From NCBI RefSeq assembly GCF_004104015.1, contig NZ_RYFV01000003.1, forward strand, positions 1 through 41,026: 41,026 nucleotides of DNA, in the 5' to 3' direction. The notes beneath the pieces are model-generated. The model saw nothing but the letters and a program-made list of their open reading frames with translations, was not told the origin of the DNA and did no database searches. The stretch comes from Actinomyces oricola (GTDB taxonomy: Bacteria > Actinomycetota > Actinomycetes > Actinomycetales > Actinomycetaceae). A program made the position numbers and the translations under genes. Shown here piece after piece: positions 1-41,026 of this stretch (the first letter of the stretch is position 1; each line of letters starts with the position of its first letter).

Positions 1-168
1 CCCCATGGCCTTCAAAAGGTTTTTTCGCGTTACAGCCGCCCCCCCGCCCCGGACTGCGCGGTCCTGGCGGCGCGGCCGTCGGCCCTTCGGGTCGGGCGTT
101 CGTGCGGGCTGGTGGAGCCTGGCCGAGCCTGGTGGGGGTGGGGCGGGACCGCCCGGTGAGCCTGTGCC
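1..168. other. Left-edge non-coding sequence
   Basis: This stretch lies downstream of the galK stop on the minus strand. I see no credible gene in it. Short reading frames here have no ribosome binding site and no recognisable protein pattern. A weak GGCGGG/CCCGCC-type pairing lies close to the galK stop but has no T-tract, so I do not call a terminator. Confidence 0.5.
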
Positions 169-1446
169 TCAGGCCAGGCGGCCCGCCGGTGCGCTGGGGG
201 CGGCGTCCAGGAACGCGGGGGCGCCGAAGCCCTCGTGCTCGTAGGCGGTGGCGACGGCATGGGCCACCTTCTCAATGTCCTGGGCGTCTACCAGGGCGAT
301 GGCGCTGCCGCCGAAGCCCCCACCCGTCATACGGGCCCCGTGCGCTCCCGCGGCACGTGCCGTCTCTACCGCCAGGTCCAGTTCGGGACAGGTGACCTCG
401 TAGTCCACTCGCAAGGATTCGTGGGAGGCGTCCATGAGGGCCCCAGCGCGGGCAAGCTTGTCCCCGGCCAGCGGTCGCCCGTCCTGGAGCAGGGCGACCA
501 GCTCAATGGTGCGGGCGATCTCGGTGACGACATGGCGAGTACGGCGCACCAGGACCTGGGCGTCGCCCTGGCCACTGGCCTCCAGTTCCTTCAGGCGGGC
601 GGGGAGGTCATCGGCGTCAATGTCGGCCAGGAGCTCGACGCCCAGAATCCGGGCCGAGGTCTCGCAGGCGGCGCGGCGCGCGCCGTACTGGCCGTCAACC
701 AGGGAATGCGGGGCCTTGGTGTCAATGACCAGCAGTGCCAGGCCCTGGCCCGCCAGGTCAAAGGGGACGTGCCTCACAGAGCCATCGCGGCAGTTCAGCT
801 CCAGGGCGTGCCCGGCGCGGCAGCGCAGGGAAGCGGACTGGTCCATGCCTCCGGTCGGAGCGCCTGCGATCTCGTTCTCCGCACTCACGCAGCAGGCCAC
901 CAGGCGGGCGCGTCCGGCGTCGTTGGGCTGGGCGACAGTGCCGGCCAGGCCCAGGGATGCCACTTCGTCCAGGGCCACCGCCGTAGCGCATTCCAGTGCT
1001 GCCGAGGAGGACAGGCCCCCGCCCAGTGGCACGCAGGAAACCAGGGCGGCGTCGAATCCGGGCAGCGGTCCCAGCCCGTCGCGCTCCAGCGCCCAGGCCA
1101 CTCCGGCGATGTAAGCGCCCCAGTGGGTGACTTCGCCGGCGGAGCCCCTGGGGCCGATCTGGTCCAAGTCGAGGGTCTCGATCCGGGTGGGATCCTGGGA
1201 GGAGACGAGCCGGATGGTCCGGTCTGCTCGGGGGGCCAGCGCCACGTGGGCGCGATGGGGCAGGGCAATGGGCAGAGCCAGGCCCCCGTTGTAGTCGGTG
1301 TGCTCGCCAATGACGTTGACGCGCCCGGGGGCGTACCACACGCCGGCGGGCTCGGCGCCGAAGGCGGTGCGGAAGAGTCCGGTGGACGCGGCCATGGCCT
1401 CGGCAGGGGGCAGGTGGGGGGTGAAGACGGGGCGGACGGGGGTCAT
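169..1446 (-). CDS. galK: Galactokinase
   Basis: Phosphorylates alpha-D-galactose with ATP to galactose-1-phosphate in the cytoplasm, the first committed Leloir step. The 425-residue protein has all three GHMP-kinase blocks: the galactokinase signature PGRVNVIGEHTDYNGG (residues 40-55), the phosphate-binding PLGGGLSSSAALE (about 145-157), and the C-terminal MTGGGFGGSA. GGMDQSASL carries the expected catalytic Asp. The start is ATG 1446, with an AGGAG Shine-Dalgarno 6 nt upstream. A second Met at residue 18 is a possible alternative start. It lies 114 bp behind a DeoR-type regulator on the same strand and is probably co-transcribed with it. No galT or galE is visible here, although they often adjoin galK. 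Confidence 0.96.
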   Translation of the reverse strand: MTPVRPVFTPHLPPAEAMAASTGLFRTAFGAEPAGVWYAPGRVNVIGEHTDYNGGLALPIALPHRAHVALAPRADRTIRLVSSQDPTRIETLDLDQIGPRGSAGEVTHWGAYIAGVAWALERDGLGPLPGFDAALVSCVPLGGGLSSSAALECATAVALDEVASLGLAGTVAQPNDAGRARLVACCVSAENEIAGAPTGGMDQSASLRCRAGHALELNCRDGSVRHVPFDLAGQGLALLVIDTKAPHSLVDGQYGARRAACETSARILGVELLADIDADDLPARLKELEASGQGDAQVLVRRTRHVVTEIARTIELVALLQDGRPLAGDKLARAGALMDASHESLRVDYEVTCPELDLAVETARAAGAHGARMTGGGFGGSAIALVDAQDIEKVAHAVATAYEHEGFGAPAFLDAAPSAPAGRLA

Positions 1447-1560
1447 GGTGGCTCCTAAGGTGAGGGCGGTGTGTCGCAGAGGCCTGGTCGGATGTGGATG
1501 TTGGTTGCGGCTGGATGCGGGTTTCGGTGAACGGTTGACTGCGGCAGGCGGTGGATGCTC

Positions 1561-2379
1561 TTAGCGTGCCAGGAGGAGGGTGGCGCCGGCCTCGTCCAGG
1601 GCGGCCGTGGTGGACTCGTCAGGTTGGAGGTCGGTGACCAGGATCCCCAGGGAGTCAGTGGGGCAGAAGGAGCGCAGGCCCAGTATCTCCCACTTCGAGG
1701 AGTCCAGGACGGCAACAACTGTGCGTCCGCTGGCCACCAGCGCCTGGTTGGTGGCCGCTTCCAGGAGGTTAGGGGTCATGAGCCCCGCCTCGGGGGTGAA
1801 GCCATGGGCGCCAACGAACACCCACTCCACGCGCATCGTCTTGAGGGTGTCAATGGCCACTAGTCCCACCAGCGCCCGTGAGATGGTGAGTTCGCCCCCG
1901 GTGAGGATCACCGAGGGGGCGGGGCGGCCATCGGAACGGATGGCGTCTGCGGCCTCGAACAGGAGCTCGGCGGCGGGCAGGGAGTTGGTGATAATGGTCA
2001 GGGTGCCCAGGTGCGGTAGTGCGGCCACCGCCCGCGCTACCTCCAAGGTGGTGGTGCCCGCGGAGAGTGCCAGGGCGTCCCCGGGGCGCACCAGGCCGGC
2101 AGCGGTGGCGCCAATGCGGCGCTTGGCGTCCTGGTGCTGGGTGGACTTCGTCGTGAAACGGGGCTCCAGGGCGGCTGGTCCAGCGGCGACGGCGCCCCCA
2201 TGAACGCGCTCGACCAGTCCCTGGGCGACGAGCTCGGTAATGTCCCGGCGCACCGTCATCTCGGAGATGCCCAGGGCGTCGACGACCTCGGCCACGCGCA
2301 CCCCGCCAGTGGCGGCGATACGCGCCAGAATGAACTCCTGACGCTGACGGGCCAGACGGGGCGGCGCGGTGGAGGACAT
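1561..2379 (-). CDS. DeoR/GlpR-family transcriptional regulator
   Basis: A 272-residue sugar-responsive repressor of the DeoR/GlpR family. The N-terminal winged helix-turn-helix contains VAEVVDALGISEMTVRRDI (about residues 28-46), the family's recognition-helix pattern. The C-terminal DeoRC sensor domain has GDALALSAGTTT (about residue 100), the phosphosugar-binding loop. It is immediately upstream of galK on the same strand, so galactose or another hexose phosphate is the likely effector; this is inferred from context only. The start is ATG 2379. A CAGAAT hexamer lies 6 nt before it and no clear Shine-Dalgarno is visible, so the mRNA may be leaderless. Two TCGAACA direct repeats 20 bp apart lie just upstream and are candidate operators. 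Confidence 0.93.
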   Translation of the reverse strand: MSSTAPPRLARQRQEFILARIAATGGVRVAEVVDALGISEMTVRRDITELVAQGLVERVHGGAVAAGPAALEPRFTTKSTQHQDAKRRIGATAAGLVRPGDALALSAGTTTLEVARAVAALPHLGTLTIITNSLPAAELLFEAADAIRSDGRPAPSVILTGGELTISRALVGLVAIDTLKTMRVEWVFVGAHGFTPEAGLMTPNLLEAATNQALVASGRTVVAVLDSSKWEILGLRSFCPTDSLGILVTDLQPDESTTAALDEAGATLLLAR

Positions 2380-2407
2380 GCACTTATTCTGCCAGAAATT
2401 CTCACCT

Positions 2408-2434
2408 TCGAACAGGGTCGCTCAGAGTCGAACA
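2408..2434. promoter_or_regulatory. Candidate DeoR operator: TCGAACA direct repeat
   Basis: TCGAACA occurs at 2408-2414 and again at 2428-2434, with starts 20 bp apart, or about two helical turns. The pair lies 29-55 bp upstream of the DeoR-type start codon, in the region shared with the divergent 2H-phosphoesterase gene. Direct-repeat half-sites on one helix face are typical of DeoR/GlpR-family repressors. The assignment is inference. Confidence 0.4.
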
Positions 2435-2581
2435 ATTCCTCTGTGTGCTATCCAATGCCGGCCGTGACCGGGTCTGAGCAGGCGGCACGGTATCGTTGCC
2501 CCGCGCGCACGCGGAGGCGCGCCACCGCCGAGCCCGCGCACCGCGCTCGCGGATCCCTTCCCGCATCCCTGAGGAGCACAG

Positions 2582-3166
2582 ATGGACGTTCCCGTGGCCA
2601 GGTCCTCGGAGTGCGTCATTGGGATTACCATCCCCCTGCCCGAGCCCTGGGCCGCCCAGGTCACGCGCGTGCGCAGCCGCGCTGGAGACCCCTTCGCAGA
2701 CCACATCGCCCCGCACGTGACGATCGTGCCCCCGACCCTCATTGAACGCGACTGCCTGGAAGACTTGCGCACCCACCTCAGACGGGTCGCCGCCCGCACC
2801 GCCCCCATCCGCCTGCACATGGCCGGCACCGAGAGCTTCCGCCCCGTCAGCCCGGTGACCTACCTGGTCGTCGCCTCCGGGGCTGAGCAGTGCGACGAGC
2901 TCCACCGGCGCGTGCGCAGCCAGGAGGGTCCTCTGCATCGCCCACCGCGCTTCCCCTTCCATCCTCACGTCACCCTCGCCCAGGGGGTTAGTGACGATGC
3001 CCTGGATGCCGCCGCCCAGGAGGGCTCGGCCATTGATGCGGTCTTCATCGCCCAGAATGTCCATCTTCACCTTCTGGCTGAGGACGGCGCCTGGATGCTC
3101 CTGGAGGCCCCCGAACTCGCAGGCCTGGACACCCCGAAGAAGCGCGTCGCGACAGGCGCACCATAA
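2582..3166 (+). CDS. 2'-5' RNA ligase/2H phosphoesterase family protein
   Basis: A 194-residue protein of the 2H phosphoesterase superfamily, which hydrolyses or forms 2'-5' and cyclic phosphodiester bonds in RNA or nucleotides. The two defining H-x-T motifs are visible: HVT at residues 45-47 (APHVTIVPP) and HVT at 129-131 (FHPHVTLAQ). Length and spacing fit the LigT/YjcG-like group. The start is ATG 2582, preceded by GAGGAG about 5 nt upstream. It is divergent from the DeoR-type gene, with 202 bp between the starts. The in vivo substrate cannot be told from sequence. Confidence 0.88.
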   Translation: MDVPVARSSECVIGITIPLPEPWAAQVTRVRSRAGDPFADHIAPHVTIVPPTLIERDCLEDLRTHLRRVAARTAPIRLHMAGTESFRPVSPVTYLVVASGAEQCDELHRRVRSQEGPLHRPPRFPFHPHVTLAQGVSDDALDAAAQEGSAIDAVFIAQNVHLHLLAEDGAWMLLEAPELAGLDTPKKRVATGAP

Positions 3167-3278
3167 CAACCCGAACAGCCCCCAACCCGAACAGCCCCAT
3201 GGATGCTCGCCTGCTCGCTCCCGGCCTCAGCGTCAGTACGCAGGACGCGGGTCGAGACGGGCTCACGAGCGAAGACAT

Positions 3279-3290
3279 TAACCTGGGGCG
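3279..3290 (+). promoter_or_regulatory. -10 element TAACCT of a leaderless promoter (manC)
   Basis: TAACCT at 3279-3284 ends 6 nt before ATG 3291, and no Shine-Dalgarno is present. Transcription would begin at or next to the start codon. Confidence 0.5.
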
Positions 3291-4436
3291 ATGATTAACA
3301 GCGCCTCCCCACAACTGGTCCATGCCATTATCCCCGCAGGCGGAGCGGGCACCCGCCTGTGGCCGCTGAGTCGGCGCGACCATCCCAAGTTCCTCTTGGA
3401 CCTCACCGGGGCCGGACGCACCCTCATCCAAGGCACCGTTGAGCGTCTGGCACCGGTGGCCGCCACGACAACCATTGTCACGGGGACCGCCCACCTCGCC
3501 GCCGTGGCCGACCAGCTCCCCGGCGTGCCCAGGGAGAATCTTCTAGCTGAGCCGGCCCCGCGCGACTCCATGGCCGCCATTGGGCTGGCGGCGGCGATTA
3601 TTGCCGCCCGCCACGGGCATGATGCCATTGTGGGCTCCTTCGCCGCCGACCACACCATTAGCGACGAGTCCGCCTTCATCGCCGCCGTCCGCCAGGCCGC
3701 CGCCTTGGCGCAGAAAGGCTGGGTGGCGACCATTGGTATTGAGGCCACCGGGCCCTCCACCGCCTTCGGCTACATCCACACCGGTGAGCTCCTGGGCGTC
3801 CAGGGCGCACCGCAGGGGAGGCGTGTTCTGGATTTTACGGAGAAGCCCGACGCCGCCACTGCCGCCGCCTACCTGGCCACTGGCGATTACCGCTGGAACG
3901 CCGGCATGTTTGTGGCGCGCGCAGGCGTTCTCCTGGAGCACCTCGCCGCCCAAAGGCCCGCCCTGGCCGCCGGCCTGCAACGCATTGCGAGCGCTTGGGA
4001 CACCTCCGCGCGCGAGGAGGTCCTGACTGCCACGTGGCCCTCCCTGGAGAAGATCGCCATTGACCACGCCATTGCGGAGCCGGTCGCCGCCGCTGGGGGA
4101 GTGGCCGTGGTTCCGGCCTCCATGGGGTGGGACGACGTCGGCGGCTTCGACGCCCTGGCGGAACTGGTCGCACCCCGACACACCGGGACGGCCGCGGGCG
4201 TGTCCGTGCTCGACGACGCAGCTCGGGGCGGAGTGGCCGCCGATGTCGAGGCAGTCGCCAGCCGCGGCGCCCTGGTGGCCTCGACCACGGGCCGGAGGGT
4301 GACACTCCTGGGGGTGCCGGGGGTCGTGGTTGTCGACACTCCGGACGCCCTCTTGGTGACCACCCCCCGGCACGCCCAGGAGGTCAAGGGCGTCGTTGAC
4401 CGCCTCACGGCCCAGGGCCGCGACGCTCTGCTCTAG
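3291..4436 (+). CDS. manC: Mannose-1-phosphate guanylyltransferase
   Basis: Makes GDP-mannose from mannose-1-phosphate and GTP for glycan and lipoglycan synthesis. This is a 381-residue nucleotidyltransferase. The N-terminal pyrophosphorylase signature GGAGTRLWP is at residues 17-25, followed by SRRDHPKFLLDL with the catalytic Lys. FTEKP (182-186) and WNAGMFV are the sugar-binding motifs of the GDP-mannose pyrophosphorylase family. It is the short form, without the C-terminal cupin isomerase domain of bifunctional ManC/AlgA. The start is ATG 3291; a TAACCT hexamer 6 nt upstream and no Shine-Dalgarno suggest a leaderless mRNA. The phosphohexomutase at 16465-18210 could supply its substrate. 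Confidence 0.93.
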   Translation: MINSASPQLVHAIIPAGGAGTRLWPLSRRDHPKFLLDLTGAGRTLIQGTVERLAPVAATTTIVTGTAHLAAVADQLPGVPRENLLAEPAPRDSMAAIGLAAAIIAARHGHDAIVGSFAADHTISDESAFIAAVRQAAALAQKGWVATIGIEATGPSTAFGYIHTGELLGVQGAPQGRRVLDFTEKPDAATAAAYLATGDYRWNAGMFVARAGVLLEHLAAQRPALAAGLQRIASAWDTSAREEVLTATWPSLEKIAIDHAIAEPVAAAGGVAVVPASMGWDDVGGFDALAELVAPRHTGTAAGVSVLDDAARGGVAADVEAVASRGALVASTTGRRVTLLGVPGVVVVDTPDALLVTTPRHAQEVKGVVDRLTAQGRDALL

Positions 4437-4448
4437 CAGGGGCCCGGG

Positions 4449-4477
4449 GCGCACCCGGTGGAGCGCCGCTGGTGCGC
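4449..4477 (+). terminator. Possible terminator after manC
   Basis: GCGCACC (4449-4455) pairs with GGTGCGC (4471-4477), with an inner CGG/CCG pairing. It lies 12 nt past the manC stop and has no T-tract. Confidence 0.4.
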
Positions 4478-4651
4478 ACCAGTGGGAGCCTCACAACGCC
4501 AGCGGATGCCTCAAGCCGTGCGAAGTGGTCCAGATGACACGGCGTGTTCCGCGCGTGATGTCTGATGACGTTGGGCGCCTATGCCGCTACCCTTGATGTG
4601 CACGACCAACGCCGGTCCGCCCCACGCACCGCTGACAACTGGAGTCACACC

Positions 4652-5731
4652 GTGAAGAAGTTCCTCCCCGCAATAGCCCTGAGTTTGGCTGCCGCCCTGG
4701 GCCTGGCCGCTTGCGGCTCCGCCCCCACCGACACTGGTGGTACCGCCGATTTCAAGGCCTGCATGGTCTCTGACGAGGGCGGCTTCGACGACCAGTCCTT
4801 CAACCAGTCCGGTATGGAGGGCCTGGAGCGCGCCAAGACCGAGCTGGGCGTCCAGATCAATAAGGCCGAGTCCAAGTCCGACTCCGACTACCAAACCAAC
4901 GTTGACGCCATGGTCCAAGACGGCTGCAACCTCATTATTGGCGTCGGTTTCAAGCTCGCCACCGTCCTGACCGACTCGGCCAAGGCCCACCCCGACATCC
5001 AGTTCGCCCTGGTGGACTCCGCCTTCACCGACAACTCCGGCGCCGTTGTCGAGATCGACAACGGCCGCCCGCTGATCTTCAACACCGCTGAAGCCGCCTA
5101 TCTTGCCGGCTATGTGGCCGCGGGCACGTCCGCCTCCGGTAAGGTCGCCACCTACGGCGGCATGGAGATTCCCACTGTTCAGATCTTTATGGAGGGATTC
5201 GCCCAGGGCGTGGCCAAGTACAACGAGGACAATGGCACCAGCGTCGAGGTCCTGGGGTGGAACTCCGAAACCAAGACCGGCTCCTTCGTGGGCGACTTCT
5301 CTTCCACTGACAAGGGCCAGACTCTCACCGAGGGCTTTATCGCCCAAGGCGCCGACGTCATTATGCCGGTGGCCGGACCGGTCGGCTCCGGCACCCTCTC
5401 GGCCGTCGCCGCCGCCTCCAATGGGGCGGACATTAAAGTCATCTGGGTCGACTCCGACGGTTTCCTGACCACCGGCGACTCCCACATTCTGACCTCGGTC
5501 ATGAAGGAGATCGACGTCGCGGTCTACGACACTGTCAAGGCCGCCTCCGAGGGCAACTTCACCTCTGACTCCTACATTGGCACCCTGGCCAATGAGGGCG
5601 TGGGCCTGGCCCCCTACCACGACCTGGACGCCTCCGTGCCTCAGGACCTCAAGGACAAGGTCGTCGAGCTCCAGACGCAGATCGCCAACGGCACCCTGAC
5701 CGTCACCACGCCCTACGACCCCACCAACTAA
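4652..5731 (+). CDS. BMP-family nucleoside-binding lipoprotein (ABC importer)
   Basis: The substrate-binding component of a nucleoside ABC importer (BMP/PnrA-like, PF02608), anchored outside the cytoplasmic membrane. The true start is GTG 4652 with GGAG 7 nt upstream. The resulting 359-residue precursor has a KKF-type signal peptide and the lipobox LAAC, with Cys21 as the lipidation site. The mature part shows the family pattern SDEGGFDDQSFNQSGMEGL, including the Asp and Phe/Asn positions that line the nucleoside site, and later GADVIMPVAGPVGSGT. ATPase, two permeases, cytidine deaminase and deoA follow, so nucleosides are the likely cargo. Reading frames extending upstream of 4652 would abolish the signal peptide. 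Confidence 0.94.
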   Translation: MKKFLPAIALSLAAALGLAACGSAPTDTGGTADFKACMVSDEGGFDDQSFNQSGMEGLERAKTELGVQINKAESKSDSDYQTNVDAMVQDGCNLIIGVGFKLATVLTDSAKAHPDIQFALVDSAFTDNSGAVVEIDNGRPLIFNTAEAAYLAGYVAAGTSASGKVATYGGMEIPTVQIFMEGFAQGVAKYNEDNGTSVEVLGWNSETKTGSFVGDFSSTDKGQTLTEGFIAQGADVIMPVAGPVGSGTLSAVAAASNGADIKVIWVDSDGFLTTGDSHILTSVMKEIDVAVYDTVKAASEGNFTSDSYIGTLANEGVGLAPYHDLDASVPQDLKDKVVELQTQIANGTLTVTTPYDPTN

Positions 5732-5738
5732 CTGACAG

Positions 5739-5773
5739 CGTGGTGGATGGCCCCCCGCGAGTCATCCACCACG
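5739..5773 (+). terminator. Intercistronic stem-loop after the BMP lipoprotein gene
   Basis: CGTGGTGGATG (5739-5749) and CATCCACCACG (5763-5773) form a perfect 11-bp stem with a 13-nt loop, 8 nt past the lipoprotein stop. There is no T-tract. Placed between the binding-protein gene and the ATPase gene, it fits a partial terminator or 3'-end stabiliser that keeps binding protein in excess over membrane components; this role is inferred. Confidence 0.6.
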
Positions 5774-5948
5774 GCGTGTGACACCCGGGTCGGGCGCCCG
5801 AGGCGGCCCACAACGCCGCCTCGCAAGCCCCACCCCGCTATCGCAGCGCCGTCGTCCCCCGCCCCGGGGCGGCGGCGCTGTCATTCCGGCCTACGATGCC
5901 CCGGGCGGCACAGGCGCAACCCAGAACGCGATAGAGAGACCAAGGACT

Positions 5949-7523
5949 GTGAGACTCCAATTACGCGGGATCACGAAGGTTTTCGGACCGCTCATGGCCA
6001 ACGACCACATCGACCTCACGGTCGAGCCGGGCCAGATCCACGCCCTCCTGGGCGAGAACGGCGCCGGCAAGTCCACCCTCATGAACGTGCTTTACGGGCT
6101 CTACCGGCCCGATGAGGGTGAGATTCTTCTCGATGACGAGCCCGTCCATTTCTCCGGGCCCGGCGACGCCGTCGCCCGGGGAATTGGGATGGTCCACCAA
6201 CACTTCATGCTCGTGCCGGTCTTCACTGTCGCCGAGTCTGTTGCCCTGGGATATGAGCCCACAGGCGCCCTGGGGGTCATTGACGCCAAGGCCGCGGCCG
6301 CCAAGGTCACCGAAATCTCGGCGCGCTTCGGTTTCGACGTCGACCCTGAGGCCCGTATTGAGGACCTGCCCGTGGGCGTTCAGCAGCGCGTGGAGATCAT
6401 TAAGGCCCTCTCCCGGGACGCCAAGGTTCTCATCCTTGACGAGCCCACCGCCGTGCTCACCCCCCAGGAGACCGACGAACTCATTGAGATCATGCGCGGC
6501 CTGAAGGCCTCAGGGACCTCCATTGTCTTTATCACCCACAAGCTCCGCGAGGTGCGCGCCATCGCCGACAAGATCACCGTCATCCGGCGCGGGCGCGTCG
6601 TGGGCGAGGCCTCACCGAGCTCCACCGAGACCGAGCTGGCCTCCCTCATGGTGGGGCGCGCCGTCAACCTTACTGTCGACAAGGACCCCGCCAAGGCCGC
6701 GCACCCGGTCCTCAGCGTTCACGACCTCTCCCTGGTCGCCCCCGGTGGGGCCCTGGCCCTAGACCGCATCAACCTAACCGTCCACTCCGGTGAGGTTCTG
6801 GCCGTTGCCGGGGTCCAGGGCAACGGCCAGACCGAGCTCGCCGAGTGCCTTCTCGGTATTGAGGCCCCCACCACCGGCACCATGATCCTGTCCGGTCGGA
6901 ACCTGGCTTCCATGAGCGTGCGCCAGCGCCTGCACTCAGGGCTCGGCTTCGTCCCCGAGGACCGCTCCACCGATGGCATGATCGCCGGGTTCTCCATTGC
7001 TGAGAACCTCATTCTCGACATTAACGATGACCCTCGTTTCGGGCGCGGCCCCAGCCTGGACCCCAGGAAGGTGCGCGCCAACGCCCTGGACAAGGTTGCC
7101 GAGTACGACATTCGCGTCACCGACGTCTCCGACCCCATTTCCACCCTCTCAGGGGGGAACCAGCAGAAGGTGGTCCTGGCCCGCGAAATCTCCCGCGACC
7201 TCGACCTGCTCGTGGCCTCCCAGCCCACCCGCGGGCTGGACGTGGGCTCTATTGAATTCGTCCACAAGCGAATCGTCGCCGAACGCGACGCCGGGACCGC
7301 CGTCCTCATCATCTCCAGCGAACTCGATGAGGTTATCGCCCTGGCGGACCGCATTGCCGTCATGTACCGGGGCCGCATTGTCGGCATTGTCCCCGCCGGA
7401 ACCCCCCGCGACGTCCTGGGCCTCATGATGGCGGGCGTCCCCTTGTCTGAGGCGCGCGCCCAGGCGACCGAGCACACCACGCTCCTCGGCGAGGCCGACG
7501 AGCAGGCCAAGGAGGAGCAGTGA
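5949..7523 (+). CDS. Nucleoside ABC transporter ATP-binding protein (two ABC domains)
   Basis: The energising subunit of the nucleoside importer, 524 residues with two tandem ABC modules, as in RbsA/YufO-type proteins. Module 1 has Walker A GENGAGKST (35-43), signature LPVGVQQRVEI and Walker B VLILDEPTA. Module 2 has a degenerate Walker A GVQGNGQTE (about 288-296), signature LSGGNQQKVVLARE (about 400) and SQPTRGLDVGS in place of Walker B, which is the usual asymmetry of this family. The start is GTG 5949; an AAGG lies close upstream, so translation coupling is weak. Frames extending further upstream lack conserved residues. The stop overlaps the next start by 4 bp. Confidence 0.94.
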   Translation: MRLQLRGITKVFGPLMANDHIDLTVEPGQIHALLGENGAGKSTLMNVLYGLYRPDEGEILLDDEPVHFSGPGDAVARGIGMVHQHFMLVPVFTVAESVALGYEPTGALGVIDAKAAAAKVTEISARFGFDVDPEARIEDLPVGVQQRVEIIKALSRDAKVLILDEPTAVLTPQETDELIEIMRGLKASGTSIVFITHKLREVRAIADKITVIRRGRVVGEASPSSTETELASLMVGRAVNLTVDKDPAKAAHPVLSVHDLSLVAPGGALALDRINLTVHSGEVLAVAGVQGNGQTELAECLLGIEAPTTGTMILSGRNLASMSVRQRLHSGLGFVPEDRSTDGMIAGFSIAENLILDINDDPRFGRGPSLDPRKVRANALDKVAEYDIRVTDVSDPISTLSGGNQQKVVLAREISRDLDLLVASQPTRGLDVGSIEFVHKRIVAERDAGTAVLIISSELDEVIALADRIAVMYRGRIVGIVPAGTPRDVLGLMMAGVPLSEARAQATEHTTLLGEADEQAKEEQ

Positions 7524-8854
7524 GTACAAACAGCACCGGCACGGCTCAGGAACCTGCCGCGCCCCCCACCGACCCGGCCCCGCCCAAGGAGCCCCAGCGC
7601 TCACTGACCCACAGGCTCATCTCCGGCTCCTGGCTGGTGTCGGTACTGGCCGTCCTGGTCGCCCTCCTGGTTGGCGTCATCCTCATCGCCATTGCCAAGA
7701 GTGACGAGGTCGCCGCCACCTCCTCCTACTTCTTCGCCCGCCCCGCCGACCTTCTCCACGTACTCTTCGATCCCTACGTGGCCATGATCCGCGGCTCAAT
7801 CGTCGACTGGCAGGCGGCCTCGGCCGCCCGCATGTGGCGGCCCCTCACCGAGACCCTCACTAATTCCGTGCCGCTCATCTTGGCGGGCCTGGGCATGGCC
7901 GTAGCCTTCCGCGCCGGCCTCTTCAATATCGGAGGCCAGGGCCAGGTAGTGCTTGGCGCCATCGTCTCCTCCTTCATCGGGTTCGCTTTCAACCTGTTGA
8001 CGGGCACCTACCTGGTCCTGATGCTCCTGGGCGCCTTCGTGGGCGGGGCCACCGTCGGGTTCGCCTTCAACCTGCCGGGCATCCACATGGTCCTGGCGGT
8101 CCTGGGCGCCGCCGTGGGCGGGGCCGCCTGGGCGGCCATTGCCGGCGTCCTCAAGGCCAAGGCCGGGGCCAACGAGGTGATTGTGACCATTATGCTCAAC
8201 TCCATCGCCGCCCTACTCATTGCCTACGTTTTGACCCTCCCTGTTGTCATTGGTCAAGGCAACACCAACCCCAAGTCCCAGCATGTCGCCGACACCGCCG
8301 CCTACCCCCTGCTCCTGGGCTCGGGATTCCGCCTCCACGCGGGCTTCCTCGTCGCCCTGGCCGCCGCCGCCGCCGTATGGTGGCTGCTGGAGCGCTCCTC
8401 CATCGGCTTCGAATTCCGGGCCGTGGGCCTCAACCCGGCAGCGGCCCGCACCGCCGGCATTTCGGTGGCCAAAGTGACGGTCCTGGCCATGATCGTCTCC
8501 GGTGCCCTGTGCGGCCTGGCCGGAAGCGCCCCGACCCTGGGCACCGAGCGCTTCCTGACCAGTGGTATTGCCGGCTCCTACGGTTTCGACGCGATTACCG
8601 TGGCCCTGCTGGGCAAGTCGCGCCCCGGTGGTGTGGTCGCCGCCGGCATCCTCTTCGGGGCGCTCAAGGCCGGGGGAACCCTCATGCAGACCGCCACCTC
8701 GACTCCCATCGACATTGTTCTGGTCCTCCAGTCCACCATTGTCCTGTTCATTGCTGCGCCCCCGTTGGTGCGCGCAATGTTCCACCTGCCCGAGCCCGGA
8801 GCCCCGCGCCGTCGTCGGGCCACCGCTACGGCTGTCAAGGAGGCACAGGCATGA
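7520..8854 (+). CDS. Nucleoside ABC transporter permease 1
   Basis: Membrane subunit of the nucleoside importer, BPD_transp_2/YufP-like, 444 residues. A cytoplasmic Pro-rich N-terminus precedes a first transmembrane helix near residues 37-58. A long extracytoplasmic stretch and about eight to nine further hydrophobic segments follow. The conserved FRAGLFNIGGQGQ and GANEVIVTIMLNSIA, which contacts the ATPase, are present. GTG 7520 overlaps the ATPase stop by 4 bp, and its own stop overlaps the next gene by 4 bp (ATGA), so translation of the three genes is probably coupled. Confidence 0.93.
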   Translation: MSTNSTGTAQEPAAPPTDPAPPKEPQRSLTHRLISGSWLVSVLAVLVALLVGVILIAIAKSDEVAATSSYFFARPADLLHVLFDPYVAMIRGSIVDWQAASAARMWRPLTETLTNSVPLILAGLGMAVAFRAGLFNIGGQGQVVLGAIVSSFIGFAFNLLTGTYLVLMLLGAFVGGATVGFAFNLPGIHMVLAVLGAAVGGAAWAAIAGVLKAKAGANEVIVTIMLNSIAALLIAYVLTLPVVIGQGNTNPKSQHVADTAAYPLLLGSGFRLHAGFLVALAAAAAVWWLLERSSIGFEFRAVGLNPAAARTAGISVAKVTVLAMIVSGALCGLAGSAPTLGTERFLTSGIAGSYGFDAITVALLGKSRPGGVVAAGILFGALKAGGTLMQTATSTPIDIVLVLQSTIVLFIAAPPLVRAMFHLPEPGAPRRRRATATAVKEAQA

Positions 8855-10140
8855 GCGCCGCAACGACCACCGACGTATCTGACGCATCCGTCGTGGGGGT
8901 CAAAGCCCCTGCACCCCTCAAGGCGGTCGTCTCCTATGGCGCGGCGGCTCTCCTGGCCGCCGTGCTGACCATGACCTGTTCGGGAACAACCACCTTCTCC
9001 CTGTCCACCTCCAAGGATTTCATCATTATCCCCGCCGTGACAGTGCCCGCCGCGGGCCTGACCGGTCTGCTCACCGTGCTGCTATTGGCCGCAACCGTGT
9101 GGGCCGGCCGGCTCAGCTGGACCCGCCGCCTGCCGGGCACGTGGCTCCACGCCCTGGTCGGGGTGGGTTTTGTCCTGGCCTTCCTCACCTGGGCCGGGGC
9201 CGGGCGCGGCTCCACCGTTATCCCCCTGGTCACCCTACTGGCCGGCGCCCTGTCCCTGTCGGTCCCCCTCATCTTCGGGTCCTTGGCCGGGAGTGTTGGC
9301 GAGCACTCGGGAACCATCAATATCGCCATTGAGGGCCAGCTCCTTCTGGGCGCCTTCCTGGGCGCCGTCGTCGCCTCGCTGGCGGGCTCGGCCTGGGTAG
9401 GGCTCGTGGCCGCGCCTCTGGCGGGAGTCCTGGTCTCCCTGGGGCTGGTCCTCTTCGGACTGAAGTACCGGGTCGACCAGATCATTGTGGGCGTCGTTCT
9501 TAACGTTCTGGTCCTGGGTTTGACCAACTTCTTCTACAGTACGGTCCTGAACGCCAGCAAGGAGTCCCGGGCCGCCCTGAATTCCGGCGTCTCCTTGCCG
9601 GCCATTGACATCCCGATCCTTTCCCGGATTCCCCTGATCGGACCGGTGCTCTTCCGTCAAACGATCTTGGTCTACATTATGTATGTCGTCGTCATTGTGC
9701 TGCAGTACATGATGTTCCATTCTCGCTGGGGCTTGCGCATGCGGGCCTGCGGCGAGCACCCCAAGGCCGCCGACACCGTGGGGATCAACGTCTTCCGCAC
9801 CCGCGTTAACAACGCCATCCTCGGTGGGGCGCTAGCGGGCCTGGGCGGGGCCTTCTTCACCATTGGCCACGGCCTGGCCTTTACCAAGGACATGGCCTCG
9901 GGCAACGGCTACATCGCCCTGGCCGCCATGATCCTGGGCGGCTGGAGCCCCATTGGCGGGGTGGCCGCGGCCCTGCTCTTCGGCTTCGCCATGAATCTGG
10001 GTTACACCCTGTCCATCATTGGCTCGCCCATGCCCAGCCAGATCGTTCTTATGATCCCCTACGTGGTCACCATTCTGGCAATCGCCGGCTTTGTGGGCAG
10101 GGTCCGCGCACCCGCAGCGGAGGGAGTGCCCTACCCGTGA
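8851..10140 (+). CDS. Nucleoside ABC transporter permease 2
   Basis: The second membrane subunit of the importer, YufQ-like, 429 residues and very hydrophobic. It has the paralogous core motifs GEHSGTINIAIEGQLLLGAF and the coupling loop KYRVDQIIVGVVLNVLVLG. An N-terminal extension carries three to four extra transmembrane helices, compared with about 300 residues in minimal family members. ATG 8851 overlaps the permease 1 stop by 4 bp, and its stop overlaps the cytidine deaminase start by 4 bp. The overlap physically links uptake to the first catabolic enzyme. Confidence 0.93.
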   Translation: MSAATTTDVSDASVVGVKAPAPLKAVVSYGAAALLAAVLTMTCSGTTTFSLSTSKDFIIIPAVTVPAAGLTGLLTVLLLAATVWAGRLSWTRRLPGTWLHALVGVGFVLAFLTWAGAGRGSTVIPLVTLLAGALSLSVPLIFGSLAGSVGEHSGTINIAIEGQLLLGAFLGAVVASLAGSAWVGLVAAPLAGVLVSLGLVLFGLKYRVDQIIVGVVLNVLVLGLTNFFYSTVLNASKESRAALNSGVSLPAIDIPILSRIPLIGPVLFRQTILVYIMYVVVIVLQYMMFHSRWGLRMRACGEHPKAADTVGINVFRTRVNNAILGGALAGLGGAFFTIGHGLAFTKDMASGNGYIALAAMILGGWSPIGGVAAALLFGFAMNLGYTLSIIGSPMPSQIVLMIPYVVTILAIAGFVGRVRAPAAEGVPYP

Positions 10141-10616
10141 GCAAGGCACCAGAAGAGCCCGCCAATTCGGTGTGCGGGCCAACAGCGGCGGGAACGGCCT
10201 TTGCGCCCCTGGACCCCGCCAATGTGGGTCCCGCCCACTGGCAGGCGCTGCGCCGTCTGGCCATTGAGGCCATGGACCGGGCCTACGCCCCTTACTCCCA
10301 CTTCAAGGTGGGAGCCGCGGGTCTGAATGAGGACGGGCGCCTGGTCTCAGGCTGCAATGTGGAGAACGCCGCCTACGGGGCCACCCTGTGCGCCGAGTGC
10401 GGCATGATCAGTGAGCTCATCCGCACCGGTGGGGGGCGCTTAGTCGCCTTCGCCTGCGTCGACGGCAGCGGGCGGGCCTGCTCGCCCTGCGGGCGCTGCC
10501 GCCAAGTCATCTCCGAGCACGCTGCCCCCGGCATGCTGCTGGCCATGCCTGAGGGCATTCAGACCATTGACGAGGTCCTGCCCGGACGTTTCGGGCCGGC
10601 CGACCTCGCCACCTGA
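10137..10616 (+). CDS. cdd: Cytidine deaminase
   Basis: Deaminates cytidine and deoxycytidine to uridine and deoxyuridine in the cytoplasm. The 159-residue protein is the small homotetrameric Cdd type. The zinc site is complete: Cys85 and catalytic Glu87 in NAAYGATLCAE, then Cys118 and Cys121 in SPCGRC. CNVENAAYG (73-81) binds the ribose. The N-terminus is about 30 residues longer than typical. It starts at GTG 10137, overlapping the permease stop by 4 bp, so it is translated in the nucleoside-import operon and processes the imported substrates at once. Confidence 0.96.
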   Translation: MSKAPEEPANSVCGPTAAGTAFAPLDPANVGPAHWQALRRLAIEAMDRAYAPYSHFKVGAAGLNEDGRLVSGCNVENAAYGATLCAECGMISELIRTGGGRLVAFACVDGSGRACSPCGRCRQVISEHAAPGMLLAMPEGIQTIDEVLPGRFGPADLAT

Positions 10617-10753
10617 GATGATGGCCTCCGCCCGTCCACTGCCCACCGCCCGACCCTGAGGAGCCACTGGCGTGCCCCCGGCCGCAGGCCCGCACCGGCC
10701 ACGTGCGCCCAGCAGGCCCATTACCGTATCGACCAGAACACCTGGAGAACGTC

Positions 10754-12082
10754 ATGATTCAGCCCGAGCCCTTCGACGCCGTCGACGTTATCGCTGCCAA
10801 ACGCGACCGTGAACGTCTTACCGATGACCAGATCGACTGGGTCATTGACGCCTATACGCGCGGAGTGGTCGCCGAGGAGCAGATGAGCGCCCTGGCCATG
10901 GCCATCTACCTCAATGGCATGGACCGCGCCGAGACTGCCCGCTGGACGGATGCCATGATCCGCTCCGGGGAGCGCATGGACTTCTCCTCCCTGGGGTGTC
11001 CCACGGTGGACAAGCATTCCACCGGCGGCGTGGGGGACAAGGTCACGCTGGCACTGGCCCCACTGGTGGCCGCCTTCGGCGTTGCCGTCCCCCAGCTCTC
11101 GGGGCGGGGCCTGGGCCACACCGGCGGCACCCTGGACAAGCTCGAGGCCATTCCCAGCTGGCGGGCCGAACTGAGCAACGACGAGATCATGACTATTCTC
11201 GGGCCCCAGGGCCCCGGTGCCGTCATCTGCGCCGCTGGGGCCGGGCTGGCCCCGGCCGACCGCAAGCTTTACGCCCTGCGTGACACCACCGCCACTGTCA
11301 GCTGCGTGCCGCTCATCGCCTCTTCCATTATGAGCAAGAAGATTGCTGAGGGCGCCAGCGCCCTGGTCCTGGATGTCAAGGTCGGTTCAGGGGCCTTTAT
11401 GAAGGACCTCGACCAGGCTCGCGAGCTCGCCACCACCATGGTGGACTTGGGCACCGACGCCGGAATGGTCACCCGGGCATTCCTCACCGACATGTCCACC
11501 CCCCTGGGGCTCACCGCGGGCAACGCCCTGGAGGTGCGCGAGGCCCTGGAGGTGCTGTCCGGCGGAGGGCCCGAGGATGTCGTTGAGCTCACCGTAGCCC
11601 TGGCCGCCGAGATGCTCGCCGCCGTCGGGCGGCCCGTTGGCCCCGAGGAGTTGAGGGCGGCCCTGGCCGATGGGCGCGCCATGGACGTGTGGCGCGCCAT
11701 GATCCGCCGCCAGGACGGGGACCTTGACTCGCCCCTGCCGGTGGCCCAACACACCGAGGTCGTCACCGCGCCGGACGACGGCGTACTCACGCGCCTGGAC
11801 GCCCTGGCCGTGGGGGTGGCCACCTGGCGGCTCGGGGCGGGCCGGGCCCGCAAGGAGGACCCGGTGCAGGCCGTGGCGGGTGTCGAGCTGCACGCCAAGC
11901 CGGGGGAGACCGTGCGCTCCGGGCAGCCGCTGCTCACACTCCACACCGCCACCCCCGAGCGTTTCGACCGGGCCCTGGAGGCCCTGGTCGGAGCCATAGA
12001 GATTGACCATGAGACGACCGAGGAGGCGGAGGAGGCGCGCGCCAGGCGCCGGGCCGGGGTCATCTTGGAGCGCCTGGACTGA
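10754..12082 (+). CDS. deoA: Thymidine phosphorylase
   Basis: Phosphorolyses thymidine or deoxyuridine to the free base and 2-deoxyribose-1-phosphate. The 442-residue protein carries the family signature SGRGLGHTGGTLDKLEAIP (about 115-133) and the phosphate-binding loop KHSTGGVGDK (about 85-95). The DVKVGSGAFMK segment and the C-terminal barrel-sandwich region (GRARKEDPVQAVAGVELHAKPGE) follow in order. ATG 10754 is chosen because GGAG lies 6 nt upstream and the family's N-terminus begins here; the frame itself is open further upstream. It sits 137 bp after cdd. Its product, after a phosphopentomutase not seen here, would feed DeoC. Confidence 0.96.
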   Translation: MIQPEPFDAVDVIAAKRDRERLTDDQIDWVIDAYTRGVVAEEQMSALAMAIYLNGMDRAETARWTDAMIRSGERMDFSSLGCPTVDKHSTGGVGDKVTLALAPLVAAFGVAVPQLSGRGLGHTGGTLDKLEAIPSWRAELSNDEIMTILGPQGPGAVICAAGAGLAPADRKLYALRDTTATVSCVPLIASSIMSKKIAEGASALVLDVKVGSGAFMKDLDQARELATTMVDLGTDAGMVTRAFLTDMSTPLGLTAGNALEVREALEVLSGGGPEDVVELTVALAAEMLAAVGRPVGPEELRAALADGRAMDVWRAMIRRQDGDLDSPLPVAQHTEVVTAPDDGVLTRLDALAVGVATWRLGAGRARKEDPVQAVAGVELHAKPGETVRSGQPLLTLHTATPERFDRALEALVGAIEIDHETTEEAEEARARRRAGVILERLD

Positions 12083-12202
12083 CACCACACTCCCCGAGGC
12101 CGGTCAGGCGCATTGGGGGCGGACGGGCTGTCCGGGCGCGCCAAGTGCCGGTCGTCGGGCTACCGGGGCCGCCTGGAAGCGGAGTACTTCGGTGCCCTGA
12201 GC

Positions 12203-12226
12203 CCCGGGCCGGCCGGGCGGCCCGGG
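12203..12226 (+). terminator. Stem-loop after deoA
   Basis: CCCGGGCC (12203-12210) and GGCCCGGG (12219-12226) form a perfect 8-bp G/C stem with an 8-nt loop and no T-tract. It lies between deoA and the leaderless promoter of the next gene. Confidence 0.4.
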
Positions 12227-12267
12227 CCGAGTATCGAGGTCGGGGTCCACCCGGGTGAGGGTCCCAT

Positions 12268-12279
12268 TAGGCTCGGTCC
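12268..12279 (+). promoter_or_regulatory. -10 element TAGGCT of a leaderless promoter
   Basis: TAGGCT at 12268-12273 ends 6 nt before ATG 12280, with no Shine-Dalgarno. The gene therefore appears to have its own promoter inside the deo cluster. Confidence 0.55.
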
Positions 12280-13005
12280 ATGACCCCATCGCACCCCCTG
12301 ACGGTGGCCAATTCGCGACTGCGCCTGGGCGGGCTGACCATCACCCAGTGCGACGCCACCACCTGTGGGGCCACCTGCGTGCTGGCCGCGCGCCTCCTCC
12401 TGCAGGAGGCCGCGCCCGGCCGCCTCCTGCGCGCCGCTGCGGCCTCGGCCGCGCCCGGGCGGACAGGCAGGGCCCTGGCCGACCGCGTGGCGGCTCTACA
12501 GCGCAGCCTCCAGACCGCCATGAACCGTCGGGGCCTGGGGCCCCTGCCCTGGCCCCGGGCGCTGGGGTCAACGCCCTGGTCCGTGGCGCGGGCCATGGGC
12601 TGGATCGGTCGGTATGGTGTCGCAATGGTGCGCGACCAGGGGGCGCCCTGGGGGAGCGCCGTTGAGGAGTGCCGAGCCCATCTGGCCCGGGGGCACCCGG
12701 TTCTCCTGCTCACCGGAGGGCCCCTGATCCCGCCCGTAGGGGCGCGCGGCGCGTTCGGCCGGCGCCTGCGCGACGTGGCGGCACGAGCTCCCGCCGTGCC
12801 CCGTCACTACGTCTTGGCCGTGCCCTGGACGCTCCTGGGGCGTACCGATCCGGGGGCGGGGCGCGTCTACATTTACGAGCCGAGCAGCGGCGGCGTCCGC
12901 CCCCTGGACCTGCTCGCCGTCCGCGGTAACCACGGCGCCGGCCCCCGTGAGTTGGGCTACTGGCCGCGCGTCCTGGCCCTGATCGCCCCCACCGGGCGAT
13001 CCTGA
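12280..13005 (+). CDS. Unrecognised protein with a C39-like cysteine-peptidase pattern
   Basis: I do not recognise a named family for this 241-residue protein. It keeps the layout of a papain-fold/C39-like peptidase. Gln23 precedes Cys29 by six residues (TQCDATTCGATCVLA), His176 starts a hydrophobic strand (RHYVLAV), and Glu200 sits in a strand-turn (VYIYEPSSG) where C39 enzymes usually have Asp-Pro. There is no signal peptide or membrane segment, so it would be cytoplasmic. It lies between deoA and deoC with its own leaderless TAGGCT promoter. The peptidase reading is inference. It could also be a catalytically altered or non-peptidase member of the fold. Confidence 0.55.
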   Translation: MTPSHPLTVANSRLRLGGLTITQCDATTCGATCVLAARLLLQEAAPGRLLRAAAASAAPGRTGRALADRVAALQRSLQTAMNRRGLGPLPWPRALGSTPWSVARAMGWIGRYGVAMVRDQGAPWGSAVEECRAHLARGHPVLLLTGGPLIPPVGARGAFGRRLRDVAARAPAVPRHYVLAVPWTLLGRTDPGAGRVYIYEPSSGGVRPLDLLAVRGNHGAGPRELGYWPRVLALIAPTGRS

Positions 13006-13016
13006 CCGGGCCGGCG

Positions 13017-13022
13017 TAGGCT
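13017..13022 (+). promoter_or_regulatory. Possible -10 element TAGGCT for deoC
   Basis: The same TAGGCT hexamer used before other genes in this window lies 57 bp upstream of the deoC start. It would give a leader of about 50 nt containing the AAAGGAG ribosome binding site. Confidence 0.35.
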
Positions 13023-13079
13023 GCCCGTACCCGTTCGCCAATGCGGCGGCCCGGCCTGTGGTCGCCCGAAAGGAGCATT

Positions 13080-13733
13080 ATGGCTGCCCGTGCTGACATT
13101 GCCCGTCTTATTGACCACACCCTGCTCAAGCCGGAGGCCACTGGTGAACAGGTCGCCGCTCTCATCTCTGAGGCGGTCGCCCTGGGCACCTTCTCCGTGT
13201 GCGTCTCACCCAGTCGGCTGCCGATAGAGGTGCCCGCGGGCCTGGCGGTGGCCACCGTCTGCGGCTTCCCCTCCGGAGCCCACGCCACCGCCGTTAAAGC
13301 TGCTGAGGCCGCCGACGCCGTCGCCAAGGGCGCCGATGAGGTCGACATGGTCGTCGACCTCGGCCTGGTCAAAGAAGGGCGCTTTGAGAAGGTCGAGGCT
13401 GATATCCGCGCCGTCAAAGAGGCCTGTGGCAGAGCCGCGCTCAAGGTCATTATTGAGTCCGCCGCCCTGAGCGACAAGGAGATTGTCGCCTGCTGCCACG
13501 CCGTTGAGGCCGCTGGCGGGGACTTCGTTAAGACCTCCACCGGTTTCCACCCCGCCGGCGGGGCCTCCACCCATGCTGTCGCCCTCATGCGCGCCACTGT
13601 GGGGGACCGCCTGGGAGTCAAGGCCTCCGGGGGCATTCGGACCGCCGCTGACGCCCTGGCCATGGTGGAGGCCGGCGCCAACCGCCTGGGGCTGTCCGCC
13701 TCCGCTGCGGTGCTGGAGGGCCTGGGCGCCTGA
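13080..13733 (+). CDS. deoC: Deoxyribose-phosphate aldolase
   Basis: Cleaves 2-deoxyribose-5-phosphate to acetaldehyde and glyceraldehyde-3-phosphate, the end of deoxynucleoside catabolism. The 217-residue class I aldolase has the Schiff-base Lys151 in FVKTSTGF. It also has the catalytic Asp region [10 protein letters not shown], the second Lys in GVKASGGIR, and the N-terminal [14 protein letters not shown] 13080 has AAAGGAG 4 nt upstream. It ends the nucleoside cluster, 59 bp before the metal transporter. Confidence 0.97.
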
Positions 13734-13755
13734 GCGCATCGCGGGCCCATTCGAC

Positions 13756-13792
13756 TTGCATAGTTTCGGATGCCCGAAACTATGATGGGCTC
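13756..13792 (+). promoter_or_regulatory. Metal-transporter promoter with 26-bp palindromic operator
   Basis: CATAGTTTCGG (13759-13769) is repeated as the exact reverse complement CCGAAACTATG at 13774-13784, around a 4-nt centre. The palindrome lies between a -35-like TTGCAT (13756-13761) and a -10 TATGAT (13781-13786) and covers most of both. The -10 ends 6 nt before ATG 13793, so the mRNA is probably leaderless. A metalloregulator such as a DtxR/MntR-family protein is the likely ligand, by analogy with Mn-importer operons. The regulator gene is not in the window. Confidence 0.7.
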
Positions 13793-14728
13793 ATGAGAAC
13801 TGTTCCTGCCTTCCTCCGGCGTCCCATCGCCGTGCTGTCGGCCCTGCTCCTCGCACTGCCGCTCATGTCGGCCTGCGCGGCGGGCCGTCCCACCTCCGCT
13901 GATGGACGGCCGGTGGTGCTGACTACCTTCACCGTGATCGCCGACATCGCTCGAGTCGTTGCCGGCGATCACCTCGATGTCCGCTCAATCACTAAGCCCG
14001 GCGCCGAGATCCACGACTATGAGCCGACTCCCGACGACATTAAGGCCGCTGCTGACGCCGACCTCATCGTTGCCAACGGATTGGGGCTGGAGCGCTGGTT
14101 CGAACAGTTCACCGCGCATTCTGACGCTCCCACGGTCACCCTCAGTGAGGGGGTGACCCCCATCCTCATCGCCTCAGACGCCTACGCCGGTCAGCCCAAC
14201 CCGCACGCCTGGATGAGCCCCACCAACGTCCAGTCCTACGTCGATGTCCTGGTCACCGCCTTCAGCGACCTCGACCCCGACCATGCCGCCGACTTCGAGG
14301 CCAACGCCACCGCCTACAAGGCCGAACTCGAGACCGTCAAGACTGAGCTGACCACCTCCCTGTCCGCGCTGCCCGAGAGCCAGCGCGTCCTCGTCACCTG
14401 CGAGGGGGCCTTCTCCTACCTTGCCCAGGACGCCGGGCTCACTGAGGGCTACCTGTGGCCCGTCAACGCCGAGAACGAGGGCACCCCGCAACAGGTCGCC
14501 AACACGGTGGACCTGGTTCGCTCCAACAATGTCCCCGCCGTCTTCTGCGAGTCCACGGTCAACAACAAGGCCATGCAGCAGGTCGCCGCCGAGACGGGGG
14601 CGGTCTACGGTGGGACCCTCTACGTCGACTCCTTGACCGCTGCTGACGGCGAGGCTCCCACCTACCTTGAGCTCATCCGCTACGACACCACCACCATCGC
14701 TGCGGCACTAACTGGCGAGACTCAGTGA
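13793..14728 (+). CDS. Metal ABC transporter substrate-binding lipoprotein (Mn type)
   Basis: Cluster A-I (ZnuA/PsaA-like) binding protein that captures divalent metal at the cell surface, 311 residues. The signal peptide ends in a lipobox with Cys28 (PLMSAC). Four candidate ligands are at the family positions: His74 (EIHDYEPTP), His138 (NPHAWMSP), Glu204 (CEGAFSYL) and Asp279 (YVDSL). A His2-Glu-Asp set is that of the Mn proteins PsaA and MntC rather than the His3 Zn proteins. There is no His-rich loop, which also argues against zinc. It is first in a three-gene operon behind the palindromic operator. Fe remains possible. Confidence 0.93.
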   Translation: MRTVPAFLRRPIAVLSALLLALPLMSACAAGRPTSADGRPVVLTTFTVIADIARVVAGDHLDVRSITKPGAEIHDYEPTPDDIKAAADADLIVANGLGLERWFEQFTAHSDAPTVTLSEGVTPILIASDAYAGQPNPHAWMSPTNVQSYVDVLVTAFSDLDPDHAADFEANATAYKAELETVKTELTTSLSALPESQRVLVTCEGAFSYLAQDAGLTEGYLWPVNAENEGTPQQVANTVDLVRSNNVPAVFCESTVNNKAMQQVAAETGAVYGGTLYVDSLTAADGEAPTYLELIRYDTTTIAAALTGETQ

Positions 14729-15486
14729 TGACCCCCACCCGGCCTGCGCCCATGCTGTTAGTCGACGGCGTTTCAGTCCGATACGGCACCCTCCTGGCCC
14801 TTGACGCCGTGAGCCTGACCCTCCCCGCCGGGCGCGTATGCGCCCTGGCCGGCACCAATGGCTCAGGCAAGTCCACCCTCTTCAAGGCCGTTATGGGGCT
14901 GCTGCCCCTGGATGAGGGCAGTGTCACCATTGACGGCGGCTCGTCGGAGGCGGCCAGGCGCCGCGGCCTGGTCGGCTATGTCCCCCAGGACGACGCCATT
15001 GACCGAGACTTCCCCATTACCGTGCGCGAGGTGGTCATGACTGGCCGCTACGGCCGCATGGGCGTCCTACGGCGCCCGTCCCCTGCGGATCGGGACGCCG
15101 TTGCCGCCTCCCTGGAGCGCACCGGCTTAGTGGAGCTGGCTGACCGGCAGATCGGGGCCCTGTCCGGCGGGCAGCGCAAACGCGCCTTCCTCGCCCGCGG
15201 CATTGCGCAGGGCGCCCGATTGCTGCTCCTCGACGAGCCCTTCGCGGGCGTGGACCGCACCAGCGAGGCCGCCATTACCGTTCTGCTCCGTGAGCTGGCC
15301 GCGGAGGGCTGTGCCATTCTGCTGTCCACCCACGACTTGGCCTCCTTGCGCGAGTTGGCCGACGACGTGGTCCTCCTGCGCTGCTCGGTGGTGGCGAGCG
15401 GACCGAGTGCGCAGGTCCTGACCCCTGAGACCATTGCCAGCGCCTTCGGTGTTGACCGAGCCGGCGGAGAGGCGGCCCTACGGTGA
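14728..15486 (+). CDS. Metal ABC transporter ATP-binding protein
   Basis: ATPase of the Mn-type importer, 252 residues. Walker A is GTNGSGKST (about 42-50), the Q-loop is in YVPQDD, the signature LSGGQRKRA, Walker B LLLLDEPFAGVD, and the switch His is in STHDL. ATG 14728 shares one base with the upstream stop; an in-frame GTG at 14725 is an equally possible start. Its stop overlaps the permease start by 4 bp. The order binding protein-ATPase-permease is that of SitABC/MntABC systems. Confidence 0.93.
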   Translation: MTPTRPAPMLLVDGVSVRYGTLLALDAVSLTLPAGRVCALAGTNGSGKSTLFKAVMGLLPLDEGSVTIDGGSSEAARRRGLVGYVPQDDAIDRDFPITVREVVMTGRYGRMGVLRRPSPADRDAVAASLERTGLVELADRQIGALSGGQRKRAFLARGIAQGARLLLLDEPFAGVDRTSEAAITVLLRELAAEGCAILLSTHDLASLRELADDVVLLRCSVVASGPSAQVLTPETIASAFGVDRAGGEAALR

Positions 15487-16346
15487 ACGGCATTATCGAG
15501 CTTCTGACCGAGCCCTTCGCCTACACCTTTATGGTCAACGCCTTCCTTGTGGCCACGGCGGCGGCCATCGTCTGTGCGCTGCTGTCATGTTGGATTGTGC
15601 TCATCGGCTGGTCCCTCCTGGGTGACGCAATCTCTCACGCCGTCTTGCCCGGAGTGGTCCTGGCCTACATGTTCGGCTTGCCTTTCACCCTGGGGGCGCT
15701 GGCCTTCGGCCTGATTGCCGTCGCCCTCATCGGCACAGTGCGCGACACCAGCCGGGTCAAAGGCGACGCCGCCATTGGCGTGGTCTTTACCGCATTCTTC
15801 GCCGTCGGCCTCATTCTGAAGTCCCGCTACCCCTCGAACACGGACCTGAACTCCATTATTTTCGGCAATGTCCTGGGCATCTCGCCCACGGATCGTCTCA
15901 TGGTCCTGTGCTTGGCCGTGGTGGTGGCCGGCGTGCTCCTGGCGCGCCGCAAGGATCTCACCCTGCTGGCCTTCGACCGCACCCACGCCCACGCCATTGG
16001 GCTGCGGCCCGGGCGGATTAGCGCTCTGCTGCTCTTGGCGCTGGCACTGACCACGATTGTGGCGCTGCAAGTGGTCGGTGTCATCCTGGTGGTGGCGATG
16101 CTCGTCATCCCCGGCACCACCGCCTACCTGCTCACCGAGCGCATGGGGCGGATGCTGCTCATTGCGCCGGTGCTGGCCACGGTCTCAACTGTTACCGGCC
16201 TTTACATCGCTTACTGGACCAATGCCTCGGCGGCGGGCTGGATCGTGGTGTGTCAAGCGCTGGTCTTCGCCGCCGCCTACCTGGGCTCTCCGCGCCACGG
16301 CGTGGTGCCGCGCGCCTGGCGGCGCCGGCGCCGTCGCTCCGCATGA
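15483..16346 (+). CDS. Metal ABC transporter permease
   Basis: Membrane subunit of the ABC-3 family (SitC/MntC/ZnuB-like), 287 residues with eight or so hydrophobic segments. Family motifs include SLLGDAISHAVLPGVVLAY near residues 46-64 and VVGVILVVAMLVIPGTTAYLLT, which forms the metal path. A short Arg-rich cytoplasmic tail ends the protein. GTG 15483 overlaps the ATPase stop by 4 bp, so translation is probably coupled. A strong hairpin 69 bp downstream ends the operon. Confidence 0.93.
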   Translation: MNGIIELLTEPFAYTFMVNAFLVATAAAIVCALLSCWIVLIGWSLLGDAISHAVLPGVVLAYMFGLPFTLGALAFGLIAVALIGTVRDTSRVKGDAAIGVVFTAFFAVGLILKSRYPSNTDLNSIIFGNVLGISPTDRLMVLCLAVVVAGVLLARRKDLTLLAFDRTHAHAIGLRPGRISALLLLALALTTIVALQVVGVILVVAMLVIPGTTAYLLTERMGRMLLIAPVLATVSTVTGLYIAYWTNASAAGWIVVCQALVFAAAYLGSPRHGVVPRAWRRRRRRSA

Positions 16347-16414
16347 GGCTGGTCGCCTGTCCCGCCCGCCAAGCCTGAAGCAAGGCTGAAGACTGACTGA
16401 GACTGACAGCGGGG

Positions 16415-16457
16415 TGCGGGAGGGGAGGGGGCCGGCTACGGTCAACCCCCTCCCGCA
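16415..16457. terminator. Bidirectional terminator-like hairpin
   Basis: TGCGGGAGGGG (16415-16425) pairs exactly with CCCCTCCCGCA (16447-16457) around a 21-nt loop. It lies between convergent genes (metal permease + and phosphohexomutase -), where one stem could end both transcripts. No T-tract is present on either strand. Confidence 0.6.
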
Positions 16458-16464
16458 TTCCGCT

Positions 16465-18210
16465 TCACATTGATGAGGACCGGGCGGCGGGCAGGCTGAG
16501 AATCGTACGCAAATCGGTCTTGATGGCCTCGAGCCGGTCGGCGGCCGTACGGCGGGCCAGCTCCACCGGATCGGCCCCCACCGGGACAATGACTTCGCAA
16601 TAGCATTTGAGCTTGGGCTCGGTGCCCGAGGGGCGCACCACCACCCGGTCATTAGCCGCTGTTGTCCACACCAGGCCATCGGTGGCCGGAAGCGTACCGC
16701 CATTGCCGTCCGAGGCGCCGTCGAGCAGGTCAAGGGTCTTGACCACCGGGGATCCGGCCAGGTGGGTCGGAGCGCTGCCGGAGCGCAGGCGCTCCATGGT
16801 CTTGGTAATGAGGGACAGGTCGTCCACGCGCATGCTTACGGGGCTGGTGGCGTGCAGGCCGTGTGTGCGGGCCAGGCGGTCCATGAGCTCCAAGACGCTA
16901 CGACCCTGCTGCTTGAGCACGCTGGCCAGCACCGCCATGCGCACAGCCGCCGAGATTCCGTCCTTGTCGCGCACCATGGCCGGGTCCACGCAGTAGCCCA
17001 GGGCTTCCTCATAGCCGAAGACCAGGTCCGGTACTCGCGAGATCCACTTAAAACCAGTCAAGGTGCGCCGGTACTCCAGGCCGTGGGACTGGGCGATACG
17101 GCGCAGCAGGCGGGAGGAGACAATCGAGTTCGCCAGGACGCCGGTGCCAGTGAAGGCGGCCAGCTCGGCAGCCTGCTCGCCCAGCAGGGCCCCTACCTGG
17201 TCGCCGGTGAGCTGAAGCCAACCGCCGACCGCGTGCGGGTCGGGAATGGCTACCGCGCAGCGATCGGCGTCAGGGTCGTTGGCAATAACTAGATCGGCGT
17301 CGACCTGACGGGCCAGGGCGAAGGACAGGTCCAGCGCGCCGGGCTCCTCAGGGTTGGGGAAGGCCACCGTGGGAAAGTCCGGGTCAGGCTCGAACTGCTC
17401 GGGGACCACCACAATGTCCTCGAAACCGGCACGCGTCAGTGCTTCGCGGCACATGGGCCCACCCACACCGTGCATGGCGGTCAGCACGATTCGCAGCGGG
17501 GCGGCAGCACCCATGCGCGCGGACAGTGCAGCCCTCTCCAAATACTCCTCACGGATCGCGTTGCCCAGGATCTGCCATCCCGAGTCGGCCATGGGTACGC
17601 TCGCCAGAGGGCCGACAGCGGCAATGGCGTGGGCAATGGCGGCGTCGAAGGGGGGCACGATCTGGGCGCCCTGACCCGAGTCGGTCACGGCCCGCCCGCC
17701 GAGGTACACCTTGTAACCGTTGTCCTGCGGAGGGTTGTGGGAGGCGGTCACCATGACGCCGGCGTCGGCGTCCAGCCGGCGCAGGGCGAAGGCGAGCACC
17801 GGGGTGGGGCAGTGCTTCTCAAAAAGGAGAGCCTGCCCGCCGGCCCCGGTGACAACGGCGGCGGTGTCGCGGGCGAACTGCTCGGAGTTGTGGCGGGCGT
17901 CGTAGCCGATGACGACGGTGAATCCTCTGCCCAGGGTCTGGCGCAGGTAGGAGGACAACCCGGCGGCTGCACGGATGACGACGGCGCGGTTCATGCGGTT
18001 GGGACCGCCCCCCAGGCGCCCACGCAGCCCCGCGGTGCCGAAGGTGAGGGTGCCATTAAAGGCGTCGGTCAGGGCCGCTGTAGCAGAGGCGTCGCCCTTG
18101 TCGTGGCGGGCCATGAGCCCACTGAGCTCAGTACGCGTTGCGGGGTCCGGATCCTCGGCGATCCAGGCAGTCACGGCAGCAATGTCGAGATCGGAGGAGG
18201 TGGGGGTCAT
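16465..18210 (-). CDS. Phosphohexomutase (phosphoglucomutase/phosphomannomutase)
   Basis: Interconverts hexose-1- and hexose-6-phosphates. The 581-residue length is that of PgcA-type enzymes. The catalytic serine loop TASHNPP lies near residue 157, the Mg loop DPDADRCAV near 310, the sugar-binding GYEEALGY follows, and the phosphate-binding RPSGTEPKLKCY is at the C-terminus. Whether glucose or mannose is preferred cannot be read from sequence. I use ATG 18210 because the family begins here and TACCGT lies 7 nt upstream; a start at 18282 would add 24 unconserved residues. It is divergent from dapE. Confidence 0.93.
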   Translation of the reverse strand: MTPTSSDLDIAAVTAWIAEDPDPATRTELSGLMARHDKGDASATAALTDAFNGTLTFGTAGLRGRLGGGPNRMNRAVVIRAAAGLSSYLRQTLGRGFTVVIGYDARHNSEQFARDTAAVVTGAGGQALLFEKHCPTPVLAFALRRLDADAGVMVTASHNPPQDNGYKVYLGGRAVTDSGQGAQIVPPFDAAIAHAIAAVGPLASVPMADSGWQILGNAIREEYLERAALSARMGAAAPLRIVLTAMHGVGGPMCREALTRAGFEDIVVVPEQFEPDPDFPTVAFPNPEEPGALDLSFALARQVDADLVIANDPDADRCAVAIPDPHAVGGWLQLTGDQVGALLGEQAAELAAFTGTGVLANSIVSSRLLRRIAQSHGLEYRRTLTGFKWISRVPDLVFGYEEALGYCVDPAMVRDKDGISAAVRMAVLASVLKQQGRSVLELMDRLARTHGLHATSPVSMRVDDLSLITKTMERLRSGSAPTHLAGSPVVKTLDLLDGASDGNGGTLPATDGLVWTTAANDRVVVRPSGTEPKLKCYCEVIVPVGADPVELARRTAADRLEAIKTDLRTILSLPAARSSSM

Positions 18211-18223
18211 GGCCGTGACGGTA
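18211..18223 (-). promoter_or_regulatory. -10 element TACCGT of a leaderless promoter (phosphohexomutase)
   Basis: On the minus strand TACCGT (18223-18218) ends 7 nt before ATG 18210. The nearest purine-rich GGAAGG is too far upstream to serve as a Shine-Dalgarno. Confidence 0.45.
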
Positions 18224-18377
18224 CCTTCCGAACGCCTATGGTGACCTGAAGAGTGATGACACTCATGGGTGGCACTCGACACAGGTGTGTTGCGGTGAGC
18301 ATGGCTGGAAAGCCCATCGAGGCGCCCCTGGTTCGCGGTCCCGCCAGCGAGGCCGCCGGTCTCGGCCAGGCGCCGCC

Positions 18378-18389
18378 TACCCTGGGCCC
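18378..18389 (+). promoter_or_regulatory. -10 element TACCCT of a leaderless promoter (dapE)
   Basis: TACCCT at 18378-18383 ends 6 nt before ATG 18390, with no Shine-Dalgarno sequence. Confidence 0.5.
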
Positions 18390-19568
18390 ATGAGCGAGCC
18401 CACCACGCCGGTTTTGCCCGACCTCAGCGGCGACGTCGTCGACCTGGCCCTGGCCCTGGTCTCCATCCCCTCGGTCTCCGGCGCCGAGGCCCCCCTGGCC
18501 GACGCCGTCCAGAAGGCACTCGCCGCCCACCCCCACCTGGAGGTTCTGCGCCACGGCAACACGGTGGTCGCCCGCACCAATCTGAACCGCCCTGAACGGG
18601 TTGTCGTGGCCGGGCACCTTGACACCGTTCCAGTGTCTCCGCGCACCAATAACCTTCCCGGCCGCATCCAGGAGCGCAACGGCGAACGGGTTCTGTGGGG
18701 GCGCGGCAGCGTCGACATGAAAAGCGGGGTCGCCGTCGGCCTCCACCTGGCCGCCACCCTGAGCGCTCCACGGCGCGACGTCACCTGGGTGTTCTACGAC
18801 AACGAAGAGGTCACCAGCGACCTCAACGGGCTGGGCCGAACGCTTAAATCCCACCCCCAGTGGCTAGCGGCCGACGCCGCCATCCTCGGTGAGCCCACCG
18901 GCGGAGCCATTGAGGGCGGCTGCAACGGCACCTTGCGCCTGATCCTCACCGTCCACGGCACCGCCACCCATTCGGCCCGCGCCTGGCGGGGCGTCAACGC
19001 CGTCCACGCCGCTGCGCCCCTCATTGAGCGCGTCGACACTGCCCCGATGCGTGACGTGGAGGTCGAGGGCCTCGTGTTCCGCGAGAGCTTCTCCGTGGTC
19101 GCCATCGAGGCGGGCATCGCCACCAACACTGTGCCCGACCGCTGCAAGCTAACCGTTAACTACCGCTTCGCCCCGGACCTGAGTGCCGAGCAGGCCCTGG
19201 ATCGCGCTCTGCGGATCCTGGCCGGGCAGGGGGCCAGGGTCGGGGCCACCGCGGCGGTTGGGGAGGCTCCGCCCGTGATCGCGGCCGGTGCCGGCACGGT
19301 CGACGTCCATATCGACGACCTGTGCGAGGCGGCCCGCCCCGGCCTGGACTCGCCTCTGGCCGTTGAACTCCTTGCGGCGGTGCGCACCCGTGGGGGAGGA
19401 GTGGGTCCGAAATACGGCTGGACCGATGTCGCCCGTTTCTCTGCCGTGGGCATCCCCGCGGTCAACCTGGGCCCTGGCGACCCCATGCTCTGCCACACCG
19501 ATGACGAGCACTGCCCAGTGGCCCAGATCCAGGCCGTCACCGAGATTCTGCGCGAATGGTTGACGTGA
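18390..19568 (+). CDS. dapE: Succinyl-diaminopimelate desuccinylase
   Basis: Removes succinate from N-succinyl-L,L-diaminopimelate in lysine and cell-wall precursor synthesis. This is a 392-residue M20 metallohydrolase. Metal ligands and catalytic residues are in order: His76 (AGHLDTVP), Asp109 (GSVDMKSG), Glu139/Glu140 (YDNEEV), GEPTGG near 168, and His369 (LCHTDDEHC). The insert dimerisation domain begins at NGTLRLILTVHGTATHSARAW. The start is ATG 18390 with TACCCT 6 nt upstream. Other M20 peptidases are possible, but GRGSVDMKSG with NEEV is the actinobacterial DapE pattern. Confidence 0.9.
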   Translation: MSEPTTPVLPDLSGDVVDLALALVSIPSVSGAEAPLADAVQKALAAHPHLEVLRHGNTVVARTNLNRPERVVVAGHLDTVPVSPRTNNLPGRIQERNGERVLWGRGSVDMKSGVAVGLHLAATLSAPRRDVTWVFYDNEEVTSDLNGLGRTLKSHPQWLAADAAILGEPTGGAIEGGCNGTLRLILTVHGTATHSARAWRGVNAVHAAAPLIERVDTAPMRDVEVEGLVFRESFSVVAIEAGIATNTVPDRCKLTVNYRFAPDLSAEQALDRALRILAGQGARVGATAAVGEAPPVIAAGAGTVDVHIDDLCEAARPGLDSPLAVELLAAVRTRGGGVGPKYGWTDVARFSAVGIPAVNLGPGDPMLCHTDDEHCPVAQIQAVTEILREWLT

Positions 19569-19585
19569 GACGGCGCACCAATGGC

Positions 19586-19674
19586 GTCGACCCCGCGCGG
19601 GCGGGGTAGGCACCGCCCGCTACCCGGACGCCCGGGTCACCTACGGGTCGACCCCGCGCGGGCGGGGGAGGCAC
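19586..19674. CRISPR. Two-repeat type I-E-like CRISPR remnant
   Basis: Two 28-nt repeats lie at 19586-19613 and 19647-19674, exactly 61 bp apart and enclosing a 33-nt spacer (19614-19646). They differ at one base: T against G in the tail. Each begins GTCGA, contains the stem CCCCGC/GCGGGG around a GCGG loop, and ends AGGCAC. Repeat length, stem and period match type I-E arrays. No cas genes and no obvious AT-rich leader are present. The array starts 17 nt after the dapE stop. A REP-like palindrome pair is the main alternative. Confidence 0.6.
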
Positions 19675-19786
19675 GGTCTTTGCCCGGCCTGGAGCGACCG
19701 CCGCCTCGGCGTGACTCTCACCGCACTCAGGCGCCATGGCTGTTTGTTCTGGCGCGCGAGTGCTGCCGAACCCGCATGATGTGCCC

Positions 19787-20560
19787 ATGAATCCACGTGA
19801 GTCCTACCGCAGGGGGCCGGTGCTGCTGCGCGGCACCCAGATCCCCGAGCAGACCACGGACGCCCGGCTCCTGACCCATGACGGCGCCGAATGGCTCCAC
19901 GCCGACCCCTGGCGGGTACTGCGCATCCAGGCCGAGTTCGTCGAGGGCTTCGGCGCCCTGGCCGAACTCGGCCCCGCCATTAGCGTCTTCGGCTCGGCCC
20001 GCACCCGGCGTGAGGACCCCGCCTACGCCCTGGCCGAGCAGGTCGGTGCCGGACTGGCGCGCTCGGGCTACGCCGTCATTACCGGTGGCGGGCCCGGAAT
20101 GATGGAGGCCGCCAATAAGGGGGCTCACCAGGCCGGGGGCGTGTCGGTAGGCCTGGGCATTGAGTTGCCGCACGAGCAGGGCATGAACGAGTTCGTCGAC
20201 CTGGGAGTGCATTTCCGTTACTTCTTCGCCCGCAAGACCATGTTTTTGAAGTACTCCGACGGCTTCGTGGTTATGCCGGGAGGCTTCGGCACCCTTGACG
20301 AGCTCTTTGAAGCGCTCACCTTGGTCCAGACCCACAAGGTGTCCAGCTTCCCAGTGGTGCTCGTCGGGCAGGACTTCTGGGGCGGCCTGGCCGGCTGGAT
20401 CCGTGCAACCATGATCGAGACCGGAACCATCTCACCCGAGGATGCCGGCCTCTTCTACGTCACCGACACTGTTCAGGAGGCTCTGGACTACGTCGTCTCG
20501 GGCGCCAAGAAGATGCGTGCGGACGAGGCCGCCCTGGCCGCCAGGGCCGTCAACCGCTGA
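19787..20560 (+). CDS. LOG-family protein (TIGR00730)
   Basis: A 257-residue member of the lysine-decarboxylase-like/LOG family. Characterised members are cytokinin-riboside 5'-monophosphate phosphoribohydrolases that hydrolyse nucleoside monophosphates. The nucleotide-binding GGGPGMMEAANKGA (about residues 102-115) and the catalytic PGGFGTLDE (about 163-171) are intact. ATG 19787 is preferred to the in-frame ATG 19736 because conservation begins near it. A CATGAT hexamer lies 6 nt upstream, a weaker form of the leaderless pattern seen elsewhere here. A hairpin follows the stop. Confidence 0.88.
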   Translation: MNPRESYRRGPVLLRGTQIPEQTTDARLLTHDGAEWLHADPWRVLRIQAEFVEGFGALAELGPAISVFGSARTRREDPAYALAEQVGAGLARSGYAVITGGGPGMMEAANKGAHQAGGVSVGLGIELPHEQGMNEFVDLGVHFRYFFARKTMFLKYSDGFVVMPGGFGTLDELFEALTLVQTHKVSSFPVVLVGQDFWGGLAGWIRATMIETGTISPEDAGLFYVTDTVQEALDYVVSGAKKMRADEAALAARAVNR

Positions 20561-20563
20561 AGA

Positions 20564-20593
20564 GCCCGACCAACCCGTTCGGGGTTCTTGGGC
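20564..20593 (+). terminator. Terminator-like hairpin after the LOG gene
   Basis: GCCC and AACCC on the left arm pair with GGGTT and GGGC on the right arm around GTTC, a few bases past the stop codon. The stem is interrupted by a short internal loop and there is no T-tract. Confidence 0.45.
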
Positions 20594-20713
20594 GCACGGC
20601 GGATCATTCAGCTCAGACCCGGTCCGCGGCGCGCTCTCGTGCTGGCTTGCGACAGGTTCCGGCGTGTGCGTGGACTGCGCCACTCTCCTGTCGTACAGTT
20701 CGCGCCCATGCCG

Positions 20714-20719
20714 TAGAAT
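20714..20719 (+). promoter_or_regulatory. -10 element TAGAAT for the DUF3117 gene
   Basis: A good TAGAAT hexamer lies 51 bp upstream of the DUF3117 start. The leader of about 45 nt holds a strong Shine-Dalgarno. No clear -35 is visible. Confidence 0.45.
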
Positions 20720-20770
20720 GCGGGTGGCAGGGCGGTGAAGACCCGCGCGAATTCAACGAAAGGGGAGCAC

Positions 20771-20938
20771 ATGGCTGCCATGAAGCCCAGGACCGGTGAC
20801 GGGCCGCTCGAGGTCGTCAAGGAAGGCCGCTCCATCATTATGCGAGTGCCTCTTGAGGGTGGCGGTCGCCTGGTCGTCGAGATCACCCCGGACGAGGTCA
20901 AGGCGCTTGGTGACGCCCTAGCCACCGTGAAGATCTAA
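20771..20938 (+). CDS. DUF3117 family small protein
   Basis: A 55-residue protein of unknown function that is highly conserved in actinobacteria under the name DUF3117. The hallmark start AAMKPRTGDGPLEV is followed by GRSIIMRVPLEGGGRLVVEI and an acidic C-terminal helix. The start is ATG 20771, preceded by AGGGGAG about 4 nt upstream; an in-frame codon at 20735 would add unconserved residues. It stands alone between hairpins, which suggests its own transcription unit. Confidence 0.93.
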   Translation: MAAMKPRTGDGPLEVVKEGRSIIMRVPLEGGGRLVVEITPDEVKALGDALATVKI

Positions 20939-20992
20939 GACGCCACGCCTCCTGGCGGTGAGGCCGGAGCGCGCGCGAGTACAGCGGGTACG

Positions 20993-21029
20993 AGGACCAG
21001 GTTCCCCGAAGGTGGGGGTGCCTGGTCCT
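20993..21029 (+). terminator. Terminator-like hairpin after the DUF3117 gene
   Basis: AGGACCAGG (20993-21001) pairs with CCTGGTCCT (21021-21029) around a 19-nt loop. It lies 54 bp past the DUF3117 stop. Confidence 0.5.
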
Positions 21030-21074
21030 TGCGCGCATTGGCGGTAGAACGGCTCCGGCGGCGTTCGCCCCCTC

Positions 21075-21112
21075 AATGCCCGGTCCCGGCGCGAATGCCC
21101 GGTCCTGGCGCG
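21075..21112. repeat. Tandem 19-bp repeat
   Basis: Two adjacent copies beginning AATGCCCGGTCC lie at 21075-21093 and 21094-21112 and differ at one base. A third degenerate copy lies near 21159-21181. The stretch is non-coding, between convergent genes. I see no function. Confidence 0.6.
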
Positions 21113-21127
21113 CGGGCAGTAGTGATT

Positions 21128-21150
21128 CCCACAGGTCAGTGACCTGTGGG
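21128..21150. terminator. 23-bp perfect palindrome, probable bidirectional terminator
   Basis: CCCACAGGTCA (21128-21138) and TGACCTGTGGG (21140-21150) are exact reverse complements around a single G. In RNA this gives a CCCACAGG/CCTGTGGG stem. It lies between convergent genes, which favours termination. A protein-binding site cannot be excluded. Confidence 0.5.
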
Positions 21151-21235
21151 GCCGGCGCGCCCGGTGCCGGTGCGCGGGCAGCGCAGTGCGGTGAGTGCGG
21201 CATTGGACGCTGGGCTTGGATTGGCCGCGGGCGTC

Positions 21236-21874
21236 TCAGGACTGGCGCACGGTCACCAGGAGGCCGTCACCCACCGGCAGCAGGGCTGTGAGCAGTCCCT
21301 CGGCGTCGCGCAGGAACTTCCCCAGCTCGCGGGCTGTCACCGTCACCGGGTCGCGGCGGGCGGGGTCGGCAACATGGTCGTTCCACAGGGCGCGTGTCAC
21401 CGCCAGTACTCCACCGACCCGCAGCATTCGTACAGCTCCGCCGATCAGGCCCGCCGCCTCCTCCGGGGGCACGTCGAGGACCACCATGTCGTAGGAGCGC
21501 GAGGCCATGCGCGGCATGACATCCGAGGCCCGCCCCCGAATGACGCGGATCCGCGAGGAGGCGTAGCCGGCGGCGTCGAAGGCGCGGCGAGCCTCCAACT
21601 GGAGTTCGGGCTCAATGTCAATGGTGGTGAGTACGCCGTCACCGCCCATGCCCCCGAGTAGCCACAGCCCGGAGACCCCTGTGCCCGTGCCGATCTCGGC
21701 GACGGACTTCGCCCCCACCGAGGCGGCCAGCACCCGCAGCGCGGCGCCGGTGCCCGGTGAGACCGGTGAAATGCCCAGCTCCATCCCGCGCATCCGCGCC
21801 TGTGCCGTGGGCTCGTCCTCCGTGAGGAACTCCTCCGTGTAGGACCAGCTCAGGGTCTTGTCCGCACTCACCAT
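21236..21874 (-). CDS. SAM-dependent O-methyltransferase (Rv1220c-like)
   Basis: A 212-residue class I methyltransferase of the catechol/caffeoyl-CoA O-methyltransferase group. The SAM-binding motif VAEIGTGTGVSGLWLL, acidic loop TTIDIEPE and VVLDVPPEEA are in order. ATG 21874 is used because GGAAAGG lies just upstream and conservation starts with SWSYTEEFLTEDE; an upstream in-frame start at 21925 adds 17 unconserved residues. It is divergent from tatB. In mycobacteria the homologue also lies close to tatB and mrp, with sigE-region genes between; none are here. The substrate is unknown. Confidence 0.87.
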   Translation of the reverse strand: MVSADKTLSWSYTEEFLTEDEPTAQARMRGMELGISPVSPGTGAALRVLAASVGAKSVAEIGTGTGVSGLWLLGGMGGDGVLTTIDIEPELQLEARRAFDAAGYASSRIRVIRGRASDVMPRMASRSYDMVVLDVPPEEAAGLIGGAVRMLRVGGVLAVTRALWNDHVADPARRDPVTVTARELGKFLRDAEGLLTALLPVGDGLLVTVRQS

Positions 21875-22020
21875 GTGACCTTTCCACGTCGCCTGCGCCC
21901 GCCCGGGTGCCGTGCCGGCCCCCATTGTTCCAGGTCGCCCGTGCAGCCGGGAGCACCGTCAGTAGCGATCCGAGCTTGCTGGACCAAAGGGCGCAGTACG
22001 AGAGAGCCTGGCGTGGTCCC

Positions 22021-22033
22021 TATACTGTGCCCC
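22021..22033 (+). promoter_or_regulatory. -10 element TATACT of a leaderless promoter (tatB)
   Basis: TATACT at 22021-22026 ends 7 nt before GTG 22034, with no Shine-Dalgarno. Confidence 0.55.
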
Positions 22034-23017
22034 GTGGCAGGTATCTCTGGCAATGAGTTCATAGTCCTCATCCTTGTGGCGGTGATCGTCGTCGGTCCGC
22101 AGCGCCTGCCCGAGTACACGCGCAAGCTCACCCAACTCATCCGTCAACTGCGCGTCTTTCTTGACAATGCCAAGACGCAGATCGCGGAGGAGGTCGGCCC
22201 CGAACTGGGCGACCTCAACCTCGCCGACCTCGACCCGCGCAACTACGACCCGCGCAAGATCGTGCGCGACGCCCTGGGCGAGGATCTTGACGCCATTCGC
22301 AGAGACCTGACCACCCCCATTAAAGCCGTGACTGACGCCGCTAAGGAGTCCTCGCAGGAGGCGGTGCGCTCTGTGACCGACGTGGTGCGGAAGGAGCGAA
22401 CGGACACCCTGTCCAAGCGCATTGAGGGCATTGAGGACAAGGTTGAGGACAAGGCGGTGCAGGGCAGGCAGAGCACCCTCCCGGCGAACAACGAGCCCGA
22501 CCCGGATGCCAAAACCCCGGAGTCTGAGAGTCAGACCGGCCCCAATGAGTCCTCGGCGCCCGACCACGTGCAAGGTCCCCAGGAGGGGGCCGCGGCTGAG
22601 ATCCCCCAGGAGGGGGCCGCGGCCGGGAGCCCCCAGGGCCCCCAGGAGGGGGCCGCCGCTGAGGGCGGGCGGCTCAAGGACGGGCCCGCCGGTGCGGAGG
22701 GCGACTCCGCGGGGCGCAGTAGTGAGTCGGTGGAGGCATCCGCTGGGGATGGTGACCTTGACTCGGCCAAGGCCGCCAATGCGCCAGACGAGCCGGCCGC
22801 TGGCGGTAAGTCCGCTGATGGTGAGCCAGCTGATGCTGCTGCGGTGGCAGCGGCATCGAGTGCTGCCGCGGCGGCAGTGCCGTCAAGCCTGACCAAGGCG
22901 CCTGCGGCTTCTGACGCCGCTTTGACGCGGCCGGTGTCACCGCGCGAGATCGTGCGGGCGGCCAACGCCGCGGCCCGCACTCGCGCTGAGGCCGCAACTG
23001 TCACGGTCGACGCCTGA
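22034..23017 (+). CDS. tatB: Sec-independent (Tat) translocase protein TatB
   Basis: Part of the TatBC receptor that binds twin-arginine signal peptides at the inner membrane. GTG 22034 is the start because the N-terminal transmembrane helix begins at once and carries the conserved Glu8 (SGNEFIVLILVAVIVVGPQRLP). An amphipathic helix follows (YTRKLTQLIRQLRVFL). The 327-residue protein is roughly twice the usual TatB length. The excess is a low-complexity Ala/Glu/Pro tail from about residue 150, with a PQEGAAA repeat. It is monocistronic and convergent with mrp. TatA and TatC are not in the window. Confidence 0.88.
   Translation: MAGISGNEFIVLILVAVIVVGPQRLPEYTRKLTQLIRQLRVFLDNAKTQIAEEVGPELGDLNLADLDPRNYDPRKIVRDALGEDLDAIRRDLTTPIKAVTDAAKESSQEAVRSVTDVVRKERTDTLSKRIEGIEDKVEDKAVQGRQSTLPANNEPDPDAKTPESESQTGPNESSAPDHVQGPQEGAAAEIPQEGAAAGSPQGPQEGAAAEGGRLKDGPAGAEGDSAGRSSESVEASAGDGDLDSAKAANAPDEPAAGGKSADGEPADAAAVAAASSAAAAAVPSSLTKAPAASDAALTRPVSPREIVRAANAAARTRAEAATVTVDA
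22577..22659 (+). repeat. In-frame repeat in the tatB tail
   Basis: CCCCAGGAGGGGGCCGC occurs at about 22577, 22604 and 22640 and encodes PQEGAAA three times. The unit lengths (27 and 36 bp) are multiples of three, so copy changes keep the frame. Confidence 0.75.
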
Positions 23018-23134
23018 GATCTCAAGACGGAGACAGGACAACAACTAGGGGGCAACTGAGGGCTAGGGGCAGCACTGCGGTCCGCCTCACCCCACCGTCC
23101 ACCGTGCCGGTTGGAATCCCGGCCCGACCGTCCT

Positions 23135-24280
23135 TCAGGACACCGGGGACACGCCCAGCTTGCGCCCCGCCAGGCCCCGTGCGCGGTGCGCCAGCCGGCC
23201 TGCCACGGTACTCAGCTCCAGGGCCGCCGGGGCGTCGGCCTCCGGCTTGCCCTGGGCGGCAACCGTGGCTGGAACGCCCGCATCCGATCCCTGGCGCAGC
23301 TTAATGTCCAAGGGAAGCTGGGCCAGCAGGGGCACCTCGTAGCCGAGCCTGCGGGACAGGGAGTCGCTAACCTCCCTCCCGCCGCCGGAGCCGAAGATCT
23401 CAATACGGGAACCATCGGGCTGCGGCATGTAGGACATGTTTTCAATGACGCCGACCACCCTCTGGTGGGTCTGGACGGCGATGAGGCCGGTGCGTTCGGC
23501 GACCTCCGCCGCCGCGGTCTGCGGGGTGGTCACCACCAGGATCTCGGCGCCGGGCAGGAGCTGGGCCACCGAGATGGTGACATCGCCCGTTCCCGGGGGC
23601 AGGTCGAGGAGAAGAACGTCGAGGTCCCCCCAGAAAACGTCGGAAAGGAACTGCTGGACAGCCCGATGCAACATGGGGCCGCGCCACACCACCGGCTGCT
23701 TGTCCTCGACGAACATGCCAATGGAGATGACCTTCACTCCGTGGGCCACCGGCGGGATGATCATGCCATCAAGCTGCGTGGGGGTGCCATGGACGCCCAT
23801 CATCCGTGGAATGGAAAATCCGTAGATGTCGGCGTCGACCACACCCACGCTCAGGCCCCGAGCGGCCAATGCGGCCGCCAAGTTGGCCGTCACCGAGGAC
23901 TTGCCGACCCCTCCCTTACCCGAGGTCACCGCGTAAACGCGGGTGAGGCTGCCGGGCTGGGCGAAGGGGATCGTCGGCTCGGCTGCGCCCCCGCGCAGGC
24001 GCGAGCGCAGCTCGGCGCGCTGCTCGTCGTTCATGGCGCCCATGCGCACCTCGATACCGGTGACCCCCTCGACGGCGCCCACTTCCTTGTGAACATCGCT
24101 GGAGATCGTGTCCTTCATAGGGCATCCCGGCACAGTGAGCAGAATTCCTATACGCGCCACGCCGTCGTCGGAGATCTCAATAGAGTCGACCATCCCCAGG
24201 TCGGTGATGGGGCGGCGGAGTTCGGGGTCGATGACCCGGGTCAGGGCCTGTAGGACAGCATCGCGTGTGGGGTTGGCCAT
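23135..24280 (-). CDS. mrp: Mrp/ApbC-type P-loop iron-sulfur carrier
   Basis: A 381-residue Mrp/NBP35-family ATPase thought to deliver Fe-S clusters. An N-terminal MIP18/DUF59 domain (about 1-100, with the GCPMKDT motif holding a Cys) precedes the deviant Walker A SGKGGVGKSS (about 120). DADIYGFSIPRM, LLLDLPPGTGDV and VIENMSYM follow. The C-terminal CxxC that binds the cluster in many Mrp proteins is absent; PQPDGS occupies its place, as far as I recall the usual actinobacterial form. The start is ATG 24280 with TAGGAT 6 nt upstream. Confidence 0.93.
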   Translation of the reverse strand: MANPTRDAVLQALTRVIDPELRRPITDLGMVDSIEISDDGVARIGILLTVPGCPMKDTISSDVHKEVGAVEGVTGIEVRMGAMNDEQRAELRSRLRGGAAEPTIPFAQPGSLTRVYAVTSGKGGVGKSSVTANLAAALAARGLSVGVVDADIYGFSIPRMMGVHGTPTQLDGMIIPPVAHGVKVISIGMFVEDKQPVVWRGPMLHRAVQQFLSDVFWGDLDVLLLDLPPGTGDVTISVAQLLPGAEILVVTTPQTAAAEVAERTGLIAVQTHQRVVGVIENMSYMPQPDGSRIEIFGSGGGREVSDSLSRRLGYEVPLLAQLPLDIKLRQGSDAGVPATVAAQGKPEADAPAALELSTVAGRLAHRARGLAGRKLGVSPVS

Positions 24281-24292
24281 GAGCCCATCCTA
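24281..24292 (-). promoter_or_regulatory. -10 element TAGGAT of a leaderless promoter (mrp)
   Basis: On the minus strand TAGGAT (24292-24287) ends 6 nt before ATG 24280, with no Shine-Dalgarno. Confidence 0.55.
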
Positions 24293-24363
24293 GAAGGTGA
24301 CGCGCTCAGCGCATCGTGAGCAGTGCCTCTCTGTGATTCGGCTTGAGTACCGGTTTCATATTG

Positions 24364-24387
24364 CGCGTCCAGCCTAGGCTGGACGCG
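24364..24387. promoter_or_regulatory. 24-bp perfect palindrome upstream of the acyltransferase
   Basis: CGCGTCCAGCCT (24364-24375) is followed directly by its exact reverse complement AGGCTGGACGCG (24376-24387). The centre contains TAGGCT (24375-24380), the same hexamer that acts as a -10 for other genes here. It lies between divergent starts (mrp and acyltransferase), so it is more likely an operator over a promoter than a terminator. The binding protein is unknown. Confidence 0.55.
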
Positions 24388-24432
24388 TTAGGTCGAGTCT
24401 CAAGTAGCTATGCGTGGATTGAGTTCTCTTAT

Positions 24433-26319
24433 ATGTCACCAGACGCACGCTCTGCCCACAATCGCATTGCCGGGATCGATGGCCTAAGGGCCATTGCCGT
24501 CGTCCTGGTCCTCGTCTACCACCTCCTGCCGGGAGCCCTGCCCGGCGGGAATGTTGGAGTGGATGCCTTCTTCGTCATCTCGGGCTTTCTCATCACCACA
24601 CTCCTCGTCGCCGAATTGCGCCGCACCGGCCGGATCGCTCTGCGTCGTTTCTGGTATCGGCGTCTGCGACGCATCGTCCCCGCCCTCCTAGTCGCCATGG
24701 TCACCACGGTTTCGATCGCCGGCCTGCTGGGGGGCGATGTCCTGCTGGGCGTGCGCCGCCAGGTGCTCAGCGCTGCGACCCTGGTCTACAACTGGGTGGA
24801 AATCGCTGCCGGATCGTCCTATTTCGACCAGACTCAGCCGCTGCTGCTGACCAATGTGTGGTCCCTGGCGGTGGAGGAGCAGTTCTACATTGTGTGGCCA
24901 CTGGTCATTATCACTGTGCTGACGGGTGCGCTCAGGCGCCGGCGCACCCGTTTGGCCGGCCTGCTCGCCCTGGCTCTGGCGGTCGGCTCCCTGGGATGGA
25001 CCTTGTGGCTGGGCGACTACGGAGCCTCCCCGTCGCGGCTCTACATGGGCACTGACACGCACGCCTTCGGGCTCATGCTCGGTGCCGCGCTGGCGCTGTG
25101 GCACGGCCGGGCTGCTGATGGCGCCAAGGTTCCCGGGGTGGGGACAATCCAGTGGCTGGCGCGCACCATTGCGGCCTGGGTCGGTCTGGGCGGGCTTTTA
25201 GTCTGCGCCCGTGTGGGGGCTGAGGGCCTCACCCGGGTAGATCCGGCCCGGGCCACAACGACGCTGTTGGCCCTGGGCTCAGTGGCGACCGCCCTCGTGC
25301 TTCAGGGCCTCACCCCCGAGATGACCCGGGGGGCGCGCCGGGGGCACTGGCTGGTGGCGCTGCTCGACCTGCCGCCAATGAGATGGTTGGGGCTGCGCTC
25401 CTACGGACTGTACCTGTGGCACTGGCCGCTGTGGGTGCTGGCCTTCTACGGCCTGCCTCCCACTGTGGGCGGGCGTCCGGTGGCCGCCGGGGTCATGGTG
25501 ATCACGGTGGCGGCGGCTGAGGCCTCATACAGGTTCCTTGAGACCCCCATCCGCCGTCAGGGCATGCTGGCGTGGCTCCGCTCGGTGGTGGGCGTGGGCC
25601 TGCGTGCGCGCGCCACTGCCGCCTGCGGCGTCACCTCCGCCCTCTTGCTAATGGCCTTCGCTTTGAGTGTGCAACCCACGGTTTCCAGTGCGCAGGCGGC
25701 CATTGAGGCTGGGCAGCAGGCGTTGAGCGCTGCGGCGGTCCAATCGTCCGCGCCGTCGCCAACGCCCGGCGACGCCCCGGCGGCGCCAGAGCCCGGGTCC
25801 GCCCAGGAGGCCCCTCCGGCGCCGGAGCCCGTGACCGGGGATCAGGTGGCGATCGCCGGGGACTCGGTGTCCTTGGCCTCCGCGGCGCCCTTGGGCGAGA
25901 TATTGCCGGGCGCGGTGATTGACGCCGAGGTGTCCCGCTCAATGTATGCGGGCTTGGCCACCGTCCAGGCTCTTGACGCCCAGGTGGGTGCCCGCCCCTA
26001 CGTGGTCGTGGCTATGGCCACCAACGGGACCGTGGACACGGCACAGCTTCAGGAGATCCTGGATTACCTCGGCCCCGACCGGCGCCTGGTGCTCGTCACC
26101 GGCTTCGGTCCAGAGCGCGCCACCTGGATCCCTCCAGCCAACCAGACGGTGCGGGACTTCGCGGCCGCCAACCCGGACAGGGTTGCGGTGGCCGGATGGG
26201 ACGAGGCGATCGGGGGGCACCCGGAGATGCTGGCCGAGGACTTAATCCACCCCTCTGGTGAGGGCGGGGCGGTTTACGCCGACATTGTCTACCAGGCCCT
26301 CCAGAGCCTGGTGCGCTGA
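24433..26319 (+). CDS. Membrane O-acyltransferase with C-terminal SGNH domain (OafA-like)
   Basis: Probably acylates a cell-surface glycan. The 628-residue protein has an acyltransferase-3 domain (PF01757 type) with about ten transmembrane helices. It opens with GIDGLRAIAVVLVLVYHL (putative active-site His near residue 32) and GVDAFFVISGFLIT. A Pro/Ala-rich linker (about 435-470) leads to an extracytoplasmic SGNH-like domain with GDSVSLAS (about 475), MATNG and DLIHPS near the end. These are SGNH blocks I, III and V. I place the start at ATG 24433; in-frame TTG 24343 is possible but would read through the palindrome. No strong Shine-Dalgarno is seen. Confidence 0.87.
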   Translation: MSPDARSAHNRIAGIDGLRAIAVVLVLVYHLLPGALPGGNVGVDAFFVISGFLITTLLVAELRRTGRIALRRFWYRRLRRIVPALLVAMVTTVSIAGLLGGDVLLGVRRQVLSAATLVYNWVEIAAGSSYFDQTQPLLLTNVWSLAVEEQFYIVWPLVIITVLTGALRRRRTRLAGLLALALAVGSLGWTLWLGDYGASPSRLYMGTDTHAFGLMLGAALALWHGRAADGAKVPGVGTIQWLARTIAAWVGLGGLLVCARVGAEGLTRVDPARATTTLLALGSVATALVLQGLTPEMTRGARRGHWLVALLDLPPMRWLGLRSYGLYLWHWPLWVLAFYGLPPTVGGRPVAAGVMVITVAAAEASYRFLETPIRRQGMLAWLRSVVGVGLRARATAACGVTSALLLMAFALSVQPTVSSAQAAIEAGQQALSAAAVQSSAPSPTPGDAPAAPEPGSAQEAPPAPEPVTGDQVAIAGDSVSLASAAPLGEILPGAVIDAEVSRSMYAGLATVQALDAQVGARPYVVVAMATNGTVDTAQLQEILDYLGPDRRLVLVTGFGPERATWIPPANQTVRDFAAANPDRVAVAGWDEAIGGHPEMLAEDLIHPSGEGGAVYADIVYQALQSLVR

Positions 26320-26424
26320 ACAGACACCAGATGGGTTTCCGCCGCCGACCCCGGGCGAGGGCTCGCGCCGCGCCAGGGTCTGGTGCTGGCGGGCTTGAGT
26401 GCTCAGTCCTGAGAACGAGGGCCG

Positions 26425-26997
26425 TCAGCCGTGTTGACCGCCGTGGCCGGCCGGTTCCTCTTGGTCGGAGGCGTCGTCCTCGCCCAGTTCGGAGATCTCC
26501 TCACGAGTCAACCGCTCCTCGGCCAGGATTTCACTGAGCATGTCCCGCAGTTCGCCGCGCACGAAGTCACGGGTGGCGACGTCGTTCATGGCCAGGCGCA
26601 GGGAGGCGATCTCCCGGGTGAGGAATTCGGTGTCCTCCAGGTTGCGCTCGGCGCGCTGCCGATCCTGCTCGGCGGTGACCCGGTCGCGGTCGTCCTGACG
26701 GTTCTGCGCCAGCAGGATCAAGGGCGCGGAGTAGGAGGCCTGGAGTGAGAGCATGAGGGTCAGGGCGGTAAAACCCAGCTCGGCCTTGTCGAAGCGCAGT
26801 GACTCAGGACCCCAGGAGTTCCACACCATCCACAGGGCCACGAAAACCGTTAGCCAGATGAGGAAGGTCGGGGTACCCGAGAAACGGGCGATTGCCTCGG
26901 AGGCCCGGCCGGCGGCATCGGAGCGCCCAGAGGAACGCTGCCAGGGCCAGCGTGGGCGGTTGGCCCTCTCCAGAGGGGTGTCCAGCGAGTCAGCCAT
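26425..26997 (-). CDS. DUF1003 family membrane protein
   Basis: A 190-residue protein of unknown function. The DUF1003 core has two adjacent transmembrane helices (FLIWLTVFVALWMVWNSW and FTALTLMLSLQASYSAPLILLA) followed by the hallmark NRQDDRDR. A charged coiled-coil-like region and an acidic tail end the protein. ATG 26997 is preceded by GAGAGG and overlaps the upstream MgtE-N/CBS gene by 8 bp, so the two are co-transcribed and probably coupled. A TTG at 27012 is a possible longer start. Confidence 0.88.
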   Translation of the reverse strand: MADSLDTPLERANRPRWPWQRSSGRSDAAGRASEAIARFSGTPTFLIWLTVFVALWMVWNSWGPESLRFDKAELGFTALTLMLSLQASYSAPLILLAQNRQDDRDRVTAEQDRQRAERNLEDTEFLTREIASLRLAMNDVATRDFVRGELRDMLSEILAEERLTREEISELGEDDASDQEEPAGHGGQHG

Positions 26998-28282
26998 TGG
27001 CGTTCCTCTCAATCATCTCGTCCGTGACGGCCTCGTCGGCCTCCCGCCAGTCGTCGGGCATGAGGTGATCCAGGACGTCGTCGACGCTCACCGCCCCCAG
27101 CAGTCGCCCGGCGTCATCCAGGACCGCCAGTGCGGTGAGGTTATAGGTGGCCAGGAGGCGGGTGACCGTGCCAATGGAGTCCTCGGCGTGGACGGTCTCC
27201 ACGTCCCGGTCCAGAACGGAGCCGAGCATGCGTTGGGGGCGTTCTCGCAGGGCGCGCTGCAGGTGCACCACGCCCAGGTACTTGCCGGTGGGGGTCTCCA
27301 GTGGAGGACGCACCACGAAGGCCACTGCGGCCAGCGCCGGGGTGATCTCGGCCTTGCGGGCCTGGGCCAGGAAGGTGGCCACGGTGGACTCCGGGGGCAA
27401 AATGATGGGCTCGGTAGTCATGAGGCCACCGGCCGTGTAGTCGTCGTAGGCCATGAGGCGACGCACGTCCTCAGCCTCTTCGGGCTCCATGAGGGCCAGG
27501 AGCTCGGTGGCCTTGGGTTTGGGGAGTTCGGAGACGAGGTCCGCAGCGTCGTCGGGTTGCATGGCGTCCAGGACGTCGGCGGCGCGGGCGGACTCCAGGG
27601 CGGAGAGCATGGCGACGGCGTCTTCATCGCCGAGCTCTTCCAGGGCGTCAGCCAGGCGCTCATCGGAGAGCTCGCCGGCCACCTCCAGGCGGCGCGCCTG
27701 CGGCAGGTCCCGCAGGACGTCGGCGAGGTCTGCGGGCTTGAGGTTCTCCAAGGTCGCCAGCAATGCCGTCGCCCCCTGCTGATCCGCGCTGCCGGCCAGG
27801 CCGGTGACCTCGTCGGGGGCGACGGTCAGGGTGTCGCCACGGCGCAGCCCCAGCGGCCCCGAGGAGGAGCGCTGGACGTATAGGCGGGTGACTTTCCAGT
27901 CCATGCCCCGGTCGCGCTCAATGGCCACGTCGCGCACGGTGACATTGCCCGAGCCGTCCTTAAGGGTGACCACGCGGTCCAAGAGCTCGCCAATGACAAG
28001 GGTCTCGACGTGACGCTGCTCAAAGCGGCGTATGTTGACCAGGCCGGTGGTGATGACCGCGCCGGGCTCAATGGCTGTGACTCGCGACAGGGGCAGGAAC
28101 ACCCGACGGCGCCCGGGCACTTCAATGACCAGCCCCACCGCGCGGGGGGCGCCACGCATTTGGAGCAGAACAATGACGTCATGCACCTTGCCGACCGGGT
28201 CCCCCAGCGGGTCGAAAACGGTGGTGCCGACGAGGCGGGCAACGAAGACCCGGCTGGTAGTGCGCGTCCTGGTGTTCTCCAC
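26990..28282 (-). CDS. Soluble MgtE-N/CBS-domain protein with PRC-like N-terminus
   Basis: A 430-residue cytoplasmic protein. Residues about 1-150 resemble two PRC-barrel-like beta domains (DPLGDPVGKVHDVIV). Residues 170-285 match the MgtE N-terminal helical repeat (LPQARRLEVAGELSDERLADALEEL, then MQPDDAADLVSELP). Two CBS motifs fill 290-415 and end with GAVSVDDVLDHLMPDDW. The transmembrane channel of true MgtE is absent, so it should not be annotated as a Mg transporter on its own. It may sense Mg or nucleotide and act with the overlapping DUF1003 membrane protein. The start is GTG 28282 with TAGTCT 6 nt upstream. Confidence 0.87.
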   Translation of the reverse strand: MENTRTRTTSRVFVARLVGTTVFDPLGDPVGKVHDVIVLLQMRGAPRAVGLVIEVPGRRRVFLPLSRVTAIEPGAVITTGLVNIRRFEQRHVETLVIGELLDRVVTLKDGSGNVTVRDVAIERDRGMDWKVTRLYVQRSSSGPLGLRRGDTLTVAPDEVTGLAGSADQQGATALLATLENLKPADLADVLRDLPQARRLEVAGELSDERLADALEELGDEDAVAMLSALESARAADVLDAMQPDDAADLVSELPKPKATELLALMEPEEAEDVRRLMAYDDYTAGGLMTTEPIILPPESTVATFLAQARKAEITPALAAVAFVVRPPLETPTGKYLGVVHLQRALRERPQRMLGSVLDRDVETVHAEDSIGTVTRLLATYNLTALAVLDDAGRLLGAVSVDDVLDHLMPDDWREADEAVTDEMIERNANG

Positions 28283-28294
28283 GTCCCCAGACTA
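28283..28294 (-). promoter_or_regulatory. -10 element TAGTCT of a leaderless promoter (MgtE-N/CBS gene)
   Basis: On the minus strand TAGTCT (28294-28289) ends 6 nt before GTG 28282, with no Shine-Dalgarno. Confidence 0.5.
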
Positions 28295-28359
28295 TGCGCC
28301 CTGGGCGTGATCGTCCGTGGGGCGCCACCAGCGCCACCCGAGCGTGGGACCATGAGGGC

Positions 28360-29331
28360 ATGAGTGACCCGTTGAGCCCGTATCCCGCGCGATCTCGGCC
28401 CACGGGCATGGGGCGTGAGGGCCTTATGCCGGTTGGGGAGGAGGTTGCCTCATTCGCCACCTACCCCGAGGCGCAAAGAGCCGTGGATTCCCTATCCGAT
28501 GACGGTTTCCCCGTGCAGCACCTGGCCATCATCGGCACCGACCTGCGTCAGGTCGAACGCATTACGGGCCGCAAGACCTGGGGGCGGGTGCTGCTGTCCG
28601 GGGCCGCCTCCGGGCTGTGGATCGGCCTGTTCTTCGCCGCCATGATGGCTCTGGTGGGCGCAGGGGCCGGTAAGGGGGCATTGGTCATGGCGGTGCTCAT
28701 GGGGGTGCTGTGGGGAACCTTCTTCCAGGCGACCGGCTACGCCTTGTCCCGGGGCAGGAGAGACTTCACTTCCGTCAGTCAGGTGGTTGCCGCCCGCTAC
28801 TCGATCATCGCCCAGGCCCACGCCTCCTCGGCCGCCCAGGCATTGGCCCGCTTTCCCGGCAATCTCACGCGCGGGGGCCAGGCGGCGGTGCGCGCCCGGG
28901 AGCGGCGCCGGGAGCGCTCCCAGGAGGGGCCCACGGCCTTCGGCTCGCGCCCCGATGAGCAACCCCGCTTCGGGGTGCGTCTGCCCGAAGGGGTTGACCC
29001 CGCCCAGTACGTCGGTCAGCACACCCCTGGCCCCACCGCATCTCCTCAGCCGGCCACCCCCGGAGCCACCGGGCCCACGACTGCCCCTGAGGCGCCCGAG
29101 TCCACCACGGGGGTGCCGGGGCCCGCCGCATCCCCACCGAGGCGCCCCGAGGAGCCAACCGCAGGCGGTGCGGCCGCTCCCACCCCGCCCCAGGACGAGA
29201 CGGGGGAGGGTGCGCTCCCGCAGCCAGCGCCGTCGTCCCCTGCGCAGGGACATGGTGCCGTCGGGCAGGACGACGACCCTTACCCGCACCCCGCCCGCAG
29301 ACGCCGGGACGAGGACGAGGAACCGAGATGA
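28360..29331 (+). CDS. General stress protein 17M-like membrane protein
   Basis: A 323-residue protein. The N-terminal region (FATYPEAQRAVDSLSDDGFPVQHLAIIGTDLRQVE) matches the YflT/GSP17M heat-induced stress domain. A pair of Gly/Ala-rich transmembrane helices follows (about 90-140). The C-terminal half is a long Pro/Ala/Gly low-complexity tail rich in charged residues at the end. ATG 28360 is chosen because the domain begins soon after; a second ATG 9 bp upstream is out of frame. Its stop overlaps the next gene by 4 bp. The function is not known. Confidence 0.8.
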   Translation: MSDPLSPYPARSRPTGMGREGLMPVGEEVASFATYPEAQRAVDSLSDDGFPVQHLAIIGTDLRQVERITGRKTWGRVLLSGAASGLWIGLFFAAMMALVGAGAGKGALVMAVLMGVLWGTFFQATGYALSRGRRDFTSVSQVVAARYSIIAQAHASSAAQALARFPGNLTRGGQAAVRARERRRERSQEGPTAFGSRPDEQPRFGVRLPEGVDPAQYVGQHTPGPTASPQPATPGATGPTTAPEAPESTTGVPGPAASPPRRPEEPTAGGAAAPTPPQDETGEGALPQPAPSSPAQGHGAVGQDDDPYPHPARRRRDEDEEPR

Positions 29332-30182
29332 GCATCCCCGTTGGCTTGGCGACTTCCTCGGCCTACCCGGGCAGCGCCGTCGACGCTTTTGAGATGTCGG
29401 CGGCACTGGGTTACGACGGCGTTGAGGTCATGGTGTGGAGCGAGAAAATCACTCAGGACGTGCGCGTTCTGGGCGCACTGTCCTCCGACCTGGGTCAGCC
29501 CGTGCTGTCCATCCACGCACCCACTCTGCTGCTGACCCGCGGCGTCTTCGGCACCGAGCCCTGGGACAAGGTCGACCGTTCCATAGAGATGGCCCAGGCT
29601 CTGGGGGCGCCCACCGTGGTGCTCCACCCGCCCTTCTTCTGGCAGAAGCGCTACGCCCGCACCTTCGTGGCCGGCGTTGCCCGCCGCGAGGCCACGACCG
29701 GCGTGCACCTGGCGGTGGAGAACATGTTCACCTGGCGCCCGCGCACCGCCTACTCCACGCGCGACTTCCAGGCCTACTCGCCCACGTGGGACCCGGTGGG
29801 CCAGGGCTACCGCTCGGTGACCCTCGACATTTCCCACGCGGCGACCTCCGGGTCCGACGCCCTGGCCATGGCCCGCTCCCTGGGGCCGACGCTGCGGCAT
29901 CTGCACCTGACCGACGGTGTTGTGGGCCCCCTGGACGACCACCTTCTGCCCGGCCAGGGCGACCAGGACTGCGCCGGGGTGCTCTCCTACTTGGCCGCCA
30001 CGGGGTTCGAGGCTCGTGGCGGTCAGGTCGTGGTCGAGGTCAATACGCGCACCATGAGTGACGCTGAGCGGCGTGAGGGCCTGGCCAGCGCCCTGGCCTT
30101 CGCCCGCGAGCACCTGGAGGGCGCGGGCGGGCAGGTCTACGTCCCCGAGCCCACCCGCAAGCGCTACCGCAAGGGCATCTGA
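29328..30182 (+). CDS. Sugar phosphate isomerase/epimerase-like TIM-barrel protein
   Basis: A 284-residue protein of the xylose-isomerase-like TIM-barrel superfamily (AP endonuclease 2 type). Likely metal-site residues occur at the expected strand ends: SIHAPT, VLHPP, AVENMF (Glu), TLDISHA (Asp/His), HLHLTDG (His/Asp) and VVEVN (Glu). The substrate is unknown. ATG 29328 overlaps the stress-protein stop by 4 bp (ATGA). A conserved actinobacterial neighbour of the mrp/MgtE-N region, in my recollection. Confidence 0.82.
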   Translation: MSIPVGLATSSAYPGSAVDAFEMSAALGYDGVEVMVWSEKITQDVRVLGALSSDLGQPVLSIHAPTLLLTRGVFGTEPWDKVDRSIEMAQALGAPTVVLHPPFFWQKRYARTFVAGVARREATTGVHLAVENMFTWRPRTAYSTRDFQAYSPTWDPVGQGYRSVTLDISHAATSGSDALAMARSLGPTLRHLHLTDGVVGPLDDHLLPGQGDQDCAGVLSYLAATGFEARGGQVVVEVNTRTMSDAERREGLASALAFAREHLEGAGGQVYVPEPTRKRYRKGI

Positions 30183-30184
30183 GC

Positions 30185-30227
30185 GATCTCACCCACGGCC
30201 ACCCCTCAGGGGGGCTGGGGTGTGATC
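30185..30227. terminator. Bidirectional terminator-like hairpin
   Basis: GATCTCACCC (30185-30194) pairs with GGGTGTGATC (30218-30227) with one mismatch, and an inner GCCACCCC/GGGGGGC arm extends the stem. It lies between the convergent TIM-barrel and CDF genes. Confidence 0.5.
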
Positions 30228-30264
30228 GATCGGGCCGGTGGTGGCTGCTGGAGCAGCGCTCCGT

Positions 30265-31221
30265 TCAGGTGCAGACGGTCTCGTGCTCGCGGTGAGAGGC
30301 CGGTTCGAGCTGGAAGGTGGCGTGCTCAATACGGACCGGGAAGTGCTCGGCCACGCACTTGTGCAGGCGGTCGAGGATCTGCTCGGTGTGGCCGTCGCGC
30401 AGGCATTCGTCGCGCACTGTCACATGTGCCGTGAGCACCGGTAGCCCCGAGGCCACCGTCCAGGCGTGCAGATCGTGAACCTCTTCGACGTGGTCCAGGT
30501 CCAGGATGTGGGCGCGCACTTGCTGAAGATCCAGGTCCTCAGGGGTGAAATCCATGAGCACCCGGCCCGCGGCCCGCAGCAGTGCGACGGCGCGTGGCAC
30601 AATCAGCGCGGCAATGAGCAGTGAGACGACGGCGTCGGCCTGCATCCAGCCGGTGGTGGCGACGACCCCGGCGGCGACGAGCACGCCGACACTGCCCAGG
30701 GCGTCGTTGAGGACCTCCAAGAAGGCGGCGCGCATATTGAGGCTTTCGCTTCGCCCGCCAGCGAGGATCAGCAGCGCAGCAGCATTGGCGAGTAGACCGA
30801 TGACGCCCATGACGAGCATTCCCTCGGCCTCGACGGGAGTGGGGACAATGAGGTTGTGCACGGCGCGCGCCGCCACCACCACGCCCACGACGCCCAGTGT
30901 TCCCGCCTGGAGTGCGGCGCCAATGACCTCGGCGCGGCGCAGCCCCCAGGTGCGCTGAGGTGTCGCCGGGCGCTGGCTGAGCTGAGCGGCGGCGAGCGCC
31001 ATAATGAGGCCGGCGACATCAGTGATCATGTGGCCCGCGTCCGCCAGGAGGGCCAGCGACCCCGTCAACAGGGCGGTGACGACCTCGGCGATGAAGACGC
31101 CGGCCGTCAGGGTGAGGGCGGCGGCCAAACGGGTGGTTGAGGCGCCCCGACCGTGACTGTGGCTGTGCTCGTGCGACCCGTGATGCTTCTGCGGTCCATG
31201 GGGGGACGGTTCGGTGCTCAC
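30265..31221 (-). CDS. CDF-family Zn/Cd efflux protein (CzcD-like)
   Basis: A proton-coupled exporter of Zn and related divalent metals, 318 residues. The N-terminus is His-rich (HHGSHEHSHSHG). Six transmembrane helices and a C-terminal cytoplasmic metal-binding domain (EEVHDLHAWTVASGLPVLTAHV) follow. The first transmembrane metal half-site is standard (HMITD). In the second, the usual HxxxD reads ExxxD (FLEVLNDALGS), which may alter metal choice. GTG 31221 overlaps the ArsR stop by 4 bp (GTGA), so repressor and pump form one operon. Confidence 0.92.
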   Translation of the reverse strand: MSTEPSPHGPQKHHGSHEHSHSHGRGASTTRLAAALTLTAGVFIAEVVTALLTGSLALLADAGHMITDVAGLIMALAAAQLSQRPATPQRTWGLRRAEVIGAALQAGTLGVVGVVVAARAVHNLIVPTPVEAEGMLVMGVIGLLANAAALLILAGGRSESLNMRAAFLEVLNDALGSVGVLVAAGVVATTGWMQADAVVSLLIAALIVPRAVALLRAAGRVLMDFTPEDLDLQQVRAHILDLDHVEEVHDLHAWTVASGLPVLTAHVTVRDECLRDGHTEQILDRLHKCVAEHFPVRIEHATFQLEPASHREHETVCT

Positions 31222-31607
31222 AGTGACTCCTGTGACTCCCGCTGCCCGGGTACCTGAGCGTCCCCGGCTTCGGCGGCGGCGTTCACCAGGGCGCTGGCCG
31301 CCTCCAGAAGGTGGTCCAGGGCCGCGGCGTGCTCCAGGCGGTTGACGCTGGCGCGCCCGTGGGAGTGGGTGGATACCAGACCGGCGCTGCGCAGAATCGC
31401 CAGGTGCTGGGAGACGGTGGACTGCGCCAGACCCAGGTGCTCGGTGAGCTCGACAACCCGGTGCTCGCCACCGTGGAGGTGACGCAGGATCGCCAGTCGG
31501 GTTGGGTCGCCCAGGACGTCCATGAGGGCGGCTAGTGTGGAGGCGTTGGCTAAGGCGTCATGGTCATCAGGGCGGTCTTCAGGAAGGAGGCCATGAATCA
31601 TCGTCAT
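31218..31607 (-). CDS. ArsR/SmtB-family metal-responsive repressor
   Basis: A 129-residue winged-helix repressor. The region LGDPTRLAILRHLHGGEHRVVELTEHL and the recognition helix LAQSTVSQHLAILRSAGLV are typical. There is no CVC metal motif in helix alpha3. The His/Asp/Glu-containing C-terminal helix (LEHAAALDHLLEAA) fits alpha5-type Zn sensors such as CzrA or SmtB. It is translationally coupled to the CDF pump. ATG 31607 lies 6 nt after TATTAT, and the operator palindrome covers both. A second Met at residue 3 is an alternative start. Confidence 0.92.
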   Translation of the reverse strand: MTMIHGLLPEDRPDDHDALANASTLAALMDVLGDPTRLAILRHLHGGEHRVVELTEHLGLAQSTVSQHLAILRSAGLVSTHSHGRASVNRLEHAAALDHLLEAASALVNAAAEAGDAQVPGQRESQESL

Positions 31608-31619
31608 GAAACGATAATA
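31597..31619 (-). promoter_or_regulatory. ArsR operator over a leaderless promoter
   Basis: On the minus strand ATTATCGT (31618-31611) and ACGATGAT (31604-31597) form a near-perfect inverted repeat (7 of 8) around TTCATG. It overlaps the -10 TATTAT (31619-31614) and the start codon (31607). This resembles the 12-2-12-like sites of ArsR/SmtB repressors and implies autoregulation. Confidence 0.6.
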
Positions 31620-31732
31620 GCGTTGGTAGGGGATGTGCTGTCAATGGTGTGGGCAACAGCCAGTGCCAGGCGGGCCGATGCGGCCGGCATGCGGCACCTG
31701 GCACTCCAATGCGCGGCGCCCCTGAATGCGCA

Positions 31733-31782
31733 GCGCCCCTGGCATCAGAGGGCTCTGAAGAGGGCTCTGATGCCAGGGGCGC
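31733..31782 (-). terminator. Strong hairpin terminator after aminopeptidase P
   Basis: An exact 18-bp inverted repeat runs from 31733-31750 to 31765-31782 with a 14-nt loop (arms start GCGCCCCTGG and end CCAGGGGCGC). It begins 15 nt past the stop of the minus-strand peptidase gene. There is no long T-tract. Confidence 0.75.
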
Positions 31783-31796
31783 CGCGCTGCCAAGAC

Positions 31797-33413
31797 TTAG
31801 TCGTGGGCGATAAGTCCGCTCACCCACGCCTCCACCTCATCGGCGGTGCGGGGGAAGGCGGCAGTCAAGTACTCCACCCGGCCGTCCTCGCGCACCACCA
31901 CGTCGTCCTCAATGCGCACGCCAATGCCGCGCAGCTCCTCAGGAGCCTTGAGGTCGTCGGCGCGGAAGTACAGGCCGGGTTCGATGGTGAAGACCATGCC
32001 AGGCTCCAGCAGGGCGTCCATGGCCATTTCACGGCGCGCCTGAGCGCAGTCATGCACATCCAGACCCAGGTGGTGGCTGGTTCCATGCACCATCCAACGG
32101 CGGTGGTATTGGCCGGTGGGCGCCAGCGAGTCCGCAGCGGTGACGCCCTCGGGCAGCAGCCCCCACTCTTCCAGGCGGGCGGCAATGACCTCCATCGCAG
32201 CAGTGTGCACGTCCTTGAAACAGCAACCCGGCTCATTGGCCCTGGCGAAGGCGGCATCCGCAGCCGCCAGGACAGCTTCGTAGACCCGGCGCTGCGGGGG
32301 GCTGAAGCGCCCATCCACCGGGATCGTACGGGTCACGTCCGCGGTGTAGAGAGAGTCGACCTCCACGCCGGCGTCCACCAGCACAAGGTCGCCAGGGCGC
32401 ACAGCGCCGTCGTTATTAATCCAGTGCAGGGTGTTGGCGTGGTTACCAGCGGCGGCAATGGTGTCATAGCCCAGGCCGTTGCCCTCCTCGCGGGCGTGCG
32501 CCCCGAAGGCCCCCTCCAGCACCCGCTCACCGCGCCAATGGCCGGTGGCCCGCGGAATGGAACGGATAAGCTCTTCGAAACCGGCCTTGGTGGCGTCCAC
32601 CGCCGCCTGCATCTGCTCGACCTCGTAGGGGTCCTTGCGCAGGCGCAACTCGCTGGCCGCCTCGGCCAGACGATCGTCGACCCGCCTGGCCTCCTGCCCG
32701 GCCGCCAAACCCGCCGCCTGACGGACCTGGTCAACCTGAGCGGTAACGGCCTGATCGGCCTCGGCGATGACGCGCAGCTGCACGCCGTCAACCCCAGCGT
32801 CCTTGGCCAGGGCGTCCCCGAAGGAGTCGATGTGCGCGCAGCGAATCCCGGTGAGGGCCTCGACCTCCTCAATGGAGGGGCGGACCCCAACCCACAGCTC
32901 GCCATAGCGAGTATCGGCGTAGAACTCTCTGCTTGAGCGCGAGGCGCGGGGGCGGAAGTATATGACCGCCTCATGGGTGGCGACCCCTTCAGCCACCTCC
33001 TGCCCGGGTGCGGTTAAGGGCTCCAGGACGAGCACGGCGTCGGGCTCGAAGTCAGTGCCGGTGCCGGCCAGGTGTGCGAAAGCCGAGTGCGGGCGGAAGC
33101 GATAGTCGCAGTCGTTGTTGCGCACGCGCAACGGGCCGGCCGGCACCACCAGGCGTTCACCGGGGAAAAGGGCCCCCAGTGCTTCGCGGCGCTTGGCGGC
33201 CCAGGGAGCCGACTCCAGCAGCGCAGGCGGCTCGGCTGGGCGCGGCCCCCAGCCTGCGCCCATGAAATCGCGGAAGGCCTGGTTCGAGGGCTGCCGAGAG
33301 CGGTTGGAGCCGCGTTCGGCCAGGGACTGGTCGGCCTGGTCGGCGCTGACCTGGTCGATGGAAGTGCGGGTTGCGGCGTCGGAGCCGCTGGGGGAGTTGG
33401 TCTCGGTCATCAT
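31797..33413 (-). CDS. Xaa-Pro aminopeptidase (aminopeptidase P, M24B)
   Basis: Removes N-terminal residues that precede proline. The 538-residue protein has the aminopeptidase P N-terminal domain (RVRNNDCDYRFRPHSAFAHLAG). The C-terminal pita-bread domain has metal ligands in LVDAGVEVDSLYTADVTRT (two Asp), HGTSHHLGLDVHD (His), TIEPGLY (Glu) and GVRIEDDVVV (Glu). I start at the ATG-ATG pair at 33413; the open frame to 33605 adds 64 residues encoded over an upstream duplication and is unlikely. An N-terminal stretch of about 45 polar residues precedes the first domain. A strong hairpin ends the unit. Confidence 0.93.
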   Translation of the reverse strand: MMTETNSPSGSDAATRTSIDQVSADQADQSLAERGSNRSRQPSNQAFRDFMGAGWGPRPAEPPALLESAPWAAKRREALGALFPGERLVVPAGPLRVRNNDCDYRFRPHSAFAHLAGTGTDFEPDAVLVLEPLTAPGQEVAEGVATHEAVIYFRPRASRSSREFYADTRYGELWVGVRPSIEEVEALTGIRCAHIDSFGDALAKDAGVDGVQLRVIAEADQAVTAQVDQVRQAAGLAAGQEARRVDDRLAEAASELRLRKDPYEVEQMQAAVDATKAGFEELIRSIPRATGHWRGERVLEGAFGAHAREEGNGLGYDTIAAAGNHANTLHWINNDGAVRPGDLVLVDAGVEVDSLYTADVTRTIPVDGRFSPPQRRVYEAVLAAADAAFARANEPGCCFKDVHTAAMEVIAARLEEWGLLPEGVTAADSLAPTGQYHRRWMVHGTSHHLGLDVHDCAQARREMAMDALLEPGMVFTIEPGLYFRADDLKAPEELRGIGVRIEDDVVVREDGRVEYLTAAFPRTADEVEAWVSGLIAHD

Positions 33414-33435
33414 GGCCCCATGGTGGCACCTGCGT

Positions 33436-33528
33436 GGGCCGACAACGCAACCGGGGGAGGAGAAGACACCGGTGACGGCTCCCAGGATCAGGCCGGGGCC
33501 GACAATGCGACTGGGCGGAGAAGACTCC
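33436..33528. repeat. Imperfect direct repeat upstream of aminopeptidase P
   Basis: A segment of about 35 bp at 33436-33470 (starting GGGCCGACAACGC) recurs at 33496-33528 (starting GGGCCGACAATGC), with starts 60 bp apart and a few substitutions and deletions. Both share AGAAGAC near the end. It spans the putative promoter region of the peptidase gene. Confidence 0.6.
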
Positions 33529-33564
33529 TGCCCCAGGGCCCAGTGAGGGCCGCCAACTGGGTGC

Positions 33565-34641
33565 TCAGGGCTGAGGGGCGTCGTCGTCGGCGGGGAAGCG
33601 CACACCTACCTGGCGGCGAGCCTGGGAAAGCACCTCAATGGCCGTCACCGAACTCTCCACGGGGTGCAGCCCGCACTCGCGGGCGCCGGAGCGCACGAGC
33701 TCGCAGAAGGCGGCCAGCTCATAGACCTGGGCGGGGCCGGTGCGCTCCACTGAAAGATCCTCGGGGGCCTGCGGGTCGGCGCCACCGGTGCGCTGACGAG
33801 GCCCGTGCAAGGTGATGCGCCGTGGCCACTGGCAGTCGTCCATGACCAGCACGTGGTGCTCGCCGGCTACCTGGCAGTCCAGGCCCGTGGAGGAGGCCTT
33901 GGAGTGCATGCAGACCACCTCCGGCCCGTCGTCATAGCCCAGGACAATAGTCCCCATGGCGTCGACCCCCGAGTCCAGGAGAACGCCCGTGGCGGTGACC
34001 CGGTCCGGTGTACCGAAAAGGTGGATCGCCATGCTCACCGGGTAGATGCCCAGATCCATAAGGGAGCCGCCGGCCATGGCCGGGTCGAAGGCGCCGGGCA
34101 GAGACCCCGCCTTGTAGGCGTCCATGCGCGAGGAGTACTGCTCCTTGACGAAGACGGCCCGCCTAACCTCACCCAGGCGAGCCAGGTTCTCACGGATCAC
34201 CGCTGTCCCCGGCTCGAACGCAGGTAGCCAGCCCTCCACGAGGAGCCGGTCGGCGCGGAGGGCCTCGGCCGCCATGTCGCGGGCCTGAGCCGGAGTGACG
34301 GCGAAGGGTTTCTCCACCAGAACATGCCGCCCCGCACGCAGGGCGGCAATGGTGTGCTCAGCGTGCAGGTGGTTGGGGGAGCCGACATAGACGGCGTCGA
34401 CCGCGTTTTCGCCCTGGGCGGCGAGCATCTCCTCCAGACTCGCCCAACTGGCGGAGACCTTGTGCTCGGCGGCGAAGGCGGCGGCACGTTCCGGGCGGGC
34501 CGAGGTGACCCCCACAATGCGAGCGTCGGGAACGGCATCCACGGCCTGGGCGAACCAGTTGGCAATGAACCCGGCGCCAATGACGCCGAAGCGGACGGGG
34601 CGGGGGTCGGGCGACGGCGTTGTGGTCCCGGAGGTGCTCAT
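33565..34641 (-). CDS. Gfo/Idh/MocA-family oxidoreductase
   Basis: A 358-residue NAD(P)-dependent dehydrogenase of unknown substrate, usually a sugar or inositol derivative. The Rossmann motif GVIGAGFIANWF (about 19-30) is followed by DAVYVGSPNHLHAEHTIAAL, the family signature HVLVEKPFAVT with catalytic Lys, and GGSLMDLGIYPV (the D/H-site region). The start is ATG 34641 with TAACCT 6 nt upstream. It is divergent from the PHP gene and lies 152 bp behind the peptidase start on the same strand. Confidence 0.9.
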   Translation of the reverse strand: MSTSGTTTPSPDPRPVRFGVIGAGFIANWFAQAVDAVPDARIVGVTSARPERAAAFAAEHKVSASWASLEEMLAAQGENAVDAVYVGSPNHLHAEHTIAALRAGRHVLVEKPFAVTPAQARDMAAEALRADRLLVEGWLPAFEPGTAVIRENLARLGEVRRAVFVKEQYSSRMDAYKAGSLPGAFDPAMAGGSLMDLGIYPVSMAIHLFGTPDRVTATGVLLDSGVDAMGTIVLGYDDGPEVVCMHSKASSTGLDCQVAGEHHVLVMDDCQWPRRITLHGPRQRTGGADPQAPEDLSVERTGPAQVYELAAFCELVRSGARECGLHPVESSVTAIEVLSQARRQVGVRFPADDDAPQP

Positions 34642-34653
34642 GGGTCGAGGTTA
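34642..34653 (-). promoter_or_regulatory. -10 element TAACCT of a leaderless promoter (Gfo/Idh/MocA gene)
   Basis: On the minus strand TAACCT (34653-34648) ends 6 nt before ATG 34641, with no Shine-Dalgarno. The hexamer is identical to the one before manC. Confidence 0.5.
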
Positions 34654-34806
34654 CCGGTCGCTGCTCTGCGGCGTGCCGCCTCGCCAGGTGGCGTGCCCAC
34701 CTCCGAGGCGACGGCCCCGGGTGCAGCCCTCACGAACCGGCGAACCAGCCGGGGCGGCAAAGTCAGCCGTAGGGCGTCATGCTGCGCCGCCAGTGCCCCC
34801 AGTCCC

Positions 34807-34819
34807 TACACTGTCAGCC
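34807..34819 (+). promoter_or_regulatory. -10 element TACACT of a leaderless promoter (PHP gene)
   Basis: TACACT at 34807-34812 ends 7 nt before GTG 34820, with no Shine-Dalgarno. Confidence 0.5.
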
Positions 34820-35665
34820 GTGCGCATTGACCCCCACACCCACTCCACCTGCTCTGACGGCACCGACACCCCCGCCGAGCTCATGGCCGCAGCCGCCGCG
34901 GCGCACCTGGACGTCCTGGGCCTGACCGACCACGACACCGTCATCGGGTGGGAGCAGGCCGAGGCGGCCGTGCCCGCCACGGGTGTGACCCTTCTGCGCG
35001 GCACCGAGATCTCCTGCTCCGCCGACGGCGTCACCCTCCACCTGCTGGGCTACCTCTTCCGACCCGATGACATTGCACTCCAGGAGGCCTTCGCCAGGGC
35101 CCGTGACTCGCGCGGCACCCGCGCCCAGCGCATGGTCGAGCTCCTGAGCCAGGACTACCCCATTACCTGGCAGGACGTGTGTGAACAGGCGGCCGGGGCC
35201 GTCACCATTGGACGCCCCCACATTGCCGACGCCCTTGTCGCGGCGGGGGCCTTCGCCGACCGCACAGCCGCCTTCGCCGGGCCCCTGGCCACCGACAGCC
35301 CCTACTACGTGCGCCACTGGTCCCTGGACCCGGTGCGCGCCTGCGAGCTTGTGCGCGCTGCCGGCGGCGTGCCCGTGGCTGCGCATCCGCGCGCCAGCCG
35401 CCGGCAGCGCCGGCTGGTGCCCGACGAGGTCTTCGCCGCTATGGCCGAGGCCGGGCTCGCCGCACTCGAGGTCGATCATCGCGACCACACCGAGGCTGAC
35501 CGCGCTGCGGCCCGGGAACTTGCCCTCCGCCTGGGGCTGGGACAGTCAGGGGCATCGGACTACCACGGCACCGGCAAGCCCAACCGTCTGGGGGAGAACC
35601 TCATGAACCGGGCCCTGCTGGAGCGGATTGTTGACGAGGGCGCCCTGCCCCTGATCGAGGCATGA
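34820..35665 (+). CDS. PHP-domain phosphoesterase
   Basis: A 281-residue metal-dependent phosphoesterase of the PHP family. Characterised relatives (TrpH/RNase AM, YciV) act on 3',5'-nucleoside bisphosphates or RNA 5' ends. Motifs are in order: DPHTHSTCSDGT (motif I), GLTDHDT (II), EISC (Glu), GRPHIADAL, VAAHP (III) and SGASDYHG (IV). GTG 34820 is used because the protein begins directly with the first motif and TACACT lies 7 nt upstream; the longer open frame adds unconserved residues. MarC follows 21 bp downstream. Confidence 0.91.
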   Translation: MRIDPHTHSTCSDGTDTPAELMAAAAAAHLDVLGLTDHDTVIGWEQAEAAVPATGVTLLRGTEISCSADGVTLHLLGYLFRPDDIALQEAFARARDSRGTRAQRMVELLSQDYPITWQDVCEQAAGAVTIGRPHIADALVAAGAFADRTAAFAGPLATDSPYYVRHWSLDPVRACELVRAAGGVPVAAHPRASRRQRRLVPDEVFAAMAEAGLAALEVDHRDHTEADRAAARELALRLGLGQSGASDYHGTGKPNRLGENLMNRALLERIVDEGALPLIEA

Positions 35666-35686
35666 GGCGTAAAGGAGGCTACGACG

Positions 35687-36313
35687 ATGGATAACGTCTT
35701 GGACCCCGTCCTTTTCGCCACCACGTTGGCTACGCTCCTGGTCATCCAGGATCCGGCCGGCGCCATCCCCATCTTCCTGTCACTTACCAGCCGGCAGACG
35801 CCCCAGGAGCGTCGCGCCTCCGCGCGCCAGGCCACAGCCGTGTCCTTCGGCGTCATCACCGTCTTCGCGGTCTTCGGGCGCTACATCCTGCAGTTCCTGG
35901 GGATCTCGGTGCCCGCACTCCAACTCTCCGGCGGGTTGCTGCTCCTCATGGTGGCCATTGAGTTGTTGACCGGTAAGACTGACGAGAGTCCCGACCCCGA
36001 CGCCGTGCGCGTCAATGTGGCCCTGGTGCCGTTGGGGACGCCCCTGCTGGCCGGCCCCGGCGCGATCGTGGCCGCCATGGTGGCCGTGGAGTCCTCTGGT
36101 GGGGCCTTCTCCGGGTGGATTGCCGTGGGGGCGGCTGTGCTTGTGGCGCATCTGGTGATTTGGCTGACGCTGCGCTTCTCCATGGTCCTCAACCGGCTCC
36201 TGCGCGACTCCGGTATTACGCTGCTGACCCGGATCGCCGGTCTGCTGCTGGCGGCGATTGCCGTGCAGATGGTGGCCGACGCCGTCTTCGCCTTCATTGC
36301 TCAAGAGCTGTGA
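35687..36313 (+). CDS. MarC-family integral membrane protein
   Basis: A 208-residue protein with six predicted transmembrane helices. LLVIQDPAGAIPIFLSLT near the N-terminus, LQLSGGLLLLMVAIELL, and VPLGTPLLAGPGAI are the MarC/SnatA signature segments. E. coli MarC itself has no firm function. Some relatives are amino acid transporters. ATG 35687 has a strong AAAGGAGG 8 nt upstream. It lies 21 bp after the PHP gene and is probably in its operon. Confidence 0.92.
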   Translation: MDNVLDPVLFATTLATLLVIQDPAGAIPIFLSLTSRQTPQERRASARQATAVSFGVITVFAVFGRYILQFLGISVPALQLSGGLLLLMVAIELLTGKTDESPDPDAVRVNVALVPLGTPLLAGPGAIVAAMVAVESSGGAFSGWIAVGAAVLVAHLVIWLTLRFSMVLNRLLRDSGITLLTRIAGLLLAAIAVQMVADAVFAFIAQEL

Positions 36314-36421
36314 GGCCGGGCGCCGGCTTCCCCTTCGAAGCAAAAGACCAAGACCGCGCCAGACCGGCCAGAGGGGGCGAAAGGGAGAGATGGGGGTGTT
36401 GCCCCGGTCGGCGGGCGGCGC

Positions 36422-38056
36422 TCAGTCTTGACGGTCCCGGCGCGGCACCTCCTTGCCGCCCCGTGTGCGTTTGCGCTTGCGCTTGCGCCGCTCGCCGCGC
36501 TGGGTCTTGGTGACTGGGTTGCTTTCGCTCGAAGTTGAGCTAGACCGGCCCCGTCCACGGCCAGAGCCCGCTCGCCTTGAACCGCTGCGTCTACGACCCG
36601 CCCGATCCTCGCGGCCGCGCTCACGGCGTCCCGTCTCGCCCAAATCCTCAATCTCCTCGGCGTCCAGGCCCGCCAGCGTCTGCTTGTCCTTGGGGAGCCG
36701 GCCGGTGACCCCTTCAGGGATCGACAGGTCCGTGAAAAGGTGCTCGCTGGTGTGGTAGGTCTCCACCGGCTCCTCGATAGAAAGGCCCAGGGCCCGGGCG
36801 ATGAGCCGCCAGCGCGGTAGGTCGTCCCAGTCCACGAAGGTCACGGCCGTCCCGGAGTTCCCGGCGCGCCCTGTGCGCCCAATGCGGTGGACGTAGATCT
36901 TCTCGTCCTCGGGGCACTGGTAGTTGATGACATGGGTGACATCGTCGACGTCAATGCCTCGCGCGGCTACATCGGTGGCCACCAACACGTCCACCTTGCC
37001 GTTGCGGAAGGCCCGCAGGGCCTGCTCCCTGGCTCCTTGCCCCAGGTCGCCATGGAGGGCGCCGGTGGCGAAACCACGCGCACCGAGGTCCTCGGCCACG
37101 CGGGCAGCGGTGCGCTTGGTGCGGGCGAAAATAATGGTGCGACCGCGGCCGCGGGCTTGCAGAATGCGCGAGAGGACCTCAACCTTGTTCAGTGCATGCG
37201 TGCGGTAGACGACTTGTTGAACGGTTTTGACGGTCATGCCCTCATCACCCGGGTCTTGGGCGCGAATATGAGTGGGCTGGGTCATGTAGCGGCGCGCCAA
37301 GGAGACAACGGCCCCGGGCATGGTGGCGCTGAAGAGCATGGTTTGACGGTCAGTGCGGGTGCGGGCCAGAATCTTCTCCACGTCGGGCAGGAACCCCAGG
37401 TCGAGCATTTCGTCGGCTTCGTCAAGGACCACTGTGGTCACATGGGTCAGATCCAGGACGCGGCGGTCCATGAGGTCGATCAGGCGCCCGGGCGTGCCCA
37501 CCACGACTTCGGCGCCTTTCTCCAGGGCTTCGATTTGCGGCTCGTAGGCGCGCCCGCCGTAGACCTGCACAATACGCACGGTCCGGTTAGCCGCTGCGGT
37601 GGACAACTCCTCGGCGACCTGTTTGGCCAGTTCGCGGGTAGGTAGGACCACCAGGCCTTGCGGGCTGCCGGCGGCCGGGTCCTCGTCCCATCCCTCTTCC
37701 CCGGGGCCGAGGGTGTCCATGAGCAAAGGGATGCCGAATCCCAGGGTCTTGCCAGTGCCCGTCTTGGCCTGGCCAATAATGTCCTGGCCTTTGAGGGCCA
37801 CTGGCAGGGTCAGGGCCTGGATGGGGAAGGGGTGAGTAATGCCTTTGGCGGCCAGGGCCGCGCAGATCTCCTCCTCCACGTCGAAGTCCGCGAAGGTCTT
37901 CTGGGCCAGGTCGGCGACAGCGCCCTCGTCGGTGATGTCCGGGGTGGCCTCGTCCAGGATCGGGGCGTGAGCGCCGGCCGTTTCCATAATGCCGGAGGAG
38001 GTGGTTTGGTCGCGTGTGGAGTCCTGCGCTGGGGCGCTTTCGTTCTCGTCGATCAC
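36422..38056 (-). CDS. DEAD-box ATP-dependent RNA helicase
   Basis: A 544-residue RNA-remodelling helicase. Motifs are complete: the Q region GITHPFPIQ, I AKTGTGKT, Ia PTRELAKQ, II VLDEADEMLD, III FSATMP, then ARGIDVDDVTHVINYQ and VI YVHRIGRTGRAG. An acidic N-terminal stretch of about 45 residues precedes the core. The C-terminus is a strongly basic Arg/Gly/Ser tail that probably binds RNA. GTG 38056 has GAAGGAAG about 5 nt upstream. The region before it is unusually long, allowing a long leader as in cold-shock helicases. It is convergent with marC. Confidence 0.94.
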   Translation of the reverse strand: MIDENESAPAQDSTRDQTTSSGIMETAGAHAPILDEATPDITDEGAVADLAQKTFADFDVEEEICAALAAKGITHPFPIQALTLPVALKGQDIIGQAKTGTGKTLGFGIPLLMDTLGPGEEGWDEDPAAGSPQGLVVLPTRELAKQVAEELSTAAANRTVRIVQVYGGRAYEPQIEALEKGAEVVVGTPGRLIDLMDRRVLDLTHVTTVVLDEADEMLDLGFLPDVEKILARTRTDRQTMLFSATMPGAVVSLARRYMTQPTHIRAQDPGDEGMTVKTVQQVVYRTHALNKVEVLSRILQARGRGRTIIFARTKRTAARVAEDLGARGFATGALHGDLGQGAREQALRAFRNGKVDVLVATDVAARGIDVDDVTHVINYQCPEDEKIYVHRIGRTGRAGNSGTAVTFVDWDDLPRWRLIARALGLSIEEPVETYHTSEHLFTDLSIPEGVTGRLPKDKQTLAGLDAEEIEDLGETGRRERGREDRAGRRRSGSRRAGSGRGRGRSSSTSSESNPVTKTQRGERRKRKRKRTRGGKEVPRRDRQD

Positions 38057-38525
38057 GAGCTTCCTTCAGTCGATCTGACCGTGCGCGCCGCAGGGCGGTG
38101 GCGCTATGGCGCCGCGGCATCCCAGGCGCTGCAATCGGCGGCGCGGTGCGGTGCAGTCACGGGAGGCAGCCGATCGTGATTCGTGCTCCGCTCCAGGCCG
38201 AGATGGCAGGCGGGGCCAGGCTGCTGGACGACCGGTCAACCATGGACTTCCACAGGGTAGCGGCTAGGTTGTTCCCACGTCTGGTTTGGGGCGGAATATT
38301 CGGCAATCCCGTGGGGGAACTCACGCGTACGAACAGTGTGTGGCCGGGTCCGGGAGGGCCTGGAGCGCAGCAGATGCGGCAGTTTCGGCTGCGGTGTGCT
38401 GCGCCGGCGCCGCCATGGTGAGGGGTTTAGGGTGCGCCTCAAGGTTGAAGCCGGGAGGCGGTAGTGCCCAAAAACCAGAGAGGCGTGGTTCCATGCCCGC
38501 CGCGGGTGCGGCCTAGGCTGGTGCC
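38057..38525. other. 469-bp region without a gene between divergent helicase and ferritin-fold genes
   Basis: No reading frame here has a start, ribosome binding site and recognisable pattern. It holds the promoter and leader of the helicase (minus strand) and the leaderless TAGGCT promoter of the ferritin-fold gene (plus strand). A possible helicase -10, TACCCT, lies on the minus strand at 38259-38254, which would give a leader of roughly 190 nt. I found no riboswitch or strong hairpin. Confidence 0.5.
38514..38525 (+). promoter_or_regulatory. -10 element TAGGCT of a leaderless promoter (ferritin-fold gene)
   Basis: TAGGCT at 38514-38519 ends 6 nt before ATG 38526, with no Shine-Dalgarno. 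The hexamer and spacing match those at 12268-12279. Confidence 0.55.
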
Positions 38526-39191
38526 ATGACTGTGTCGCCCCCTCCTCCCGCCCTGGTCCCCGACGGTGGGCCTCCCGCCCGACACCTCCAGGCCGTGCTG
38601 GGCCTGGTCGGCTACACCTGCACCGTGGCCTGCACCCGCTACGCCAAGGACGCCGACAAGGCGCCCGCCATGATTCCCCGGGTGGAATTGCTGCGCATGA
38701 GCGCAGAGCAGGTCACCTCCTTCGAGCGCGTCCACGAGTTGGCGGGGGCGCATGGCGTGGACCTCTATGAGGCATCCGAGGGCTTCGTGGGGGCCTTGGG
38801 CGACTTCGACGCGCGTCTGCGCCCCAGGGACTGGCCCGAGCGCCTGGTCAAGACCTATCTGGCCTTTGGAATGCTCGTGGACTTCTCAATGGCCCTGACC
38901 CACGGGCTACCCCGTCAACTCGGCACCCAGTTGCTGGACATCCTGGGCGCCGACCGCTACGGGTCCTTTGCAGCGGACGAGATCATGGCTGGTATTGACA
39001 GCGACTCCCAACTGGCCGGTCGCCTAGGGCTGTGGGCCCGGCGTGTTACCGGTGAGGAAATTGGCACCCTGCAACGAATGATGGCCCGCTTCCCCGAGCT
39101 GCACGACGGCGGAACCGAGGTAGAGCAGCTGCACGCGGTCCTCTCTCAGGGGGCGGTTTCCCGTATGCGCGGCTTGGGCCTGCGGGCCTGA
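38526..39191 (+). CDS. Ferritin-like MiaE-type protein (PF13794-like)
   Basis: A 221-residue helical protein resembling the actinobacterial MiaE-like ferritin-fold family. Acidic/His pairs at helix spacing (VELLRMSAEQVTSFERVHELA, then VKTYLAFGMLVDF and ADEIMAG) suggest a possible di-iron site. True MiaE hydroxylates a modified adenosine in tRNA, but that activity is not shown for this branch. No signal peptide is present. The neighbouring DEAD-box helicase is a common partner in actinobacteria, which hints at RNA metabolism. Confidence 0.75.
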   Translation: MTVSPPPPALVPDGGPPARHLQAVLGLVGYTCTVACTRYAKDADKAPAMIPRVELLRMSAEQVTSFERVHELAGAHGVDLYEASEGFVGALGDFDARLRPRDWPERLVKTYLAFGMLVDFSMALTHGLPRQLGTQLLDILGADRYGSFAADEIMAGIDSDSQLAGRLGLWARRVTGEEIGTLQRMMARFPELHDGGTEVEQLHAVLSQGAVSRMRGLGLRA

Positions 39192-39290
39192 GCCCCGCTG
39201 AGAGTCGGAGTCGCAGAGCCTCACCCCTTCTCATGGCAGGTTGGCGCCGGGCCAGGAGGGCGATATGGAGTCGGGCCTCGCACGTCCTGA

Positions 39291-40703
39291 GGGTGCGTCT
39301 CTTAGTGTGGTGGTAATTTCTGTGGGGTCTTGGTCGGTGGGGAGTGCTGGGTGGGCATTGTGGGGATCCGAGTTCTTCGACCAAGATTCACAAGGAGTGT
39401 TCCCACGATGCCCAGGAACCAGTCTGCCGTGTCAGCTCTGATCGGGGAAGTCCTCGCCGATCCTGATCTGGTCCACGATGACGTCTTTAGGCGCATGCTG
39501 CAGGCCGGGCTGCAGGACCTGATCGATGCCGAGGCGGCCGCGGTCATCGGCGCTGAGCGCTACGAGCGCACTAGCGGGCGTATCACCAGGCGCAACGGCA
39601 AGCGCGCCAAGACGGTGGCCGCCACTGCCGGCGAGGTCGAGCTGGCCATCCCCAAGCTCCGCCAGGGGTCGTTTTTCCCCAGCCTGCTCAACCCGCGCAG
39701 GAGGGTCGGTCCTGTACGCCGTGATCTGCTCGGCGTGGATTGAGGGAGTCTCCACCCGCAAGGTCGATGAGCTGGTGCGGGCCCTGGGGTGCGAGTCGGG
39801 GATCTCGCGCTCGAGCGTGTCGCGCATCTGCCAGGACATCGACCAGGGTGTGGGCCAATTCCTGTCCCGGCCCCTGGACCACTCCTGGTTCCCCTACCTG
39901 TTCGTGGACGCCACCTACCTCGATGTGCGCATGGGCCACCGGGTGGTCTGCCAGGCCCTGGTAGTGGCCACCGGCGTGTCAGCCCTGGGCCGGCGCGAGA
40001 TCCTGGGCATGGCCATCGGGGACGCCGAGACCACCGACTTTTGGACCGAGTTCCTGCGGTCTTTGCGCCAGCGGGGTCTGAGGGTCGCCAGCACCACCGA
40101 TCCCCTGGGCGTGGCACTGGTGACCAGCGATGCCCACGCGGGCCTCAAGGCCGCGATCAAGGCTATCGGGCCCGGGGCGGCCTGGCAGCGCTGCCGGGTC
40201 CACTTCGCCCGCAACGTCACTCAGCACCTGGGCTCGGCTCACTCCAAGCCCGTCAATGCGCTGATCTCTACCATCTTCGCCCAGACCAGCCACGAAGCCG
40301 TCACCGCCCAGTACAAGCAGGTCATCGACTCCCTGCAGCCCTCGCTGCCAGCCATCGCCCAGATGCTTTAAGACGCCCAGCCAGACCTGACCGCCTTCGC
40401 CGCCATGCCCCGCGAGCACTGGCCCAAGATCTGGTCCAACAACCCGATCGAGCGCCTGGGCCGAGAGATCAAGCGCCGCGCCGACGTCGTCCAGATCTTC
40501 CCCAACCGCGACAGCGTCACCCGCCTGATCGGCTCCGTCCTCCAGGAGCAGCACGAGGAATGGCAGTACGGCGAGCGCCGCTACCTCTCCCAGACCTCAC
40601 TCCAGCGACTGACCCACACCCTGACCCACACCACCCCCGACAACCACCCCCTGATGACCATCACCACCTAACACAAAAAACACCACACCAAAAGACTTGA
40701 CCC
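39291..40703 (+). mobile_element. IS256-family insertion sequence, inactivated
   Basis: About 1.41 kb with imperfect terminal inverted repeats. The left end GGGTGCGTCTCTTAGTGTGG (from 39291) matches the reverse complement of the right end (GGGT, GTCTTTTGGTGTGGTG, reading inward from 40703), with one indel and few mismatches. Flanks share TCCTGA (39285-39290 and 40705-40710), a candidate degraded target duplication of the 8-9 bp expected for IS256. It contains a single transposase pseudogene. Confidence 0.8.
39408..40671 (+). pseudogene. IS256-family transposase, frameshifted and with an internal stop
   Basis: A mutator-type DDE transposase in two frames. ATG 39408 opens MPRNQSAVSALIGEVLADPDL and reads to NPRRR near 39700. 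The match then continues one base later (SVLYAVICSAWIEGVSTRKVDELV), which fits a one-G insertion in the run near 39706. Catalytic residues are present: Asp in FVDATYLDVR, Asp in VTSDAHAGLKAAI, and Glu in NNPIERLGREIKRR. TAA at 40369-40371 interrupts the frame where relatives have a Glu codon (MLEDAQ-type), and the same frame continues to TAA 40671. Two independent lesions make it non-functional unless supplied in trans. Confidence 0.88.
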
Positions 40704-40783
40704 ATCCTGATGCCCTCATCACTCATCCGGCCGGTGTTGGCTCAGCGCCTGCTGGGCCTCGCCGGTGTGAGGGCACCCGATTC

Positions 40784-40818
40784 AGCCCCGCAGCGAGTGC
40801 TGCGGGGCTTTCTTGTTT
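40784..40818 (+). terminator. Rho-independent terminator
   Basis: AGCCCCGCAG (40784-40793) pairs exactly with CTGCGGGGCT (40800-40809) around a 6-nt loop and is followed by TTCTTGTTT. This is the best canonical intrinsic terminator in the window. The gene it served upstream is not identifiable; the IS may have separated them. Confidence 0.85.
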
Positions 40819-40834
40819 GAGGGGAGGTGCGCGC

Positions 40835-40939
40835 ATGCGCACCATGTGCGTTCTGCGCGGAGCACCCGGCTCGGGTAAGACCACCCAGAGCCGTCAGCAC
40901 GGCTTGGCCGACGGATCATTCCCGCGCGAGCGGGGATGA
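40835..40939 (+). pseudogene. Truncated P-loop kinase-like gene (N-terminus only)
   Basis: ATG 40835 follows a strong GGGGAGG about 7 nt upstream. The protein starts MRTMCVLRGAPGSGKTTQS, a Walker A P-loop typical of polynucleotide-kinase/zeta-type ATPases (LRGAPGSGKST..., then GL). After about 27 residues (HGLAD) the sequence runs into a CRISPR-repeat-like segment and stops at TGA 40937-40939. The strong ribosome site and intact P-loop suggest a real gene whose body is missing. Either the contig is chimeric at this point or the gene is broken in the genome. Confidence 0.55.
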
Positions 40940-40991
40940 CCCGATGTATCGGGTGGGTACCACGTCGACCCTGCGGGAGCAGGGATAGCAG
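40915..40991. repeat. Two type I-E CRISPR-repeat-like units at the window end
   Basis: Unit 1 (40915-40942) contains CCCGC/GCGGG around GCGA, followed by GATGACCC. Unit 2 (40964-40991) starts GTCGA like the repeats at 19586, with the stem CCCTGC/GCAGGG around GGGA. The C-to-T and G-to-A changes are compensatory, so the stem is kept. The starts are 49 bp apart, shorter than the 61 bp of the 19.6-kb pair, so this is not a regular array as assembled. Confidence 0.4.
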
Positions 40992-41026
40992 TGGCGGGGG
41001 GCCCCCGGGGGGGGGGGGCGCCCCCC
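40992..41026. other. G/C homopolymer at the contig edge
   Basis: The final bases are runs of G and C only, including a G run of 12. This looks like low-quality or artefactual end sequence rather than biology. Confidence 0.6.

Follow-up and report, generated by a model that had tools for sequence, protein, structure and literature searches.

A Repeat–Spacer–Repeat Unit between dapE and a LOG Gene of Actinomyces oricola as a Likely Scar of Off-Target Type I-E Spacer Integration

A Two-Repeat Unit Lies between dapE and a LOG Gene

The window analyzed here, a stretch of 41,026 bp from Actinomyces oricola, is the entire contig C23 of a 2.93-Mb assembly in 78 contigs (the source assembly). Two genes, both on the + strand and separated by an intergenic gap of 218 bp, flank a pair of direct repeats, and a second, I-E-like pair of units lies at the end of the contig. 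The features are as follows.

18285..19568, + strand: dapE-like M20 peptidase gene, upstream neighbor (longest frame; the true start is possibly further in)
19586..19613, + strand: 28-bp direct repeat, copy 1, which folds as a hairpin; presumably one of the two copies of an integration target
19614..19646, + strand: 33-bp spacer-like insert between the repeats
19647..19674, + strand: 28-bp direct repeat, copy 2, one base unlike copy 1
19787..20560, + strand: LOG-type gene (Pfam Possible lysine decarboxylase), downstream neighbor
40915..40942 and 40964..40991, + strand: I-E-like unit pair at the contig end, matching the genus I-E repeat at 23/28 and 20/28 positions

The two repeat copies, GTCGACCCCGCGCGGGCGGGGTAGGCAC (19586-19613) and GTCGACCCCGCGCGGGCGGGGGAGGCAC (19647-19674), are identical at 27 of 28 positions, start 61 bp apart and enclose a 33-bp insert, which confirms the description in an earlier note on this DNA of two repeats that differ at one base around a 33-nt spacer. 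The note also described a stem, and folding of a single repeat yields a hairpin of -19.2 kcal/mol (z -3.43), a value equaled by none of 200 shuffled sequences. The LOG protein has its nearest named relatives in A. massiliensis (82%), A. israelii (77%), and A. oris and A. dentalis (76%). A Pfam scan of 28 ORFs of the window, the larger ones, detected no Cas family, in agreement with the claim that no cas genes are nearby, and an Rfam search of 19300-20000 gave no match up to E 1. A REP-type dispersed palindrome was considered and rejected. With up to three mismatches allowed, the 28-mer has only its two window copies in the 2.93-Mb assembly; the repeat is therefore not a REP-like family, the alternative that the earlier note had wanted checked by a genome search.

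Comparison of the intergenic region, suggested earlier for sister strains, was run here in genus relatives. dapE and the LOG gene are adjacent in 9 of 29 relatives, and none of these nine gaps holds such a repeat pair or an array. The gaps, of 52-151 bp, are unalignable with the window gap, and no alignable empty (unduplicated) site was found among the relatives compared.

The Window Repeat Resembles the Type I-E Repeat of the Genus

Type I-E arrays of Actinomyces relatives carry the repeat GTCGACCCCGCGCGAGCGGGGATGATCC or close variants of it with a period of 61 bp, and the label "type I-E-like" applied earlier is apt, since their repeat is related to that of the window and the period is the same. 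The array of one relative, G005, adjoins type I-E cas3, cse1, cse2, cas7, cas5, cas6, and cas1, and strong Cas1e matches are present in 29 of 49 genus genomes. The window repeat agrees with the genus repeat at 22 of 28 positions, 20/21 over the first 21 and 2/7 over the last 7, and is one of six 28-mers that score at least 22 against it in 1.17 Mb (both strands). Like the genus arrays (G005, G019, and others), the window pair has a 28-bp hairpin repeat, a 33-bp spacer and a 61-bp period, and it shares nearly all of the initial repeat bases. In contrast to those arrays, it has two copies only and a different 3′ end, neither a leader nor cas genes are seen alongside, and the repeats of its sister sites (described below) are unrelated.

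The genome search for cse1 and cas1 proposed earlier turned up other Cas1 genes. Type I-E Cas1 is absent from the source assembly, where the sole match (E 7e-4) is a type I-G Cas1; the Cas5d family gave no match, and neither did the Cse1 family, in a search that also missed its E. coli control. Present are a type I-G system on contig C22 (repeat 36 nt, period 69-74) and a reverse transcriptase-Cas1 fusion of 684 aa (PF00078 + PF01867) on the 4-kb contig C44 (L005 1401-3730), which is accompanied there by cas2. Type I-E cas genes were thus found neither at the locus nor in the genome, with the proviso on the Cse1 search. Among the three origins that the earlier note had offered, an off-site array served in trans by a type I-E system is unlikely in a genome with no I-E Cas1 and, in the search that missed E. 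coli Cse1, no Cse1 match.

The chief rival explanation for the window site is a decayed I-E array end: a true type I-E array would have lost its cas genes and all units but this one pair, and the last seven repeat bases would have drifted. The match at 20 of the 21 initial bases and the correct period are in line with this, as are the occurrence of I-E systems in genus-mates when the source genome has none, the 3′ degeneration of terminal repeats in real arrays (G019), and the unusually high I-E likeness of the window repeat. However, the aberrant last six bases, AGGCAC, are common to both copies, a pattern not expected from terminal-repeat drift, and the dapE–LOG gap is free of arrays in the 9 of 29 relatives that have both genes adjacent. 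A decayed array also leaves unexplained the unrelated repeats and the copied host DNA of the other sites described below. The decayed-locus relic put forward in the earlier note therefore keeps some probability for the window site, where we judge it unlikely, and does not account for the class of sites.

Repeat Pairs 61 bp Apart Recur in the Source Genome

A first search of the source genome, for I-E-like hairpins paired at a distance of 61 bp, returned the window pair, pairs on C76 and C21, and a weaker pair on C45, and the repeat sequences of these differ. A distance spectrum was computed in addition, in which all 28-mer pairs at distances of 30-200 are compared and no sequence model is used. 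The scan covers 1,173,017 bp, 40% of the source genome, and consists partly of contigs with earlier matches. The main count comprises pairs of at least 25/28 identity at distances not divisible by three, and its background comprises the 110 such distances left when 60-62 and 121-122 are set aside, with the sequence of the I-G array and of the C22 poly-G end also excluded. Eight such pairs lie at 61 and one at 62, against a total of five over the 110 background distances; for eight pairs at 61 and a mean of 0.045 the Poisson P is 4e-16. Three of the nine sites (the window, C76:8623, and C21:32616) were known beforehand, and the remaining five at 61 give P 1.6e-9. In the initial 437-kb sample, 61 was the only distance between 35 and 130 not divisible by three that had pairs of at least 23/28. 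Two sites fall below the main count, C45:101847 (22/28) and C22:110632 (24/28, distance 62), the second of which has a donor (see next section).

The nine sites carry nine distinct repeats, as expected of target-site duplications. Two sites contain three repeats (spacings 60 and 61), and at one of them, C76:56311, both inserts are identical. When 25 pairs from three genomes were compared with the I-E repeat, the mean best similarity was 15.2, versus 13.4 (sd 1.4) for random GC-rich 28-mers. The window repeat is itself a GC-rich intergenic hairpin, which would also suit a common tandem hairpin, such as a terminator that slippage had duplicated, the 61 bp then being a matter of chance. Against this stand the excess at 61 bp over 110 other distances and, for the class, the finding that inserts elsewhere are exact copies of remote DNA, by which slippage is contradicted; its probability is close to nil.

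Of three further genomes of the genus that were sampled, G017 has the peak as well. In 0.4 Mb of G017, in which Cas1e is present, 13 pairs of at least 23/28 lie at 61 versus a mean of 0.28 at other distances. The same amount of sequence gave one pair at 61, which is not significant, in G020, a genome without Cas1e, and zero pairs in G032, where Cas1e is present. Across the four genomes sampled there is no link between scars and present-day Cas1e. The comparison shows that the 61-bp peak is not due to the base composition of the genus, and that present Cas1e is no predictor of it either. Across 134 kb from 37 LOG loci of genus members, no pair at 61 was found; the source-genome rate would give about one. 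As a control, 72 loci were scanned (264,659 bp, most of them from other genera). Matches numbered one or two at almost all short distances, with a single one each at 61 and 62. This control is without a peak but resembles low-complexity sequence, and hence is little informative. Other peaks were observed at 40 and 44 bp in G017 (L157-L176) and at 46 bp in G020 (L177-L196). Each of these corresponds to one repeated sequence at several places, unlike the 61-bp sites.

Several Inserts Are Copies of Host DNA

The 34-nt insert at C22:69578 is identical, at 34/34 positions, to C76:44849-44882, inside a methionine synthase (metE) gene. A joined query of 25 further inserts, run against the whole genomes G000, G017, and G020, gave four full-length donor matches (C22:110632, 33/34; G017 285893, 496641, and 273310, 33/33 each) and one partial match (G017 452676, 30/33). 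Full-length donors in the same genome, at 33/34 or better, thus exist for 5 of the 26 inserts searched; the other 21 have none. Identity between donor and insert stops at the insert edges, continuing for 0-1 base beyond the left and 0-3 beyond the right. Only 0.44% and 0.62% of the 33-mers in the samples recur exactly elsewhere, and against this background five donors among 26 inserts have a P of 1e-7 to 5e-7, or of 4e-5 if the whole-genome rate is 1.5%. A consistent PAM is absent at the five donors, of which one shows AA/G, one GA/A, and three neither (the slash marks the donor edge). The AA/G edge resembles the E. coli AAG motif, and for the I-E system of Streptomyces avermitilis 5′-AAN-3′ is reported in a passage of a review (PMC12231136).

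The insert of the window pair has no other copy, at up to three mismatches, in the source genome or in 48 genus-mates. A phage or plasmid origin was rejected: the spacer search that had been recommended gave only matches of E 0.3 or worse to phages and plasmids, and the 24-nt core of the insert has no exact match in IMG/VR. No donor was found for the window insert; 5 of the 26 inserts searched, at sister sites, have one.

The three-repeat site at C76:8562-8714 (L068 about 1440-1560) has its own repeat and two inserts. One of these, the insert at C76:8623, consists of an entire genus I-E repeat and five further bases, reversed in orientation, as though the spacer had been taken from a CRISPR array. 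It holds the only exact copy of the genus I-E repeat found in the source genome.

The Units at the Contig End Differ from the Window Pair

The earlier note had pointed to units of similar architecture at the end of the window as a hint of more arrays. These units do exist and are I-E-like, but they lie 49 bp apart, not 61. Similar pairs adjoin cas3 in two genus-mates, G021 (L072 1452 and 1501, 49 bp) and G009 (L085 1501 and 1562, 61 bp). The window-end pair is probably an element different from the window repeat pair, like the cas3-side pairs of genus-mates, and because these adjoin cas3 it may have been left by a lost I-E system, as what remains of a mini-array linked to cas3. A Mutator-family transposase gene at 39526-40668, interrupted by a stop codon near 40369, adjoins the units, and a frame that starts like a P-loop ATPase (MRTMCVLRGAPGSGKTTQSRQ; 40835-40936, translation inspected by eye) enters the first unit and then stops. 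In the I-E array of G005, the spacer CCCCGCGGTAGCGGGGATGGCCCGGTGTATTAG (L049 about 18206-18266) resembles the window-end unit GCGGGGATGACCCGATGTAT, as if it had been acquired from such an element.

These cas3-side pairs are relevant to another explanation of the window pair, a regulatory mini-CRISPR (a CreA antitoxin or a self-regulating guide) in which two ectopic repeats are used by Cascade. CreTA has the same anatomy, a single spacer between two repeats away from an array (PMC9458426, PMC8501985), and I-E-like unit pairs do adjoin cas3 in G021 and G009. However, the source genome has no match to I-E Cas1, Cse1, or the Cas5 family (the search covered Cas5d, Cse1, and Cas1e, and for Cse1 it failed to recover the E. 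coli control), so that a cognate effector was not found, and the 28 window ORFs scanned include zero cas genes. The window copies are also nearly identical, unlike the degenerate repeats of CreTA in the account of PMC9458426. We consider a regulatory unit of this kind very improbable.

Ectopic Type I-E Integration as the Probable Explanation

We consider it likely that the window pair is an ectopic (off-target) spacer-integration scar, one of many and now orphan. In the proposed mechanism, a type I-E Cas1-Cas2 would have joined a 33-bp fragment across a repeat-like 28-bp hairpin in the dapE–LOG gap, and gap filling would have duplicated the 28 bp, leaving repeat-33-repeat, a one-spacer neo-CRISPR. 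The same reaction would have occurred at other hairpin-like sites in the source genome and in G017, and pieces of the host chromosome would at times have been the DNA inserted. The observed dimensions are those of off-target I-E integration, with a 28-bp duplication around 33 (32-34) bp and a hairpin target that resembles the native repeat at 22/28 positions, and the sum of 28 and 33 is both the period of the genus I-E arrays and that of the E. coli I-E integration product. According to a passage in PMC10011333, the protospacer of E. coli type I-E is 33 bp, and the incoming DNA supplies the final base of what is nominally a 29-bp repeat. A single integration therefore brings in 33 bp and copies 28 bp of the target, which is the window geometry.

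Because neither a donor nor an alignable empty site was found for the window pair, its origin rests on this geometry and on the sister sites. We infer that the enzyme was I-E Cas1-Cas2, that integration preceded the loss of the I-E genes, and that the window pair arose like the sister sites. The source assembly contains no I-E Cas1, and a past event needs none today. With the I-E genes absent from the assembly, the scar is probably inert and should not give rise to a crRNA. A single ectopic Cas1-Cas2 integration is accordingly the best fit of the three options in the earlier note, but it was not a lone event, as there are nine such pairs in 40% of the genome.

The scars could instead be real but the work of another integrase, the type I-G Cas1, the RT-Cas1, or an unknown one. 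The genes for the first two are present in the source genome and I-E Cas1 is absent. However, the I-G array, whose repeat is 36 nt long, has a period of 69-74 versus 61/62 for the scars, and the repeat, period, and hairpin of type I-E suit the scars better; we regard another integrase as quite unlikely.

For the genus, ectopic type I-E integration would have a wider consequence, toward which we lean somewhat: in part of the genus, the adaptation enzyme of type I-E may have acted as a natural genome-wide insertional mutagen. It would have placed 33-bp pieces, partly from the host chromosome, into hairpins at dozens of sites per genome, where they would have seeded neo-CRISPR units and altered intergenic DNA, and its scars would outlive the system. 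Extrapolation from the samples gives about 20 scars in the source genome and perhaps a hundred in G017. Most of what is known of off-target spacer integration comes from Cas1-Cas2 overexpression. A genus with many scars would show the natural fidelity of CRISPR adaptation and the sites that are attacked, as well as how frequently self DNA is captured and whether new arrays arise in this way. The distance spectrum, with its count of 28-mer pairs 61 bp apart, is a simple test for any genome.

Comparison with Known Systems

Noncanonical integration by Cas1-Cas2, in which spacer-length DNA enters repeat-like chromosomal sites and the target is duplicated, was reportedly described by Nivala, Shipman and Church (2018, Nat Microbiol 3:310), who are said to have found no more than several putative cases in nature, in Yersinia pestis and in Sulfolobus islandicus. 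The Actinomyces scars share with that off-target integration the spacer-length DNA, the repeat-like chromosomal sites outside arrays, and the duplicated target, and differ from it in being numerous and in lying in natural genomes. No report of dispersed scars of this type in Actinomyces was found in the open-licence literature, among the matches listed.

Other precedents bear on parts of the pattern. Overexpression of Cas1-Cas2 leads to integrations into nonarray regions, as stated in a passage of PMC11788318 that cites Nivala et al. 2018, and for Sulfolobus a passage of PMC9456107 proposes an accessory factor that keeps a stem-loop-binding Cas1 from nonarray integration. CreTA and other ectopic-repeat mini-CRISPRs (PMC9458426, PMC8501985) also consist of two repeats and a single spacer away from an array; the window pair differs in its nearly identical repeats, in its position away from a cas locus, and in a genome where no I-E effector was found. 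Ectopic acquisition in CRISPR3 of Streptococcus thermophilus (PMC7999890) is likewise a Cas1-Cas2 integration away from the normal first repeat, but that event is inside the array, whereas the window pair is outside any array. The phenomenon in Actinomyces is new in scale, not in kind.
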